Source: a virus
Reading direction: 5' to 3' (one strand)
Virus record (IMG/VR): IMGVR_UViG_3300022932_000021
Coordinates: 1 to 37,042 of that record
DNA: 37,042 nt
In this document: in pieces, positions 1-37,042 of the stretch
Layout: each line of letters opens with the position of its first letter
Numbering within the stretch: the first letter of the stretch is position 1
The notes under the pieces: generated by a model
The model's input: only the letters and a program-made list of their open reading frames with translations
Databases searched by the model: none
Told to the model about the DNA's origin: nothing
Position numbers and translations under genes: made by a program

Positions 1-1379
1 GGGGACGTAGAGATCTTGAACCCGGCCGTGCCGCGGGAAAACTCGTTACCCGCGCCGGTGAAGATGCCCCCAAGCAGTTCCGGGCCTGTGGTGGTGTCGA
101 AGAAGTTGTTGTTGATCGACATGTGCCCATCAAGCGTGCCGATGGGGACGTTGCCCAGGAACTCGTTGTTCTCCAGCGAGCCGGTGACGTTGCGCAGCCG
201 CAGCCAGCCATCGGTCGGCACGCTAGCGACCGATGGACTGAACAGGCAACCTTCGATCGAGAACGCGTCGACGTTGCTTACGTCTATGGCATGCGTGCAG
301 TTGACCGTGATCGGATTGAAAGCAGTGTCTTTCAGAGTTAGCTTCTTCAGGTTGCGCAAACCGTCGTGACGGATCATGCGCCCAGTGAAGTCATAGAACA
401 CCGCCCCGGAGATTGTCATTCCCGAACCGCCGAACTCGTTTTCGGGTGGCAGCGGCGGTTCGCGTGCGTCATCAAACCAGATGCCGTCCACCGCGCCGTC
501 CAGCGTTGTGTTCTCGGTTATCTCGATGAACTCGCTGTATGTGGACCTGACGCAACACCGCGCCGTCTGCAGGCGGGTGCCGCCGCTGATGCCGTGCGTC
601 CCCAGATGGCAACGGTTCAGCACCATGCCCGGCGAACCGAAGTTATCCAGCACGTCACCAACGAACGCGCTGGAGGCGTAGCAGACGTCGATGTCTTCCA
701 GCACCAGCCCGCGTGCGCCGTTGCCCTGAACCTGGATGCCGAAGCCCGTCGAAGCGCCGGTAATCAGCAGCACGGAACGACCGATGACGGCGTTGTTCGT
801 CTTGCGGGAACCGCGGCCTTTGATGACCAAACCCAGATCCTGCGTGATCTTCAGCACGTCCGGCGAAATGGCGAACACGCCAGCGCCGATCAGCAGTTCA
901 CCAGATGAATAGACCGTGATCGGACCGCTGTTCAGGCCATCGGTGGACAGCACCGTCGCCGGGCCGCGCAGGGCATCGATTGCAGCTCGGATGGCAGCGG
1001 TGTTCGTCGCCGCGCTGGCACTGGCGGACAGGCCATATTGCTCGGCCCATACCCAACGGCGCAGTTCTTCCTGCACCGAGCTCGGGACGCCCCCGGTCTG
1101 TTCGAACGAACTCCCGACTTCCACCCAGCGCCCCGCAGCCAGCGGCAGCGTGTCGGTGGGGCGAATGATCGTGGTGCCATTGTCGTCTGCCGTGGAGCCG
1201 TCGTTCCACGTGAAAAGACCACCGCCGCCATCGCCGCTGGTCGTGTCGCCATCGACCGCAATGTCCTGCCCGTTGACGAAACCGGCAGACGGCAGGGCGC
1301 GCAACGCCGCAATCGTCGCGGTCGACGACAACACCGGCAACGGGATCGGGGGCAGATTAATGACGACAGATGAAGGCAT
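1..1379 (-). CDS. Tailspike / tail fibre, parallel beta-helix type (partial, runs off window)
   Basis: Open from an ATG through 459 codons to the window edge without a stop, so the C-terminus is missing. Residues 1-135 form a head-binding-like region with glycine- and threonine-rich strands. From about residue 140 the chain shows short alternating strands with Asn/Gly turns (for example GLVLEDIDVCY, SLENNEFLGN) typical of right-handed parallel beta-helix spikes. It is the last late gene readable here, downstream of the 910-residue virion protein, where podoviruses keep receptor-binding proteins. AGGGA lies about 8 bases before the ATG. Receptor specificity or enzymatic activity cannot be read. 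A beta-helix tail protein is well supported; spike versus fibre is inference. Confidence 0.75.
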   Translation of the reverse strand, partial: MPSSVVINLPPIPLPVLSSTATIAALRALPSAGFVNGQDIAVDGDTTSGDGGGGLFTWNDGSTADDNGTTIIRPTDTLPLAAGRWVEVGSSFEQTGGVPSSVQEELRRWVWAEQYGLSASASAATNTAAIRAAIDALRGPATVLSTDGLNSGPITVYSSGELLIGAGVFAISPDVLKITQDLGLVIKGRGSRKTNNAVIGRSVLLITGASTGFGIQVQGNGARGLVLEDIDVCYASSAFVGDVLDNFGSPGMVLNRCHLGTHGISGGTRLQTARCCVRSTYSEFIEITENTTLDGAVDGIWFDDAREPPLPPENEFGGSGMTISGAVFYDFTGRMIRHDGLRNLKKLTLKDTAFNPITVNCTHAIDVSNVDAFSIEGCLFSPSVASVPTDGWLRLRNVTGSLENNEFLGNVPIGTLDGHMSINNNFFDTTTGPELLGGIFTGAGNEFSRGTAGFKISTS

Positions 1380-1451
1380 TTCGGGTATCCCTATACCATG
1401 CTCTTACCGAAAGTTCGCTGGGTTTGCTACGCCCTCTTTGTGTGGTGGTTC

Positions 1452-4184
1452 TTACCGTCCATTGTTTTCATCCTGACCCTGGGCAGCAGCGCGCGTTGGT
1501 GATTGCGCGATGGCCTGCTGGAGGAAGTCGCGGATCGGAATGATGTCGGCAGAGATGGACGGATCGCGGGTGGCGAGTGAACCTAGACGATTAACCCAAG
1601 CCTGCGCGCGGGAAGGGTCGTTCGGCGCACGAGCCAGCCAACGGGTAAACCGCGGTGACGCCAGGACACGGCCAGCAACGCTTTCCGCAACCGCCGATAG
1701 CCCCATCGTCGCCAGCCCCATGCCATAGGACATAGCGCGCGCCCGCTCGGAGACGTTGATAGCGCCGCCGCTGTTGGAAGTGTTGGCAAAGCGCTGCGAC
1801 TGGCGGGAGCCGCCCGCAACCCGAACCAAATCCTCAATCGCCGCACGATTTTCACCGCGAAACAGCGCCCCTCTTGAACGCTCTGGAAGCCTGTCCCAGT
1901 TGGTCAGGAATGTGCCAAGCGAAAAACCATCACCGGCTGCATTCTGTTGGCCATTAGAAGCACGGCCCAGATCGGCTATGACCGATCCCCGGACCATGCC
2001 CGCTTCCTGCGGGGACACGCTATTCAAGAAACGCGAGAAGTTTGCGCTGTCGCCACGACTCATGGCGATAAGTTTGTTTGCAACACCTTCAGCCGACCGC
2101 TGATCGCTTGGCCCGAGAATCTGGTTCATCGTGCGATCGATCGTTTCCAAGCGGATACGATAACGATTGTCTTCCGCCCTGAAGGCAGCACGCGCTTCCG
2201 GATTCAGACCGTTGGCGATGTCGTCTCTCAAATCGGTCAGAACCTGATTGGCACGCCGCTGGTAATCCGTCCCGCGCAAACCTTCCGTGCGCGCCTCAGC
2301 GGCCAAAGCGGTGCGAAGGCGACGGATGGAATCAATGTTAAGCGGACGCAGCCCGCTTTCGTCGGCGATGACATTACGAAAGCGTTCCAGACCAGCAATC
2401 AAAGGCCCTTCGACTTCCGCTGTAGGCGATAGCTCGCGAAGCTGCTGGTTGAGGTTTCGGAAAGCTCGGGGCGCGCGCAGAATCTCGTCTTGGGAGAGTT
2501 CACGCGCACGCCCGTAACCGGCGCGGGCGACTTCCCCACTGGTGTCGATATAACCCTGTGCAGCCTGCCGGGTGCGTTCACCAAGCTGCTCTTGGCGCAA
2601 CGGGTTGCCCTCGGACTGCGCAATCTGCTGAACGCGGTTACCGACTTGATCCGTAACCTCTTGGGCACGGTTGATGATCGGAGCACCACCGAAGGGCGTC
2701 TGGGCAAAGCCAGAAGTCACCCGCCTTGTGGTTGGTCCGCCGACATCCGCAGCCAGCGGAACAATCCCCTGCCGTTCAGCAGCCTGCATGACCTCTTGCC
2801 CGGCAGTAGGAGGCCCAGGTGGGCGTTGGCGAAGAAGCCGCCCCGCCGCACCCCCCACCGCAGCGCCTAGGACACCCTGTCCAGCAGCACCCAGGAGGCG
2901 ATCACCGACAGAACCGTCAGTCGAGCCAAAACCGTAGGCCGCGCCATAACCGCCGCCAAGCGTTGCCAGTTGCCGCGCGGTGGTTGCTCCACCTGTGGGC
3001 AAGGCAAAGCCTCCGGCGATCTGGCCTGCGATACGGGGAATGGGATTATTTTGTTCGTCGAACGCATCGATGGCCCTTTCACGGCGCAGGTTGTCATCCA
3101 TCGTGCCGCCGCTGAACACCGTCTTCCCGGCCGCACTGATCTCGTCCGCAAAGCCCAGCGACACGGTATCCGCCACGCCGCGCAGGGCGGGGTCCACGAT
3201 TGCCTCACGACGCGCCGCCTGCTCTTCCGGCGTCAGCTGCCCCGCATCCGATTTGGCATAGTCGATGCCGCCGATCGGCTGGCCCTTGGCGGCTGCATCG
3301 GCGATTGCCGCGGCGCTCTCAGGCGTCAGGCCCCCGAAGCCCTTGCCCGCAAACCAGCCGGACAGCGCATCGGCGGTCGGCTTCGTCGCCACGAACGCGC
3401 GCAGTTCCTTATCCTGCTCCGGCGACAGGCGCGGCCCGGGAGCGTTGGGCGTGTCAAAGCCCATGACGGCTTCTTCGTCCGCTGCCATGCCCGGCGTTGC
3501 AGCCTGTGGGTTGCGCCGCTTCTGATATTCCTGGATGACAGGCATGAACGCATCGCCGTCATGCTGGCCGATGACACGAACAGGATCGATCCCGAACGCC
3601 TTGGCGTCTTCTTCGAAGCGCGACCGCTGGACCTTGTAGATTTGGTTCAGCTGCGCGACCTTGTTGCCCATTTCGCGGCGCAGGCGTTCGCGGATTTGCG
3701 GCGACAGCTGCCCGCCGCCCTCAATGCCGAACTGCTTCTTCAGGCCGGCAACGGACGATTCCACGAACGATGCACCGGACGCGGCCATGCCCATTTCGGA
3801 CTCGCGCACGACAGAGCCGGGATCCATGGCCTTGGCATAGGCGTAGATCAGTGCGTTATCGCCTGTCGCGTCGTCCTTCGTGCGCAAACCCGTCGCAAGC
3901 TGCGAAATGGCCGTGCGATATTCCTTGACAGCGGGCAAACCGTCATAGTCGTCCTTCAACTTCTGGACGTTGTTGAAGCTCTGCGTCTCGTTCTGGCGTT
4001 CCATCGCCTTCGTCTGACGGTCCGCGGAGTCGATCGCGCGCATCTCGGTCCGTCCCGCGCGCTCTTCCCGAGCGACCGCCAACGGATCGGGGGCCTTCGC
4101 ACGCCCCGGGATAAAGCCGGGCACCGCTGCTTGCGGCGCGGCCTGCGGCTGGCTCCAGTCCATCTCCCACGGATTCGTCGCCAT
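1452..4184 (-). CDS. Large internal virion / DNA ejection protein, 910 aa
   Basis: Very long, mostly helical protein with a proline/alanine-rich start, charged helices around residues 60-230 and a glycine/alanine-rich hydrophobic stretch near 385-450 (QIAGGFALPTGG, LGAAVGGAAGRLL). Long amphipathic helices follow to the end. A giant protein with one glycine-rich, membrane-compatible segment, placed after two smaller ejection-type genes and before the tailspike, fits the internal core protein that podoviruses eject into the cell envelope. The ATG overlaps the upstream stop as TAATG and has AGAGGGA about 9 bases upstream. No transglycosylase or protease motif was recognised. The exact family is not certain. 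Confidence 0.8.
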   Translation of the reverse strand: MATNPWEMDWSQPQAAPQAAVPGFIPGRAKAPDPLAVAREERAGRTEMRAIDSADRQTKAMERQNETQSFNNVQKLKDDYDGLPAVKEYRTAISQLATGLRTKDDATGDNALIYAYAKAMDPGSVVRESEMGMAASGASFVESSVAGLKKQFGIEGGGQLSPQIRERLRREMGNKVAQLNQIYKVQRSRFEEDAKAFGIDPVRVIGQHDGDAFMPVIQEYQKRRNPQAATPGMAADEEAVMGFDTPNAPGPRLSPEQDKELRAFVATKPTADALSGWFAGKGFGGLTPESAAAIADAAAKGQPIGGIDYAKSDAGQLTPEEQAARREAIVDPALRGVADTVSLGFADEISAAGKTVFSGGTMDDNLRRERAIDAFDEQNNPIPRIAGQIAGGFALPTGGATTARQLATLGGGYGAAYGFGSTDGSVGDRLLGAAGQGVLGAAVGGAAGRLLRQRPPGPPTAGQEVMQAAERQGIVPLAADVGGPTTRRVTSGFAQTPFGGAPIINRAQEVTDQVGNRVQQIAQSEGNPLRQEQLGERTRQAAQGYIDTSGEVARAGYGRARELSQDEILRAPRAFRNLNQQLRELSPTAEVEGPLIAGLERFRNVIADESGLRPLNIDSIRRLRTALAAEARTEGLRGTDYQRRANQVLTDLRDDIANGLNPEARAAFRAEDNRYRIRLETIDRTMNQILGPSDQRSAEGVANKLIAMSRGDSANFSRFLNSVSPQEAGMVRGSVIADLGRASNGQQNAAGDGFSLGTFLTNWDRLPERSRGALFRGENRAAIEDLVRVAGGSRQSQRFANTSNSGGAINVSERARAMSYGMGLATMGLSAVAESVAGRVLASPRFTRWLARAPNDPSRAQAWVNRLGSLATRDPSISADIIPIRDFLQQAIAQSPTRAAAQGQDENNGR

Positions 4185-4447
4185 TACATCGTCCCTCTGC
4201 GGCCATAGAGCGGCACGCGATTATATCCGGGCAAGGTCACATGGACGTGATCGCCTTCGTTCAGCAGACGCGCCCCCGGCCCGAAATACTGGCGCAACTC
4301 GTTCGCGGTTGTCCCGGCATAGTCAACCCCGTCGCCGCGAAGATGCGAACTGTTGGGCACGCCGCCGACAGCACGATTGCCCGCGACCGTGCGCCGCCCG
4401 CTGGTCATCGTGCCGGGAGCTTTGAGGGGGTCAGGGAACGAAGCATT
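4184..4447 (-). CDS. M15-type zinc peptidase domain, probably made as a +1 frameshift extension
   Basis: The reading frame encodes a compact M15 (VanY/D-Ala-D-Ala carboxypeptidase-like) domain: an SxHxxGxxVD motif ([12 protein letters not shown]) and a downstream HxH ([12 protein letters not shown]), the expected zinc ligands His, Asp and His plus a nearby Glu. Counting from the first ATG (at 4408), these are H22, D29, E51 and H56 of 74 residues, short for a stand-alone M15 enzyme. That ATG has no Shine-Dalgarno sequence. The frame is open back through 4447, exactly where the upstream gene stops at CCC-TAA; slipping by one base would attach 87 residues. The likely role is peptidoglycan cleavage during DNA entry. 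Alternatives are a weakly started free protein or a sequencing/mutational frameshift. Confidence 0.7.
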
Positions 4448-4454
4448 AGGGAAA
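4446..4454 (-). promoter_or_regulatory. Candidate +1 ribosomal frameshift site (TTT CCC TAA)
   Basis: In the frame of the 234-residue gene the final codons are TTT CCC TAA. A prolyl-tRNA on CCC can re-pair with CCT after a one-base forward slip while the stop codon waits in the A site; CCC-U with a slow or stop codon next is a known +1 shift context, for example in Listeria phage PSA. The new frame enters the M15 domain directly. An AAGGGGG tract lies about 10 bases 5' of the CCC, a spacing more usual for -1 than +1 stimulators, so its role is unclear. Confidence 0.5.
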
Positions 4455-5150
4455 CGTGGCACCCCCTTGCGGGGATGCACCTCCCTGCGCCGGAACCCAG
4501 CTTGCGCGGTCCTTCGGATTGCCGCCCTGATAGCGATAGCCACCGACCACAGTACCCGGAGCGGGGCCACCCGCCGCCGCAGCCTGTGGTTGCCCCCCCG
4601 CGACCTGCGCCAGCGCATTCGGATCACGCACGTTGACCACGCCGCCCTCGCCGACCGCGATATACTTCGGCTGCTGGATCTCCACGATCTTTTCGCCGAC
4701 CCCGAACTGCGCAGCCGCGGCGCGCAACGTGTCCTCGCTATATTGCCCCACATACTGAGCGGCTTCCGGAAAACCCTCGCTTGCCAGTTTCTGCGCGAAC
4801 TGGTCCCATGCAGCTGGGCGCTGTTCGGCCGGCAGCGCCGCGATCTGGACAAGGTAGTTCCCCGCCAGTGAGTTGCGCTGTTTCACCCGGTCCTGCTGCT
4901 GGTCCTGTTCGAACTTCTGCATTTGCAGCTGCTGCGTGCCCTGCTGAAGCTCGTACGCGCGGTCGCGCTGCTGGATGGCCATGCCGGTTTCGGGCGATAC
5001 CGCGGACAAACGTGCCAATGCTTCGGCGTTAGGGCTGACGGCATATTCCGACAGTGCCCGGCGCGTGTCATGCTCGCGACGGAGCGACATGCCCTGCTCT
5101 AGCAGCGCAAGCGAGTTGACGGGGCGGATCTGGCTGAAGTCGGCGGTCAT
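4446..5150 (-). CDS. Ejection / internal virion protein, 234 aa
   Basis: Starts [17 protein letters not shown]; the ATG overlaps the preceding stop as ATGA, which is preferred over an in-frame start 33 bases upstream. The middle (about residues 70-105) is a glutamine-rich helix ([18 protein letters not shown]), and the C-terminal 50 residues are Gly/Ala/Pro-rich, like a flexible linker. Helical, Q-rich proteins between two other ejection genes resemble podovirus internal virion proteins, but no specific domain is recognised. The gene ends TTT-CCC-TAA, and the next frame (+1) encodes an M15 peptidase domain, so this protein may exist in a short form and a long, peptidase-tailed form. Confidence 0.8.
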
Positions 5151-5857
5151 ATCCACGATCCATATTGCGTGGGACGTTCCCAAATCGGCTGCTGGCGCGG
5201 CGGTATCTGCGACTGCGGCTGATAGCTCGAACCAAGCGCATACCCGCCCGCCTGTACAAGCTGGCCAAGCGCGTTGCTGAAGTTGTTGCCGTTGGCGATC
5301 GCCGCATTGCCCTGCACCGTGGCGAGGTTCTGGGACGCCATGTTCTGCGTGTTGACGTTGTTCTGGCCAATGCCTGCCACCAGCGACCGCGCATTGGCCC
5401 CGCCCGCGCTGACGCCGCCAAGCTGGCCGATGTAGCGCCCGAACTCGTCCGAAGCGATGTTCTGCCCGAACGACGTCAGCGCCTTCAGCGTGGCACCGCT
5501 GTTGCCCATGCCGCGCGCATAGGCGTTTGAGTTGATCGCGCCCGTTCCCTGCCCGACGCGAAAGTCATAGCCCGTCGAGCCGCGATAGGCATCGAACCCC
5601 TGCTGCGCCGCCGCCGTGTCGCCGCCCAGATTGAGCAGCGCCGCAATGCGGCTGTCGGCGTCCAGCCCCCGATTGATGACGGGGGAGTTCAGGTTATACT
5701 GATAGTCCCGGTTGGCGTTGGACGCTGCGATCTGCTGCGCGCTGGCGTTCGCCTGCGCCTTGCTAGCCTTGCTCGTGGCCTTGGCACCGATAGCCGCGCC
5801 GCCGACTGCGCCCGCCGCCGCGATACCGCCCGCAATAAGTGCTGTTGCAATCGCCAC
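5147..5857 (-). CDS. DNA transfer / ejection protein, 236 aa
   Basis: Begins with a hydrophobic Ala/Gly helix (ATALIAGGIAAAGAVGGAAI) that could insert in a membrane, then Ala/Gln/Asn-rich helices. The central stretch ALLNLGG...GFDAYRGSTGYDFR...GAINSNAYARG resembles the phage DNA transfer protein family seen with P22-like tails (family recognition from memory). It probably sits inside the capsid and leaves with the DNA. Start is GTG, with AGGAG 8 bases upstream, just after the acetyltransferase stop. The end overlaps the next gene as ATGA. Confidence 0.82.
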   Translation of the reverse strand: MAIATALIAGGIAAAGAVGGAAIGAKATSKASKAQANASAQQIAASNANRDYQYNLNSPVINRGLDADSRIAALLNLGGDTAAAQQGFDAYRGSTGYDFRVGQGTGAINSNAYARGMGNSGATLKALTSFGQNIASDEFGRYIGQLGGVSAGGANARSLVAGIGQNNVNTQNMASQNLATVQGNAAIANGNNFSNALGQLVQAGGYALGSSYQPQSQIPPRQQPIWERPTQYGSWI

Positions 5858-5858
5858 G

Positions 5859-6293
5859 TCATAGGCTCCTGATATAGTTACGCTCTAGCGGACGATACCC
5901 GTTTCGTAAATAGAACGTCGACGTCTGATCGGGCTTGATGTTTTCCAGCGCCACCATCACGAAGCTCTCCGCCCCAAGCCGCCGAACCTCGTCTTCCAGC
6001 GTCTTGAACAAGCGAACGCCCACACCACCCCGCGCGTTTTCATCCACCCACCAAAACAGCTCCTGCCCGGTCATGTGGCCAAGGTTGTAATAGGCCGGCG
6101 TCACCACCGCGCCCGCAGCAGCCGTTACTTCGTCGTTGACGAGCAGCACGCCCAACGGCGCTTCCATCAACCCCGTGAACGTCTGTTCCATGCTGGCGGC
6201 ACACAGCGGCGCGGGAAGCCCCGCCACGGCCCCGAACGACGCCGCCATGCGCAACAGCCCCGGCATGTCTTCCAGATTGGCGTTGCGGATCAT
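5859..6293 (-). CDS. GNAT-family acetyltransferase, 144 aa
   Basis: A short GCN5-related N-acetyltransferase fold: N-terminal MIRNANLEDMPGLLRMAA, a beta-strand pair around GVLLVNDEVTAAAGAVV, the acetyl-CoA-binding motif A region (ENARGGVGVRLFKTLEDEV, about residues 85-103), then a late strand and FYLRNGYRPLERNYIR, typical of the C-terminal motif B segment. Its length matches the family. It lies inside the tail operon with a four-base overlap upstream. Similar GNAT genes occur among virion genes of other tailed phages; the substrate is unknown. It could acetylate a virion or host protein. Confidence 0.85.
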   Translation of the reverse strand: MIRNANLEDMPGLLRMAASFGAVAGLPAPLCAASMEQTFTGLMEAPLGVLLVNDEVTAAAGAVVTPAYYNLGHMTGQELFWWVDENARGGVGVRLFKTLEDEVRRLGAESFVMVALENIKPDQTSTFYLRNGYRPLERNYIRSL

Positions 6294-6832
6294 GGGATCG
6301 CGGTCCCAGGCGGCAACACGGGATTGCCCGGGCTTGTCCCCGCGTTAGGGATGGTCACGGCCCCCACCGAATGACGCACCCCCGACTGCGCCGCGACAGT
6401 CGGGTCCGATGTGTATTGATACGGCACCGCCCCGCCCGCGCGCGTGGGATCGTCGTAATAGACGCGCACCACGGTTCCGACCGGCAAGCCCGTGGTCAGC
6501 ACGGTCCCGGTCACGGCAACGCTCGTGCCGTCCCCGTAAATCCTGTCGTGGTTCGCGATGACGACGTTGCCCGCAGCATTGGCGGACACAAGCGGCGCAA
6601 CGAAGTTGGCCGGGTAGCTACTGTTCAGGCTCGATTCCGACGTCGCACCATCCGCCGCAGCCTGTGCCGTCTCAGCCGCCGCCAGCGCAATGTCAGCGGC
6701 TTCCAGCGCCGCGGCGATTGCCGATACGACGTCGACGTTGCTGTTCAGCTGCCGCAGGAACGGGATCGTCGGACGTCCCTGCTGGTCCACGATGGGCTGG
6801 TCCCCCCTGAACTTGGTGGCCCGCAGCGACAT
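6290..6832 (-). CDS. Tail-associated virion protein, 180 aa, unknown
   Basis: N-terminus MSLRATKFRGDQPIVDQQGRP followed by PFLRQLNS, then an Ala-rich helix (about residues 35-65) and a beta-rich C-terminal half ending in proline/glycine-rich sequence. The order (helical anchor, then strands) and the position between the gp10-like protein and the ejection genes suggest a small tail or neck component, perhaps the base of a fibre. GAGGGGTGG lies shortly before the ATG. No known catalytic motif is seen. The function assignment rests on neighbourhood only. Confidence 0.72.
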   Translation of the reverse strand: MSLRATKFRGDQPIVDQQGRPTIPFLRQLNSNVDVVSAIAAALEAADIALAAAETAQAAADGATSESSLNSSYPANFVAPLVSANAAGNVVIANHDRIYGDGTSVAVTGTVLTTGLPVGTVVRVYYDDPTRAGGAVPYQYTSDPTVAAQSGVRHSVGAVTIPNAGTSPGNPVLPPGTAIP

Positions 6833-6833
6833 T

Positions 6834-8162
6834 CTACTTCCACCCCTCGTTCATCAACGCGCCGGACAGTCGCACCTTTACGGGATCGTTGCAAACGACC
6901 TGGAACGAACGCATCGGCTGATCCGGAATGCCCAGCCGATACAGGTTCACGATGTCATAAGGCGCGCGCGCTTCCAGTTCCTCGTAATAGTCGGGGAACT
7001 CGTCGCGCCCATCCTTCCACCGCACCTTCAGCGTGAAGTCAGCCGACGAGCCCGTCGCGATCGTGAAACTGTCCTGCCGCCCCGGTCGCGACGGCACAGG
7101 CACGTTCGCGGTGGCCATGCACGTAAACGCCGTGTCGTCGTCGCGAGCGATGTCCGGATCCAGCTTCCACAGCGCACCGATGCCGCCCGCCATCGTGCCT
7201 GCGCTGTCGGTGTGGCCAACGCGCGCCATCCACATATCCGAGTCTTCGCCGAACTGCGACCATTTGCCCGTCGCGGCGTCGAAGGCGAACGTCCCATGCG
7301 ACGGGATATTCAGCACGTACAGCTTGTGCCCGTCCGTGTCGGCTTCCCACGCGTTGATGAACCCCGCGCGGCTGCGGATCCGCTCCTCGATGCCATGCTC
7401 GGACACGCGCTGCGGCACCGCGCCCCCGCGATAAACCACGGCATCGTCGCCGACCCACAGGACCGAGTTGTCGAAGCGCCGGACCGTATCGCGCGCAAGG
7501 CACCCGCGATCGTACATGCGCCCCGCTGCCCGCTGGAACGGGGCCGCAAGATCCCCCGTCGTCTGCCACGGCTCGATCGTGTCCGAACCGAACATCCACA
7601 CTTCATCGCCGACGCGGCGGACAGCGACGATGGCGTCCAGTTGGCTTTCGGCGGTCGCGAAGTTCAGCGGATCAAATGCCGTCTGCCCCGGCTCCAGCCA
7701 ATAGAACCGCCCGTCCGGACAGCCCGCAATCAGATAACCGTTCAGCGTGTCTATATCGGTGCAGATGCGCCCGTCCGGCATTGCCACGGTTGCATAGGCG
7801 GTGCCGTTCCAGGACATGATGACGCCGCCGCCAAGCACGAACACCCGATCTACCGCCGTGGCGAAGGCGGTCAGGTCGTCGCCCAGCACCACGCCCTTGC
7901 TGGAAAAGGCGTTGGTGAACACGTTGAACTGCGTGTCCACGACGACGAAATACGCGCCACCGAGGAAGCCCGGCTGGCGGTGAATGCCCCGCGCCGTGCC
8001 CGCGACGATGACGCGCGACAGGCCCGGGCGGCTGATCCGCATGAAGTTGTCCGGGGACGCGCCGGACTTGTCTTCTTCAAGCAGCAGGTTGCGAAGCTGG
8101 ACCTCCGGTTCGAACCCGTTAGCGCGCTTGTAGGATTCGAGGCCGAGGGGAATGGCGGGCAT
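6834..8162 (-). CDS. P22 gp10-like packaged DNA stabilization protein, 442 aa
   Basis: Start MPAIPLGLESYKRANGF fits the beginning of the phage stabilisation family (P22 gp10, PF11134). Repeated blade-like segments follow (YFVVVDTQFNVF, DRVFVLGGGVIMSWNG, DGRFYWLEPGQTAFDP, GDEVWMFGSDTIEPW, NSVLWVGDDAVVYRG), a beta-propeller-like pattern. In P22 this protein closes the connector below gp4 to hold packaged DNA and joins the needle. The ATG overlaps the upstream stop as TAATG, so a longer frame beginning 120 bases upstream is rejected. Gene order with gp4-like and portal genes supports the call strongly. Confidence 0.88.
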   Translation of the reverse strand: MPAIPLGLESYKRANGFEPEVQLRNLLLEEDKSGASPDNFMRISRPGLSRVIVAGTARGIHRQPGFLGGAYFVVVDTQFNVFTNAFSSKGVVLGDDLTAFATAVDRVFVLGGGVIMSWNGTAYATVAMPDGRICTDIDTLNGYLIAGCPDGRFYWLEPGQTAFDPLNFATAESQLDAIVAVRRVGDEVWMFGSDTIEPWQTTGDLAAPFQRAAGRMYDRGCLARDTVRRFDNSVLWVGDDAVVYRGGAVPQRVSEHGIEERIRSRAGFINAWEADTDGHKLYVLNIPSHGTFAFDAATGKWSQFGEDSDMWMARVGHTDSAGTMAGGIGALWKLDPDIARDDDTAFTCMATANVPVPSRPGRQDSFTIATGSSADFTLKVRWKDGRDEFPDYYEELEARAPYDIVNLYRLGIPDQPMRSFQVVCNDPVKVRLSGALMNEGWK

Positions 8163-8542
8163 TATGTGATCCGATAAATGGAAACCGGGATCGTATAGGT
8201 CACACCGATGCCGAGCAAGGGCGTGTAATAGCCGACTGTCACGTTGCCAGCAGACGCGGGATAGACGTTGACCATTTCGCAACCCGTCGTTGGCGCACCG
8301 TTCGGGATCGCCACCAGCCTGTCGCTAGTCGCGATCCCCGCCAATGGCCGGACCATGCGCTTCATGCCCACAGACAGCGACACCAGCAGGGTTTCGGTGA
8401 CGATCACATCCCCGACATAGACCAGACGCCCGGTTGTTGGGGCTGCAGCCCCGGTTGCGCCTGTAGCGCCGGTTGCCCCTGTGGCCCCCGCCTTCCCCCT
8501 TGGCCCGCGCCGCCCGGCGCTGGTGGACTTGGTAACGGGCAT
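8162..8542 (-). CDS. Collagen-like repeat virion protein, 126 aa
   Basis: After MPVTKSTSAGRR comes a run of about seven Gly-X-Y triplets (GPR GKA, then four GAT, GAA), a collagen-like triple-helix signature, then a beta-rich C-terminal domain of about 95 residues ending VSIYRIT. Collagen-like segments in phages usually form trimeric stalks or fibre shafts, so a small trimeric tail or capsid appendage is likely. The start overlaps the preceding stop as TGATG. The Shine-Dalgarno signal is weak, consistent with coupling. Confidence 0.78.
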   Translation of the reverse strand: MPVTKSTSAGRRGPRGKAGATGATGATGATGAAAPTTGRLVYVGDVIVTETLLVSLSVGMKRMVRPLAGIATSDRLVAIPNGAPTTGCEMVNVYPASAGNVTVGYYTPLLGIGVTYTIPVSIYRIT

Positions 8543-8901
8543 CAGGAACCGGACCCGTAGATCAGCTCCACCCACGTCTCCGCAAACGAGAAGTCGTTGC
8601 CGTCGTCATCCTTCAGCGGGCGATTGGGCATGGCAAAGGCTTGCACCGATACGCTTGTCGGTTTCTGCGTGGTGAATGGACCAATCATGGAAAATGGCTC
8701 CATCGGCCAGCCAGTTGTGCGCGTTACGGGCGTGAACGCCTGCGAGTCATTAAATCCCTTCAGCCGAACAAAAAACGGGTTCGGATTGTAGAGCATAAAA
8801 GACGCCACATTCAATGGCAGCGTAATAGGCGCAGGCGTTGAACCGCTAGTGGGACTAACGGGGATCGGCGAAGGATCCCCCATGCGGAAAAACGTACTCA
8901 T
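8542..8901 (-). CDS. Small virion protein, 119 aa, unknown
   Basis: MSTFFRMGDPSPIPVSPTSG opens a proline/serine-rich lead, then a strand-rich body with MLYNPNPFFVRLKGF and a C-terminal ETWVELIYGSGS. It lies in a run of four small beta-rich proteins between the gp4-like and gp10-like genes, and its start overlaps the upstream stop as ATGA. The neighbouring genes suggest a neck or tail surface component. No family was recognised. Confidence 0.72.
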   Translation of the reverse strand: MSTFFRMGDPSPIPVSPTSGSTPAPITLPLNVASFMLYNPNPFFVRLKGFNDSQAFTPVTRTTGWPMEPFSMIGPFTTQKPTSVSVQAFAMPNRPLKDDDGNDFSFAETWVELIYGSGS

Positions 8902-9284
8902 CCGTAATACGCCACATCGACAAACCCGGTGCCATCCGTCTGCTTAATCATGCGGAACGTCGCCAGCGTTGCGTCATAGGTCAGCGGCGTTTCACTGTTG
9001 GCGGGGATGCGAAGCCCGGTCGTTCCGGTCGGGTTCTGGCCATCATCCCGCCAGCGCATCGGCTGCGTGTGGTTGTTCTGGATAATGGCCACTGTCGCAC
9101 CCGCTGGAACCGTCAACGACTGCACCGTTGCCAGCTGTGTGTTGTCGAACTGCTGATAGCCCTTGGGAAGATACCCAGCGGACGAAACCGGGATGCTGGC
9201 GTTCGCATTGCCGGTGTCCCCGTTCTGGCTTGAAGGTGCCACCAGAAAGACCGGCTGCGCAACCGAGTTATTCGCAATCCGCAT
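8898..9284 (-). CDS. Small virion protein, 128 aa, unknown
   Basis: Beta-rich protein starting MRIANNSVAQPVFLVAPSSQ with segments TVPAGATVAIIQNN and RIPANSETPLTYDATL, and ending FVDVAYYG. ATG overlaps the gp4-like stop (TGATG); a TTG codon just upstream is not needed. The content and length resemble small head/tail decoration or neck proteins, and its partner may be the following 119-residue protein, which shares a PxxF/VRLKG or PVFLV style of N-terminus. The role is inferred only from location. Confidence 0.72.
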   Translation of the reverse strand: MRIANNSVAQPVFLVAPSSQNGDTGNANASIPVSSAGYLPKGYQQFDNTQLATVQSLTVPAGATVAIIQNNHTQPMRWRDDGQNPTGTTGLRIPANSETPLTYDATLATFRMIKQTDGTGFVDVAYYG

Positions 9285-9907
9285 CAAAAATACTCCATCG
9301 GCGCAATCTCGCGCTGCTGTGAATAACGGTGCGTCAGCGCTGTGACGTAGGTGGAAGCACGTTGCATGTCGAACTGCGACAGCTCGCCGCCGAACTCTCC
9401 GACGATATGAGTGGCAAGATACGCCTTCAGCCCTTCAGGATCGCGCGTCGATAGCGGCGCTTCACTGTCCAGCGTCAAGTCGTAAAGCCCCTGCCAGGAC
9501 TTCAGTTCGCCGTCATAGATGAAATCAGCCGTGACCCCGGTGAACGAGTCAACGACCGTCACGACCGAGCAATCACGTGGCGTCACCCGATCGTTGTCAA
9601 CGAAATACGGGTAGCCGTAGATGTAGTAATCGCCCCAATACCCCGCATTCGACAGGGTTTGCGGCAGCGTTACAGAAAGCGTGGCGTCCTGGGTGCGGAA
9701 CACTCGTTCATTCCAGCGGGCGGTATAATCCGATTGCGGAATGACGTCCTGGAGACGACCGAATGCGCCCGAAGTGATGAGGAAGCGATAAAGCCCCGTC
9801 AACGCTCCGAACGCATCCTGTTCGTCCGCCTGCCGTGGCGTGCGACCGGAACCCAGCTTGCCTAGCTTGCGCAGGGCACCGGCCACAATGTCACGGCAGG
9901 AACTCAT
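9284..9907 (-). CDS. P22 gp4-like tail accessory factor / head-tail connector, 207 aa
   Basis: N-terminal helix CRDIVAGALRKLGKLGSGRTP and ADEQDAFGALTGLYRFLITSGAFGRL match the pattern of P22 tail accessory factor gp4 and related adaptor proteins (aALrkLGvl...A..aL..LN.ml..w). A central beta-rich insertion (SVTLPQTLSNAGYW) and a C-terminal helix (YVTALTHRYSQQREIAP) follow. Such proteins bind under the portal and lengthen the connector. Position between capsid and gp10-like genes agrees. The start overlaps the upstream stop as TGATG. Confidence 0.82.
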   Translation of the reverse strand: MSSCRDIVAGALRKLGKLGSGRTPRQADEQDAFGALTGLYRFLITSGAFGRLQDVIPQSDYTARWNERVFRTQDATLSVTLPQTLSNAGYWGDYYIYGYPYFVDNDRVTPRDCSVVTVVDSFTGVTADFIYDGELKSWQGLYDLTLDSEAPLSTRDPEGLKAYLATHIVGEFGGELSQFDMQRASTYVTALTHRYSQQREIAPMEYF

Positions 9908-10248
9908 CAGCCGCCGACCACGGGGGTATCGCGGGCGGGGGCGTCCTCATCCGCTACGACAGCGGAAAGGCGCTTGCGCAGCGTGTCAGCGTTCGGATTA
10001 CCCCGGACGGCGATGCCGCGATCTCGCAGATCGGTCTTGAGCCGCTCCACTTCCTGCACATCGTCCGTTTCGGGTTCGTCACGCTCTTCGCCACCCTTGA
10101 CCTCGAAGGTCGGATTGGTGGCGATCTTGGCGAACTGCGGGTGCGTGTCGTCCACATCGGTCCACTGCCCCTTGATGAACATGGTGTCCGCCAGACGCAC
10201 GAACTGCGTGTCGTCCGCATCAGCGCCGATATACCGTGCCTTCTTCAT
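9907..10248 (-). CDS. Small head-region protein, 113 aa, unknown
   Basis: Starts MKKARYIGADADDTQFV; AGGAG lies 8 bases before this ATG, but only 2 bases before an alternative ATG two codons upstream that overlaps the previous stop, so this start is chosen. The chain is acidic with a HPQFAKIATNPTFEVKGG segment, a charged middle (EERDEPETDD) and a SAP-like helix pair (RLKTDLRDRGIAVRGNPNADTLRKRL, given in short form here: RLKTDLRDRGI then ADTLRKRLSAV). That resembles the small Rho-N/HeH-like domains found beside capsid genes. It may bind nucleic acid or capsid. Confidence 0.72.
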   Translation of the reverse strand: MKKARYIGADADDTQFVRLADTMFIKGQWTDVDDTHPQFAKIATNPTFEVKGGEERDEPETDDVQEVERLKTDLRDRGIAVRGNPNADTLRKRLSAVVADEDAPARDTPVVGG

Positions 10249-10250
10249 GA

Positions 10251-10679
10251 TCATGGCTCCTGAACGGTGAAGACGATGAACACCTCGACAACGGTGTCCG
10301 CCACGACCGTCACGGTCGGCGCGCCGGTCACGATGTTCTTGTTGCCGATGCCGTTGCCGACCTGGGGATAGGTGAACCCGAAAGCCGCGGGCACATTGAC
10401 GCGAGCCGGCAGGGCGTTCGCCGCCACTGCCTGTGCCGATGCGAACCGCGCCGGAACCGCAGCGTCGCCGATATTCATCGTGATGGCCGTGGTGGCCTTC
10501 ACGTGGAAATCGAGGATCTGCGACAGGGCCGGCAGGCCGAGGAAGCGGATGGTGTCCGCCGAGGTGGCACCCGCCGGGACTGCTACGCGAGCATATCCCG
10601 AACGGACGTTGCCGCCGCCGATACCTGGACCCCGCATGGGGCGGCGCTCCAGGAAGCGGTTGCTGTCATAAGTGGCCAT
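10251..10679 (-). CDS. Probable capsid-associated protein (decoration-like), 142 aa
   Basis: Arg/Gly-rich N-terminus (MATYDSNRFLERRPMRGPG) followed by a beta-rich, Val/Ala-rich body (RVAVPAGATSADTIRFLGLP, VTVVADTVVEVFIVFTVQ). It lies directly after the capsid gene with AAGGA 9 bases before the ATG, the usual place for a decoration or head-completion protein. No family was recognised with confidence, so decoration is an inference from gene order and composition. Confidence 0.75.
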   Translation of the reverse strand: MATYDSNRFLERRPMRGPGIGGGNVRSGYARVAVPAGATSADTIRFLGLPALSQILDFHVKATTAITMNIGDAAVPARFASAQAVAANALPARVNVPAAFGFTYPQVGNGIGNKNIVTGAPTVTVVADTVVEVFIVFTVQEP

Positions 10680-10712
10680 CAGATGTGTTCCTTATGCTGG
10701 TTGTTGTATGGA

Positions 10713-11831
10713 TCACGCGTTGCCGACGCTGGCATAGTAGAGCGAAACGACACCGTTCTGGATGCCGCCGCGCGACAGCTTCTTCTGCCCGCGAAGCTCT
10801 TCGATCGCAACGCCCGGACGGAAGCCATAGTCGCGCAGGTTGTCACGACGCGGGGTGGGCTGCTGTGCCCAGCCGTAAGCGACCGCAGACTGGCCGCAGA
10901 GGAAGCCGACACCCACGTTGATACCCGAGGCACCGGCACCGACCTTGCGGACGAGGCTCAGTTCGGGAACTTCGCGGATGATCATGCCGTTCCACAGCAG
11001 ATCGCCGGCACGGAACAACGGGTTATTGCGCCCACGTTCCATCGCATCGCGGTTCGCCTGCTGCATGGCGCTGTCGCCACGCAGATCGCGCATGCCGTTG
11101 GCATCCACGAACACCACGAACCACTCTTCGCCGTCGTCGGTCATGTACGGCGTGATGTGCGGATCGGCCTCACGCGCCTTCGCACGCGCCACGTCCAGCA
11201 TCGTCGTGGACAGCTTGTCGTTGACGTTGTCGACGTTACCCAGCGACGTGGCGAAGTTGCCCGAGCTGGAGTTGCTGTTCAGGACACCGAACAGCAGGCG
11301 GTCGGAGTTGTTGACCAGGTACGTGTTGCGCTGGCCGGCGGTCGCCTGCGAATAGGCGATCGACGTGTCATGCGTGCCGGGATCGAGCGCACCGGTGCTG
11401 AGAGCGCCGGGGATGATGACGGAATCAAGGGCGATGATGGTGTCATCACGCATCGATTCAGCCGCCCAGGTGCGAAGCGCGGGACGCGCTACATTGAACA
11501 GGTCCAGTTCGGTCGCGTAGCTGGTGGACTTCGGCACGACCACGCCGTTACGCCGCCAACGCAGCGTGACCTGGTCCGAGAAGCTGTCCATGTCCTCTTC
11601 GTTGCCTTCGAGCACTTCTGCATCGAAGACGCCGCGGCCCTTCAGCCGACCGAAAAGGGGGATGTTGATCGCCGCGACATTCTGCGCATCGCTGTCCGAC
11701 AGAATGCGGAAGATCGAGGTCTCGGAAGCACCCATGTACGGCATGAAGCCGGAAGCACGGACATATTCGTTCATGAACTTGTTCGACCAGCTCTGACGCT
11801 GCTGGTCGGTTGCGAGAAGAGTTTCGGCCAC
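10713..11831 (-). CDS. Major capsid protein (Phage_capsid_3 / N4-gp56 type), 372 aa
   Basis: Begins MAETLLATDQQRQSWSNKFM with the helical arm EYVRASGFMPYMGASETSIF, then the features of the DUF4043/N4-gp56 capsid family: INIPLFGRLKGRGVFDAEVL, LEGNEEDMDSFSDQVTLRWRR, ARPALRTWAAESMRDD, and a late FLCGQSAVAYGWAQ strand. Length matches HK97-fold subunits of this class. Start is GTG with AAGGA 8 bases upstream, just after the scaffold stop. Several hundred copies would form the head; a scaffold gene precedes it. The family assignment is by recalled pattern and needs a profile search. Confidence 0.88.
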   Translation of the reverse strand: MAETLLATDQQRQSWSNKFMNEYVRASGFMPYMGASETSIFRILSDSDAQNVAAINIPLFGRLKGRGVFDAEVLEGNEEDMDSFSDQVTLRWRRNGVVVPKSTSYATELDLFNVARPALRTWAAESMRDDTIIALDSVIIPGALSTGALDPGTHDTSIAYSQATAGQRNTYLVNNSDRLLFGVLNSNSSSGNFATSLGNVDNVNDKLSTTMLDVARAKAREADPHITPYMTDDGEEWFVVFVDANGMRDLRGDSAMQQANRDAMERGRNNPLFRAGDLLWNGMIIREVPELSLVRKVGAGASGINVGVGFLCGQSAVAYGWAQQPTPRRDNLRDYGFRPGVAIEELRGQKKLSRGGIQNGVVSLYYASVGNA

Positions 11832-11835
11832 GTGT

Positions 11836-12576
11836 CTATTCCTTCAGGAAAAGACCCTCCACAGCAGCCACCGGATTGACCTTCAGCACAGGAGCCGAAC
11901 CAACGGACGGCTGCGATGCGATCGAACGCGGCGGAACAGCGGGGGTCGCTGTTACTGCCACACCAGCCGGTGCAGCAGGGGCTGCGCTTTGCGGGAGCAA
12001 TCCAGGGTTCTTCGACACGTAATCCCGGACGAAATCGTCCAAGCTTCTATCGCCGATCTCGGACACCACCGCATCACGCTTGTGTTGCTGGACGATCCAG
12101 TCGATCGGGTGCGGCTGTCGCTTATACTCTTCGGCAAAGAGCGGGTTGCTCTTCGCCTTGTCCAGCGCCCATTGGGTGGCAGTGTCCACCGTCTCGGCAC
12201 CGTGAGCCTGCTTGGCCATGATCTCGCTCATCTCGAACTTCTGCATCGCCAGCGCTTGCTGGAGCTTCGTTTCTTGACTTGCGACAAACCCGGAAGGATC
12301 ATCGAAAGGATCGATGGTGGTCTGCTGGCGGTTTTCAAACTCAGCAACACGCCTTTCGGCCTCCTGCCTTGCCCTCTTTTCCTCCTTCAGACTGTCCCGA
12401 ACGTCCAGAAAAGTACCCAGCGGAACCTGCTTGGCCTCTTCCTTCTCCGGCACCGCGGCTTCGGGCTCCACAATCGGAGCATCGGGCTGCGGCTGAACTA
12501 TTTCAGGCTCGGGCGTAGCAACCTCTGCGGCTGCTTCCTCGGATGGGCCAAAAAGAGTTTCTGCCAGATCGTCCAT
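11836..12576 (-). CDS. Capsid scaffolding protein, 246 aa
   Basis: Acidic, low-complexity, helical protein: the N-terminal third is rich in Glu, Pro and Ala (EEAAAEVATPEPEIVQPQPD), the centre is a charged coiled coil (DSLKEEKRARQEAERRVAEFE), and the C-terminus ends in a proline/alanine tail plus a short basic end. This composition and the place directly before the capsid gene are characteristic of scaffolds. The ATG giving MDDLAETLFGPSEE is chosen because GGAAGGA lies 6 bases upstream; a frame starting 39 bases earlier lacks such a site. Confidence 0.82.
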   Translation of the reverse strand: MDDLAETLFGPSEEAAAEVATPEPEIVQPQPDAPIVEPEAAVPEKEEAKQVPLGTFLDVRDSLKEEKRARQEAERRVAEFENRQQTTIDPFDDPSGFVASQETKLQQALAMQKFEMSEIMAKQAHGAETVDTATQWALDKAKSNPLFAEEYKRQPHPIDWIVQQHKRDAVVSEIGDRSLDDFVRDYVSKNPGLLPQSAAPAAPAGVAVTATPAVPPRSIASQPSVGSAPVLKVNPVAAVEGLFLKE

Positions 12577-12706
12577 TTCAATCCTTCCATCGCGTATCGT
12601 GCGATCCAACGACACACCCGATTATCGGCGGCGACCCGTTCCGGTTTTGAAGGCCCGGATAAACTTAAACGCCCGTATGCCGGCGGCGCGCTTCATTGAT
12701 ACCGGG

Positions 12707-13183
12707 TTATCCGAGTTCACGCAATACCCAAGAAACGCCTCTTCTGATGCGGTTCACCTGGGGTTTGGAAAGATCGAAAGCCGCCATAAGCCATGCAGTG
12801 GAGCGATCCGAAGTCCGGATGAACTCCGAGTCATGGGCGGTGATTTTCGCGCGGCTGTTGCGTTCCCCGCGAACCCTGCCGCGCTCGACCTTGTCTTGTT
12901 CGTTTTCGACTGCACTCCCCCAGCGCAAATGGTCCGGGTTGCAGCAGGGTGGATTATCACAAGCGTGAAGACCGCAAAGATCGGCGGGCATATCGCCCGT
13001 TTTCAGGTAAAGGGCTACCCTATGCGCCCTGAAGCTGGAACTCTTAATATGGAATATGCCATAGCCTCGCTTCGTGCGGCCACCATGCCATTCCCAGCAT
13101 TCACCCAAAGGCCGATGGGGTAAATACGCCCAAAAGCGCTCGATTGCGCGAGCGTCAAAACATGTTAATGATGGCTTAGCCAT
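12707..13183 (-). CDS. HNH homing endonuclease, 158 aa
   Basis: Classic HNH_3-type free-standing endonuclease: CWEWHGGRTKRGYG (residues 29-42), AHRVALYLKTGDMP, then the HNH core LHACDNPPCCNPDHL with His73, Asn82 and His85 plus paired cysteines 75/80/81, and NEQDKVERGR. A C-terminal helix-turn-helix-like segment (AWLMAAFDLSKPQVNRIRRG) probably recognises DNA. GGAGG sits 6 bases before the chosen ATG. It interrupts the portal-scaffold order of the late operon and is bounded upstream by a strong hairpin, as expected for a selfish insertion. Cleavage target unknown. Confidence 0.9.
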   Translation of the reverse strand: MAKPSLTCFDARAIERFWAYLPHRPLGECWEWHGGRTKRGYGIFHIKSSSFRAHRVALYLKTGDMPADLCGLHACDNPPCCNPDHLRWGSAVENEQDKVERGRVRGERNSRAKITAHDSEFIRTSDRSTAWLMAAFDLSKPQVNRIRRGVSWVLRELG

Positions 13184-13208
13184 TGCGAACCTCCATTCGC
13201 TGGTTAGA

Positions 13209-13240
13209 GACGAGGCAGGCGCTTCCAACGCCGCCTCGTC
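13209..13240. other. Strong hairpin between portal and HNH genes
   Basis: GACGAGGC and GCCTCGTC are perfect 8-base arms, extended inward after a one-base bulge by GGCG/CGCC, around a 7-base loop. In the minus (transcribed) sense it is followed by TCTCTAACC rather than a U tract, so it is an imperfect intrinsic terminator at best. It may insulate the HNH gene or act in mRNA processing. Confidence 0.55.
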
Positions 13241-13256
13241 TTGATGTGGTAGCCCG

Positions 13257-15095
13257 CTACCTGTCTTGGGTCAAGGCGTTCCCCGCCATCTCATAACCCG
13301 TCTGCACCGTATCCGCCTCGATCTTGGCGGTTTCGGCGGTGGTCTTGGCGATCTTGGCTTCGCGCTCCGCAATCTCCAGACGGGTCATCACCTCCTGAAT
13401 CTGCTGCTGCATCTGCTGCATCTGCCCTTGCTGCTGATCATTCTCTTCGCGCTTGGACCGCAGAAGTTCAAGAATGCGCGTCTTGTCCGACAGCGGGGAC
13501 GCCTCGATCATCAGTTCGAACTCTGGCGTCATGACTGCCTGCAGGTTGCCGCCGGTCAGTTTGACCAGTTCCGCAAACGTCTCCTGCTCCATCGTCGCGG
13601 TGTCGGGCGTCGTGCCGATGATGATGTCCATGTCCATCTCGGCCAGCCGGTTCTTCATGATCGGCTCCACGATCGGCTGGCCCGTCTCGGGATCGACGCC
13701 CGTGATCTGCTGCCCCACCACCTCGTTGACCATGACCATCTCGGGTGCGCGGATGTTGTCGGTCACGCGCACCCACTTGTTCGCAGGCCAGAACTGCCGG
13801 ATGCGCCACCACGTCTGCGCATAGACCCGCTCCTCCAGATCCTCGATGCCCGCCATTGCCGGAGCAAGCTCGGTCATGCCCGCCTGTTGCAGTACCAACC
13901 GCGAACGCCCGGACTGGCTCGCCCCGTCCGCCCTGCCCAGAACAGCCGGCGTCGGCCCCATGCGCTGTAACTGCGCGCGATCGTCCGCCAGCAGTGCCGA
14001 TTGCCCGGCGCTCAAATCCGCAGTCGGCACGACCTGCCAGCCTGCGGGGATGACGCCATCCGCCTTTGCAGCCTCAGCCTTCGCGATAGCCGCATCCACC
14101 GGCGCAGCGCCGGGATCGACCTGCTGAACCTGCCGCGTGTTGGTCAGATGCGACAGCCGCGACTTTCGCGCGTTCACGCTATGCTGAAGCGTCACCATGT
14201 CGCGCACATGGCTGTAACGCCGGTTTTCCTGGTCGATCTCGTAGCTGACGGCGATGATGGGGCAGACCGAGCGTCCCTTATCGTCCTGATAGGGACTTGG
14301 CGCGGCCTCGAATGCACCCGAGGCGCAATAGACCACGCGTACCCACTGGCCGCCATCCCGGTAATAAAGCTCCACCATGAACAGACGGCACGCCTTGCGA
14401 TCGGCCCACAGCGCCATATCAGGCTTGTCGGTCATGTCGTTGATGCCGCCAAGCGGGCTGACGCTGAACGGATCACCAAGCTCTGCCCAGCGCTCGGGAT
14501 ACATGCGCCGAACGTCATCGGCGTAGAACCACTTGCCGATGCCCAGATAGCGTGCATCGCTGAAGTCCAGCCGCTTGGCGTGCGGATCGTAGATCAGCTC
14601 ACCCTGCTTGATGTCGGTGTAGGTAACCGCGCCTTCTTCGCCGGACTCCACCAGCACGCCGACAGCATCGGACGTGAAATAGGTCTTGGCGGCGGACAGC
14701 TTGATCTTGTCGAACTTGCCTTCCTCGGCGGCGAAGCGCAGCGCCTTGCTGGCAATGTCTGCCGCTGCCTGATCCTGCGCATTGCGGGGATACGCACGGG
14801 GATCGGTACGGGACTGGTCCAGGACACCAAGCAGCCCGTTGACGGCCGGACGAATGAGGTTGTCGATGACCTCCGGCTGGCCGCGACGGCGCAACACCCG
14901 CTTCATGGTCGCGGACAGCTGGTCGCCATCGTACATGCGACGGTCTTCCTTGGCCCAATCGCGCGCCGTCTGCGTGACGGACCAGCATTCCTCCACCCAG
15001 CGCCGCAGCCTGACCAGATCATCGCCCTCGGGCATGAACGGGCGGGCGGGAACCTGGCTGGGCAGGTAAGGTGCCATCTGCATGTCAGTCGACAT
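13257..15095 (-). CDS. P22-type portal protein, 612 aa
   Basis: Large portal of the P22 class: RRWVEECWSVTQTARDWAKEDRRMYDGDQ near the N-terminus (helix with the DGDQW-like motif), VIDNLIRPAVNGLLGVLDQSRTD, later GELIYDPHAKRLDFSDARYLG and ENRRYSHVRDMVTLQHSVNARKS, and WWRIRQFWPANKWVRVTDN. The last ~70 residues are a Gln-rich coiled coil (REENDQQQGQMQQMQQQIQE). The dodecamer forms the DNA channel at one vertex and docks the terminase and gp4-like factor. The start overlaps the tiny upstream ORF as TGATG. Segments longer than 20 residues are abbreviated family landmarks; the match is by recall. Confidence 0.9.
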   Translation of the reverse strand: MSTDMQMAPYLPSQVPARPFMPEGDDLVRLRRWVEECWSVTQTARDWAKEDRRMYDGDQLSATMKRVLRRRGQPEVIDNLIRPAVNGLLGVLDQSRTDPRAYPRNAQDQAAADIASKALRFAAEEGKFDKIKLSAAKTYFTSDAVGVLVESGEEGAVTYTDIKQGELIYDPHAKRLDFSDARYLGIGKWFYADDVRRMYPERWAELGDPFSVSPLGGINDMTDKPDMALWADRKACRLFMVELYYRDGGQWVRVVYCASGAFEAAPSPYQDDKGRSVCPIIAVSYEIDQENRRYSHVRDMVTLQHSVNARKSRLSHLTNTRQVQQVDPGAAPVDAAIAKAEAAKADGVIPAGWQVVPTADLSAGQSALLADDRAQLQRMGPTPAVLGRADGASQSGRSRLVLQQAGMTELAPAMAGIEDLEERVYAQTWWRIRQFWPANKWVRVTDNIRAPEMVMVNEVVGQQITGVDPETGQPIVEPIMKNRLAEMDMDIIIGTTPDTATMEQETFAELVKLTGGNLQAVMTPEFELMIEASPLSDKTRILELLRSKREENDQQQGQMQQMQQQIQEVMTRLEIAEREAKIAKTTAETAKIEADTVQTGYEMAGNALTQDR

Positions 15096-15196
15096 CAGCG
15101 AGGATCCGTCTTGGGTACGGGAAGCCAGCGGCTGTCCCGATAGAAAGCATCGCGCAGGAAGAACTGGTCTGGCTTGTGTTTCGGTTCAGCCTTCAT
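15095..15196 (-). CDS. Tiny ORF between terminase and portal, 33 aa
   Basis: MKAEPKHKPDQFFLRDAF then YRDSRWLPVPKTDPR; basic and aromatic, with no known domain. It is chained by overlap to both neighbours: its ATG lies inside the end of the 47-residue ORF and its stop overlaps the portal start as TGATG. GGGGAG lies about 9 bases before the ATG. Codon use is like that of neighbouring genes. This coupling is the main evidence for translation; a leader-peptide role for portal translation is possible. Confidence 0.5.
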   Translation of the reverse strand: MKAEPKHKPDQFFLRDAFYRDSRWLPVPKTDPR

Positions 15197-15329
15197 CCCG
15201 CAACTCCCCCAACCGCGCTTCGATGGCCTTGACGCGATCCGCATAGCCCTCGCGATCGCGCGAGGCGTCAAGCAGATGCTCCAGACGCTCGATCTCGGCT
15301 TTGCGTTCGTCGTTGGTCATGTCACCCAT
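15186..15329 (-). CDS. Tiny helical ORF after terminase, 47 aa
   Basis: MGDMTNDERKAEIERLEHLL followed by DASRDREGYADRVKAIEARLGELRDEG: a highly charged, heptad-like sequence likely to form a coiled coil or helical hairpin. It lies 19 bases after the terminase stop and overlaps the next small ORF. An alternative ATG three codons downstream is possible; neither has a strong Shine-Dalgarno. No family was recognised. Small helical proteins here could be terminase or portal cofactors, but this is only contextual. Confidence 0.55.
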   Translation of the reverse strand: MGDMTNDERKAEIERLEHLLDASRDREGYADRVKAIEARLGELRDEG

Positions 15330-15347
15330 TCCGGTAGCCTATATCGG

Positions 15348-16754
15348 TCAACTGTAAAAGCCCCCATCGCTGGCATCCTGCGGCTCGCGTGCGTAACGAT
15401 CGCCGGGTCGGGTGCGTGGAACGACAACAACAGGCTTGGTCAGGCGGCAGTTGATAGCGAACTCGCCATAAGCATCGGCACCGTGACTGTTTTCGTCATG
15501 AAGCGCCCCGCCATAGGTTTCCATCGATCGGTTCAGACGCCTAGAATAGTTTCGCAGGCGCTTGATGCCCAGGGCGCAGGTTTCCTTGTTGAAATGCATG
15601 AACGGAAGCAAAGTGCGCCCTGCGTTGACGCGCTCGGCAGGTCCGGCCGCAATCCCGACGTTGATCTCCTTCAGGCCATGCTGTTGCAGCGTTGCCAGCC
15701 GCGACCGTCCTGCGCCCCATTCTCTCACCGCCACGTCATGAGGCAGGAAATGCCTCCCATATTTGAACGGCACGGCGCGGACCACTTCCATCTCGCGCAT
15801 GCGCTCGATTGCAGGCACCAGTTCCGGCAACGCCTGCTTGACGATCTCGGGGACGCCTTCACCGCTGGTTTCGAAATAGTCGATGGCGCGGACCTTGTTG
15901 CCGTTCTCCTGGAAAAACCAGATGGCGGTATAGTCATCCATCCCGATGTCCCATGCCGTCAATACCGGCAGCGCGGGGTCATAGGGGAAGTCCCCTATCC
16001 GTCCTTCCTTCTCGGCCACAGCCAGCAAGGAGGCGTAATAGGAACCCTCCGTTATGATCTCGTAGCCACCATCCCAGATGTGCGATGCCTGGTCAGGATC
16101 ACGACGGCGATCGTCTTCCATTTCCTCCCGCATTTCGTCGGGAAGCCACGGGTTGTCGGCATAGTTGACCTGCCGAACGATGGCGTTGCGTGGCGGATTG
16201 GCCCCGCGCAGCAACTCATCGATCGCATCGGTGTCATGGCGCGGGTTCCACGTTGCCCATATCTCCGACCCGGGCGCACGGATGGTCGGTCGTAGCATGC
16301 GCAGCGATGTGCGGCTCAGCGTCTGGGCTTCCTCGATCCACGCGATGTCATAGCCCTCAAGCGATTTGATCGTCTCGGCGTTGTAGGACTGCATACCGCG
16401 GAAGATGATGAGCGAGCCGCCAGGGCCTCTTATTTCGGCCTCCAGCGGCTCAAACATCTTGCCCAGGCCGTGCCGCTGGATCTTGTCGATGATAAGCTGC
16501 CGAACGGATTCCTTGAGGCTGTTCTGAACTTCACGGATACAGACGGCGCGCGTCGGCTGCCGCATGCACCTTTCGATCAACCGTTCGGCGAAGTCATGGC
16601 TCTTGCCGCTTGCGCGGCCACCATGTGCCCCTTTGTAGCGCCGATTGACATCGAACTGGCGGGACCACGGCGCACGTTCGCGCCGATAAAACTCCCGCTT
16701 CGCCTGTTCTTCGCGGGCGGCAAGGATGTCTGCCCTAGTGAGCTGTTGCAGCAT
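15348..16754 (-). CDS. terL: Terminase large subunit, 468 aa
   Basis: Packaging ATPase-nuclease. Walker A GGRASGKS at residues 45-52 and Walker B/catalytic Glu YDIAWIEEAQ at 135-144 mark the N-terminal motor; ATWNPRH follows as the coupling segment. The C-terminal nuclease shows TAWDIGMDDYTAIWFF with Asp269, IDYFETSGEG, LPHDVAVREWGAGRSR and a late ENSHGADAYGE with Asp427, matching the Terminase_3 (PBSX/P22-like XtmB) group. Length is normal. The start overlaps the small subunit gene by 20 bases. It drives DNA into the prohead through the portal. Confidence 0.95.
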   Translation of the reverse strand: MLQQLTRADILAAREEQAKREFYRRERAPWSRQFDVNRRYKGAHGGRASGKSHDFAERLIERCMRQPTRAVCIREVQNSLKESVRQLIIDKIQRHGLGKMFEPLEAEIRGPGGSLIIFRGMQSYNAETIKSLEGYDIAWIEEAQTLSRTSLRMLRPTIRAPGSEIWATWNPRHDTDAIDELLRGANPPRNAIVRQVNYADNPWLPDEMREEMEDDRRRDPDQASHIWDGGYEIITEGSYYASLLAVAEKEGRIGDFPYDPALPVLTAWDIGMDDYTAIWFFQENGNKVRAIDYFETSGEGVPEIVKQALPELVPAIERMREMEVVRAVPFKYGRHFLPHDVAVREWGAGRSRLATLQQHGLKEINVGIAAGPAERVNAGRTLLPFMHFNKETCALGIKRLRNYSRRLNRSMETYGGALHDENSHGADAYGEFAINCRLTKPVVVVPRTRPGDRYAREPQDASDGGFYS

Positions 16755-17049
16755 CTTCGCTTTGCGCGGCTACCCATGCGACCACGGCGTCTGGTGCCTG
16801 CCCCCACGCGATCGCCGGCATGCTGTCGTCACCGCTGATCGGCTGCGTCGGCTTGCCCCACCCGCGATCGAGAATGCTGTTACCAGCCGCAACACGCGCG
16901 GCCTGCGGGGCGTTATCGTCGGTGCAAATCTCCACCAGCGTGTCGATTGCTTCCTGCGTGTATTTGCGCGCCAGATCCCGCAAAACCTGCCCCTCGACAG
17001 ACTTGGGGCGGCCGCCAGGATTGCCGGATTGTCCCTTAACGAACGTCAT
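16735..17049 (-). CDS. Terminase small subunit-like (DUF5681-type), 104 aa
   Basis: Starts MTFVKGQSGNPGGRPKSVEG, the (F/W)xxGxSGNPxGRPK signature of DUF5681 proteins, common immediately upstream of phage large terminases. Helices LRDLARKYTQEAIDTLVEIC and NAPQAARVAAGNSILDRGWG follow. The usual role is recognition of the packaging site, but DUF5681 proteins are not all proven small terminases. GGTGG lies 4 bases before the chosen ATG; a frame opening 39 bases further up overlaps the preceding tiny gene and is less likely. It overlaps terL by 20 bases. Confidence 0.8.
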   Translation of the reverse strand: MTFVKGQSGNPGGRPKSVEGQVLRDLARKYTQEAIDTLVEICTDDNAPQAARVAAGNSILDRGWGKPTQPISGDDSMPAIAWGQAPDAVVAWVAAQSEDAATAH

Positions 17050-17158
17050 TGTCCACCATCTTGAGATTGACTTCAGAACAGGCCACATCCTCGGTCATCG
17101 CGGGGAGGATCATATCCTCGTCCAGCGCGGCGATGATGAGGATGATGGGGATGGTCAT
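17036..17158 (-). CDS. Tiny ORF before terminase, 40 aa
   Basis: MTIPIILIIAALDEDMILPA then MTEDVACSEVNLKMVDNDVR. It has a good AAGGAG Shine-Dalgarno 5 bases before ATG and overlaps the small terminase start, so it is probably translated and coupled. The first 12 residues are hydrophobic, the rest acidic; too short to be a classical holin. No family is recognised. Confidence 0.55.
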   Translation of the reverse strand: MTIPIILIIAALDEDMILPAMTEDVACSEVNLKMVDNDVR

Positions 17159-17195
17159 GGTGTCTCCTTAGCATTTGGGGGCGTGGGGTTCAAGA

Positions 17196-17390
17196 TCATG
17201 CCGCAGCCATAGCATCGTCGTAAACGCGGCGGGCAACTTCAACGGCATCTTCGGCATCCTGCCAACGCTGCCACACTGCAACGTTGCTGCTCATGGCGAC
17301 CCAATCAGCTTTGGCATTGGCTTCGGCGACCTTGGCTGCGTTCATCGCCTTGCTGGCGTAACGGACGTTGCTGGCTTGCTGAGCGTTCAT
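17196..17390 (-). CDS. Small helical protein, 64 aa, unknown
   Basis: MNAQQASNVRYASKAMNAAK and VAEANAKADWVAMSSNVAVW indicate an alanine-rich, helical protein; the C-terminus is AEDAVEVARRVYDDAMAAA. GGGAG lies 7 bases before the ATG. It is preceded by promoter copy A (17414-17442) and stands first in the transcript that should lead to the terminase genes. No domain is recognised. Being the first gene behind a strong promoter, it may be an early-late regulator or a host-modifying small protein, but this is speculation. Confidence 0.7.
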   Translation of the reverse strand: MNAQQASNVRYASKAMNAAKVAEANAKADWVAMSSNVAVWQRWQDAEDAVEVARRVYDDAMAAA

Positions 17391-17442
17391 ATTCTGTCTC
17401 CCTCTGTGCCACCCTTATGCCGTGGCCCGGATCATCCGTCAA
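17391..17442 (-). promoter_or_regulatory. Promoter copy A, sigma70-like
   Basis: Minus strand -35 TTGACG (17437-17442), a 17-base spacer and -10 CATAAG (17414-17419). The downstream leader GGTGGCACAGAGGGAGACAG, which contains the ribosome site, is shared almost exactly with copy B. It overlaps the stop of the 52-residue ORF. It would transcribe the 64-residue gene and, onward, the packaging and head genes. Confidence 0.7.
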
Positions 17443-17597
17443 CCCACAATCGCACTAGGCTCGCATTTATTTTGCCGCCTCTTCGCCTGTGCCCTAGCCT
17501 CGATCACCCTGCGACAGGTCCGGCACTTCCGCCCGTTGCCGCCGGGCTTGGTGTTCTCGGGGGTTCGGGGATGGCCGCAGGGGAAGGTCACACCCAT
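17439..17597 (-). CDS. Small zinc-ribbon-like protein, 52 aa
   Basis: MGVTFPCGHPRTPENTKPGG followed by NGRKCRTCRRVIEARAQAKR. Cysteines and histidine arranged as C-x-H ... C-x2-C match a recurring phage mini-protein (xxPCGHPxTPENTxxxxxxxCRxC) that probably folds around one zinc. The basic C-terminus suggests nucleic-acid binding. The ATG overlaps the end of the preceding 69-residue gene, so translation is probably coupled; there is only a weak AGCAGG upstream. The stop codon lies inside the -35 box of promoter A. Confidence 0.65.
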   Translation of the reverse strand: MGVTFPCGHPRTPENTKPGGNGRKCRTCRRVIEARAQAKRRQNKCEPSAIVG

Positions 17598-17797
17598 CCT
17601 GCTTTTCGGTCGTCTTCGAATATCTCTCCGACAGTCTGCGTGGGAACATATACTGGTTCATAATAAGTGGGGATTCGCGAAGTTATTCGACACCATGCTG
17701 CGCAGACCTCGCTTGCCTCCAGCGCGTTACAGGCTTCGCGTGGCTCACTCGTTTCAATCTTGCCCGAATGAACGTTACGGAAATGAAACTTAGGCAT
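17588..17797 (-). CDS. Small protein, 69 aa, unknown
   Basis: MPKFHFRNVHSGKIETSEPR opens a short protein with CNALEASEVCAAWCRITSRI and an acidic, aromatic C-terminus (YYEPVYVPTQTVGEIFEDD). The three cysteines could be structural. GGGAG lies 8 bases before the ATG, in the leader conserved with promoter copy A. It is the first gene behind promoter copy B and overlaps the 52-residue zinc-ribbon gene. No family is recognised. Confidence 0.7.
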   Translation of the reverse strand: MPKFHFRNVHSGKIETSEPREACNALEASEVCAAWCRITSRIPTYYEPVYVPTQTVGEIFEDDRKAGWV

Positions 17798-17849
17798 TCT
17801 CTGTCTCCCTCTGTGCCACCCTTCTACCCACCCAGGAGAAACGCGTCAA
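17798..17849 (-). promoter_or_regulatory. Promoter copy B, sigma70-like
   Basis: Minus strand -35 TTGACG (17844-17849), a 17-base spacer and -10 TAGAAG (17821-17826), followed by the leader GGTGGCACAGAGGGAGACAG shared with copy A. Ten bases upstream of the -35 are also identical in both (CGATTGTGGG). The spacers differ in sequence but not in length, which points to selection on promoter geometry. Confidence 0.7.
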
Positions 17850-17878
17850 CCCACAATCGTATCCTCACACAAAAATAT

Positions 17879-17965
17879 CTAACGCCCCATCACCATCAGC
17901 CGCGCCAGTCCCGGTCCACCGAGGCCGCGGAGGAATGAGCGGAGGAGGATAGCGAGGAGGGTCAT
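17879..17965 (-). CDS. Possible tiny hydrophobic ORF, 28 aa
   Basis: MTLLAILLRSFLRGLGGPGL then ARLMVMGR. The start overlaps the stop of the 55-residue gene as ATGA and AAGG lies 4 bases before the ATG, arguing for translation. It is hydrophobic with two arginines and could be an amphipathic or membrane-active peptide. It is too short to classify and may be chance. Confidence 0.35.
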   Translation of the reverse strand: MTLLAILLRSFLRGLGGPGLARLMVMGR

Positions 17966-18129
17966 TTCACCTTCTCCTTGTCCCGGTAATAAGGATCGGC
18001 CTTAGCCTTGCGCTGCACCTCTAGCAGTTGGCTGTCAGTGAACACGAGCGCGGCTCTCCTGCTACCGTCCGGCGTGTACCAGCTTATGTGGGTTCCGCCC
18101 ATGTCGTGGTCGTACCAATAATCGAACAT
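17962..18129 (-). CDS. Small protein, 55 aa, unknown
   Basis: MFDYWYDHDMGGTHISWYTP then DGSRRAALVFTDSQLLEVQR, ending KADPYYRDKEKVK. A strong TAGGAGG sits 4 bases before the ATG, which sets the start; a longer frame reaching into the inverted repeat region lacks such a signal. Aromatic- and Asp/His-rich N-terminus, basic C-terminus, no known domain. It is the first clear gene downstream of the primase/helicase and the inverted-repeat region. Confidence 0.65.
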   Translation of the reverse strand: MFDYWYDHDMGGTHISWYTPDGSRRAALVFTDSQLLEVQRKAKADPYYRDKEKVK

Positions 18130-18148
18130 AGAACCTCCTAAAACAGAC

Positions 18149-18253
18149 TGTCCGGGATTGTCCCTTACGCGCGCGCGAGACGGCACCCCATGACCATTTA
18201 ACCAAAAAGAAAGAATGTTTCCCTTCTTCCTACGCGAGGGACAATCCCGGACA
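18149..18253. repeat. Long inverted repeat next to primase, candidate origin or control site
   Basis: Two perfect 17-base arms, TGTCCGGGATTGTCCCT (18149-18165) and its reverse complement (18237-18253), flank 71 bases that include an A/T-richer tract (18192-18232). Within each arm TGTCC occurs twice, 10 bases apart, which places both on one DNA face, as for a repeated protein-binding site. Alternating GC (18167-18177) adjoins the left arm. The location directly after the replication primase/helicase fits an origin, but a transcript-level hairpin or operator is also possible. Confidence 0.6.
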
Positions 18254-18308
18254 CTCCAGCCCCTTTTATGTGCAAAAAGCACGACGAACCGTTGACCTGA
18301 AACCACAT
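18198..18308 (-). CDS. Possible tiny ORF, 36 aa, across the inverted repeat
   Basis: MWFQVNGSSCFLHIKGAGVS then GIVPRVGRRETFFLFG. GGAGG lies 8 bases before the ATG, within the end of the primase gene. However, it reads through the right arm of the inverted repeat and has no recognisable fold, so the apparent ORF may be incidental. Confidence 0.25.
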   Translation of the reverse strand: MWFQVNGSSCFLHIKGAGVSGIVPRVGRRETFFLFG

Positions 18309-18311
18309 AGG

Positions 18312-20720
18312 TTATTCCTCCAACATGCCGATAATGCTCTGACGGGCGGCTTCGCGGCGCTGTCGCTCGCTTTCCGCCCGCCCTTCGAACGCCGAATGCA
18401 CCGCATCGTTGACGATCCATGCCGTAGTGTCCGAACGGAGCGAAGCTTCTTCCAGCCACCCGAACGCCACCATCTGTTCGAATATGGCCCTGCCTTCGAA
18501 CTGTGTGAGCCTCCGCATCTTGGTGGAACCACGCGCCAGGGTGCGCAGCGTGACCTTCTCCAGACGGTGCGACAGGATGAACCCGGCGACGTCGGCGATA
18601 ATCTCGTGATCGTCCGTCAGGCCCGCGACATTGGTGTAGAACGCCAGCGCATGACGCCGCAGGAACCTATGCAGGAAGTCGGCTGCGCGCTTGGCTGTGG
18701 CGAACGTCAGGACGCTTGGTAGCGGCTCCTCGGGCTTGTCGGTGACGTGCTCGATGCAATGGAAGATAAGCGCCAGCCTGCCGAACAGCCCGTCATATTT
18801 GCCGATGTGAGAGGCGACCTTGCGGTTCACGCTTTCCATCGTCGACATCATGTCGAGATGCTGCCGGGACAGCGCCGATCGTAGTTCCTGAGCCTCGTCC
18901 GAGAACTCGACGGGCTGAACACCAAGGAACGACTGCGGCGGCTTCAGCGCCCATAGCTTGTCCAGGATGGCTTCATATTCCTGCACCACGTCCGGCATTT
19001 CGATGTCTACGTCGTGGCTTGGCTCACCGAGCATGATCGGCAGAAACCGCTGGATAAGGCCGTCGTCCGACGATTCCGCCATGATGCGGCGGATGGGATC
19101 GGGCTGGACGCCGCCGACGATGCTGACGGACAGGTTGTCGACATACTCCGCCTTGCGGCCCACCCGATCGATCGCGTAACCGCTGCCGTTGAACGCCTGC
19201 AGCCAGAAGGCGCGGTCCTTTGCGCCGCCCTTGCCGCCGCTATACTTCTCGATGCCGCCGAACCAGCCGGACAGCTCGTCCTGAAGGCCCAGCACCCCGT
19301 CAGGGTTGTGAGCGCAGACTTCGGCGGCGGACTCCATCGTGATATCCGAAATGCGAAGGCGATGCGGGACGGGCGGTGCGCCGTTCTTGCCCGCCTCCAG
19401 CCAATCCTGCTGCTCGCGTTTGTGCTCTGCCATCAGCCCGATATCCAGCTTCGAAATGTGGCTGGTGGCGGAGCGAATGATAGGCGTCTTCTTGCGGCTG
19501 GGATCGCCGACCAGCATCACCCACAGGCGCGCTTCCTCGAACCATGTCGGGTCATGCCGCTTCATCTTCAGGCGGATGGTGTCGCGGATCATGACGCCGC
19601 AGGATGCCAGCGCCGCGACCGCAAGCCCGGAAGGATCACAGCCGACCATCTCGCCGCGGATCTTTGAGAAGCGCGCGATGAGCGGCGGCAGAAGGTGTTC
19701 GGGAAACGACGGTGCAGCCGTGCGCGCCCACAGGTCCAGCGGGCCGGACTCGCGCTCTTCATGCTTGGCGGCTTCTTCCTTGCGGCGGGCGAACGCCGCC
19801 AGCCCATCCAGCAGGGTACGCGCGACCGCCTCTGAGCCTGCTTCCTGCTGCTGGTCGTTGAAGTCGCCTTTCGCAACCTTGGTGACCGGCAGGATAACCG
19901 GGCAATCCAGTTCGGCCCCCAGCGCCTGGAAATGCGCGGCCTGGTCGACGTCCGGCGCAAGCACGATCGGCACGCCATTGGCCGCAAACTGCCGCGCCAC
20001 CTTGTCCATGTTGCCGGCCGAAAAGGTGACGACCACCTGATCCGGCATGGCGTTGTAGATGCTGACGCCGGTGGCGACACCTTCGCAGATGATGCTGCGG
20101 CCCATGTGGATCCCGATATGCATCCGCGCGCCGCCGACCGGTGCCCCTGAGTGAAACAGCTTTCCGCCATCGGCGTCGATCGCCTGCACGGACATGATCT
20201 CGCCATCGGCGTCATACATCGGGAACAGCAGCGACTGTCCTTCGCGGCGCGCGATCGCCAGATCCTCGACCAGCTCACCAATGCCCTTGCGGATCAGATA
20301 GGGATGTCCGGCGTCGGCGCGGATGGCGCGCTCCCACCGCGTTGCCGCCTGTGCCGTTCCGCGTTCCTTGCGGTCGCGCTCTTCGGCTTCGCGCTGTTCG
20401 GCCAGCTTGTTGCGCTCTTGCCGGACAGGTTCGGAAATCGTGACGACCTTGCCGCCGGTCAGCGCGTTGATGGCTTCGGATTTGGTGTCAAAGCTGTGGA
20501 TGGCCTGTACGAAGTCGATCACATCTCCATGCGCGCCGCAGCCCTGACATTTGAACTTGCCTTTCGCTTCGTTGACCATGAACGAAGGCGTCTTCTCCAG
20601 ATGGAACGGACACAGCCCCGCCCATTCACGGCCAACGCGCTTCATCTTCACATGCCGCTGGACTTCCTCCAGCAATGGATATTGCGCCTGTATGGCGGTG
20701 AAGTCGTGGCGCGCGGGCAT
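18312..20720 (-). CDS. Primase-helicase: CHC2 zinc finger, Toprim and DUF3987, 802 aa
   Basis: Replication initiation protein in three parts. A CHC2 zinc ribbon: CPFHLEKTPSF with Cys37 and His40, then FKCQGCGAHGD with Cys58 and Cys61. A Toprim primase core: IICEGVATGVSIY (Glu213) and VLAPDVDQAAH (Asp257, Asp259). The C-terminal ~450 residues follow the DUF3987 pattern with a Walker-like GDPSRKKTPI (405-414) and GVLGLQDELSGWFG, an ATPase often replacing a separate helicase in phages. ATG overlaps the HTH stop as TGATG, preferred to a GTG one codon earlier. It should prime and unwind phage DNA; no phage DNA polymerase is seen, so host polymerase is probably recruited. Confidence 0.92.
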   Translation of the reverse strand: MPARHDFTAIQAQYPLLEEVQRHVKMKRVGREWAGLCPFHLEKTPSFMVNEAKGKFKCQGCGAHGDVIDFVQAIHSFDTKSEAINALTGGKVVTISEPVRQERNKLAEQREAEERDRKERGTAQAATRWERAIRADAGHPYLIRKGIGELVEDLAIARREGQSLLFPMYDADGEIMSVQAIDADGGKLFHSGAPVGGARMHIGIHMGRSIICEGVATGVSIYNAMPDQVVVTFSAGNMDKVARQFAANGVPIVLAPDVDQAAHFQALGAELDCPVILPVTKVAKGDFNDQQQEAGSEAVARTLLDGLAAFARRKEEAAKHEERESGPLDLWARTAAPSFPEHLLPPLIARFSKIRGEMVGCDPSGLAVAALASCGVMIRDTIRLKMKRHDPTWFEEARLWVMLVGDPSRKKTPIIRSATSHISKLDIGLMAEHKREQQDWLEAGKNGAPPVPHRLRISDITMESAAEVCAHNPDGVLGLQDELSGWFGGIEKYSGGKGGAKDRAFWLQAFNGSGYAIDRVGRKAEYVDNLSVSIVGGVQPDPIRRIMAESSDDGLIQRFLPIMLGEPSHDVDIEMPDVVQEYEAILDKLWALKPPQSFLGVQPVEFSDEAQELRSALSRQHLDMMSTMESVNRKVASHIGKYDGLFGRLALIFHCIEHVTDKPEEPLPSVLTFATAKRAADFLHRFLRRHALAFYTNVAGLTDDHEIIADVAGFILSHRLEKVTLRTLARGSTKMRRLTQFEGRAIFEQMVAFGWLEEASLRSDTTAWIVNDAVHSAFEGRAESERQRREAARQSIIGMLEE

Positions 20721-20899
20721 CACGCCACGCGATCCTTCGCGAAGTAATCAGAAAGCGCCTTCACGACCCGAAACGAAGGGTCACTGGTCTTGCCGTCGCG
20801 GATAGCCGCAATGGTGTTGTGGTGAACGCCGGTCGCCTCGGAAACGATCGGGATGCGACGATCCGTCAACGCCTCTTTGATCTGTTCGATTGTGAGCAT
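20720..20899 (-). CDS. Small HTH regulator, 59 aa
   Basis: MLTIEQIKEALTDRRIPIVS followed by EATGVHHNTIAAIRDGKTSD, a Cro/CI-type helix-turn-helix (recognition helix around HHNTIAAIR) and a short C-terminal helix. Length is typical for compact phage Cro-like proteins. AGGA lies upstream of the ATG; longer frames into the divergent control region are rejected. It is co-transcribed with the primase by overlap and diverges from the recombination operon, with a perfect palindrome in between, so it probably represses itself and/or the plus operon. Confidence 0.85.
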   Translation of the reverse strand: MLTIEQIKEALTDRRIPIVSEATGVHHNTIAAIRDGKTSDPSFRVVKALSDYFAKDRVA

Positions 20900-20978
20900 A
20901 CGATAAATCCTGTGATTGACCGCTTGACACTGTGTCAAATCTGCCCCAACGTCAAGAGGCAAGAAAGGAAAGGACCAC
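20900..20978. promoter_or_regulatory. Divergent control region with palindromic operator
   Basis: Contains the perfect 15-base palindrome TTGACACTGTGTCAA (20924-20938), flanked by outer half-sites TTGAC (20916-20920) and GTCAA (20951-20955). It separates the HTH/primase operon (minus) from the recombination operon (plus). Several TTGAC boxes could serve as -35 elements in either direction, but no matching strong -10 was found, so promoter positions are unresolved. AAGGAAAGGA before 20979 is the ribosome site of the plus operon. Confidence 0.65.
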
Positions 20979-21842
20979 ATGAGCATTCTACAACGCGCCT
21001 CGCGTCCCGAGGCCGAACCCTTTGCCGGCACCATCGTCGGCGTGCAGGGGACGGGCAAGACCAGCCTCGCCTGCACATTCCCCGACGTCATCATGCTTCG
21101 GACGCAGGGCGAGAAGCCGCCTTACGACATCCCGAAGGACCAGATCCCGGTCACGCTGGAGATCAACACCGCCGCCGAACTGTGGGACGCCTTCAAGGCG
21201 TTGCTGCGCGAAGAACATACCTTCAAGACGCTGGCGATCGACACCGCAACCGGGCTGGACACGCTGTTCACGCAGGACGTGCTGGCGGCGGACCCCAATG
21301 CCCGCGGGCTGAACCAGAGCCACGGCGGCTATGGCAACGGCGCGAGCATGGTATCGGCAATGCACATGCGGGTGCGCAAGGCCGCGGAGATGCTGCGCAA
21401 GCAAAAGGGGATGCACATCATCTTCCTGGCGCACGCGGAGATCGTGGACGTGTCGCCGCCGGATGGCGATCCGTACTCCAGCTACTCGCTTCGCCTGCCG
21501 AAGAAGTCGATGGCCCCCTACCTCGACAGCGTCGATTGCGTCGGGTTCCTGAAACAGCAGCGCGTCGTCCGCGGCGCGGTGGAAGCGAAGGGCGACCGTG
21601 GCGCTAAGCCGGGCCGTGCCATCTCTAGCGGGGACCGGGTGCTGGTGACGTACCTGACGCCCGCGATGGCCAGCAAGAACCGCTACGGCATCACCGAGGA
21701 CCTCGACGTGGTGCAGGGCGAAAACCCGCTGGCCCCGTATATCGGGTTGGGGGCAAAGAAGGGGCGGGCGAAGCCTGCGCCGGAACCGACGCCGGAGCCC
21801 GACACCGGCGAAGAACAGCATGAAGAGGAGAACGAACAGTGA
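20979..21842 (+). CDS. Sak4-like RecA-fold recombination ATPase (AAA_24), 287 aa
   Basis: Walker A GVQGTGKTS (residues 21-29) and Walker B KTLAIDTATG (83-92, Asp88), then a GNGASMVSAMHMRVRKAAEML helix and HIIFLAHAEI strand (sensor-like), matching the AAA_24 / Sak4 single-strand annealing protein family. The C-terminal 40 residues are a Pro/Glu-rich tail. AAGGAAAGGA precedes the ATG. It heads the plus operon and is followed by an SSB-like protein and a YqaJ exonuclease, the standard partners for phage recombination, so it probably pairs single strands made by the nuclease. The long helix is quoted only as a landmark. Confidence 0.88.
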   Translation: MSILQRASRPEAEPFAGTIVGVQGTGKTSLACTFPDVIMLRTQGEKPPYDIPKDQIPVTLEINTAAELWDAFKALLREEHTFKTLAIDTATGLDTLFTQDVLAADPNARGLNQSHGGYGNGASMVSAMHMRVRKAAEMLRKQKGMHIIFLAHAEIVDVSPPDGDPYSSYSLRLPKKSMAPYLDSVDCVGFLKQQRVVRGAVEAKGDRGAKPGRAISSGDRVLVTYLTPAMASKNRYGITEDLDVVQGENPLAPYIGLGAKKGRAKPAPEPTPEPDTGEEQHEEENEQ

Positions 21843-22471
21843 GTTTCTGGAACCTTGCGGACGGCAGCAGCGCCGTCACCAACGAAAAAGAGTTCGATGC
21901 GGGCGGCGGCGACTTTGAAGTCATCCCGAAGGGCACGAACGTCCTCGTCGCGGTGGAAGACGCGACCTGGAAGGCCGGCTTCAACGTCACCGAAGAGTTC
22001 GTGAACCTGAAGGTGCGGGTGATGAAGCCGGCCGGCTACGAGAACCGTGTGCTGTTCTTCAAGCTGTGGGTGGACGAGCTGGATCCGGGTGTGAAAGACC
22101 CGGTGAAAGCCGAAACCAAGCGCGACAAGCACAAGCGCATGCTGATGGCGATCGATGCCAACGGCAAGGGGCGGCTGGCGAAGGTCGCAGCCCGCCCCAC
22201 TGACGAGCAGCTGGCGCTGGCCCTGACCGGGGTGCAGTTCGTGGCGACGTTGGGGGTTTGGGATAAGGAAGACCCTGTAACGAAGGCGAAGACGCCTGGG
22301 GGCAACTGGCTCATGAAAGCTTCCTCTAAGTCTGCGGAAGTCTCGCCCGGTCCTGCGCCTCGTGGGGGCACTGGTAACGGCACCAGTTCGGCCGGTCGTG
22401 CCCGCGGGGCAATCTTTGAAGATGATCTGGACGATGACGTGCCATTCATCACCTGCGACAGCATGTTCTGA
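21839..22471 (+). CDS. Single-stranded DNA-binding-like protein, 210 aa
   Basis: Starts at GTG overlapping the ATPase stop, with GAGGAG 8 bases upstream. The core contains beta-rich segments VIPKGTNVLVAVEDATWK, FVNLKVRVMKPAGYENRVLF and GVQFVATLGVWDKEDP, compatible with an OB fold. A Ser/Gly-rich linker follows and the C-terminus is acidic, DLDDDVPF, closely resembling the bacterial SSB tail (DDDIPF) that recruits repair proteins, here followed by seven extra residues. Its place between Sak4-like ATPase and exonuclease supports an SSB role. OB fold assignment is inference. Confidence 0.8.
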   Translation: MSFWNLADGSSAVTNEKEFDAGGGDFEVIPKGTNVLVAVEDATWKAGFNVTEEFVNLKVRVMKPAGYENRVLFFKLWVDELDPGVKDPVKAETKRDKHKRMLMAIDANGKGRLAKVAARPTDEQLALALTGVQFVATLGVWDKEDPVTKAKTPGGNWLMKASSKSAEVSPGPAPRGGTGNGTSSAGRARGAIFEDDLDDDVPFITCDSMF

Positions 22472-22486
22472 CCCACCCCTCCCCGG

Positions 22487-22513
22487 ACCCCGCCTTTCGA
22501 AAGAGGGGCGGGG
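22487..22513. other. Intergenic GC-rich hairpin
   Basis: CCCCGCC and GGCGGGG arms enclose TTTCGAAA-containing sequence between the SSB-like gene and the next small ORF. No T tract follows, so termination is doubtful; mRNA stability or partial attenuation is possible. Confidence 0.35.
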
Positions 22514-22537
22514 CGAGGATGAAGGATGGAGGAAAAT

Positions 22538-22708
22538 ATGGATGACGACCAACTGTGGAGGCTCCGTGGCATCTACACGCAAGTTTGTGCGGCGGAGCAA
22601 GACATCGTTTTTGCTTTGGCAGACCGCAGGTTAACGGATAGCCGAAAGCGTGATCTGGTTCGCCGGTTGGAACATCTGATTGATCAAATCAAAGGCGAAG
22701 AAGCATGA
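22538..22708 (+). CDS. Small helical protein, 56 aa, unknown
   Basis: MDDDQLWRLRGIYTQVCAAE then QDIVFALADRRLTDSRKRDL; helical and charged, with no known domain. The start is set by GGAGG 5 bases before this ATG rather than an in-frame ATG four codons earlier. It overlaps the YqaJ start as ATGA, so it is part of the recombination operon and could be a small cofactor of the nuclease. Confidence 0.68.
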   Translation: MDDDQLWRLRGIYTQVCAAEQDIVFALADRRLTDSRKRDLVRRLEHLIDQIKGEEA

Positions 22709-23574
22709 CCGCCCCCCAACGCTCCCCCGAATGGCACCAGCAGCGCAAGGGCCGGGTGACCGGCTCGGTGGTCGGTGCGATCCTTGGCCTGTCCCCATAC
22801 ATGACGCGCGATGACGTACTTCGCAGCATGGTCCGTGCGTCTCTGGGGGCACCCAGCGAGTTCACCGGCAATGTTGCGACGGCATGGGGCACTGCTATGG
22901 AACCGCAGGCGATCCTGGACTTCGAGATGGAGACGTCCGAAAGTGTGACGCCTGCGCCGTTCGTAAAATATCACACGTGGCTAGGCGCGTCGCCTGACGG
23001 CTACGTCAGCGATGGGCGGTTGATCGAGGTAAAATGCCCCTACGGCATTCGGAACGACCCCAATCCCATTTTCAAGAGCGCAGACGACCAACCGCATTAT
23101 TTGGCACAGATGCAGGTGCAGATGATGGTCACTGGCAAAACGTCGTGCTGGTTCTACCAGTGGACGCCGCACGGTTCTTCGCTGAAGCTGATTCACCGCG
23201 ATGACGATTGGCTCGCCTCCAACCTCCCACGCCTCCACCAGTTCTGGGCAGAGCTGCAAGATGCGATCGCCAACCCCGAAGAACACCTCTCCCCCCGCCG
23301 CGTCACGATCGACACGCCGGAAGCGGCTCGGATGATCAGAGAATATGTCGAACTAACTGAGGCCATTGAACGCGCCACCGAAAGGAGGAAGGACCTTCTG
23401 TCCGAAATGGTCGCGCTCGCAGGGGAGCGGAACGCGGACTTCGGGGGGCGCAAGCTGACGAAGACCGAGAAGGCGGGGGCGGTGTCTTATGCTTCTGTGG
23501 TGAAGGCGAAACTGCCGGGGCTGGATCTAGAGCCGTGGCGGGGGAAGCCGTCGAGTTTCTGGGGGGTGCGGTGA
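22705..23574 (+). CDS. YqaJ / lambda-exonuclease-like recombination nuclease, 289 aa
   Basis: The N-terminus SPEWHQQRKGRVTGSVVGAI matches the WxxxRxxxiTaS motif of YqaJ/lambda Exo nucleases; AWGTAMEPQAI gives the conserved Glu66; WLGASPDGYV gives Asp98 and LIEVKCPYG the catalytic E-V-K (Glu108, Lys110). QPHYLAQMQVQMMVTG follows as the typical QvQ helix. These are PD-(D/E)XK residues. It should resect one DNA strand for the Sak4-like annealing partner. Length is normal and overlaps join it to both neighbours. Confidence 0.93.
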   Translation: MTAPQRSPEWHQQRKGRVTGSVVGAILGLSPYMTRDDVLRSMVRASLGAPSEFTGNVATAWGTAMEPQAILDFEMETSESVTPAPFVKYHTWLGASPDGYVSDGRLIEVKCPYGIRNDPNPIFKSADDQPHYLAQMQVQMMVTGKTSCWFYQWTPHGSSLKLIHRDDDWLASNLPRLHQFWAELQDAIANPEEHLSPRRVTIDTPEAARMIREYVELTEAIERATERRKDLLSEMVALAGERNADFGGRKLTKTEKAGAVSYASVVKAKLPGLDLEPWRGKPSSFWGVR

Positions 23575-24182
23575 TGCGCGTCGAAACGATCGGGAATGCT
23601 ACGCTTTATCTTGGGGACTGTCGCGACATCCTGCCGACGCTCGGTAAGGTCGATGCAGTGGTGACTGATCCGCCTTATGGGATTGGCATTGCCGCCAATC
23701 CGGTTCGGCAATCGCATGAAAAGATGACGTGGGATGCGTGCCCGCCGGATGATGATTTGATGGCTCTTGTTGTAGCCGCTGGCGAGTGGGCAATTGTGTG
23801 GGGCGGTAACTATTTCAATCTTCCTCCCGCGCAATGCTTCCTCGTGTGGGACAAACTACAACCGCATGATTTTTCGCTCGCGATGTGTGAGCAGGCGTGG
23901 ACCAACGTTCGCAAGCCCGCAAAAATGTTCCGTTACTCGGTTACAAGTTACGAGAAAGAGCATCCTACACAAAAGCCCGATCCGCTGATGAAATGGTGTA
24001 TAAGTCATCTTCCAGCAACAGTTAAGACAGTCCTAGACCCCTTTATGGGCAGCGGCACCACCGGCGTTGCCGCCGTCCAGATGGGCCGCACCTTCATCGG
24101 CATCGAGCGCGAGCAGTCCTATTTCGATATCGCCTGCCGCCGCATCGAAGATGCCCAGCGCCAAGGCTCGCTGTTCGGATGA
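23574..24182 (+). CDS. DNA methyltransferase, beta class (N6-adenine or N4-cytosine), 202 aa
   Basis: Motif IV DPPYG (32-36) precedes motif I DPFMGSGTTG (155-164), the order of beta-class amino methyltransferases (N6_N4_Mtase). HPTQKP (130-135) is the usual motif X part. DPPY favours adenine N6 but does not prove it. The protein is compact with little room for a target-recognition domain, so the recognition site may be short. Start MRVETIGNATLYLGD overlaps the exonuclease stop as TGATG. No cognate restriction enzyme is beside it; it may protect phage DNA or time replication/packaging. Confidence 0.92.
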   Translation: MRVETIGNATLYLGDCRDILPTLGKVDAVVTDPPYGIGIAANPVRQSHEKMTWDACPPDDDLMALVVAAGEWAIVWGGNYFNLPPAQCFLVWDKLQPHDFSLAMCEQAWTNVRKPAKMFRYSVTSYEKEHPTQKPDPLMKWCISHLPATVKTVLDPFMGSGTTGVAAVQMGRTFIGIEREQSYFDIACRRIEDAQRQGSLFG

Positions 24183-25966
24183 CCTTCACCCCCAGAGGAT
24201 ATCAGCAAGCAGCCATCAACGCCGCCATAGACGAACTGCGCCGCACCACCGATCCGATCCTGATCGAGGCGGCGACTGGTGCGGGCAAGTCGGTGATCGT
24301 CGCTCACTTAGCAAGGCATCTGCACACCGTCAGCCAGGGCAAGCGGGTCCTGTGTCTCGCTCCGTCAAAAGAACTGACGCTGCAGAACGCCGCCAAGATG
24401 AAGGCAATCGGTGAACGGCTGTCGATCTTCTCCGCCAGCGCGGGCGCGAAGTCGACACGCCACCCGATCGTTTTCGGGACGCCGGGGACGGTCAAGAACG
24501 CCATCTCGCGCTTCACCAACGGCGATTATTGCGCGGTCATCGTTGACGAGGCGCATGGCATAACGCCGACCATCCGCGCCATCATCGAGGCGATGCAGGC
24601 GACCAACCCGCGCCTGCGCGTCATCGGCATGACCGCCACACCTTTCCGTCTTGGGACCGGCTACATCTACCGCCAAGGTCCGGACGGCCGGGTGAACGGT
24701 GACGACACCTGTCGCGAACCGTTCTTCATGAAGTCCGTGGCCCGCATCGGCGCGCGCGACCTGATCGAGCAGGGCTATCTTACACCCCCCATCATCGGCA
24801 CCCATGAAGAAGGCTATGACACGTCCGGGCTGATCCTGAAGCCCAACGGGCACTTCGACGACGCCAGCGTGGACGCGGCATTCGTCGGGCATGGCCGCAA
24901 GACCGCCACCATCGTTGCGGACGTGGTGCGGCAAGCCGCGGGCAGGAAAGGCGTTGTCTTCTTCGCCGCCACCATCCAGCACGCGCAGGAGGTACTGGCA
25001 TCGCTGCCGCCGGAGAAATCAGCGATCGTCACCGGACAGAGCGCGGATCGTGCCGGAGCCTTGGCGCGTTTCGATCGCCAGGAGATTAAATACCTCGTGA
25101 ACGTCAACGTGCTGACGGTCGGCTGGGACGCTCCGCATGTCGATGTGATCGCTATCCTGCGCCGCACCGAAAGCGTGGGGCTGTTGCAGCAGATCATCGG
25201 GCGGGGGCTGCGGACCAGTCCGGGCAAGGACGACGTGCTGATCCTCGACTATGCCGCCAATCTCGAAACGCACTGCCCCGATGGCGACCTGTTCAGCCCC
25301 ATCGTGAAGGCACGCGGTGCGAAGGAAGGCGGTGGGGCCGTGCCCGCGGAATGCCCGTCCTGCGGCTATGCCAACGAGTTTTCGTTGCACCCGAATGCTG
25401 ACGGCTACCAGCTGGACGCCAACGGTTATTGCGTGGACGTGTGGGGCGCGCGGATCGAGACGGACTTCGGGCCGCTGCCGGGCCATTACGGCCGGCGCTG
25501 CCTGGGGCTGGTGCGTGTGGGCGCGGTGCACGAACGTTGTGCCTACCGCTGGACGTCCAAGCCCTGCCCCGCCTGTGACGAACCGAACGACATAGCGGCG
25601 CGCTATTGTAGTAGCTGCAAAGCGGAGATCGTGGATCCCGGTGAAAAGCTGGCGGTGGAGTTCAAAGCGTTTAAGCGCGACCCCACCCAGCCCCAGACCG
25701 ACACCATCCTGAGCATGGACGTGAAGGAGTCGGTGTCGCAGCGGGGGAACCCGACCGTTAGGGTGGATTTCAAAACGCCTTACCGGCAGTTCAGCGTCTG
25801 GTTTTCACCGGAGTCGCAGCACGCACGCCCGCAGAAAGATTGGCAACGGTTTGAGGAAGCCCGCAAGCACGGTCAGCCGGAGACGGTTTCGTATATGAAA
25901 GAACGCGATAGTCAGTTCTACCGCGTGCTTGCATACGGGCAGCCGATAGATGAGATTGCCGCATGA
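24179..25966 (+). CDS. SF2 DEAH helicase with zinc ribbons, 595 aa
   Basis: Superfamily 2 helicase: ATGAGKS (32-38, motif I), DEAH (123-126, motif II), GMTATPFR (motif III, about 150-157), VLTVGWDAPHVD (motif V) and QQIIGRGLRTSPGK (338-350, motif VI). C-terminal to the core are CPSC (392-395) and CPACDEPN...CSSC (463-480), probable zinc ribbons, then a beta-rich domain of about 90 residues. The architecture resembles phage UvsW/SSL2-like helicases that act in recombination or origin melting. It overlaps the methyltransferase and VRR-NUC genes by ATGA, so all are one operon. Confidence 0.93.
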   Translation: MTFTPRGYQQAAINAAIDELRRTTDPILIEAATGAGKSVIVAHLARHLHTVSQGKRVLCLAPSKELTLQNAAKMKAIGERLSIFSASAGAKSTRHPIVFGTPGTVKNAISRFTNGDYCAVIVDEAHGITPTIRAIIEAMQATNPRLRVIGMTATPFRLGTGYIYRQGPDGRVNGDDTCREPFFMKSVARIGARDLIEQGYLTPPIIGTHEEGYDTSGLILKPNGHFDDASVDAAFVGHGRKTATIVADVVRQAAGRKGVVFFAATIQHAQEVLASLPPEKSAIVTGQSADRAGALARFDRQEIKYLVNVNVLTVGWDAPHVDVIAILRRTESVGLLQQIIGRGLRTSPGKDDVLILDYAANLETHCPDGDLFSPIVKARGAKEGGGAVPAECPSCGYANEFSLHPNADGYQLDANGYCVDVWGARIETDFGPLPGHYGRRCLGLVRVGAVHERCAYRWTSKPCPACDEPNDIAARYCSSCKAEIVDPGEKLAVEFKAFKRDPTQPQTDTILSMDVKESVSQRGNPTVRVDFKTPYRQFSVWFSPESQHARPQKDWQRFEEARKHGQPETVSYMKERDSQFYRVLAYGQPIDEIAA

Positions 25967-26379
25967 AGTTCCCCCCATCGATCCCCGTCTATGGTGACCA
26001 AACCTTTCGCGGGCGCTGTCCGTTGGAGGCGGTGGAGCAGGCGTCTTTCTTTAACCGCTTGAGGCGTGAGTTCCCCGACACATGGGGACTGATTGCGCTT
26101 CATCCTCGCAATGAGGGCCTGAAGGAGCGGGGTCAGTTTTCCACCGTATTGAAGCATAAAGCCGAGGGAATGACCGCAGGCGCTGCGGATATCGTGATTC
26201 CTGCCCAAATCAGCTTCGTTTGCGAGGTAAAGCGCGCAAATCACACCCTGTCGTCATGGCAGGATGGTCAGATCGCTTACCTGGAAGCGTCGAAAGCAGC
26301 CGGTGCCTTCGCCTGCATCGCCCTGGGCGCTGTCGGCGCGTGGGCGGCATTCCAAAGTTGGTTAAATGAGATCGCCTGA
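25963..26379 (+). CDS. VRR-NUC nuclease, 138 aa
   Basis: Stand-alone VRR-NUC domain: EAVEQASFFNRLRREFP (catalytic-fold Glu near residue 25), LHPRNEG, KAEGMTAGAADIVIP with Asp76, then FVCEVKRA with Glu88 and Lys90 (E-x-K), and WQDGQIAYLEASKAAGAF with Gln100. These are the PD-(D/E)XK residues of the family. Phage versions are often proposed to be junction- or flap-cutting enzymes, fitting its position after helicase and recombinase genes. Substrate not determined from sequence. Confidence 0.9.
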   Translation: MKFPPSIPVYGDQTFRGRCPLEAVEQASFFNRLRREFPDTWGLIALHPRNEGLKERGQFSTVLKHKAEGMTAGAADIVIPAQISFVCEVKRANHTLSSWQDGQIAYLEASKAAGAFACIALGAVGAWAAFQSWLNEIA

Positions 26380-26635
26380 GATCCTGCGCCGGGTGCTTGC
26401 GGGGGAGATCCCCGTGGGGCAAGCCCCGCGCGCTGTGCAGAGCTGGGCGCAGTTCTTCATCTATCAGGGCGCGGAAGAGGTGCTGACGTTTGAGAATGTG
26501 GACGAGCGCCGGGCGGCGTTGGGTAAGCTGCCGGCGCTCGTGAGACCGCTAGTGGAGGCAGAGGTTAGGCGGTTGTGGGAGTGGCGGCGATCTCCTTCCA
26601 CTCATCCGCCCGCCAGCCCTTCCGCTCCGCCATAG
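26366..26635 (+). CDS. Small protein, 89 aa, unknown
   Basis: MRSPEILRRVLAGEIPVGQA then PRAVQSWAQFFIYQGAEEVL, followed by NVDERRAALGKLPALVRPLV and a Trp/Arg helix. Helical throughout; the last 15 residues are Ser/Pro-rich and overlap the convergent gene, so that tail may be unstructured. GGTTAAATGAG gives no clear ribosome site, but the start lies inside the VRR-NUC gene, consistent with coupling. Related small proteins follow VRR-NUC genes in other phages to my recollection, but no function is known. Confidence 0.65.
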   Translation: MRSPEILRRVLAGEIPVGQAPRAVQSWAQFFIYQGAEEVLTFENVDERRAALGKLPALVRPLVEAEVRRLWEWRRSPSTHPPASPSAPP

Positions 26636-27095
26636 CGACCATTTCGTCGGCAGTACGGATGCGGCCATAGACCATGTAATGCGTGCCCTTGGGATCGGTG
26701 CGGCCGGTTTCGGTGCAGCGCCAGACCGGGCCTTGCTTCTGCAGATATGTTTGAGCGTCGGTGTTGATGCCTGCTGGCCGCATGTCCGCGTCATAGCTTT
26801 TATGGCCGCGATAAACCACGGGGGCCTTGGGGGCAGAGAGACGAGGCGCACCGATACGTGCCGCTACACCACACTCCCCGCGCCACCGAGCGATCAGGTG
26901 CTTGCTGACACAGTAACGGGCCATCAAGTCGCGGTTTCTTTCAATGCCCGCATAGAGCGGGAAATCCTCAGGCATAGGCTTTGCCGTATGAACGGGTACC
27001 GACCGACGCCTTTCGCGGGCCGGCGGGCATAACTCGGCAAGGTTGCGATGGTTATAGGGCCATGTTGGCGCTGCGGCGATGGGGGCGTAGATCAT
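26565..27095 (-). CDS. Protein with HTH-like segment, 176 aa, unknown
   Basis: After MIYAPIAAAPTWPYNHRNLA comes a basic lead and a helix-turn-helix-like region (LMARYCVSKHLIARWRGECG, about residues 57-76). The C-terminal part has TYLQKQGPVWRCTETGRT and HYMVYGRIRTADEMVAMAER. GGAG is 9 bases before the ATG. It is the last gene of the minus-strand regulatory island and converges on the recombination operon with a 71-base overlap. A DNA-binding role is plausible, not demonstrated. Confidence 0.68.
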   Translation of the reverse strand: MIYAPIAAAPTWPYNHRNLAELCPPARERRRSVPVHTAKPMPEDFPLYAGIERNRDLMARYCVSKHLIARWRGECGVAARIGAPRLSAPKAPVVYRGHKSYDADMRPAGINTDAQTYLQKQGPVWRCTETGRTDPKGTHYMVYGRIRTADEMVAMAERKGWRADEWKEIAATPTTA

Positions 27096-27247
27096 TTCAG
27101 GACTCCAGAAGAGGGGGTGACGACCGTTCCAATCTTACCAGCGGTTTGCCTGTAAACCCGGGCGCTGGCTTCACGTCCCTTAAGGGGAGGCAGATTGGAC
27201 TTGTTTCGAACCGCTGCCGTCGTCGGTTCTTGGAGTGCCCGGAAACT
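27096..27247. other. Noncoding gap in regulatory island with dyad symmetry
   Basis: About 150 bases without a convincing gene. It holds CCAATCT and AGATTGG inverted, AGCGGTTT and GAACCGCT inverted, the self-complementary CCCTTAAGGG, and GTTTGCCTGTAAAC, which is partly symmetric. No clear promoter was found. Operators or an RNA fold for the downstream 176-residue gene are possible. Confidence 0.4.
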
Positions 27248-27550
27248 TTATGGGGGTGTTAATCCATTCGCTTTCGCGATTTCCGCGCGGGCAAAAGATG
27301 CGGCACTTTCGGCTTCATCCGCCATCAGATCGCGAACGGTATGAATCTGCCCCGTGCCTTGTTGTTTGACGGTTTCGGCATCGCCGCCACCGAGCTTCGC
27401 GAGAAAGTCGAACTGATCAGCGCACGTCGCCAAGGCCTCTTCCAAGGCGATAGCGCGGCGCTTCCACGCAATCATGCTTTCCAAGGCGGTGCCGTATGCC
27501 AGCCAGTCACTTGGCTTCCGCCCCGGAGCATCGTGTTGTGGGCCACTCAC
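27248..27550 (-). CDS. Small helical protein, 100 aa, unknown
   Basis: Begins at GTG overlapping the HTH gene's stop (GTGA): MSGPQHDAPGRKPSDWLAYG, then ALESMIAWKRRAIALEEALA and later QIHTVRDLMADEAESAASFA. Mostly amphipathic helices, no known domain. Being coupled to the repressor-like gene, it could be a cofactor or antirepressor-type partner, but sequence alone does not show this. Confidence 0.68.
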   Translation of the reverse strand: MSGPQHDAPGRKPSDWLAYGTALESMIAWKRRAIALEEALATCADQFDFLAKLGGGDAETVKQQGTGQIHTVRDLMADEAESAASFARAEIAKANGLTPP

Positions 27551-27753
27551 GCCGCCACCCTCTCAGCTTCAGCCCCAGCCAGCGCATCCATCAGCTTCTG
27601 TTCGGAAACCGGGTTCAGCTTTGTGGTGTGGCCGCGTTCCCACCGCCAGAAGGTGCTGGCTTGCACCCCCGCGCGATCGAACAGGGATTGCATGGTGACA
27701 TGCGCCGCCTTGGCGCGGTCGCGGACGATCTTGGGTGTGATGGGCGTTTTCAT
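27547..27753 (-). CDS. Cro/CI-like HTH regulator, 68 aa
   Basis: MKTPITPKIVRDRAKAAHVT and MQSLFDRAGVQASTFWRWER form a canonical Cro/CI helix-turn-helix, with the recognition helix around ASTFWRWERG. Length fits a DNA-binding domain alone, with no dimerisation/cleavage domain, so it is not a full CI-type SOS-cleavable repressor. The best promoter in front (TTGACG, 17 bases, TAGCAA) would start transcription at or next to the ATG. It probably controls the divergent early operon. Confidence 0.85.
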   Translation of the reverse strand: MKTPITPKIVRDRAKAAHVTMQSLFDRAGVQASTFWRWERGHTTKLNPVSEQKLMDALAGAEAERVAA

Positions 27754-27853
27754 GTCTCTTTGCTAGCGTATGTATTTTTTTGCGTCAACATGCATTTATG
27801 GCTTGCGTTGTTTTGCGTTTGGCGTAAAAGGGGCGTCAGAAGGAGAAAACGCA
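27754..27853. promoter_or_regulatory. Divergent early control region with TTGCGT repeats
   Basis: For the minus gene: -35 TTGACG (27783-27788), 17-base spacer, -10 TAGCAA (27760-27765). For the plus operon: -35-like TTGCGT (27803-27808), 16-base spacer, -10 TAAAAG (27825-27830), then AAGGAG before ATG 27854. TTGCGT occurs at 27780, 27803 and 27813 (the last two one helical turn apart) and inverted as ACGCAA at 27849-27854. The set looks like operators for the adjacent HTH protein. Confidence 0.65.
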
Positions 27854-28045
27854 ATGTCCGCCACCGCAACTCTCGATATGGACGGTCTCGCCGCACGGGT
27901 ACGCGCTAAGCGTGAACCTCTGGGCCTGAACGTGCGTTTCATTAATATCGACGGCAAGCCTGATTGCTACAGCTTTGCTACGTCCGCTAACGCAGAACGC
28001 TTCCGCGCGAAGCTGATCGCCGTTGGCAGGGAGTTGCTGGCATGA
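27854..28045 (+). CDS. First early-operon protein, 63 aa, unknown
   Basis: MSATATLDMDGLAARVRAKR then EPLGLNVRFINIDGKPDCYS, ending with a helix NAERFRAKLIAVGRELLA. A small alpha/beta protein without a recognised family. AAGGAG sits 8 bases before the ATG. It is the promoter-proximal gene of the early plus operon and overlaps the next gene as ATGA, so it should be expressed strongly and first after infection. Confidence 0.72.
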   Translation: MSATATLDMDGLAARVRAKREPLGLNVRFINIDGKPDCYSFATSANAERFRAKLIAVGRELLA

Positions 28046-28299
28046 GCACTCCCAAGTCCGCCACCGCCCACCGCACCCTCCCCGCAGCCTTCGATACGGT
28101 CGAAGCGCGTCACCTGTCGCAGAACCCGCGCAACGATCGCACGCAGGACTGGTCGATCGGCCAGCTCGTCAACGTCGGCTTTGTCCGCGGCCTGCTCGTC
28201 ATCGACTTCGACGGCCGTGAATACACGCTGGAGCGCAACGGACGCCTGTACGCCGGTCGCCCGCATAAGGGGCTGCGGATCGTCGGGGGTGCAGCATGA
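28042..28299 (+). CDS. Small early protein, 85 aa, unknown
   Basis: MSTPKSATAHRTLPAAFDTV then a strand-rich segment (WSIGQLVNVGFVRGLLVIDF, YTLERNGRLYAG). It looks like a small beta barrel. Coupled by ATGA overlap at both ends. No family recognised; host takeover proteins are common in this position. Confidence 0.72.
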   Translation: MSTPKSATAHRTLPAAFDTVEARHLSQNPRNDRTQDWSIGQLVNVGFVRGLLVIDFDGREYTLERNGRLYAGRPHKGLRIVGGAA

Positions 28300-28619
28300 A
28301 CGCCCGCACCCGCCCCGCAGAGGCGCCGGGTCACACCCCAGCGCCGTGGGCATACAACCAGAATGATGGGGCGATCTATTTCGCTTCTGGAGAAGTCCAG
28401 CCGCTGATCGCGACCGTCAATCTGGAGAACGTGTCAGACGAGCAGTCAGATGCGGATGGCTTCCTGATCGCCGCCGCGCCTGATCTGCTGGAGGCCTGTC
28501 AAGCCTTTGTTGAATATGACCAAAGCGACAACACGTCAGACGTTGCTTTCATGCTTAAATATGCTGATGCGCGCCGCGCTATTTTCGCCGCCATCGCCCG
28601 CGCCACAGGTGCAGCATGA
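28296..28619 (+). CDS. Conserved-type phage early protein, 107 aa
   Basis: Contains the widespread phage pattern GHTPAPWAY near residue 12-20 and, later, DADGFLIAAAPDLLEACQAF, which recurs in many phage hypothetical proteins (HTPGPW ... ADAxLIAAAPELLEAL). The C-terminus is an alanine-rich helix (YADARRAIFAAIARATG). Function unknown despite wide distribution. ATGA overlaps join it to its neighbours. Confidence 0.78.
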   Translation: MNARTRPAEAPGHTPAPWAYNQNDGAIYFASGEVQPLIATVNLENVSDEQSDADGFLIAAAPDLLEACQAFVEYDQSDNTSDVAFMLKYADARRAIFAAIARATGAA

Positions 28620-29002
28620 CTGCTCCCCAGGTTGGTGGGGTGGCTGTCACTCAGGCGGATCGTGATGCCGCGGCAGGCTTCATCCGGCGCAATCACTTCA
28701 ACCCGGATTGGGCAAACGAAGTTGAGCGCGGCGAATGCGACAGCCACGATGTTGTTCAGTCCTATGCCGCCCACCGCCTCGCAGCCACCCCCACACCCCT
28801 TCCCGCGCTGACCGACACGGTGGGGGCTCTGGTAGAGGCGTTGAAGGTGGCTGATGCGGCCATCACTGAAATGTTCCGCTACTTCGACGGCGGCGAAACG
28901 CGTGGCTCCTACGATGGAAAGCCCGAACGCGATCAGCTTCGCAAGGCAGGCTACAAAACCCGCGCCGCCATCCAACTCGCAACCGGAGGGCAGCAGTCAT
29001 GA
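28616..29002 (+). CDS. Early protein, 128 aa, paralogue of the DfrB-fusion N-terminus
   Basis: Residues 12-57 run VTQADRDAAAGFIRR to DSHDVVQSYAAHRLAA; the same pattern (VTQxDR ... HxxVQxxAxHR) opens the 327-residue protein encoded 2 kb downstream. A linker rich in Pro/Thr follows, then a helical domain LVEALKVADAAITEMF to AGYKTRAAIQLATG. Function unknown. The two-part plan, ADR domain plus LxxAL helix, appears expanded in the downstream paralogue. Coupled by ATGA. Confidence 0.74.
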   Translation: MTAPQVGGVAVTQADRDAAAGFIRRNHFNPDWANEVERGECDSHDVVQSYAAHRLAATPTPLPALTDTVGALVEALKVADAAITEMFRYFDGGETRGSYDGKPERDQLRKAGYKTRAAIQLATGGQQS

Positions 29003-29250
29003 GCGCAGAAAAGGCCAAGCGCACGGTTCTCGGCATAGAGATCCCGCGCGACGAACTGGCGCTTCGTATCATGATCGCGTGCACCGGCGCCCGCCCTCCT
29101 GTCGGCACAAAAGCATCTGATGCGCTAGCCGAACTCAACGCCCTGAACGTCGATGGCGGGATGCCAATGGGGAACACCTTTCGCGCCGGTGCGGATGCCG
29201 CTGTCCAATACCTTTACGAGTGCATCAACGCAGCGAGGCAACCGTCATGA
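28999..29250 (+). CDS. Small early protein, 83 aa, unknown
   Basis: MSAEKAKRTVLGIEIPRDEL, ALRIMIACTGARPPVGTKAS and a helical end (ADAAVQYLYECINAARQPS). A compact alpha/beta protein with no known family. ATGA-coupled to both neighbours. Same base composition as the rest of the operon. Confidence 0.7.
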   Translation: MSAEKAKRTVLGIEIPRDELALRIMIACTGARPPVGTKASDALAELNALNVDGGMPMGNTFRAGADAAVQYLYECINAARQPS

Positions 29251-29504
29251 GCCGCGATCCCCGCCAAGCCGCTGTTACGCGCGAGGATACCCTTGCCCGT
29301 CTCAACCGCATGAACCCGGCCGATGCAATGCGCACGATCCGCGATTACGTCGCGATCACGTTTCCCGGCACCGATGGTGGAGCAACCATCCTCACTGGTC
29401 TTGATGAACTGGAGGACGAGTGGTTCCCGGCCCATGGCGAGTACGGACCGCCTGACTTCGCGTACGTCGAATACGAGCGTGTCGGTGCGGGAGTACTCGC
29501 ATGA
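29247..29504 (+). CDS. Small acidic early protein, 85 aa, unknown
   Basis: MSRDPRQAAVTREDTLARLN then RMNPADAMRTIRDYVAITFP and an acidic C-terminus with ELEDEWFPAHGEYGPPDF. The start overlapping the upstream stop (ATGA) is preferred to an ATG 27 bases earlier. No domain recognised. Acidic small proteins of early phage operons sometimes mimic DNA, but there is no specific evidence here. Confidence 0.68.
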   Translation: MSRDPRQAAVTREDTLARLNRMNPADAMRTIRDYVAITFPGTDGGATILTGLDELEDEWFPAHGEYGPPDFAYVEYERVGAGVLA

Positions 29505-29632
29505 CCACTGACACCCGCAATCCATCGGATGAGTACCTCGCCCGCGTCTCCGCATCCGTCGCCGAATATCTGGAACGGGTTCGCCTCAGCGCGGCTGAAT
29601 ATCAGGAAAGGATCAAACATGCGCAACCGTGA
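29501..29632 (+). CDS. Tiny helical early protein, 43 aa
   Basis: MTTDTRNPSDEYLARVSASV then AEYLERVRLSAAEYQERIKH. Heptad-like spacing of Leu, Val and Tyr suggests an amphipathic or coiled-coil helix. Coupled to the upstream gene by ATGA and overlapping the next ATG. No family. Confidence 0.55.
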   Translation: MTTDTRNPSDEYLARVSASVAEYLERVRLSAAEYQERIKHAQP

Positions 29633-29789
29633 TTTCTTCGCCCTCCCCCGCCAGGGCAATGGCCGCGATCATGCAGGCTACGGTCTGTCTTGCGCACGGC
29701 AGGACGGCGTCAAGCCCCGATATACGATGCTGTATTTCCTGGCTGCGTGCTCTGTGGCGGCGGCTGTCGGCGGGTGGTTGGGGGCGTGA
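29619..29789 (+). CDS. Small membrane protein, 56 aa
   Basis: MRNRDFFALPRQGNGRDHAG, then a single C-terminal transmembrane segment (TMLYFLAACSVAAAVGGWLG, residues 36-55). GGAAAGGA precedes the ATG. N-terminus basic, so probably cytoplasmic (N-in). Too short and wrongly placed for a normal lysis cassette; superinfection exclusion or host membrane modification is possible. No family recognised. Confidence 0.62.
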   Translation: MRNRDFFALPRQGNGRDHAGYGLSCARQDGVKPRYTMLYFLAACSVAAAVGGWLGA

Positions 29790-30163
29790 GTAGTCTTATG
29801 CAAAATGAGGATGGGCCGGTCCGTGTCCAGCTTCGGCGGACCAAAGGCTGGCGGCTGCCGCCAAACACGATGAGCGTTGCGCGACCTGGGCGGTGGGGCA
29901 ATCCGTTCATAATCGGCGGCATTAATGGTTTCAGGACTGACTATCCTGGCGAACCTGATGTCTGGGTGACAACGAACAATATTGCCGAGGCAGTCGAGAA
30001 CTTCCGCTGGCTGGTGAACCAAGGCGACCGCCCTGCCAGGATCCGAAAAGCCTTGGCCGGCAAGAACCTCGCCTGTTGGTGCCCGCTCGGTCAGCCGTGC
30101 CACGCCGACGTGCTGCTGGAGCTTGCCAACTCCCCCACCCCCGGAGGCCATCATGACCAATGA
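29786..30163 (+). CDS. DUF4326-family protein, 125 aa
   Basis: Starts at GTG overlapping the preceding stop (GTGA), giving MSSLMQNEDGPVRVQLRRTK. The DUF4326 landmarks are RPGRWGNPF (33-41), a central acidic/Trp stretch, and LACWCPLGQPCHADVLLELA, whose Cys97, Cys99, Cys105 and His106 may bind metal. Family members occur in phages and bacteria with unknown function. An ATG four codons later lacks a ribosome site. Confidence 0.82.
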   Translation: MSSLMQNEDGPVRVQLRRTKGWRLPPNTMSVARPGRWGNPFIIGGINGFRTDYPGEPDVWVTTNNIAEAVENFRWLVNQGDRPARIRKALAGKNLACWCPLGQPCHADVLLELANSPTPGGHHDQ

Positions 30164-30353
30164 GGCGAGCGAGCGCGGCAAGAAGCACGAGTGGCTGTTC
30201 ATGGATGACGGCAGCGCCCGATGCATCCGATGTCGCGCATCCGGGACTGCGGTGGCCACCACCCGTTCGGGTGCCGCAGGCTGGATGGGGCGGCCTGTCT
30301 ATGGCTGCACGCCTCCCCGCGCCCGCTCTCGCACACAAGGAGATGAGGGATGA
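30153..30353 (+). CDS. Small zinc-binding-like early protein, 66 aa
   Basis: MTNEASERGKKHEWLFMDDG then SARCIRCRASGTAVATTRSG. The CxxC pair within HEWLFMDDGSARCIRC, plus a late Cys, suggests half of a zinc ribbon. GGAGG sits 6 bases before the ATG, choosing this start over one 30 bases earlier. It overlaps the DUF4326 and next HTH genes. The basic C-terminus could contact nucleic acid. Confidence 0.68.
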   Translation: MTNEASERGKKHEWLFMDDGSARCIRCRASGTAVATTRSGAAGWMGRPVYGCTPPRARSRTQGDEG

Positions 30354-30574
30354 GCGAAGATGAAGTTCGCGAACTTGTCCGCAAACGCTCAGCGAGACAC
30401 GTCAAACGGCTGCGATCAACCGGCGTCACTGCGTGGGGAAAGGCGCATGGCATATCGAAAGGGCATTTATCGGAGTTCATGACCGGCAAACGCGCGCCGA
30501 CCACTGATATTCTGAACGCTCTTAATCTCGAATGGCGGATCGTTCGTCGCCGCACACAGGGGCTTAAACCATGA
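30350..30574 (+). CDS. HTH (Cro/CI-like) protein, 74 aa
   Basis: [20 protein letters not shown] then [20 protein letters not shown]: a helix-turn-helix whose recognition helix is [12 protein letters not shown], followed by [14 protein letters not shown]. It is very basic. It lies mid-operon rather than beside an operator, so it may act elsewhere, for example to shut off early transcription. ATGA overlaps on both sides. Confidence 0.8.
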
Positions 30575-31554
30575 CCACCCAGACCGACACAACCGAAGCG
30601 ATCGTGACGGGGCTTTTGCCGGTCACGCAGGAGGATCGTGTAGAGGCGTGGCCGATATGGAAATGGATATTTAGAGAAAGCGCGGAGGAAGCGTATTTCA
30701 TGGAAGGCGACGAAGATGAACATTTCATCGTTCAAGCCTTTGCCCGCCACCGCATCCAGTCCAGCACCACGCACACCGAAGCAACATCGGTGGCACCGGA
30801 TGGCTTGCGGCTGTTCGCCTTGGGCGATCGAGTTTGCAAGGTCGGTGGCGCGTCTTGGCAAGGGCACGTTGTCGGGTTCTACGGCACCGCGTTGACGCCG
30901 ATCGGATACGCGGTCGAAAGCGAGCGCGAACCCGGAAGCGTTCAGATTTACCCGGAACGCGCCCTCTCCGCCGCCCCTCCTGCCCCTGCCGAAGTGGATG
31001 TTAATAACATTCCAGATTGGCCGTATGCCGACCGTCTGCAGTTTGATCAGTCCGAAATCAAGATGCTCGCGGGGCGTCAGTGGGTCGCGCTGGAACTGGC
31101 CGAAAGCAAGTTGCAGTTCTGGCAGCAGCGCGACTGGCAATACGGCTGGACCGTCAAGCCCCCTGCGATAAGCCCTGCCCGTGCCGAAGCAACATCGGTG
31201 GAGGTGGATGTGCCGAGTGAAATGGTTGCGATCGGGATCGACGGCTCTCGCACCGTCATACGTCGTAACGCCGATGGGTCGTGGCCCGTTGGCTCGCCAA
31301 TAGCGATCAGCCCTGCCCCTGCCGAAGCAACATCGGTGGAGGTGGAGCGACTGCGGACGGCTTTGGAGCCGTTTAGCGAACTGTCGGTATGGATCAGCGA
31401 GAATAGGTCCGATTGGGATACGGATCAACATGAGGTCCAAATCGAAAACTGGCCTTACACTCTTAGCGTCGGGTGGCTTCGTGAAGCCCGCGCCGCCCGC
31501 GCAGCCCTTCGCACCGCTGCACCCGATACGGATGAAGGATCCCGACATGGCTGA
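30571..31554 (+). CDS. Modular early protein with type II DHFR (DfrB/R67-like) domain, 327 aa
   Basis: Residues 13-62 repeat the VTQxDR ... HxxVQxxAxHR domain of the upstream 128-residue protein. Residues 84-133 match R67 dihydrofolate reductase: [20 protein letters not shown] then [20 protein letters not shown] and VQIYPERAL. Equivalents of R67 Lys32, Trp38, Tyr46, Gln67, Ile68 and Tyr69 are Lys90, Trp96, Tyr104, Gln125, Ile126 and Tyr127, all conserved. Two further modules (about 145-200 and 212-245) and a final [14 protein letters not shown] helix domain follow, joined by repeated [11 protein letters not shown] linkers. R67 needs four copies to make one active pore, so activity would require tetramerisation of this fusion. 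Alternatively the SH3-like domain has a binding role. Confidence 0.82.
30776..30793 (+). repeat. Short linker repeat, first copy
   Basis: CCGAAGCAACATCGGTGG, identical to the core of the two longer repeats downstream, encodes the linker between the N-terminal domain and the DfrB-like domain. Confidence 0.6.
31165..31346 (+). repeat. Pair of 44-base direct repeats encoding interdomain linkers
   Basis: Copies at 31165-31208 and 31303-31346 differ at two positions; both encode [14 protein letters not shown] in the same frame, 138 bases (46 codons) apart. They bracket one small module of the 327-residue protein and suggest module shuffling or duplication by recombination at linkers. Confidence 0.75.
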
Positions 31555-31972
31555 CAATGAATATAGCGTGCTTGCTGAGCGATGTGAGGCGGCGGTGGGA
31601 GCGAAACTGACGCTATTGGCGCGCGCAAGTGAAGCGGAATCTGCGATCTGTTCCGATGAGTTTAGAATCATCAGCGAAGCAGCGCTTGCCGTCTTCGGCT
31701 GGCAGGATGACCGGTACAAGCGCGGTCTCCGGCTTCTCGAAATAGGAGCCTCGCTCGACGCCGCGATGTCGCTGGTGCCGGAGGGGTGGGCTTGGTCTTT
31801 GAGCCATCTGCCGCCGTTCGGTCCAGCGGGCAAATCAGATGCCGTCCTCAATAATACAGTCTTCGCCGAAAACGCTGTTATCGGAACGGCAGCTACCCCC
31901 GCCCTAGCCCTCTGCGCCGCAGCACTCCGCGCTCGTGCTGCTACCCAATCCATCGTAGAAGAAGGGGTGTAG
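31547..31972 (+). CDS. Phage ABA-sandwich-like early protein, 141 aa
   Basis: [20 protein letters not shown] starts a helical N-terminus; the C-terminal half [20 protein letters not shown] and [15 protein letters not shown] matches the phage ABA sandwich pattern (sldAAlaLvPeGw...W ... [13 protein letters not shown]) of unknown function. AAGGA is 7 bases before the ATG; an earlier in-frame ATG lacks a signal. It overlaps the end of the DfrB-fusion gene by 8 bases. Confidence 0.77.
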
Positions 31973-31975
31973 AGG

Positions 31976-32350
31976 ATGGAACAGGAACTCGGGCGTGTGC
32001 TTGCAGCACCGGGCTCTAAGGCTTCGGATCGAGCCCCTACGGGTCTCGCCGCTTCGCGCGTCGATCCCTCACGCATGAGTGAGATAGAACGTCTCTTAGA
32101 GATCATGCGTGGTGCGGCTAAGGACTATCGGCAACAAGGCTACCATTACGGTAGCGAGCCAAAGGGTTGGCCTAAATCGACGGTACGCGCGTGGGCGGCG
32201 GCTGGGCATGGCAAGGCGGATGCTCTCGAAAAGTGGGCAGAGATGTTTTCTTCAGGATGGCATAATACCGAAGAGGCCTTCGCAGCGATGATGCAGGCCC
32301 GCGCAACAGAACAAACCGAAAGAGCGGAGGGCGCTAATGATTTGCCTTAA
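31976..32350 (+). CDS. Early protein, 124 aa, unknown
   Basis: MEQELGRVLAAPGSKASDRA leads a low-complexity start; the better organised part is MSEIERLLEIMRGAAKDYRQ through GWPKSTVRAWAAAGHGKADA and EKWAEMFSSGWHNTEEAFAA, helical with several Trp. AAGGGG lies 8 bases before the first ATG; an internal ATG at 32075 would give only the structured part but lacks a ribosome site. No family recognised. Confidence 0.62.
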   Translation: MEQELGRVLAAPGSKASDRAPTGLAASRVDPSRMSEIERLLEIMRGAAKDYRQQGYHYGSEPKGWPKSTVRAWAAAGHGKADALEKWAEMFSSGWHNTEEAFAAMMQARATEQTERAEGANDLP

Positions 32351-32543
32351 ATGCCAAGATTCCGGCTGGTTGTGTGAACATCACCAAGACCGTCCGTGGT
32401 CAGAGCTAGTGCCGGGCACGCCGTGCTGCGATGGTGACGGCATCCCATGCGTGTGCAACGCCGACCTGCATCTAACTGGCTTCGAGGGTGGCGCAATCAT
32501 TGCTTCAGTCGAACCGATCCCAGACGGCCAGCGGGTTCACTGA
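32337..32543 (+). CDS. Small zinc-finger-like early protein, 68 aa
   Basis: MICLKCQDSGWLCEHHQDRP carries CxxC and C-x-H-H, then TPCCDGDGIPCVCNADLHLT gives more Cys, a pattern like the DnaJ-type CxxCxGxG zinc domain used in many phage mini-proteins (CxxCxDxGWxCExHxxRPW). Two zinc sites are plausible. Function unknown. Overlaps the upstream gene. Confidence 0.75.
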   Translation: MICLKCQDSGWLCEHHQDRPWSELVPGTPCCDGDGIPCVCNADLHLTGFEGGAIIASVEPIPDGQRVH

Positions 32544-32564
32544 TATGAAGAGCGGAGACAGCGA

Positions 32565-32744
32565 ATGATCTGTCGGGCTTGTGGATACACAGGTTTCACA
32601 GGGTGGCTAGGCCGCATTCGTTGCCAGTTGCGCGGCTACCCAAAGAGCGAGTGGTCAAAATCTGAGCAACGCTTCGTCTGCATGTGCTGCGGTCGATCAA
32701 TGTCTATCTGCGCTGGCTTCGTAGACCCAACGCTAAGAGCCTAA
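32565..32744 (+). CDS. Small zinc-ribbon-like protein, 59 aa
   Basis: MICRACGYTGFTGWLGRIRC then a basic middle and SEQRFVCMCCGRSMSICAGF. CRAC and CMCC pairs about 35 residues apart form a likely zinc ribbon; two further Cys are present. GGAG lies 8 bases before the ATG. Basic charge suggests nucleic-acid binding. No named family. Confidence 0.65.
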   Translation: MICRACGYTGFTGWLGRIRCQLRGYPKSEWSKSEQRFVCMCCGRSMSICAGFVDPTLRA

Positions 32745-32768
32745 CCCCTCCCCTATATCGGAACCATC

Positions 32769-32930
32769 ATGACCGAATACATGCCGGGAAAGCGCGACGG
32801 GGGTGAGCCACACAATGAGGCGGATCATTTCTTCGTCTGTGCCGAGTGCGGACAAGCTGTCGATTGCCGCGATTTAGGCGAGGTTCTTCGACACGAACTA
32901 GTAGACCATGAAGCCAAGAGGCCATCGTGA
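32769..32930 (+). CDS. Small C2H2-like protein, 53 aa
   Basis: MTEYMPGKRDGGEPHNEADH then FFVCAECGQAVDCRDLGEVL and RHELVDHEAKRPS. CAEC followed by H-x4-H 14 residues later resembles a single C2H2-type finger. No clear Shine-Dalgarno is seen (GGAACCATC precedes the ATG, with GGA 6 bases away). It is the last gene of the early plus operon. Confidence 0.58.
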   Translation: MTEYMPGKRDGGEPHNEADHFFVCAECGQAVDCRDLGEVLRHELVDHEAKRPS

Positions 32931-32943
32931 CCAATGAAGAGAT

Positions 32944-32974
32944 GCCCCCTCCGCGATCGTGCGCCATGCGGGGC
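32944..32974. terminator. Possible convergent-junction hairpin
   Basis: GCCCC ... GGGGC arms with inner CCGC/GCGG pair lie between the end of the early plus operon and the end of the convergent lipoprotein gene. There is no T tract in either direction, so the call is tentative. Confidence 0.25.
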
Positions 32975-33213
32975 TAGGCCACAGGACACCGCGCATCCAG
33001 CGCCGTGAGCGCGACCACCGCAGCCTGCCGGCCCAACTCCACGGGCGCAGGAACAGGACGCCCGGATGCGATGTAGATGTCCGCAGCGGTGATCGCCACG
33101 GTGTACGCCTGACGACGCAGCGCAGCGCCTTTGCAGAGATCCAAGCCCCCAGCAGGGGTGGTAGCGCAGGCGGAGAGTGAGGCGGCTGCGATCGCCAGAA
33201 GTAGAAGCTTCAT
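32974..33213 (-). CDS. Small lipoprotein, candidate spanin, 79 aa
   Basis: MKLLLLAIAAASLSACATTP is a lipoprotein signal with lipobox LSAC and Cys16 as the lipid site. The mature part is short (63 residues) with AYTVAITAADIYIASGRPVP and a helical end. GAGGA lies 7 bases before the ATG and the start overlaps the upstream tail gene. Small lipoproteins in the late operon with an endolysin are often outer-membrane spanins, but no inner-membrane partner is recognised, so this is only a candidate. Confidence 0.72.
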   Translation of the reverse strand: MKLLLLAIAAASLSACATTPAGGLDLCKGAALRRQAYTVAITAADIYIASGRPVPAPVELGRQAAVVALTALDARCPVA

Positions 33214-34238
33214 GATGGTTCCTCGGTCATGGCCAGGATGATGGATGCTCTCAGGGCGTCGACTTGGGCCAGCAAGTCGGCAAGGGTGGGCTTGGCTGCA
33301 GACGGCGGTGCAGGACGCCATTCGGCCTCCCAATCCGCAACCGCCTTCGCCAACTCGTCCGGCGAAAGCATCTTGGCGACGTTGCCCGCGGGCACGAACC
33401 CGAATGCCTTGCCGCCGATCTTGTAGAGCGGGGCGGTATTGCCTTCCATCCATGGCTCGCAATGCTCGACCCGGATCCACGGGATCACGCCCTGGTTCAG
33501 AGATTTGACGCCTTCGTCACAGCCCGCCACATTGTCGATGATGCTGCTGTCGTCGCAATAGGCCATGCTGTAGGCGTTCCAGAGCGCGTTGCGGCTGAGG
33601 TTGCGCAGCAAGTGAATGCCGGTGTGGCGAGACGGGTTCTCGGTCTTGACCTGGATCGATTGAAACGGCGTTTCCAGATCGTCGGTGAACAGGTTGTCCG
33701 CGATCGTGATGTTGCGGCTCGGCTTCTGCGCCGCCGCTGCATATATCTGGATGCCGTCCGGGTGCTCCAGCGTGTTGGCGGCATTGGACCGCGGCACGAA
33801 CCCGGTGAAGCGGTTGCCCTGGATGGTGCCGTTTTCGCACTCGCTCAGGTTCACGCCATCGGATTGCATCGTCGCGAAGTCGTTGCGCAGCACATCGAAC
33901 CCGATGGTTCGCCACAGGACGATGCCACGGTAAGTGCGGGTGAAGTCGCTCTTCTCGATCACGATGTCGGTGCAGTCGACCGCGTGAATGCCGACGCCGC
34001 GATGAACCTTGTCGACGGTCACGCCTTCGAAGGTCACGCCATCAAAAGCGATATCCGAACAACCGATCAGCTTGATCATCGGCGCTTCGTTGTTCGCCAG
34101 CGCGGCGGGCCGCACCGTGCCGCCTTTGAACCGCAGCCCGTTCAGGCCACGGATAACAACCGGTTCTTCGAGCGCCAGCACCAGCGGCGAAACCTTCGAG
34201 ATGATCGCCGCCATAAGTTCAAGCTGAGTGCGGATCAT
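33210..34238 (-). CDS. Parallel beta-helix tail protein, 342 aa
   Basis: Repeating strands with Asn/Asp turns: MIKLIGCSDIAFDGVTFEGV, DCTDIVIEKSDFTRTYRGIV, NITIADNLFTDD, HTGIHLLRNLSRNALW. These are the PbH1-type coils of right-handed beta-helices found in tailspikes and pectate-lyase-like depolymerases. The last ~90 residues leave the helix and end in a helical segment (LADLLAQVDALRASIILAM) that could trimerise. Start overlaps the 733-residue gene as TGATG. It probably degrades or binds host surface glycans; no catalytic residues can be assigned by eye. Confidence 0.82.
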   Translation of the reverse strand: MIRTQLELMAAIISKVSPLVLALEEPVVIRGLNGLRFKGGTVRPAALANNEAPMIKLIGCSDIAFDGVTFEGVTVDKVHRGVGIHAVDCTDIVIEKSDFTRTYRGIVLWRTIGFDVLRNDFATMQSDGVNLSECENGTIQGNRFTGFVPRSNAANTLEHPDGIQIYAAAAQKPSRNITIADNLFTDDLETPFQSIQVKTENPSRHTGIHLLRNLSRNALWNAYSMAYCDDSSIIDNVAGCDEGVKSLNQGVIPWIRVEHCEPWMEGNTAPLYKIGGKAFGFVPAGNVAKMLSPDELAKAVADWEAEWRPAPPSAAKPTLADLLAQVDALRASIILAMTEEPS

Positions 34239-36439
34239 CAGTTTGTCATCCCGCGTGCGCCTGCGTGGTCGGGGGAGGTGCGCGCCGTACCGCCCAGCGT
34301 CTTGGGCAGGATTGCCGTGGTGAGCCGCTGGTAGTTCGGGGCGGACGTGTCCTTGACCGCGTAGTTCCCGTCACCCGGCCCTGCCGTATAGGTGCTGCCG
34401 CTCAGCGTGACGCCGCCATAGCTGGCATAGGCCGGATGCAGCCCAGCCGTCGCCAGCGTGGACAGCGTGCCGACGCTGGTATTCAGGCCTGCATACAGCT
34501 GGGAGAAGTCGTTGTTGGCGGTGCCGTCCGCCAGGCCACCCTGCGCATCGCGGAAGATGATGACGTTATCCCGGAAGCCAACGCCATGCAGCAGCGCGAC
34601 ATTGCCGATATGAACGGGCGCATTCGTCAGATCAGCGCGGACGCGCCCGACGAACTGCCCGCCCTTGATGTTGAACTGCGGGAAGACGTTGCCGCGCGCA
34701 TCAACCACCGTCTGGTTGCGGACGACCGCAGGGACTGTGTTGCTGTCGGTCAGGTTGTTGTCGTCGTACCAGGTGTTCATGCGGCCGGAGACGCCGGCAC
34801 TGGCATAGCTGTTGTTCCAGAGGATGCCGTTATAGGTGCCCCAATCGGATGGCGGCACGTTGGAAGCATCGCGCGACAACCCGTGCGGCGTCTGGGCGTT
34901 TCCTGCCCATTCGAAGACGTTGCCCACGATCGCATAGCCGCTCACGTCAACGCCGCTCGGCTGGCCGACATTGTAGATGCCGCTGGTGCCGTTCACCGAA
35001 CTGAAGCTGTTGAAGGCGATGATGAAGCCCGAATAATCGCGGTTGGATGCGTTGTTGAAGACCCGCATTCCCTTGAAGTCGCAGCCCACCACGGCTAGCC
35101 CACCGATGCCCAGACCGCCGATCGGGCCATAATATTTGACGCCGCGCAGCAGCACGACGTCCATCAAAGTCGTGTCGTTGAAAGTGTTCTGGTTGTAGTT
35201 CAGCAACTCCGCGCCGGTCAGCATAAGGCGACTATTGGCGACGTTGGTGAAGCCAAAGCCCGAGTTGACGCAATCAATCTGGCCTTCGAACCACATGATG
35301 CCGCCGCTCGTGACGTTGAAGAAGTTGGCCGCTGCCCGAACGACATTCAGGTTCGCCCCGAAGCGCAGGTATTTGCAGTTGGTGCCGGTATTCGCGGCGG
35401 GAAGGGTCAGCGTCACAGCACCGCCAGTGGCGGGATCCTTCTCGATCAGCACGAAGGACGTTGCCGCGCCGGCCGCAGTCACGGTCGTGGCCCACGTCAT
35501 CGAGTCCTTGACGCGGATGACCGAGCCGTCGCGGCCGGCAGCGCCCATCTGGTTCAGCGCCTTGCCGATGGTGGCATAGGGATTGCCCGTCGTGCCGTCG
35601 CCAGTCGTGTCGTTGCCAGTGGTCGCCACGTACATGATCGTCGCGGCCGCTGCGGTCTTGGTGTAGTTCAACTGATAGACGCCGCGTGGCTTGGTCACGT
35701 CCTCGGTGGACAGGATCGACGCAGCGCCGCCCAGAGCAGGCTTCACGCGCCAATCGACCGTGATCGCTCCATCCGCCAGCGAAGAGATGTCCACGTTGAC
35801 CGCCTCGAACCCCGGCACCGCGAACCGGTCCACGCCATCCGCGAACTGGTCCGTCCACGTCGCGCCGATCCAGCCCAGATCGCCCGCGCCCGCATCGCGC
35901 ACCCGGTATTCCAGACGCGGTGCTGTCCGCTGCCCGCGCGCGCCATGCGTGAAGGCAACCCAACGCATCGTCAGCAGGCCGTTACGGATCACCAGCCGGT
36001 CAGGGGAAACGCAGAACGCCACGGGCTTGGGGGCGACGAGCGCGCTGTTGTTCGTGAAGCCGCCGCTGTCGGTCGTGAACAGCCAGCGATCGACCGCAGT
36101 TTCGCCGGACGGGTTCTTGGTCGCGAAGTCCGTCTCGCTGCCCGTCGAATAGGGATTGAGGCGGCGGCGACGGGTCAGCGTGACCGTCTCGTTGAACGTC
36201 GTGAGCGCGCCGGACGTGTCGTAACCGCTCCGCGCTGCCGTGAACGTCACCGCGTTGCCCGGCGTATCGGGATCGAACTCGGACGGGACTGTCACAGGCT
36301 GGACGGTCCAGCCGTTCGCGTTGACCGCAGTGATTGCGGAAGGCGTCGGGGTTGGCGTGGGTGCCGGTGTCGCGGTGGACGCGCCGCCACGCTTCAGGCT
36401 GCGGAGATAGATGAACGGCTCTGGCGACAGGCTGGGCAT
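34238..36439 (-). CDS. Large tailspike-like beta-helix protein, 733 aa
   Basis: Short N-terminus with a Thr/Pro repeat (TATPAPTPTPTPS), then beta-sandwich-like domains to about residue 260, and a beta-helix opening with IMYVATTGNDTTGDGTTGNP and YATIGKALNQMGAAGRDGSV, the standard start of pectate-lyase-like phage proteins (xYVatxGnDxnxGt...pfaTixxAl). Many VVGCDF / IVGNVF / DNVIIF coils follow. Starts at TAATG overlapping the endolysin stop. It probably recognises surface polysaccharide. It has no obvious connector-binding domain shared with the other spike at the window start. Confidence 0.85.
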   Translation of the reverse strand: MPSLSPEPFIYLRSLKRGGASTATPAPTPTPTPSAITAVNANGWTVQPVTVPSEFDPDTPGNAVTFTAARSGYDTSGALTTFNETVTLTRRRRLNPYSTGSETDFATKNPSGETAVDRWLFTTDSGGFTNNSALVAPKPVAFCVSPDRLVIRNGLLTMRWVAFTHGARGQRTAPRLEYRVRDAGAGDLGWIGATWTDQFADGVDRFAVPGFEAVNVDISSLADGAITVDWRVKPALGGAASILSTEDVTKPRGVYQLNYTKTAAAATIMYVATTGNDTTGDGTTGNPYATIGKALNQMGAAGRDGSVIRVKDSMTWATTVTAAGAATSFVLIEKDPATGGAVTLTLPAANTGTNCKYLRFGANLNVVRAAANFFNVTSGGIMWFEGQIDCVNSGFGFTNVANSRLMLTGAELLNYNQNTFNDTTLMDVVLLRGVKYYGPIGGLGIGGLAVVGCDFKGMRVFNNASNRDYSGFIIAFNSFSSVNGTSGIYNVGQPSGVDVSGYAIVGNVFEWAGNAQTPHGLSRDASNVPPSDWGTYNGILWNNSYASAGVSGRMNTWYDDNNLTDSNTVPAVVRNQTVVDARGNVFPQFNIKGGQFVGRVRADLTNAPVHIGNVALLHGVGFRDNVIIFRDAQGGLADGTANNDFSQLYAGLNTSVGTLSTLATAGLHPAYASYGGVTLSGSTYTAGPGDGNYAVKDTSAPNYQRLTTAILPKTLGGTARTSPDHAGARGMTN

Positions 36440-37035
36440 TAAAGGGCCTTTCCATAAAGCGCCGCTTCCGCAGCACGTCGGCGGGTCAGGCCCGCCATAA
36501 CCTTGCCGGCCGCGCGGTTCCAGCGAGCGAACTGCTTTTGCGCCCCCGCCTTATCCCCGTCCCGATGCATCCGCAGCAGCGTCGATTCCTTGAAGTTCTG
36601 CAGCCCGACGTTGAAGGCGAGCGACACCATCGCGTCGAACTCGTTCTGAGTGGTCGGCGCAGGACCGATCGCCGCCGCAACACCCATCGCGAACCGCGCC
36701 AGATCGGCGGACAGTCGCGTATCGGCATGGGCTTGCGTCCACACGATGCCGCGATGAATGCCCTCGCCCGTCGCGCCGTAGCCGATCGTCCACGGATCCC
36801 CGCCGCTACCCGGGTCAGGGTATGCCGTCAGGCGGCACCCTTCGAACTCCTTCACCAGCGCCTCACCAGCGGCGGACACCATGCGGGGCTGCTTCTTCTC
36901 GCTTTCGCGTTGCTCCCACCCAACCGCCATCGTGTTGATGGCATCGACGTCCAGCTGCCTCAGTACGCCGCCCGGGGCAATCGGACGAAGCGCAGCGGCA
37001 ATGGCGTCTGCGATCTGTTGGTAGGTGCGGGTCAT
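36439..37035 (-). CDS. Endolysin, GH24-type lysozyme, 198 aa
   Basis: Residues 1-45 form a helical lead (TYQQIADAIAAALRPIAPGG) seen on some phage lysins; no signal-anchor is evident. The lysozyme domain starts at about 52: LVKEFEGCRLTAYPDPGSGG then DPWTIGYGATGEGIHRGIVW gives the catalytic Glu65, Asp74 and Thr83 of family GH24 (T4-like E-x8-D-x-T order, with an insertion). NEFDAMVSLAFNVG is the usual downstream helix. It cleaves peptidoglycan at lysis. GGAAG is only 2 bases before the ATG, so the true upstream context may be incomplete. No holin is visible. Confidence 0.9.
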   Translation of the reverse strand: MTRTYQQIADAIAAALRPIAPGGVLRQLDVDAINTMAVGWEQRESEKKQPRMVSAAGEALVKEFEGCRLTAYPDPGSGGDPWTIGYGATGEGIHRGIVWTQAHADTRLSADLARFAMGVAAAIGPAPTTQNEFDAMVSLAFNVGLQNFKESTLLRMHRDGDKAGAQKQFARWNRAAGKVMAGLTRRRAAEAALYGKAL

Positions 37036-37042
37036 AGCTTCC

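Follow-up and report, generated by a model that had tools for sequence, protein, structure and literature searches.

Within the window, by which we mean the whole 37,042-nucleotide stretch of DNA that was analysed, three consecutive genes may correspond to the P22-like order gp7-gp20-gp16, in which the gp7-like neighbour is assigned from phrog_598 and position and the others by position. The features at this locus are as follows.

5147..5857, minus strand: upstream gene, 236 aa, of a DNA-ejection family (P22 gp7 position; phrog_598 'DNA ejection', E=1.1e-20)
4446..5150, minus strand: zero-frame gene, 234 aa, the short form (P22 gp20 position), flanked by the phrog_598 and 910-aa genes
4480..4484, minus strand: GGAGG, an internal Shine-Dalgarno-like element (GGAGG in 64/65 and CGAGG in 1/65 +1 loci)
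4459..4478, minus strand: hairpin of 8 bp with a GCAA loop (GCATCCCC GCAA GGGGGTGC), separated from GGAGG by 1 nt and from TTT by 4 nt
4451..4454, minus strand: putative shift site TTT C, at which P-site TTT would re-pair with TTC (TTTC in 64/65 and TTTT in 1/65 +1 loci)
4446..4448, minus strand: zero-frame stop TAA, the second codon past the slip codon
4184..4453, minus strand: +1 frame with a 14-residue linker and an M15 peptidase domain, ending in TAA (PF08291; AlphaFold2 model; invariant ligands)
4322..4345, minus strand: predicted zinc ligands one and two, the His at 4345-4343 and the Asp at 4324-4322 within H-x6-D (H38 and D45 of P0001, invariant)
4241..4249, minus strand: HVH, containing the third of the predicted zinc ligands (H70 and H72 of P0001, invariant)
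1452..4184, minus strand: next gene, 910 aa (P22 gp16 position, by position only)

The 234-residue protein has a helical N terminus and a C-terminal linker rich in Gly, Pro and Gln. Its gene is best started at 5150, with an ATG that shares bases with the preceding gene's stop (ATGA), and its 3' end reads ACG TTT CCC TAA on the minus strand. The protein itself matched no family in Pfam and phrog profile searches, and searches of the phage collection and, by peptide pattern, of viral contigs returned nothing for it; a whole-protein model of an in-frame relative was poor (pLDDT 63). The 910-residue protein matches phrog_13634 and phrog_5880, both of unknown function. The original prediction held that the gene ending TTT-CCC-TAA is accompanied by a complete M15 domain in the +1 frame, and this is confirmed. 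The stop lies at 4448-4446, and the +1 frame, open from TTC (4453-4451) to a terminal TAA (4186-4184) sharing bases with the next gene's ATG, matches Pfam PF08291 (Peptidase_M15_3) with E=1.9e-7, above the family cut-off. The M15 motif S-x-H-(x6)-D...G-D-x-x-H is present in this frame. The zinc-ligand residues are invariant (n=65 sequences). The domain is short, at about 75 residues, and was modelled by AlphaFold2 with a pLDDT of 89; the best PDB match of this model was the zinc DD-peptidase 1lbu, with a probability of 1.00 but an E of 0.038 and a TMq of 0.54, and 1lbu was also matched by sequence (E=7.6e-4). The ligands His, Asp and His and the fold both agree with M15 identity, and the residues suggest peptidase activity on peptidoglycan.

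Relatives numbering 75 were drawn from viral contigs and Sphingomonadales prophages, giving 76 loci with the window. The feature family belongs to short-tailed phages and prophages of Sphingomonas-type bacteria, and in all relatives the M15 domain is preceded by homologues of the 234-residue protein. Across the 76 loci, which are related so that their counts do not represent independent events, the M15 frame stands in the +1 relation to the homologous upstream gene in 66, in the -1 relation in three and in frame in seven (L048, L054, L056, L062, L095, L096 and L123); the three -1 loci have lost the 5' hairpin element. It could be argued that the window carries an error of sequencing or assembly, or that an indel has recently inactivated a gene that is normally fused, an account with which the seven in-frame fusions would agree. 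The same +1 relation, however, recurs in 65 other loci, some of them in genomes of Sphingomonas, Sphingobium and Sphingopyxis isolates, and is accompanied by site-specific conservation of codons and RNA structure, so that chance does not explain it and such an error or indel is barely credible. A fused gene without any shift, which the original prediction had named as a refuting outcome, does occur in 7 of the 76 loci, but six of these retain the whole signal described below. In these six a stop closes the +1 frame after only 2-3 sense codons, so that they resemble a reversal of the arrangement more than proof of an error in the window.

In the gene at the gp20 position of a P22-like ejection module, the locus very probably encodes a programmed +1 frameshift that appends the M15 peptidase to the gene's product; this central proposal of the original prediction is strongly supported by conservation in 65 further loci. 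The probable slip codon, conserved and able to re-pair in the +1 frame, is TTT, which accounts for only 20% of Phe codons in these genes, so that the rarer synonym stands at the site. The original prediction had instead placed the slip at CCC, moving to CCT. Next to the stop codon, such a slip would resemble that of Listeria phage PSA. In the window the two slips yield an identical peptide, the sequence does read CCC TAA, and +1 shifting at CCC UGA is documented in Listeria phages (PMC5009743). The element shared between loci, however, is TTT: although CCC fills the A site in 34 of 65 +1 loci, the other 31 carry CGC (21), CGT (4), CCG (2), CTC (2), CCA (1) or TGA (1, in L101 only), several have no nearby stop, and CCC T also occurs in frame elsewhere in these genes, the hairpin included. 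The sites of relatives read, for example, TTT CGC TGA, TTT CCG TGA, TTT CGT TGA, TTT CCA TGA, TTT CTC GGC and TTT CCC AGA. Since such sites allow no CCC-to-CCT slip or lack a following stop, P-site TTT (TTT C to TTC) is the likeliest codon for the slip, as judged from these comparisons, and a slip at CCC is highly unlikely; as a general mechanism it is ruled out by the relatives with TTT CGC, CCG, CGT or CTC. The zero-frame stop is not always adjacent to the site, lying many codons later in several loci, and a stop codon as an obligatory signal was rejected on this ground. Of the features whose conservation was to be checked, CCC-TAA and the overlap, the +1 overlap is kept in 66/76 loci, but CCC and the adjoining stop are not always present. 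The A-site codons are common ones (CCC, CGC), and therefore no hungry codon explains the slip.

Conserved signals of the stimulatory kind, GGAGG and a covarying hairpin, are present upstream of the site. Each of the 65 +1 loci that were measured carries G/CGAGG, then a hairpin, then TTTC or TTTT; G/CGAGG and TTTC/TTTT are 22-28 nt apart, and 58 of the 65 loci have distinct spacers. The hairpins comprise 6-9 bp over 16-23 nt, start 0-1 nt past GGAGG and mostly end 4-5 nt before TTT, such that their length varies between loci and the flanking spacings are nearly fixed. Their energy averages -13.5 kcal/mol (mean z -2.7). When hairpin arms were swapped between loci, the observed pairing was reached in 0 of 2000 permutations, and a 31-locus alignment of the hairpin was 98.2% paired with 66 double changes (0/500 shuffles; about 40% in slid controls). 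GGA, which makes up only 11% of the Gly codons of these genes, is again the rarer synonym at its site, and in two loci GGAGG is kept out of codon phase. A covariance model (R1) matches the window at 4446-4486 with E=1.4e-5, the window being in its training set; it also recovers L048, L056 and L072 (the last a +1 locus with an extra domain), none of which was used in building it, and the site was its top match in 9/9 host genomes. On distant M15 loci (L014-L038, L102-L119 and L133-L134) the model gave only a weak match to L028 (E=0.16), and an Rfam search returned nothing. The extent first proposed was 4184-4462; the functional feature reaches farther upstream, to GGAGG and the hairpin at 4484-4459, and this main signal had been missed. 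The peptide directly following the site was corrected as well.

GGAGG is also a good Shine-Dalgarno sequence, and it could be argued that there are two separate genes, the M15 frame being translated by termination-reinitiation with GGAGG brought near the start by the hairpin. The genes of the module overlap and may be coupled, and in 24 of 65 loci an ATG lies in frame no more than 18 nt from TTT. The remaining 41, however, have no ATG within that distance, five loci have no ATG, GTG or TTG between the slip and TSG, and L100 has no start of any kind in the M15 frame before TSG. In the window a single start, the ATG at 4408, lies past the slip, at 72 nt from GGAGG; as originally noted, it is the only ATG between the slip site and the domain and lacks a Shine-Dalgarno, and TSGRRT, the first of the conserved motifs, comes immediately after it. 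Conservation of the M15 frame begins exactly at the slip codon, with F and FxDP, and it covers the F and DP that lie upstream of the candidate ATG. Separate genes would also leave unexplained both the invariant TTT C (64/65) and the in-frame fusions that carry the same residues. Independent M15 initiation was rejected by this audit of start codons, and the two-gene reading is very improbable indeed.

Under the frameshift model, we infer that most ribosomes would stop at TAA and yield the 234-residue protein, and that a fraction would slip one base forward with UUU in the P site as tRNA-Phe(GAA) re-pairs from UUU to UUC; these would then read the linker and the M15 peptidase to give a 321-residue fusion. 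The stimulator would lie wholly 5' of the site, as GGAGG and a hairpin whose 3' edge adjoins the ribosomal E site. With the hairpin re-formed behind the decoding site, bridging the approximately 25 nt between GGAGG and the site, and with GGAGG bound to 16S rRNA, P-site pairing may be destabilized and the ribosome biased forward. Work on 70S ribosomes found that +1 shifting is stimulated by upstream hairpins and internal Shine-Dalgarno duplexes located beside the E site (PMC6321510). Counted against the model are the distance of GGAGG, about 25 nt from the site, the common A-site codons, the seven in-frame and three -1 loci, and the finding that hairpin-driven +1 shifting occurred in the 70S assay only without RF2 (PMC6321510). 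The fusion may serve as a sub-stoichiometric, virion-borne peptidase that opens peptidoglycan during DNA ejection.

Programmed +1 shifting as such is already known; a literature search of open-licence papers found no description of the composite 5' signal or of this target. On balance we favour the view that the locus represents an undescribed class of bacterial +1 element, a composite 5' module in which a hairpin of variable length keeps a Shine-Dalgarno sequence close to the P site and which acts on UUU C without needing a stop or rare codon, setting how much of the ejection protein is plain and how much carries the peptidase; a minority of phages would have the frames swapped, with the peptidase form as default and the shift leading to the short form. 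If true, this would be a natural, widely conserved +1 shift with a purely 5' stimulator, hitherto studied mainly through engineered hairpins, and would offer about 58 distinct natural variants for testing. It would mean that phages can use recoding to control how much peptidoglycan-cutting enzyme their ejection machinery carries, and would account for annotation pipelines missing the peptidase, or calling it as a separate gene, in these prophages.

The proposed mechanism resembles that of bacterial prfB (RF2), in which the P-site tRNA slips +1 on a UU-rich codon (CUU U in prfB, UUU C here) under an upstream Shine-Dalgarno-like stimulator (PMC5009743). In prfB, however, the Shine-Dalgarno sequence lies 3 nt from the slip codon (PMC5009743), there is no hairpin, an A-site UGA is needed and the shift is autoregulatory, whereas here GGAGG is about 25 nt away (22-28), a hairpin intervenes and the stop is in many cases far off or missing; the locus does not show the prfB combination of a Shine-Dalgarno sequence at 3 nt and an A-site UGA. 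As in the cps and tsh genes of Listeria phage PSA, the +1 shift would add a C-terminal extension to a virion protein (PMC5009743), here a predicted one; PSA differs in its CCC slip, in having a 3' pseudoknot or stop as stimulator and in an extension that is not an enzyme. The 5' hairpin recalls the synthetic refolding hairpins tested on 70S and 80S ribosomes and the SARS-CoV attenuator, which stimulate +1 and attenuate -1 shifting (PMC6321510; PMC5009743). The synthetic hairpins, however, are engineered constructs, whereas the present one is naturally conserved and joined to a Shine-Dalgarno sequence. At the UCC UUU CGU of influenza PA-X, tRNA-Phe slips +1 from UUU to UUC before a codon starting with CG, much as proposed here. 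PA-X differs in using the eukaryotic ribosome, and a passage of PMC5009743 on its function and low efficiency makes no stimulatory signal evident. The module as a whole may be likened to T7 gp16 and P22 gp7/gp20/gp16, ejected proteins that form a conduit across the cell envelope, T7 gp16 being a virion-borne lytic transglycosylase that carries a peptidoglycan-cutting domain (PMC8954989). The T7 enzyme, however, is in frame in every copy, whereas the M15 peptidase would be added by frameshift to the gp20-position protein.

Downstream of the gene that ends ACG TTT CCC TAA, the window (a virus record of 37,042 bases) encodes an M15 peptidase domain in the +1 frame, as the original prediction had claimed. 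The genes concerned are:

5150-4446, minus strand: zero-frame gene, 3' end ACG TTT CCC TAA
down to 4184, minus strand: M15 peptidase domain, +1 relative to gene 5150-4446
from the TAA of the M15 frame (4184), minus strand: 910-aa gene, neighbour of the frameshift gene
neighbour of the frameshift gene: head-closure protein (phrog_578)
neighbour of the frameshift gene: DNA-ejection protein in the P22 gp7 position (phrog_598)

The M15 frame stays open until its TAA, which ends at 4184 and shares bases with the ATG of the 910-aa gene; the domain matches PF08291 (E=1.9e-7). Its closest PDB relative by sequence is the zinc DD-peptidase 1lbu (E=7.6e-4), which was also the top fold match of a 65-sequence structure model (pLDDT 89) with a probability of 1.00, but with E=0.038 and TMq 0.54. 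The frameshift gene is the counterpart of P22 gp20 by gene position alone; the terminase, portal and major head protein are all farther upstream of the ejection-module genes, and the nearest named phage for the portal is Pseudanabaena phage Pam1 (38%). The relatives include prophages of Sphingomonas, Sphingobium and Sphingopyxis, and thus the host is probably a sphingomonad. Elsewhere the window contains an HNH_3 endonuclease gene, possibly a homing endonuclease, adjoining the portal gene (12707-13228, minus strand), consecutive YqaJ recombinase, N6/N4 DNA methylase and helicase genes (22705-25966, plus strand), an 803-aa CHC2-Toprim-DUF3987 primase-like protein on the strand opposite this row (18312-20723), and a short ORF weakly matching collagen-like tail-fibre families (8162-8575, minus strand).

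Protein-pattern scans gathered 38 and then 80 viral loci, together with 15 genome loci, of which 75 were kept because a close M15 homologue lay behind a homologous upstream protein. With the window included, and L072 counted as +1, the M15 frame is +1 in 66/76 loci, -1 in three (L040, L044 and L058) and in frame in seven. The overlap is conserved in these relatives; the fused gene without a shift, named beforehand as the contrary outcome, occurs in 7/76. After the shift the relatives read F-P/A-D-P...APG-x-M-TSGRRT, the near-invariant F and DP starting precisely at the slip codon.

A conserved nucleotide signal precedes this codon. GGAGG is present in all 65 measured +1 loci (once as CGAGG), and is separated by 22, 25, 26 or 28 nt from a TTT that is followed by C in 64 loci and T in one. 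The spacer forms a hairpin of 6-9 bp that in nearly all loci begins 0-1 nt past GGAGG and stops 4-5 nt short of TTT; differences in spacer length are absorbed by the hairpin, the flanks being unaltered, and the weakest hairpins (L073 and L077) have interrupted stems. MFE averages -13.5 kcal/mol (mean z -2.7), and when arms were swapped between loci the observed pairing was reached in none of 2000 permutations, neither test using loci picked by register. Among 31 loci in one register, a choice that favours the result somewhat, seven stem pairs show 98.2% standard pairing and 66 double changes; no shuffle of 500 was as high, and slid controls gave ~40%. TTT and GGA comprise 20% of Phe and 11% of Gly codons, respectively, in these genes, yet are effectively fixed here. 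L099 and L130 retain GGAGG in another codon phase, indicating that the motif is conserved as nucleotides. A covariance model of the signal had its top match at the site in 9/9 host genomes, whose loci were in the training set, and recovered three loci outside training (E=6.6e-6 to 7e-4); Rfam contained no matching family.

The slip from CCC to CCT originally proposed is unlikely to be the general mechanism. A-site codons in the 65 +1 loci are CCC (34), CGC (21), CGT (4), CCG (2), CTC (2), CCA (1) and TGA (1), 31 loci using a codon other than CCC. The codon that follows is TGA in 46 and sense in many others, the zero-frame stop being several to >20 codons distant in L074, L079, L081, L087, L089, L090 and L097. 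As the A-site codon varies and the stop is often distant, the shared element is TTT C, on which tRNA-Phe could shift its pairing from UUU to UUC. Other in-frame TTT C sites, which lack the GGAGG-hairpin, number 17 in 16,285 codons; one example lies in the window's own gene. T is enriched at the last position of the codon following F (50/65 loci against ~15%); this T creates the stop, and thus prompt termination of the short form is favoured, although not obligatory. It could be argued that the M15 domain is initiated independently. There is, however, no ATG near the site in 41/65 loci, the stretch from slip to domain is free of start codons in five, and L100 lacks ATG, GTG or TTG in the M15 frame at any point before TSGRRT, which argues against separate initiation.

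Of the seven in-frame loci, six (L048, L054, L056, L062, L096 and L123) retain the whole signal: GGAGG, the hairpin and TTT, all at unchanged spacing. In all six the +1 frame closes after 2-3 sense codons, compared with 9/65 when the identical test was applied to the M15 reading of +1 loci (Fisher's exact P ~3e-5, hand-computed and ignoring relatedness), suggesting that the two forms are swapped and that shifting would yield the short one. The remaining in-frame fusion (L095:3960-4010) has GGAGG with TTTC in a different phase (CCT TTC GCC); its cassette may have decayed or may be a -1 version. The three -1 loci (L040, L044, L058 at 4001) display the canonical heptamer T TTC CCG with GGAGG at 24 nt, and their protein architecture equals that of the +1 loci despite the opposite shift direction. 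Their hairpin is lost (-3 to -6 kcal/mol), which fits published work where a hairpin upstream of the site stimulated +1 shifting and reduced -1 shifting (PMC6321510). A relative of the L058 upstream protein (L180:2501-2650) is without any M15 domain and ends ...KYLKGQ-stop, overlapping the ATG of the next gene; the domain is thus dispensable in some lineage. Three loci encode an extra domain of ~90 aa (...EYLPQ), with no Pfam match, between the cassette and M15, at approximately:

L048:3700-4170
L056:3720-4190
L072:3680-4160

In prfB an internal Shine-Dalgarno sequence at 3 nt spacing stimulates the +1 shift (PMC5009743), and ~60% of this activity was obtained with stable hairpins next to the E site in E. 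coli extracts without RF2 (PMC6321510). We propose that the hairpin would re-form on leaving the E site and, together with GGAGG bound to 16S rRNA, strain P-site pairing so that tRNA-Phe would move forward to UUC. A search of an open-access library found no report of the GGAGG-hairpin-TTT C signal, of an ejection-protein target, or of a natural +1 site with a combined Shine-Dalgarno and hairpin stimulator. Listeria PSA already provides examples of programmed +1 shifts in genes for virion proteins, and indifference to shift direction or in-frame encoding of such extensions is likewise known (PMC5009743). We infer that, through the fusion, some of the copies in the ejected conduit may bear the predicted peptidase, which would be comparable in purpose to the transglycosylase of T7 gp16 (PMC8954989).
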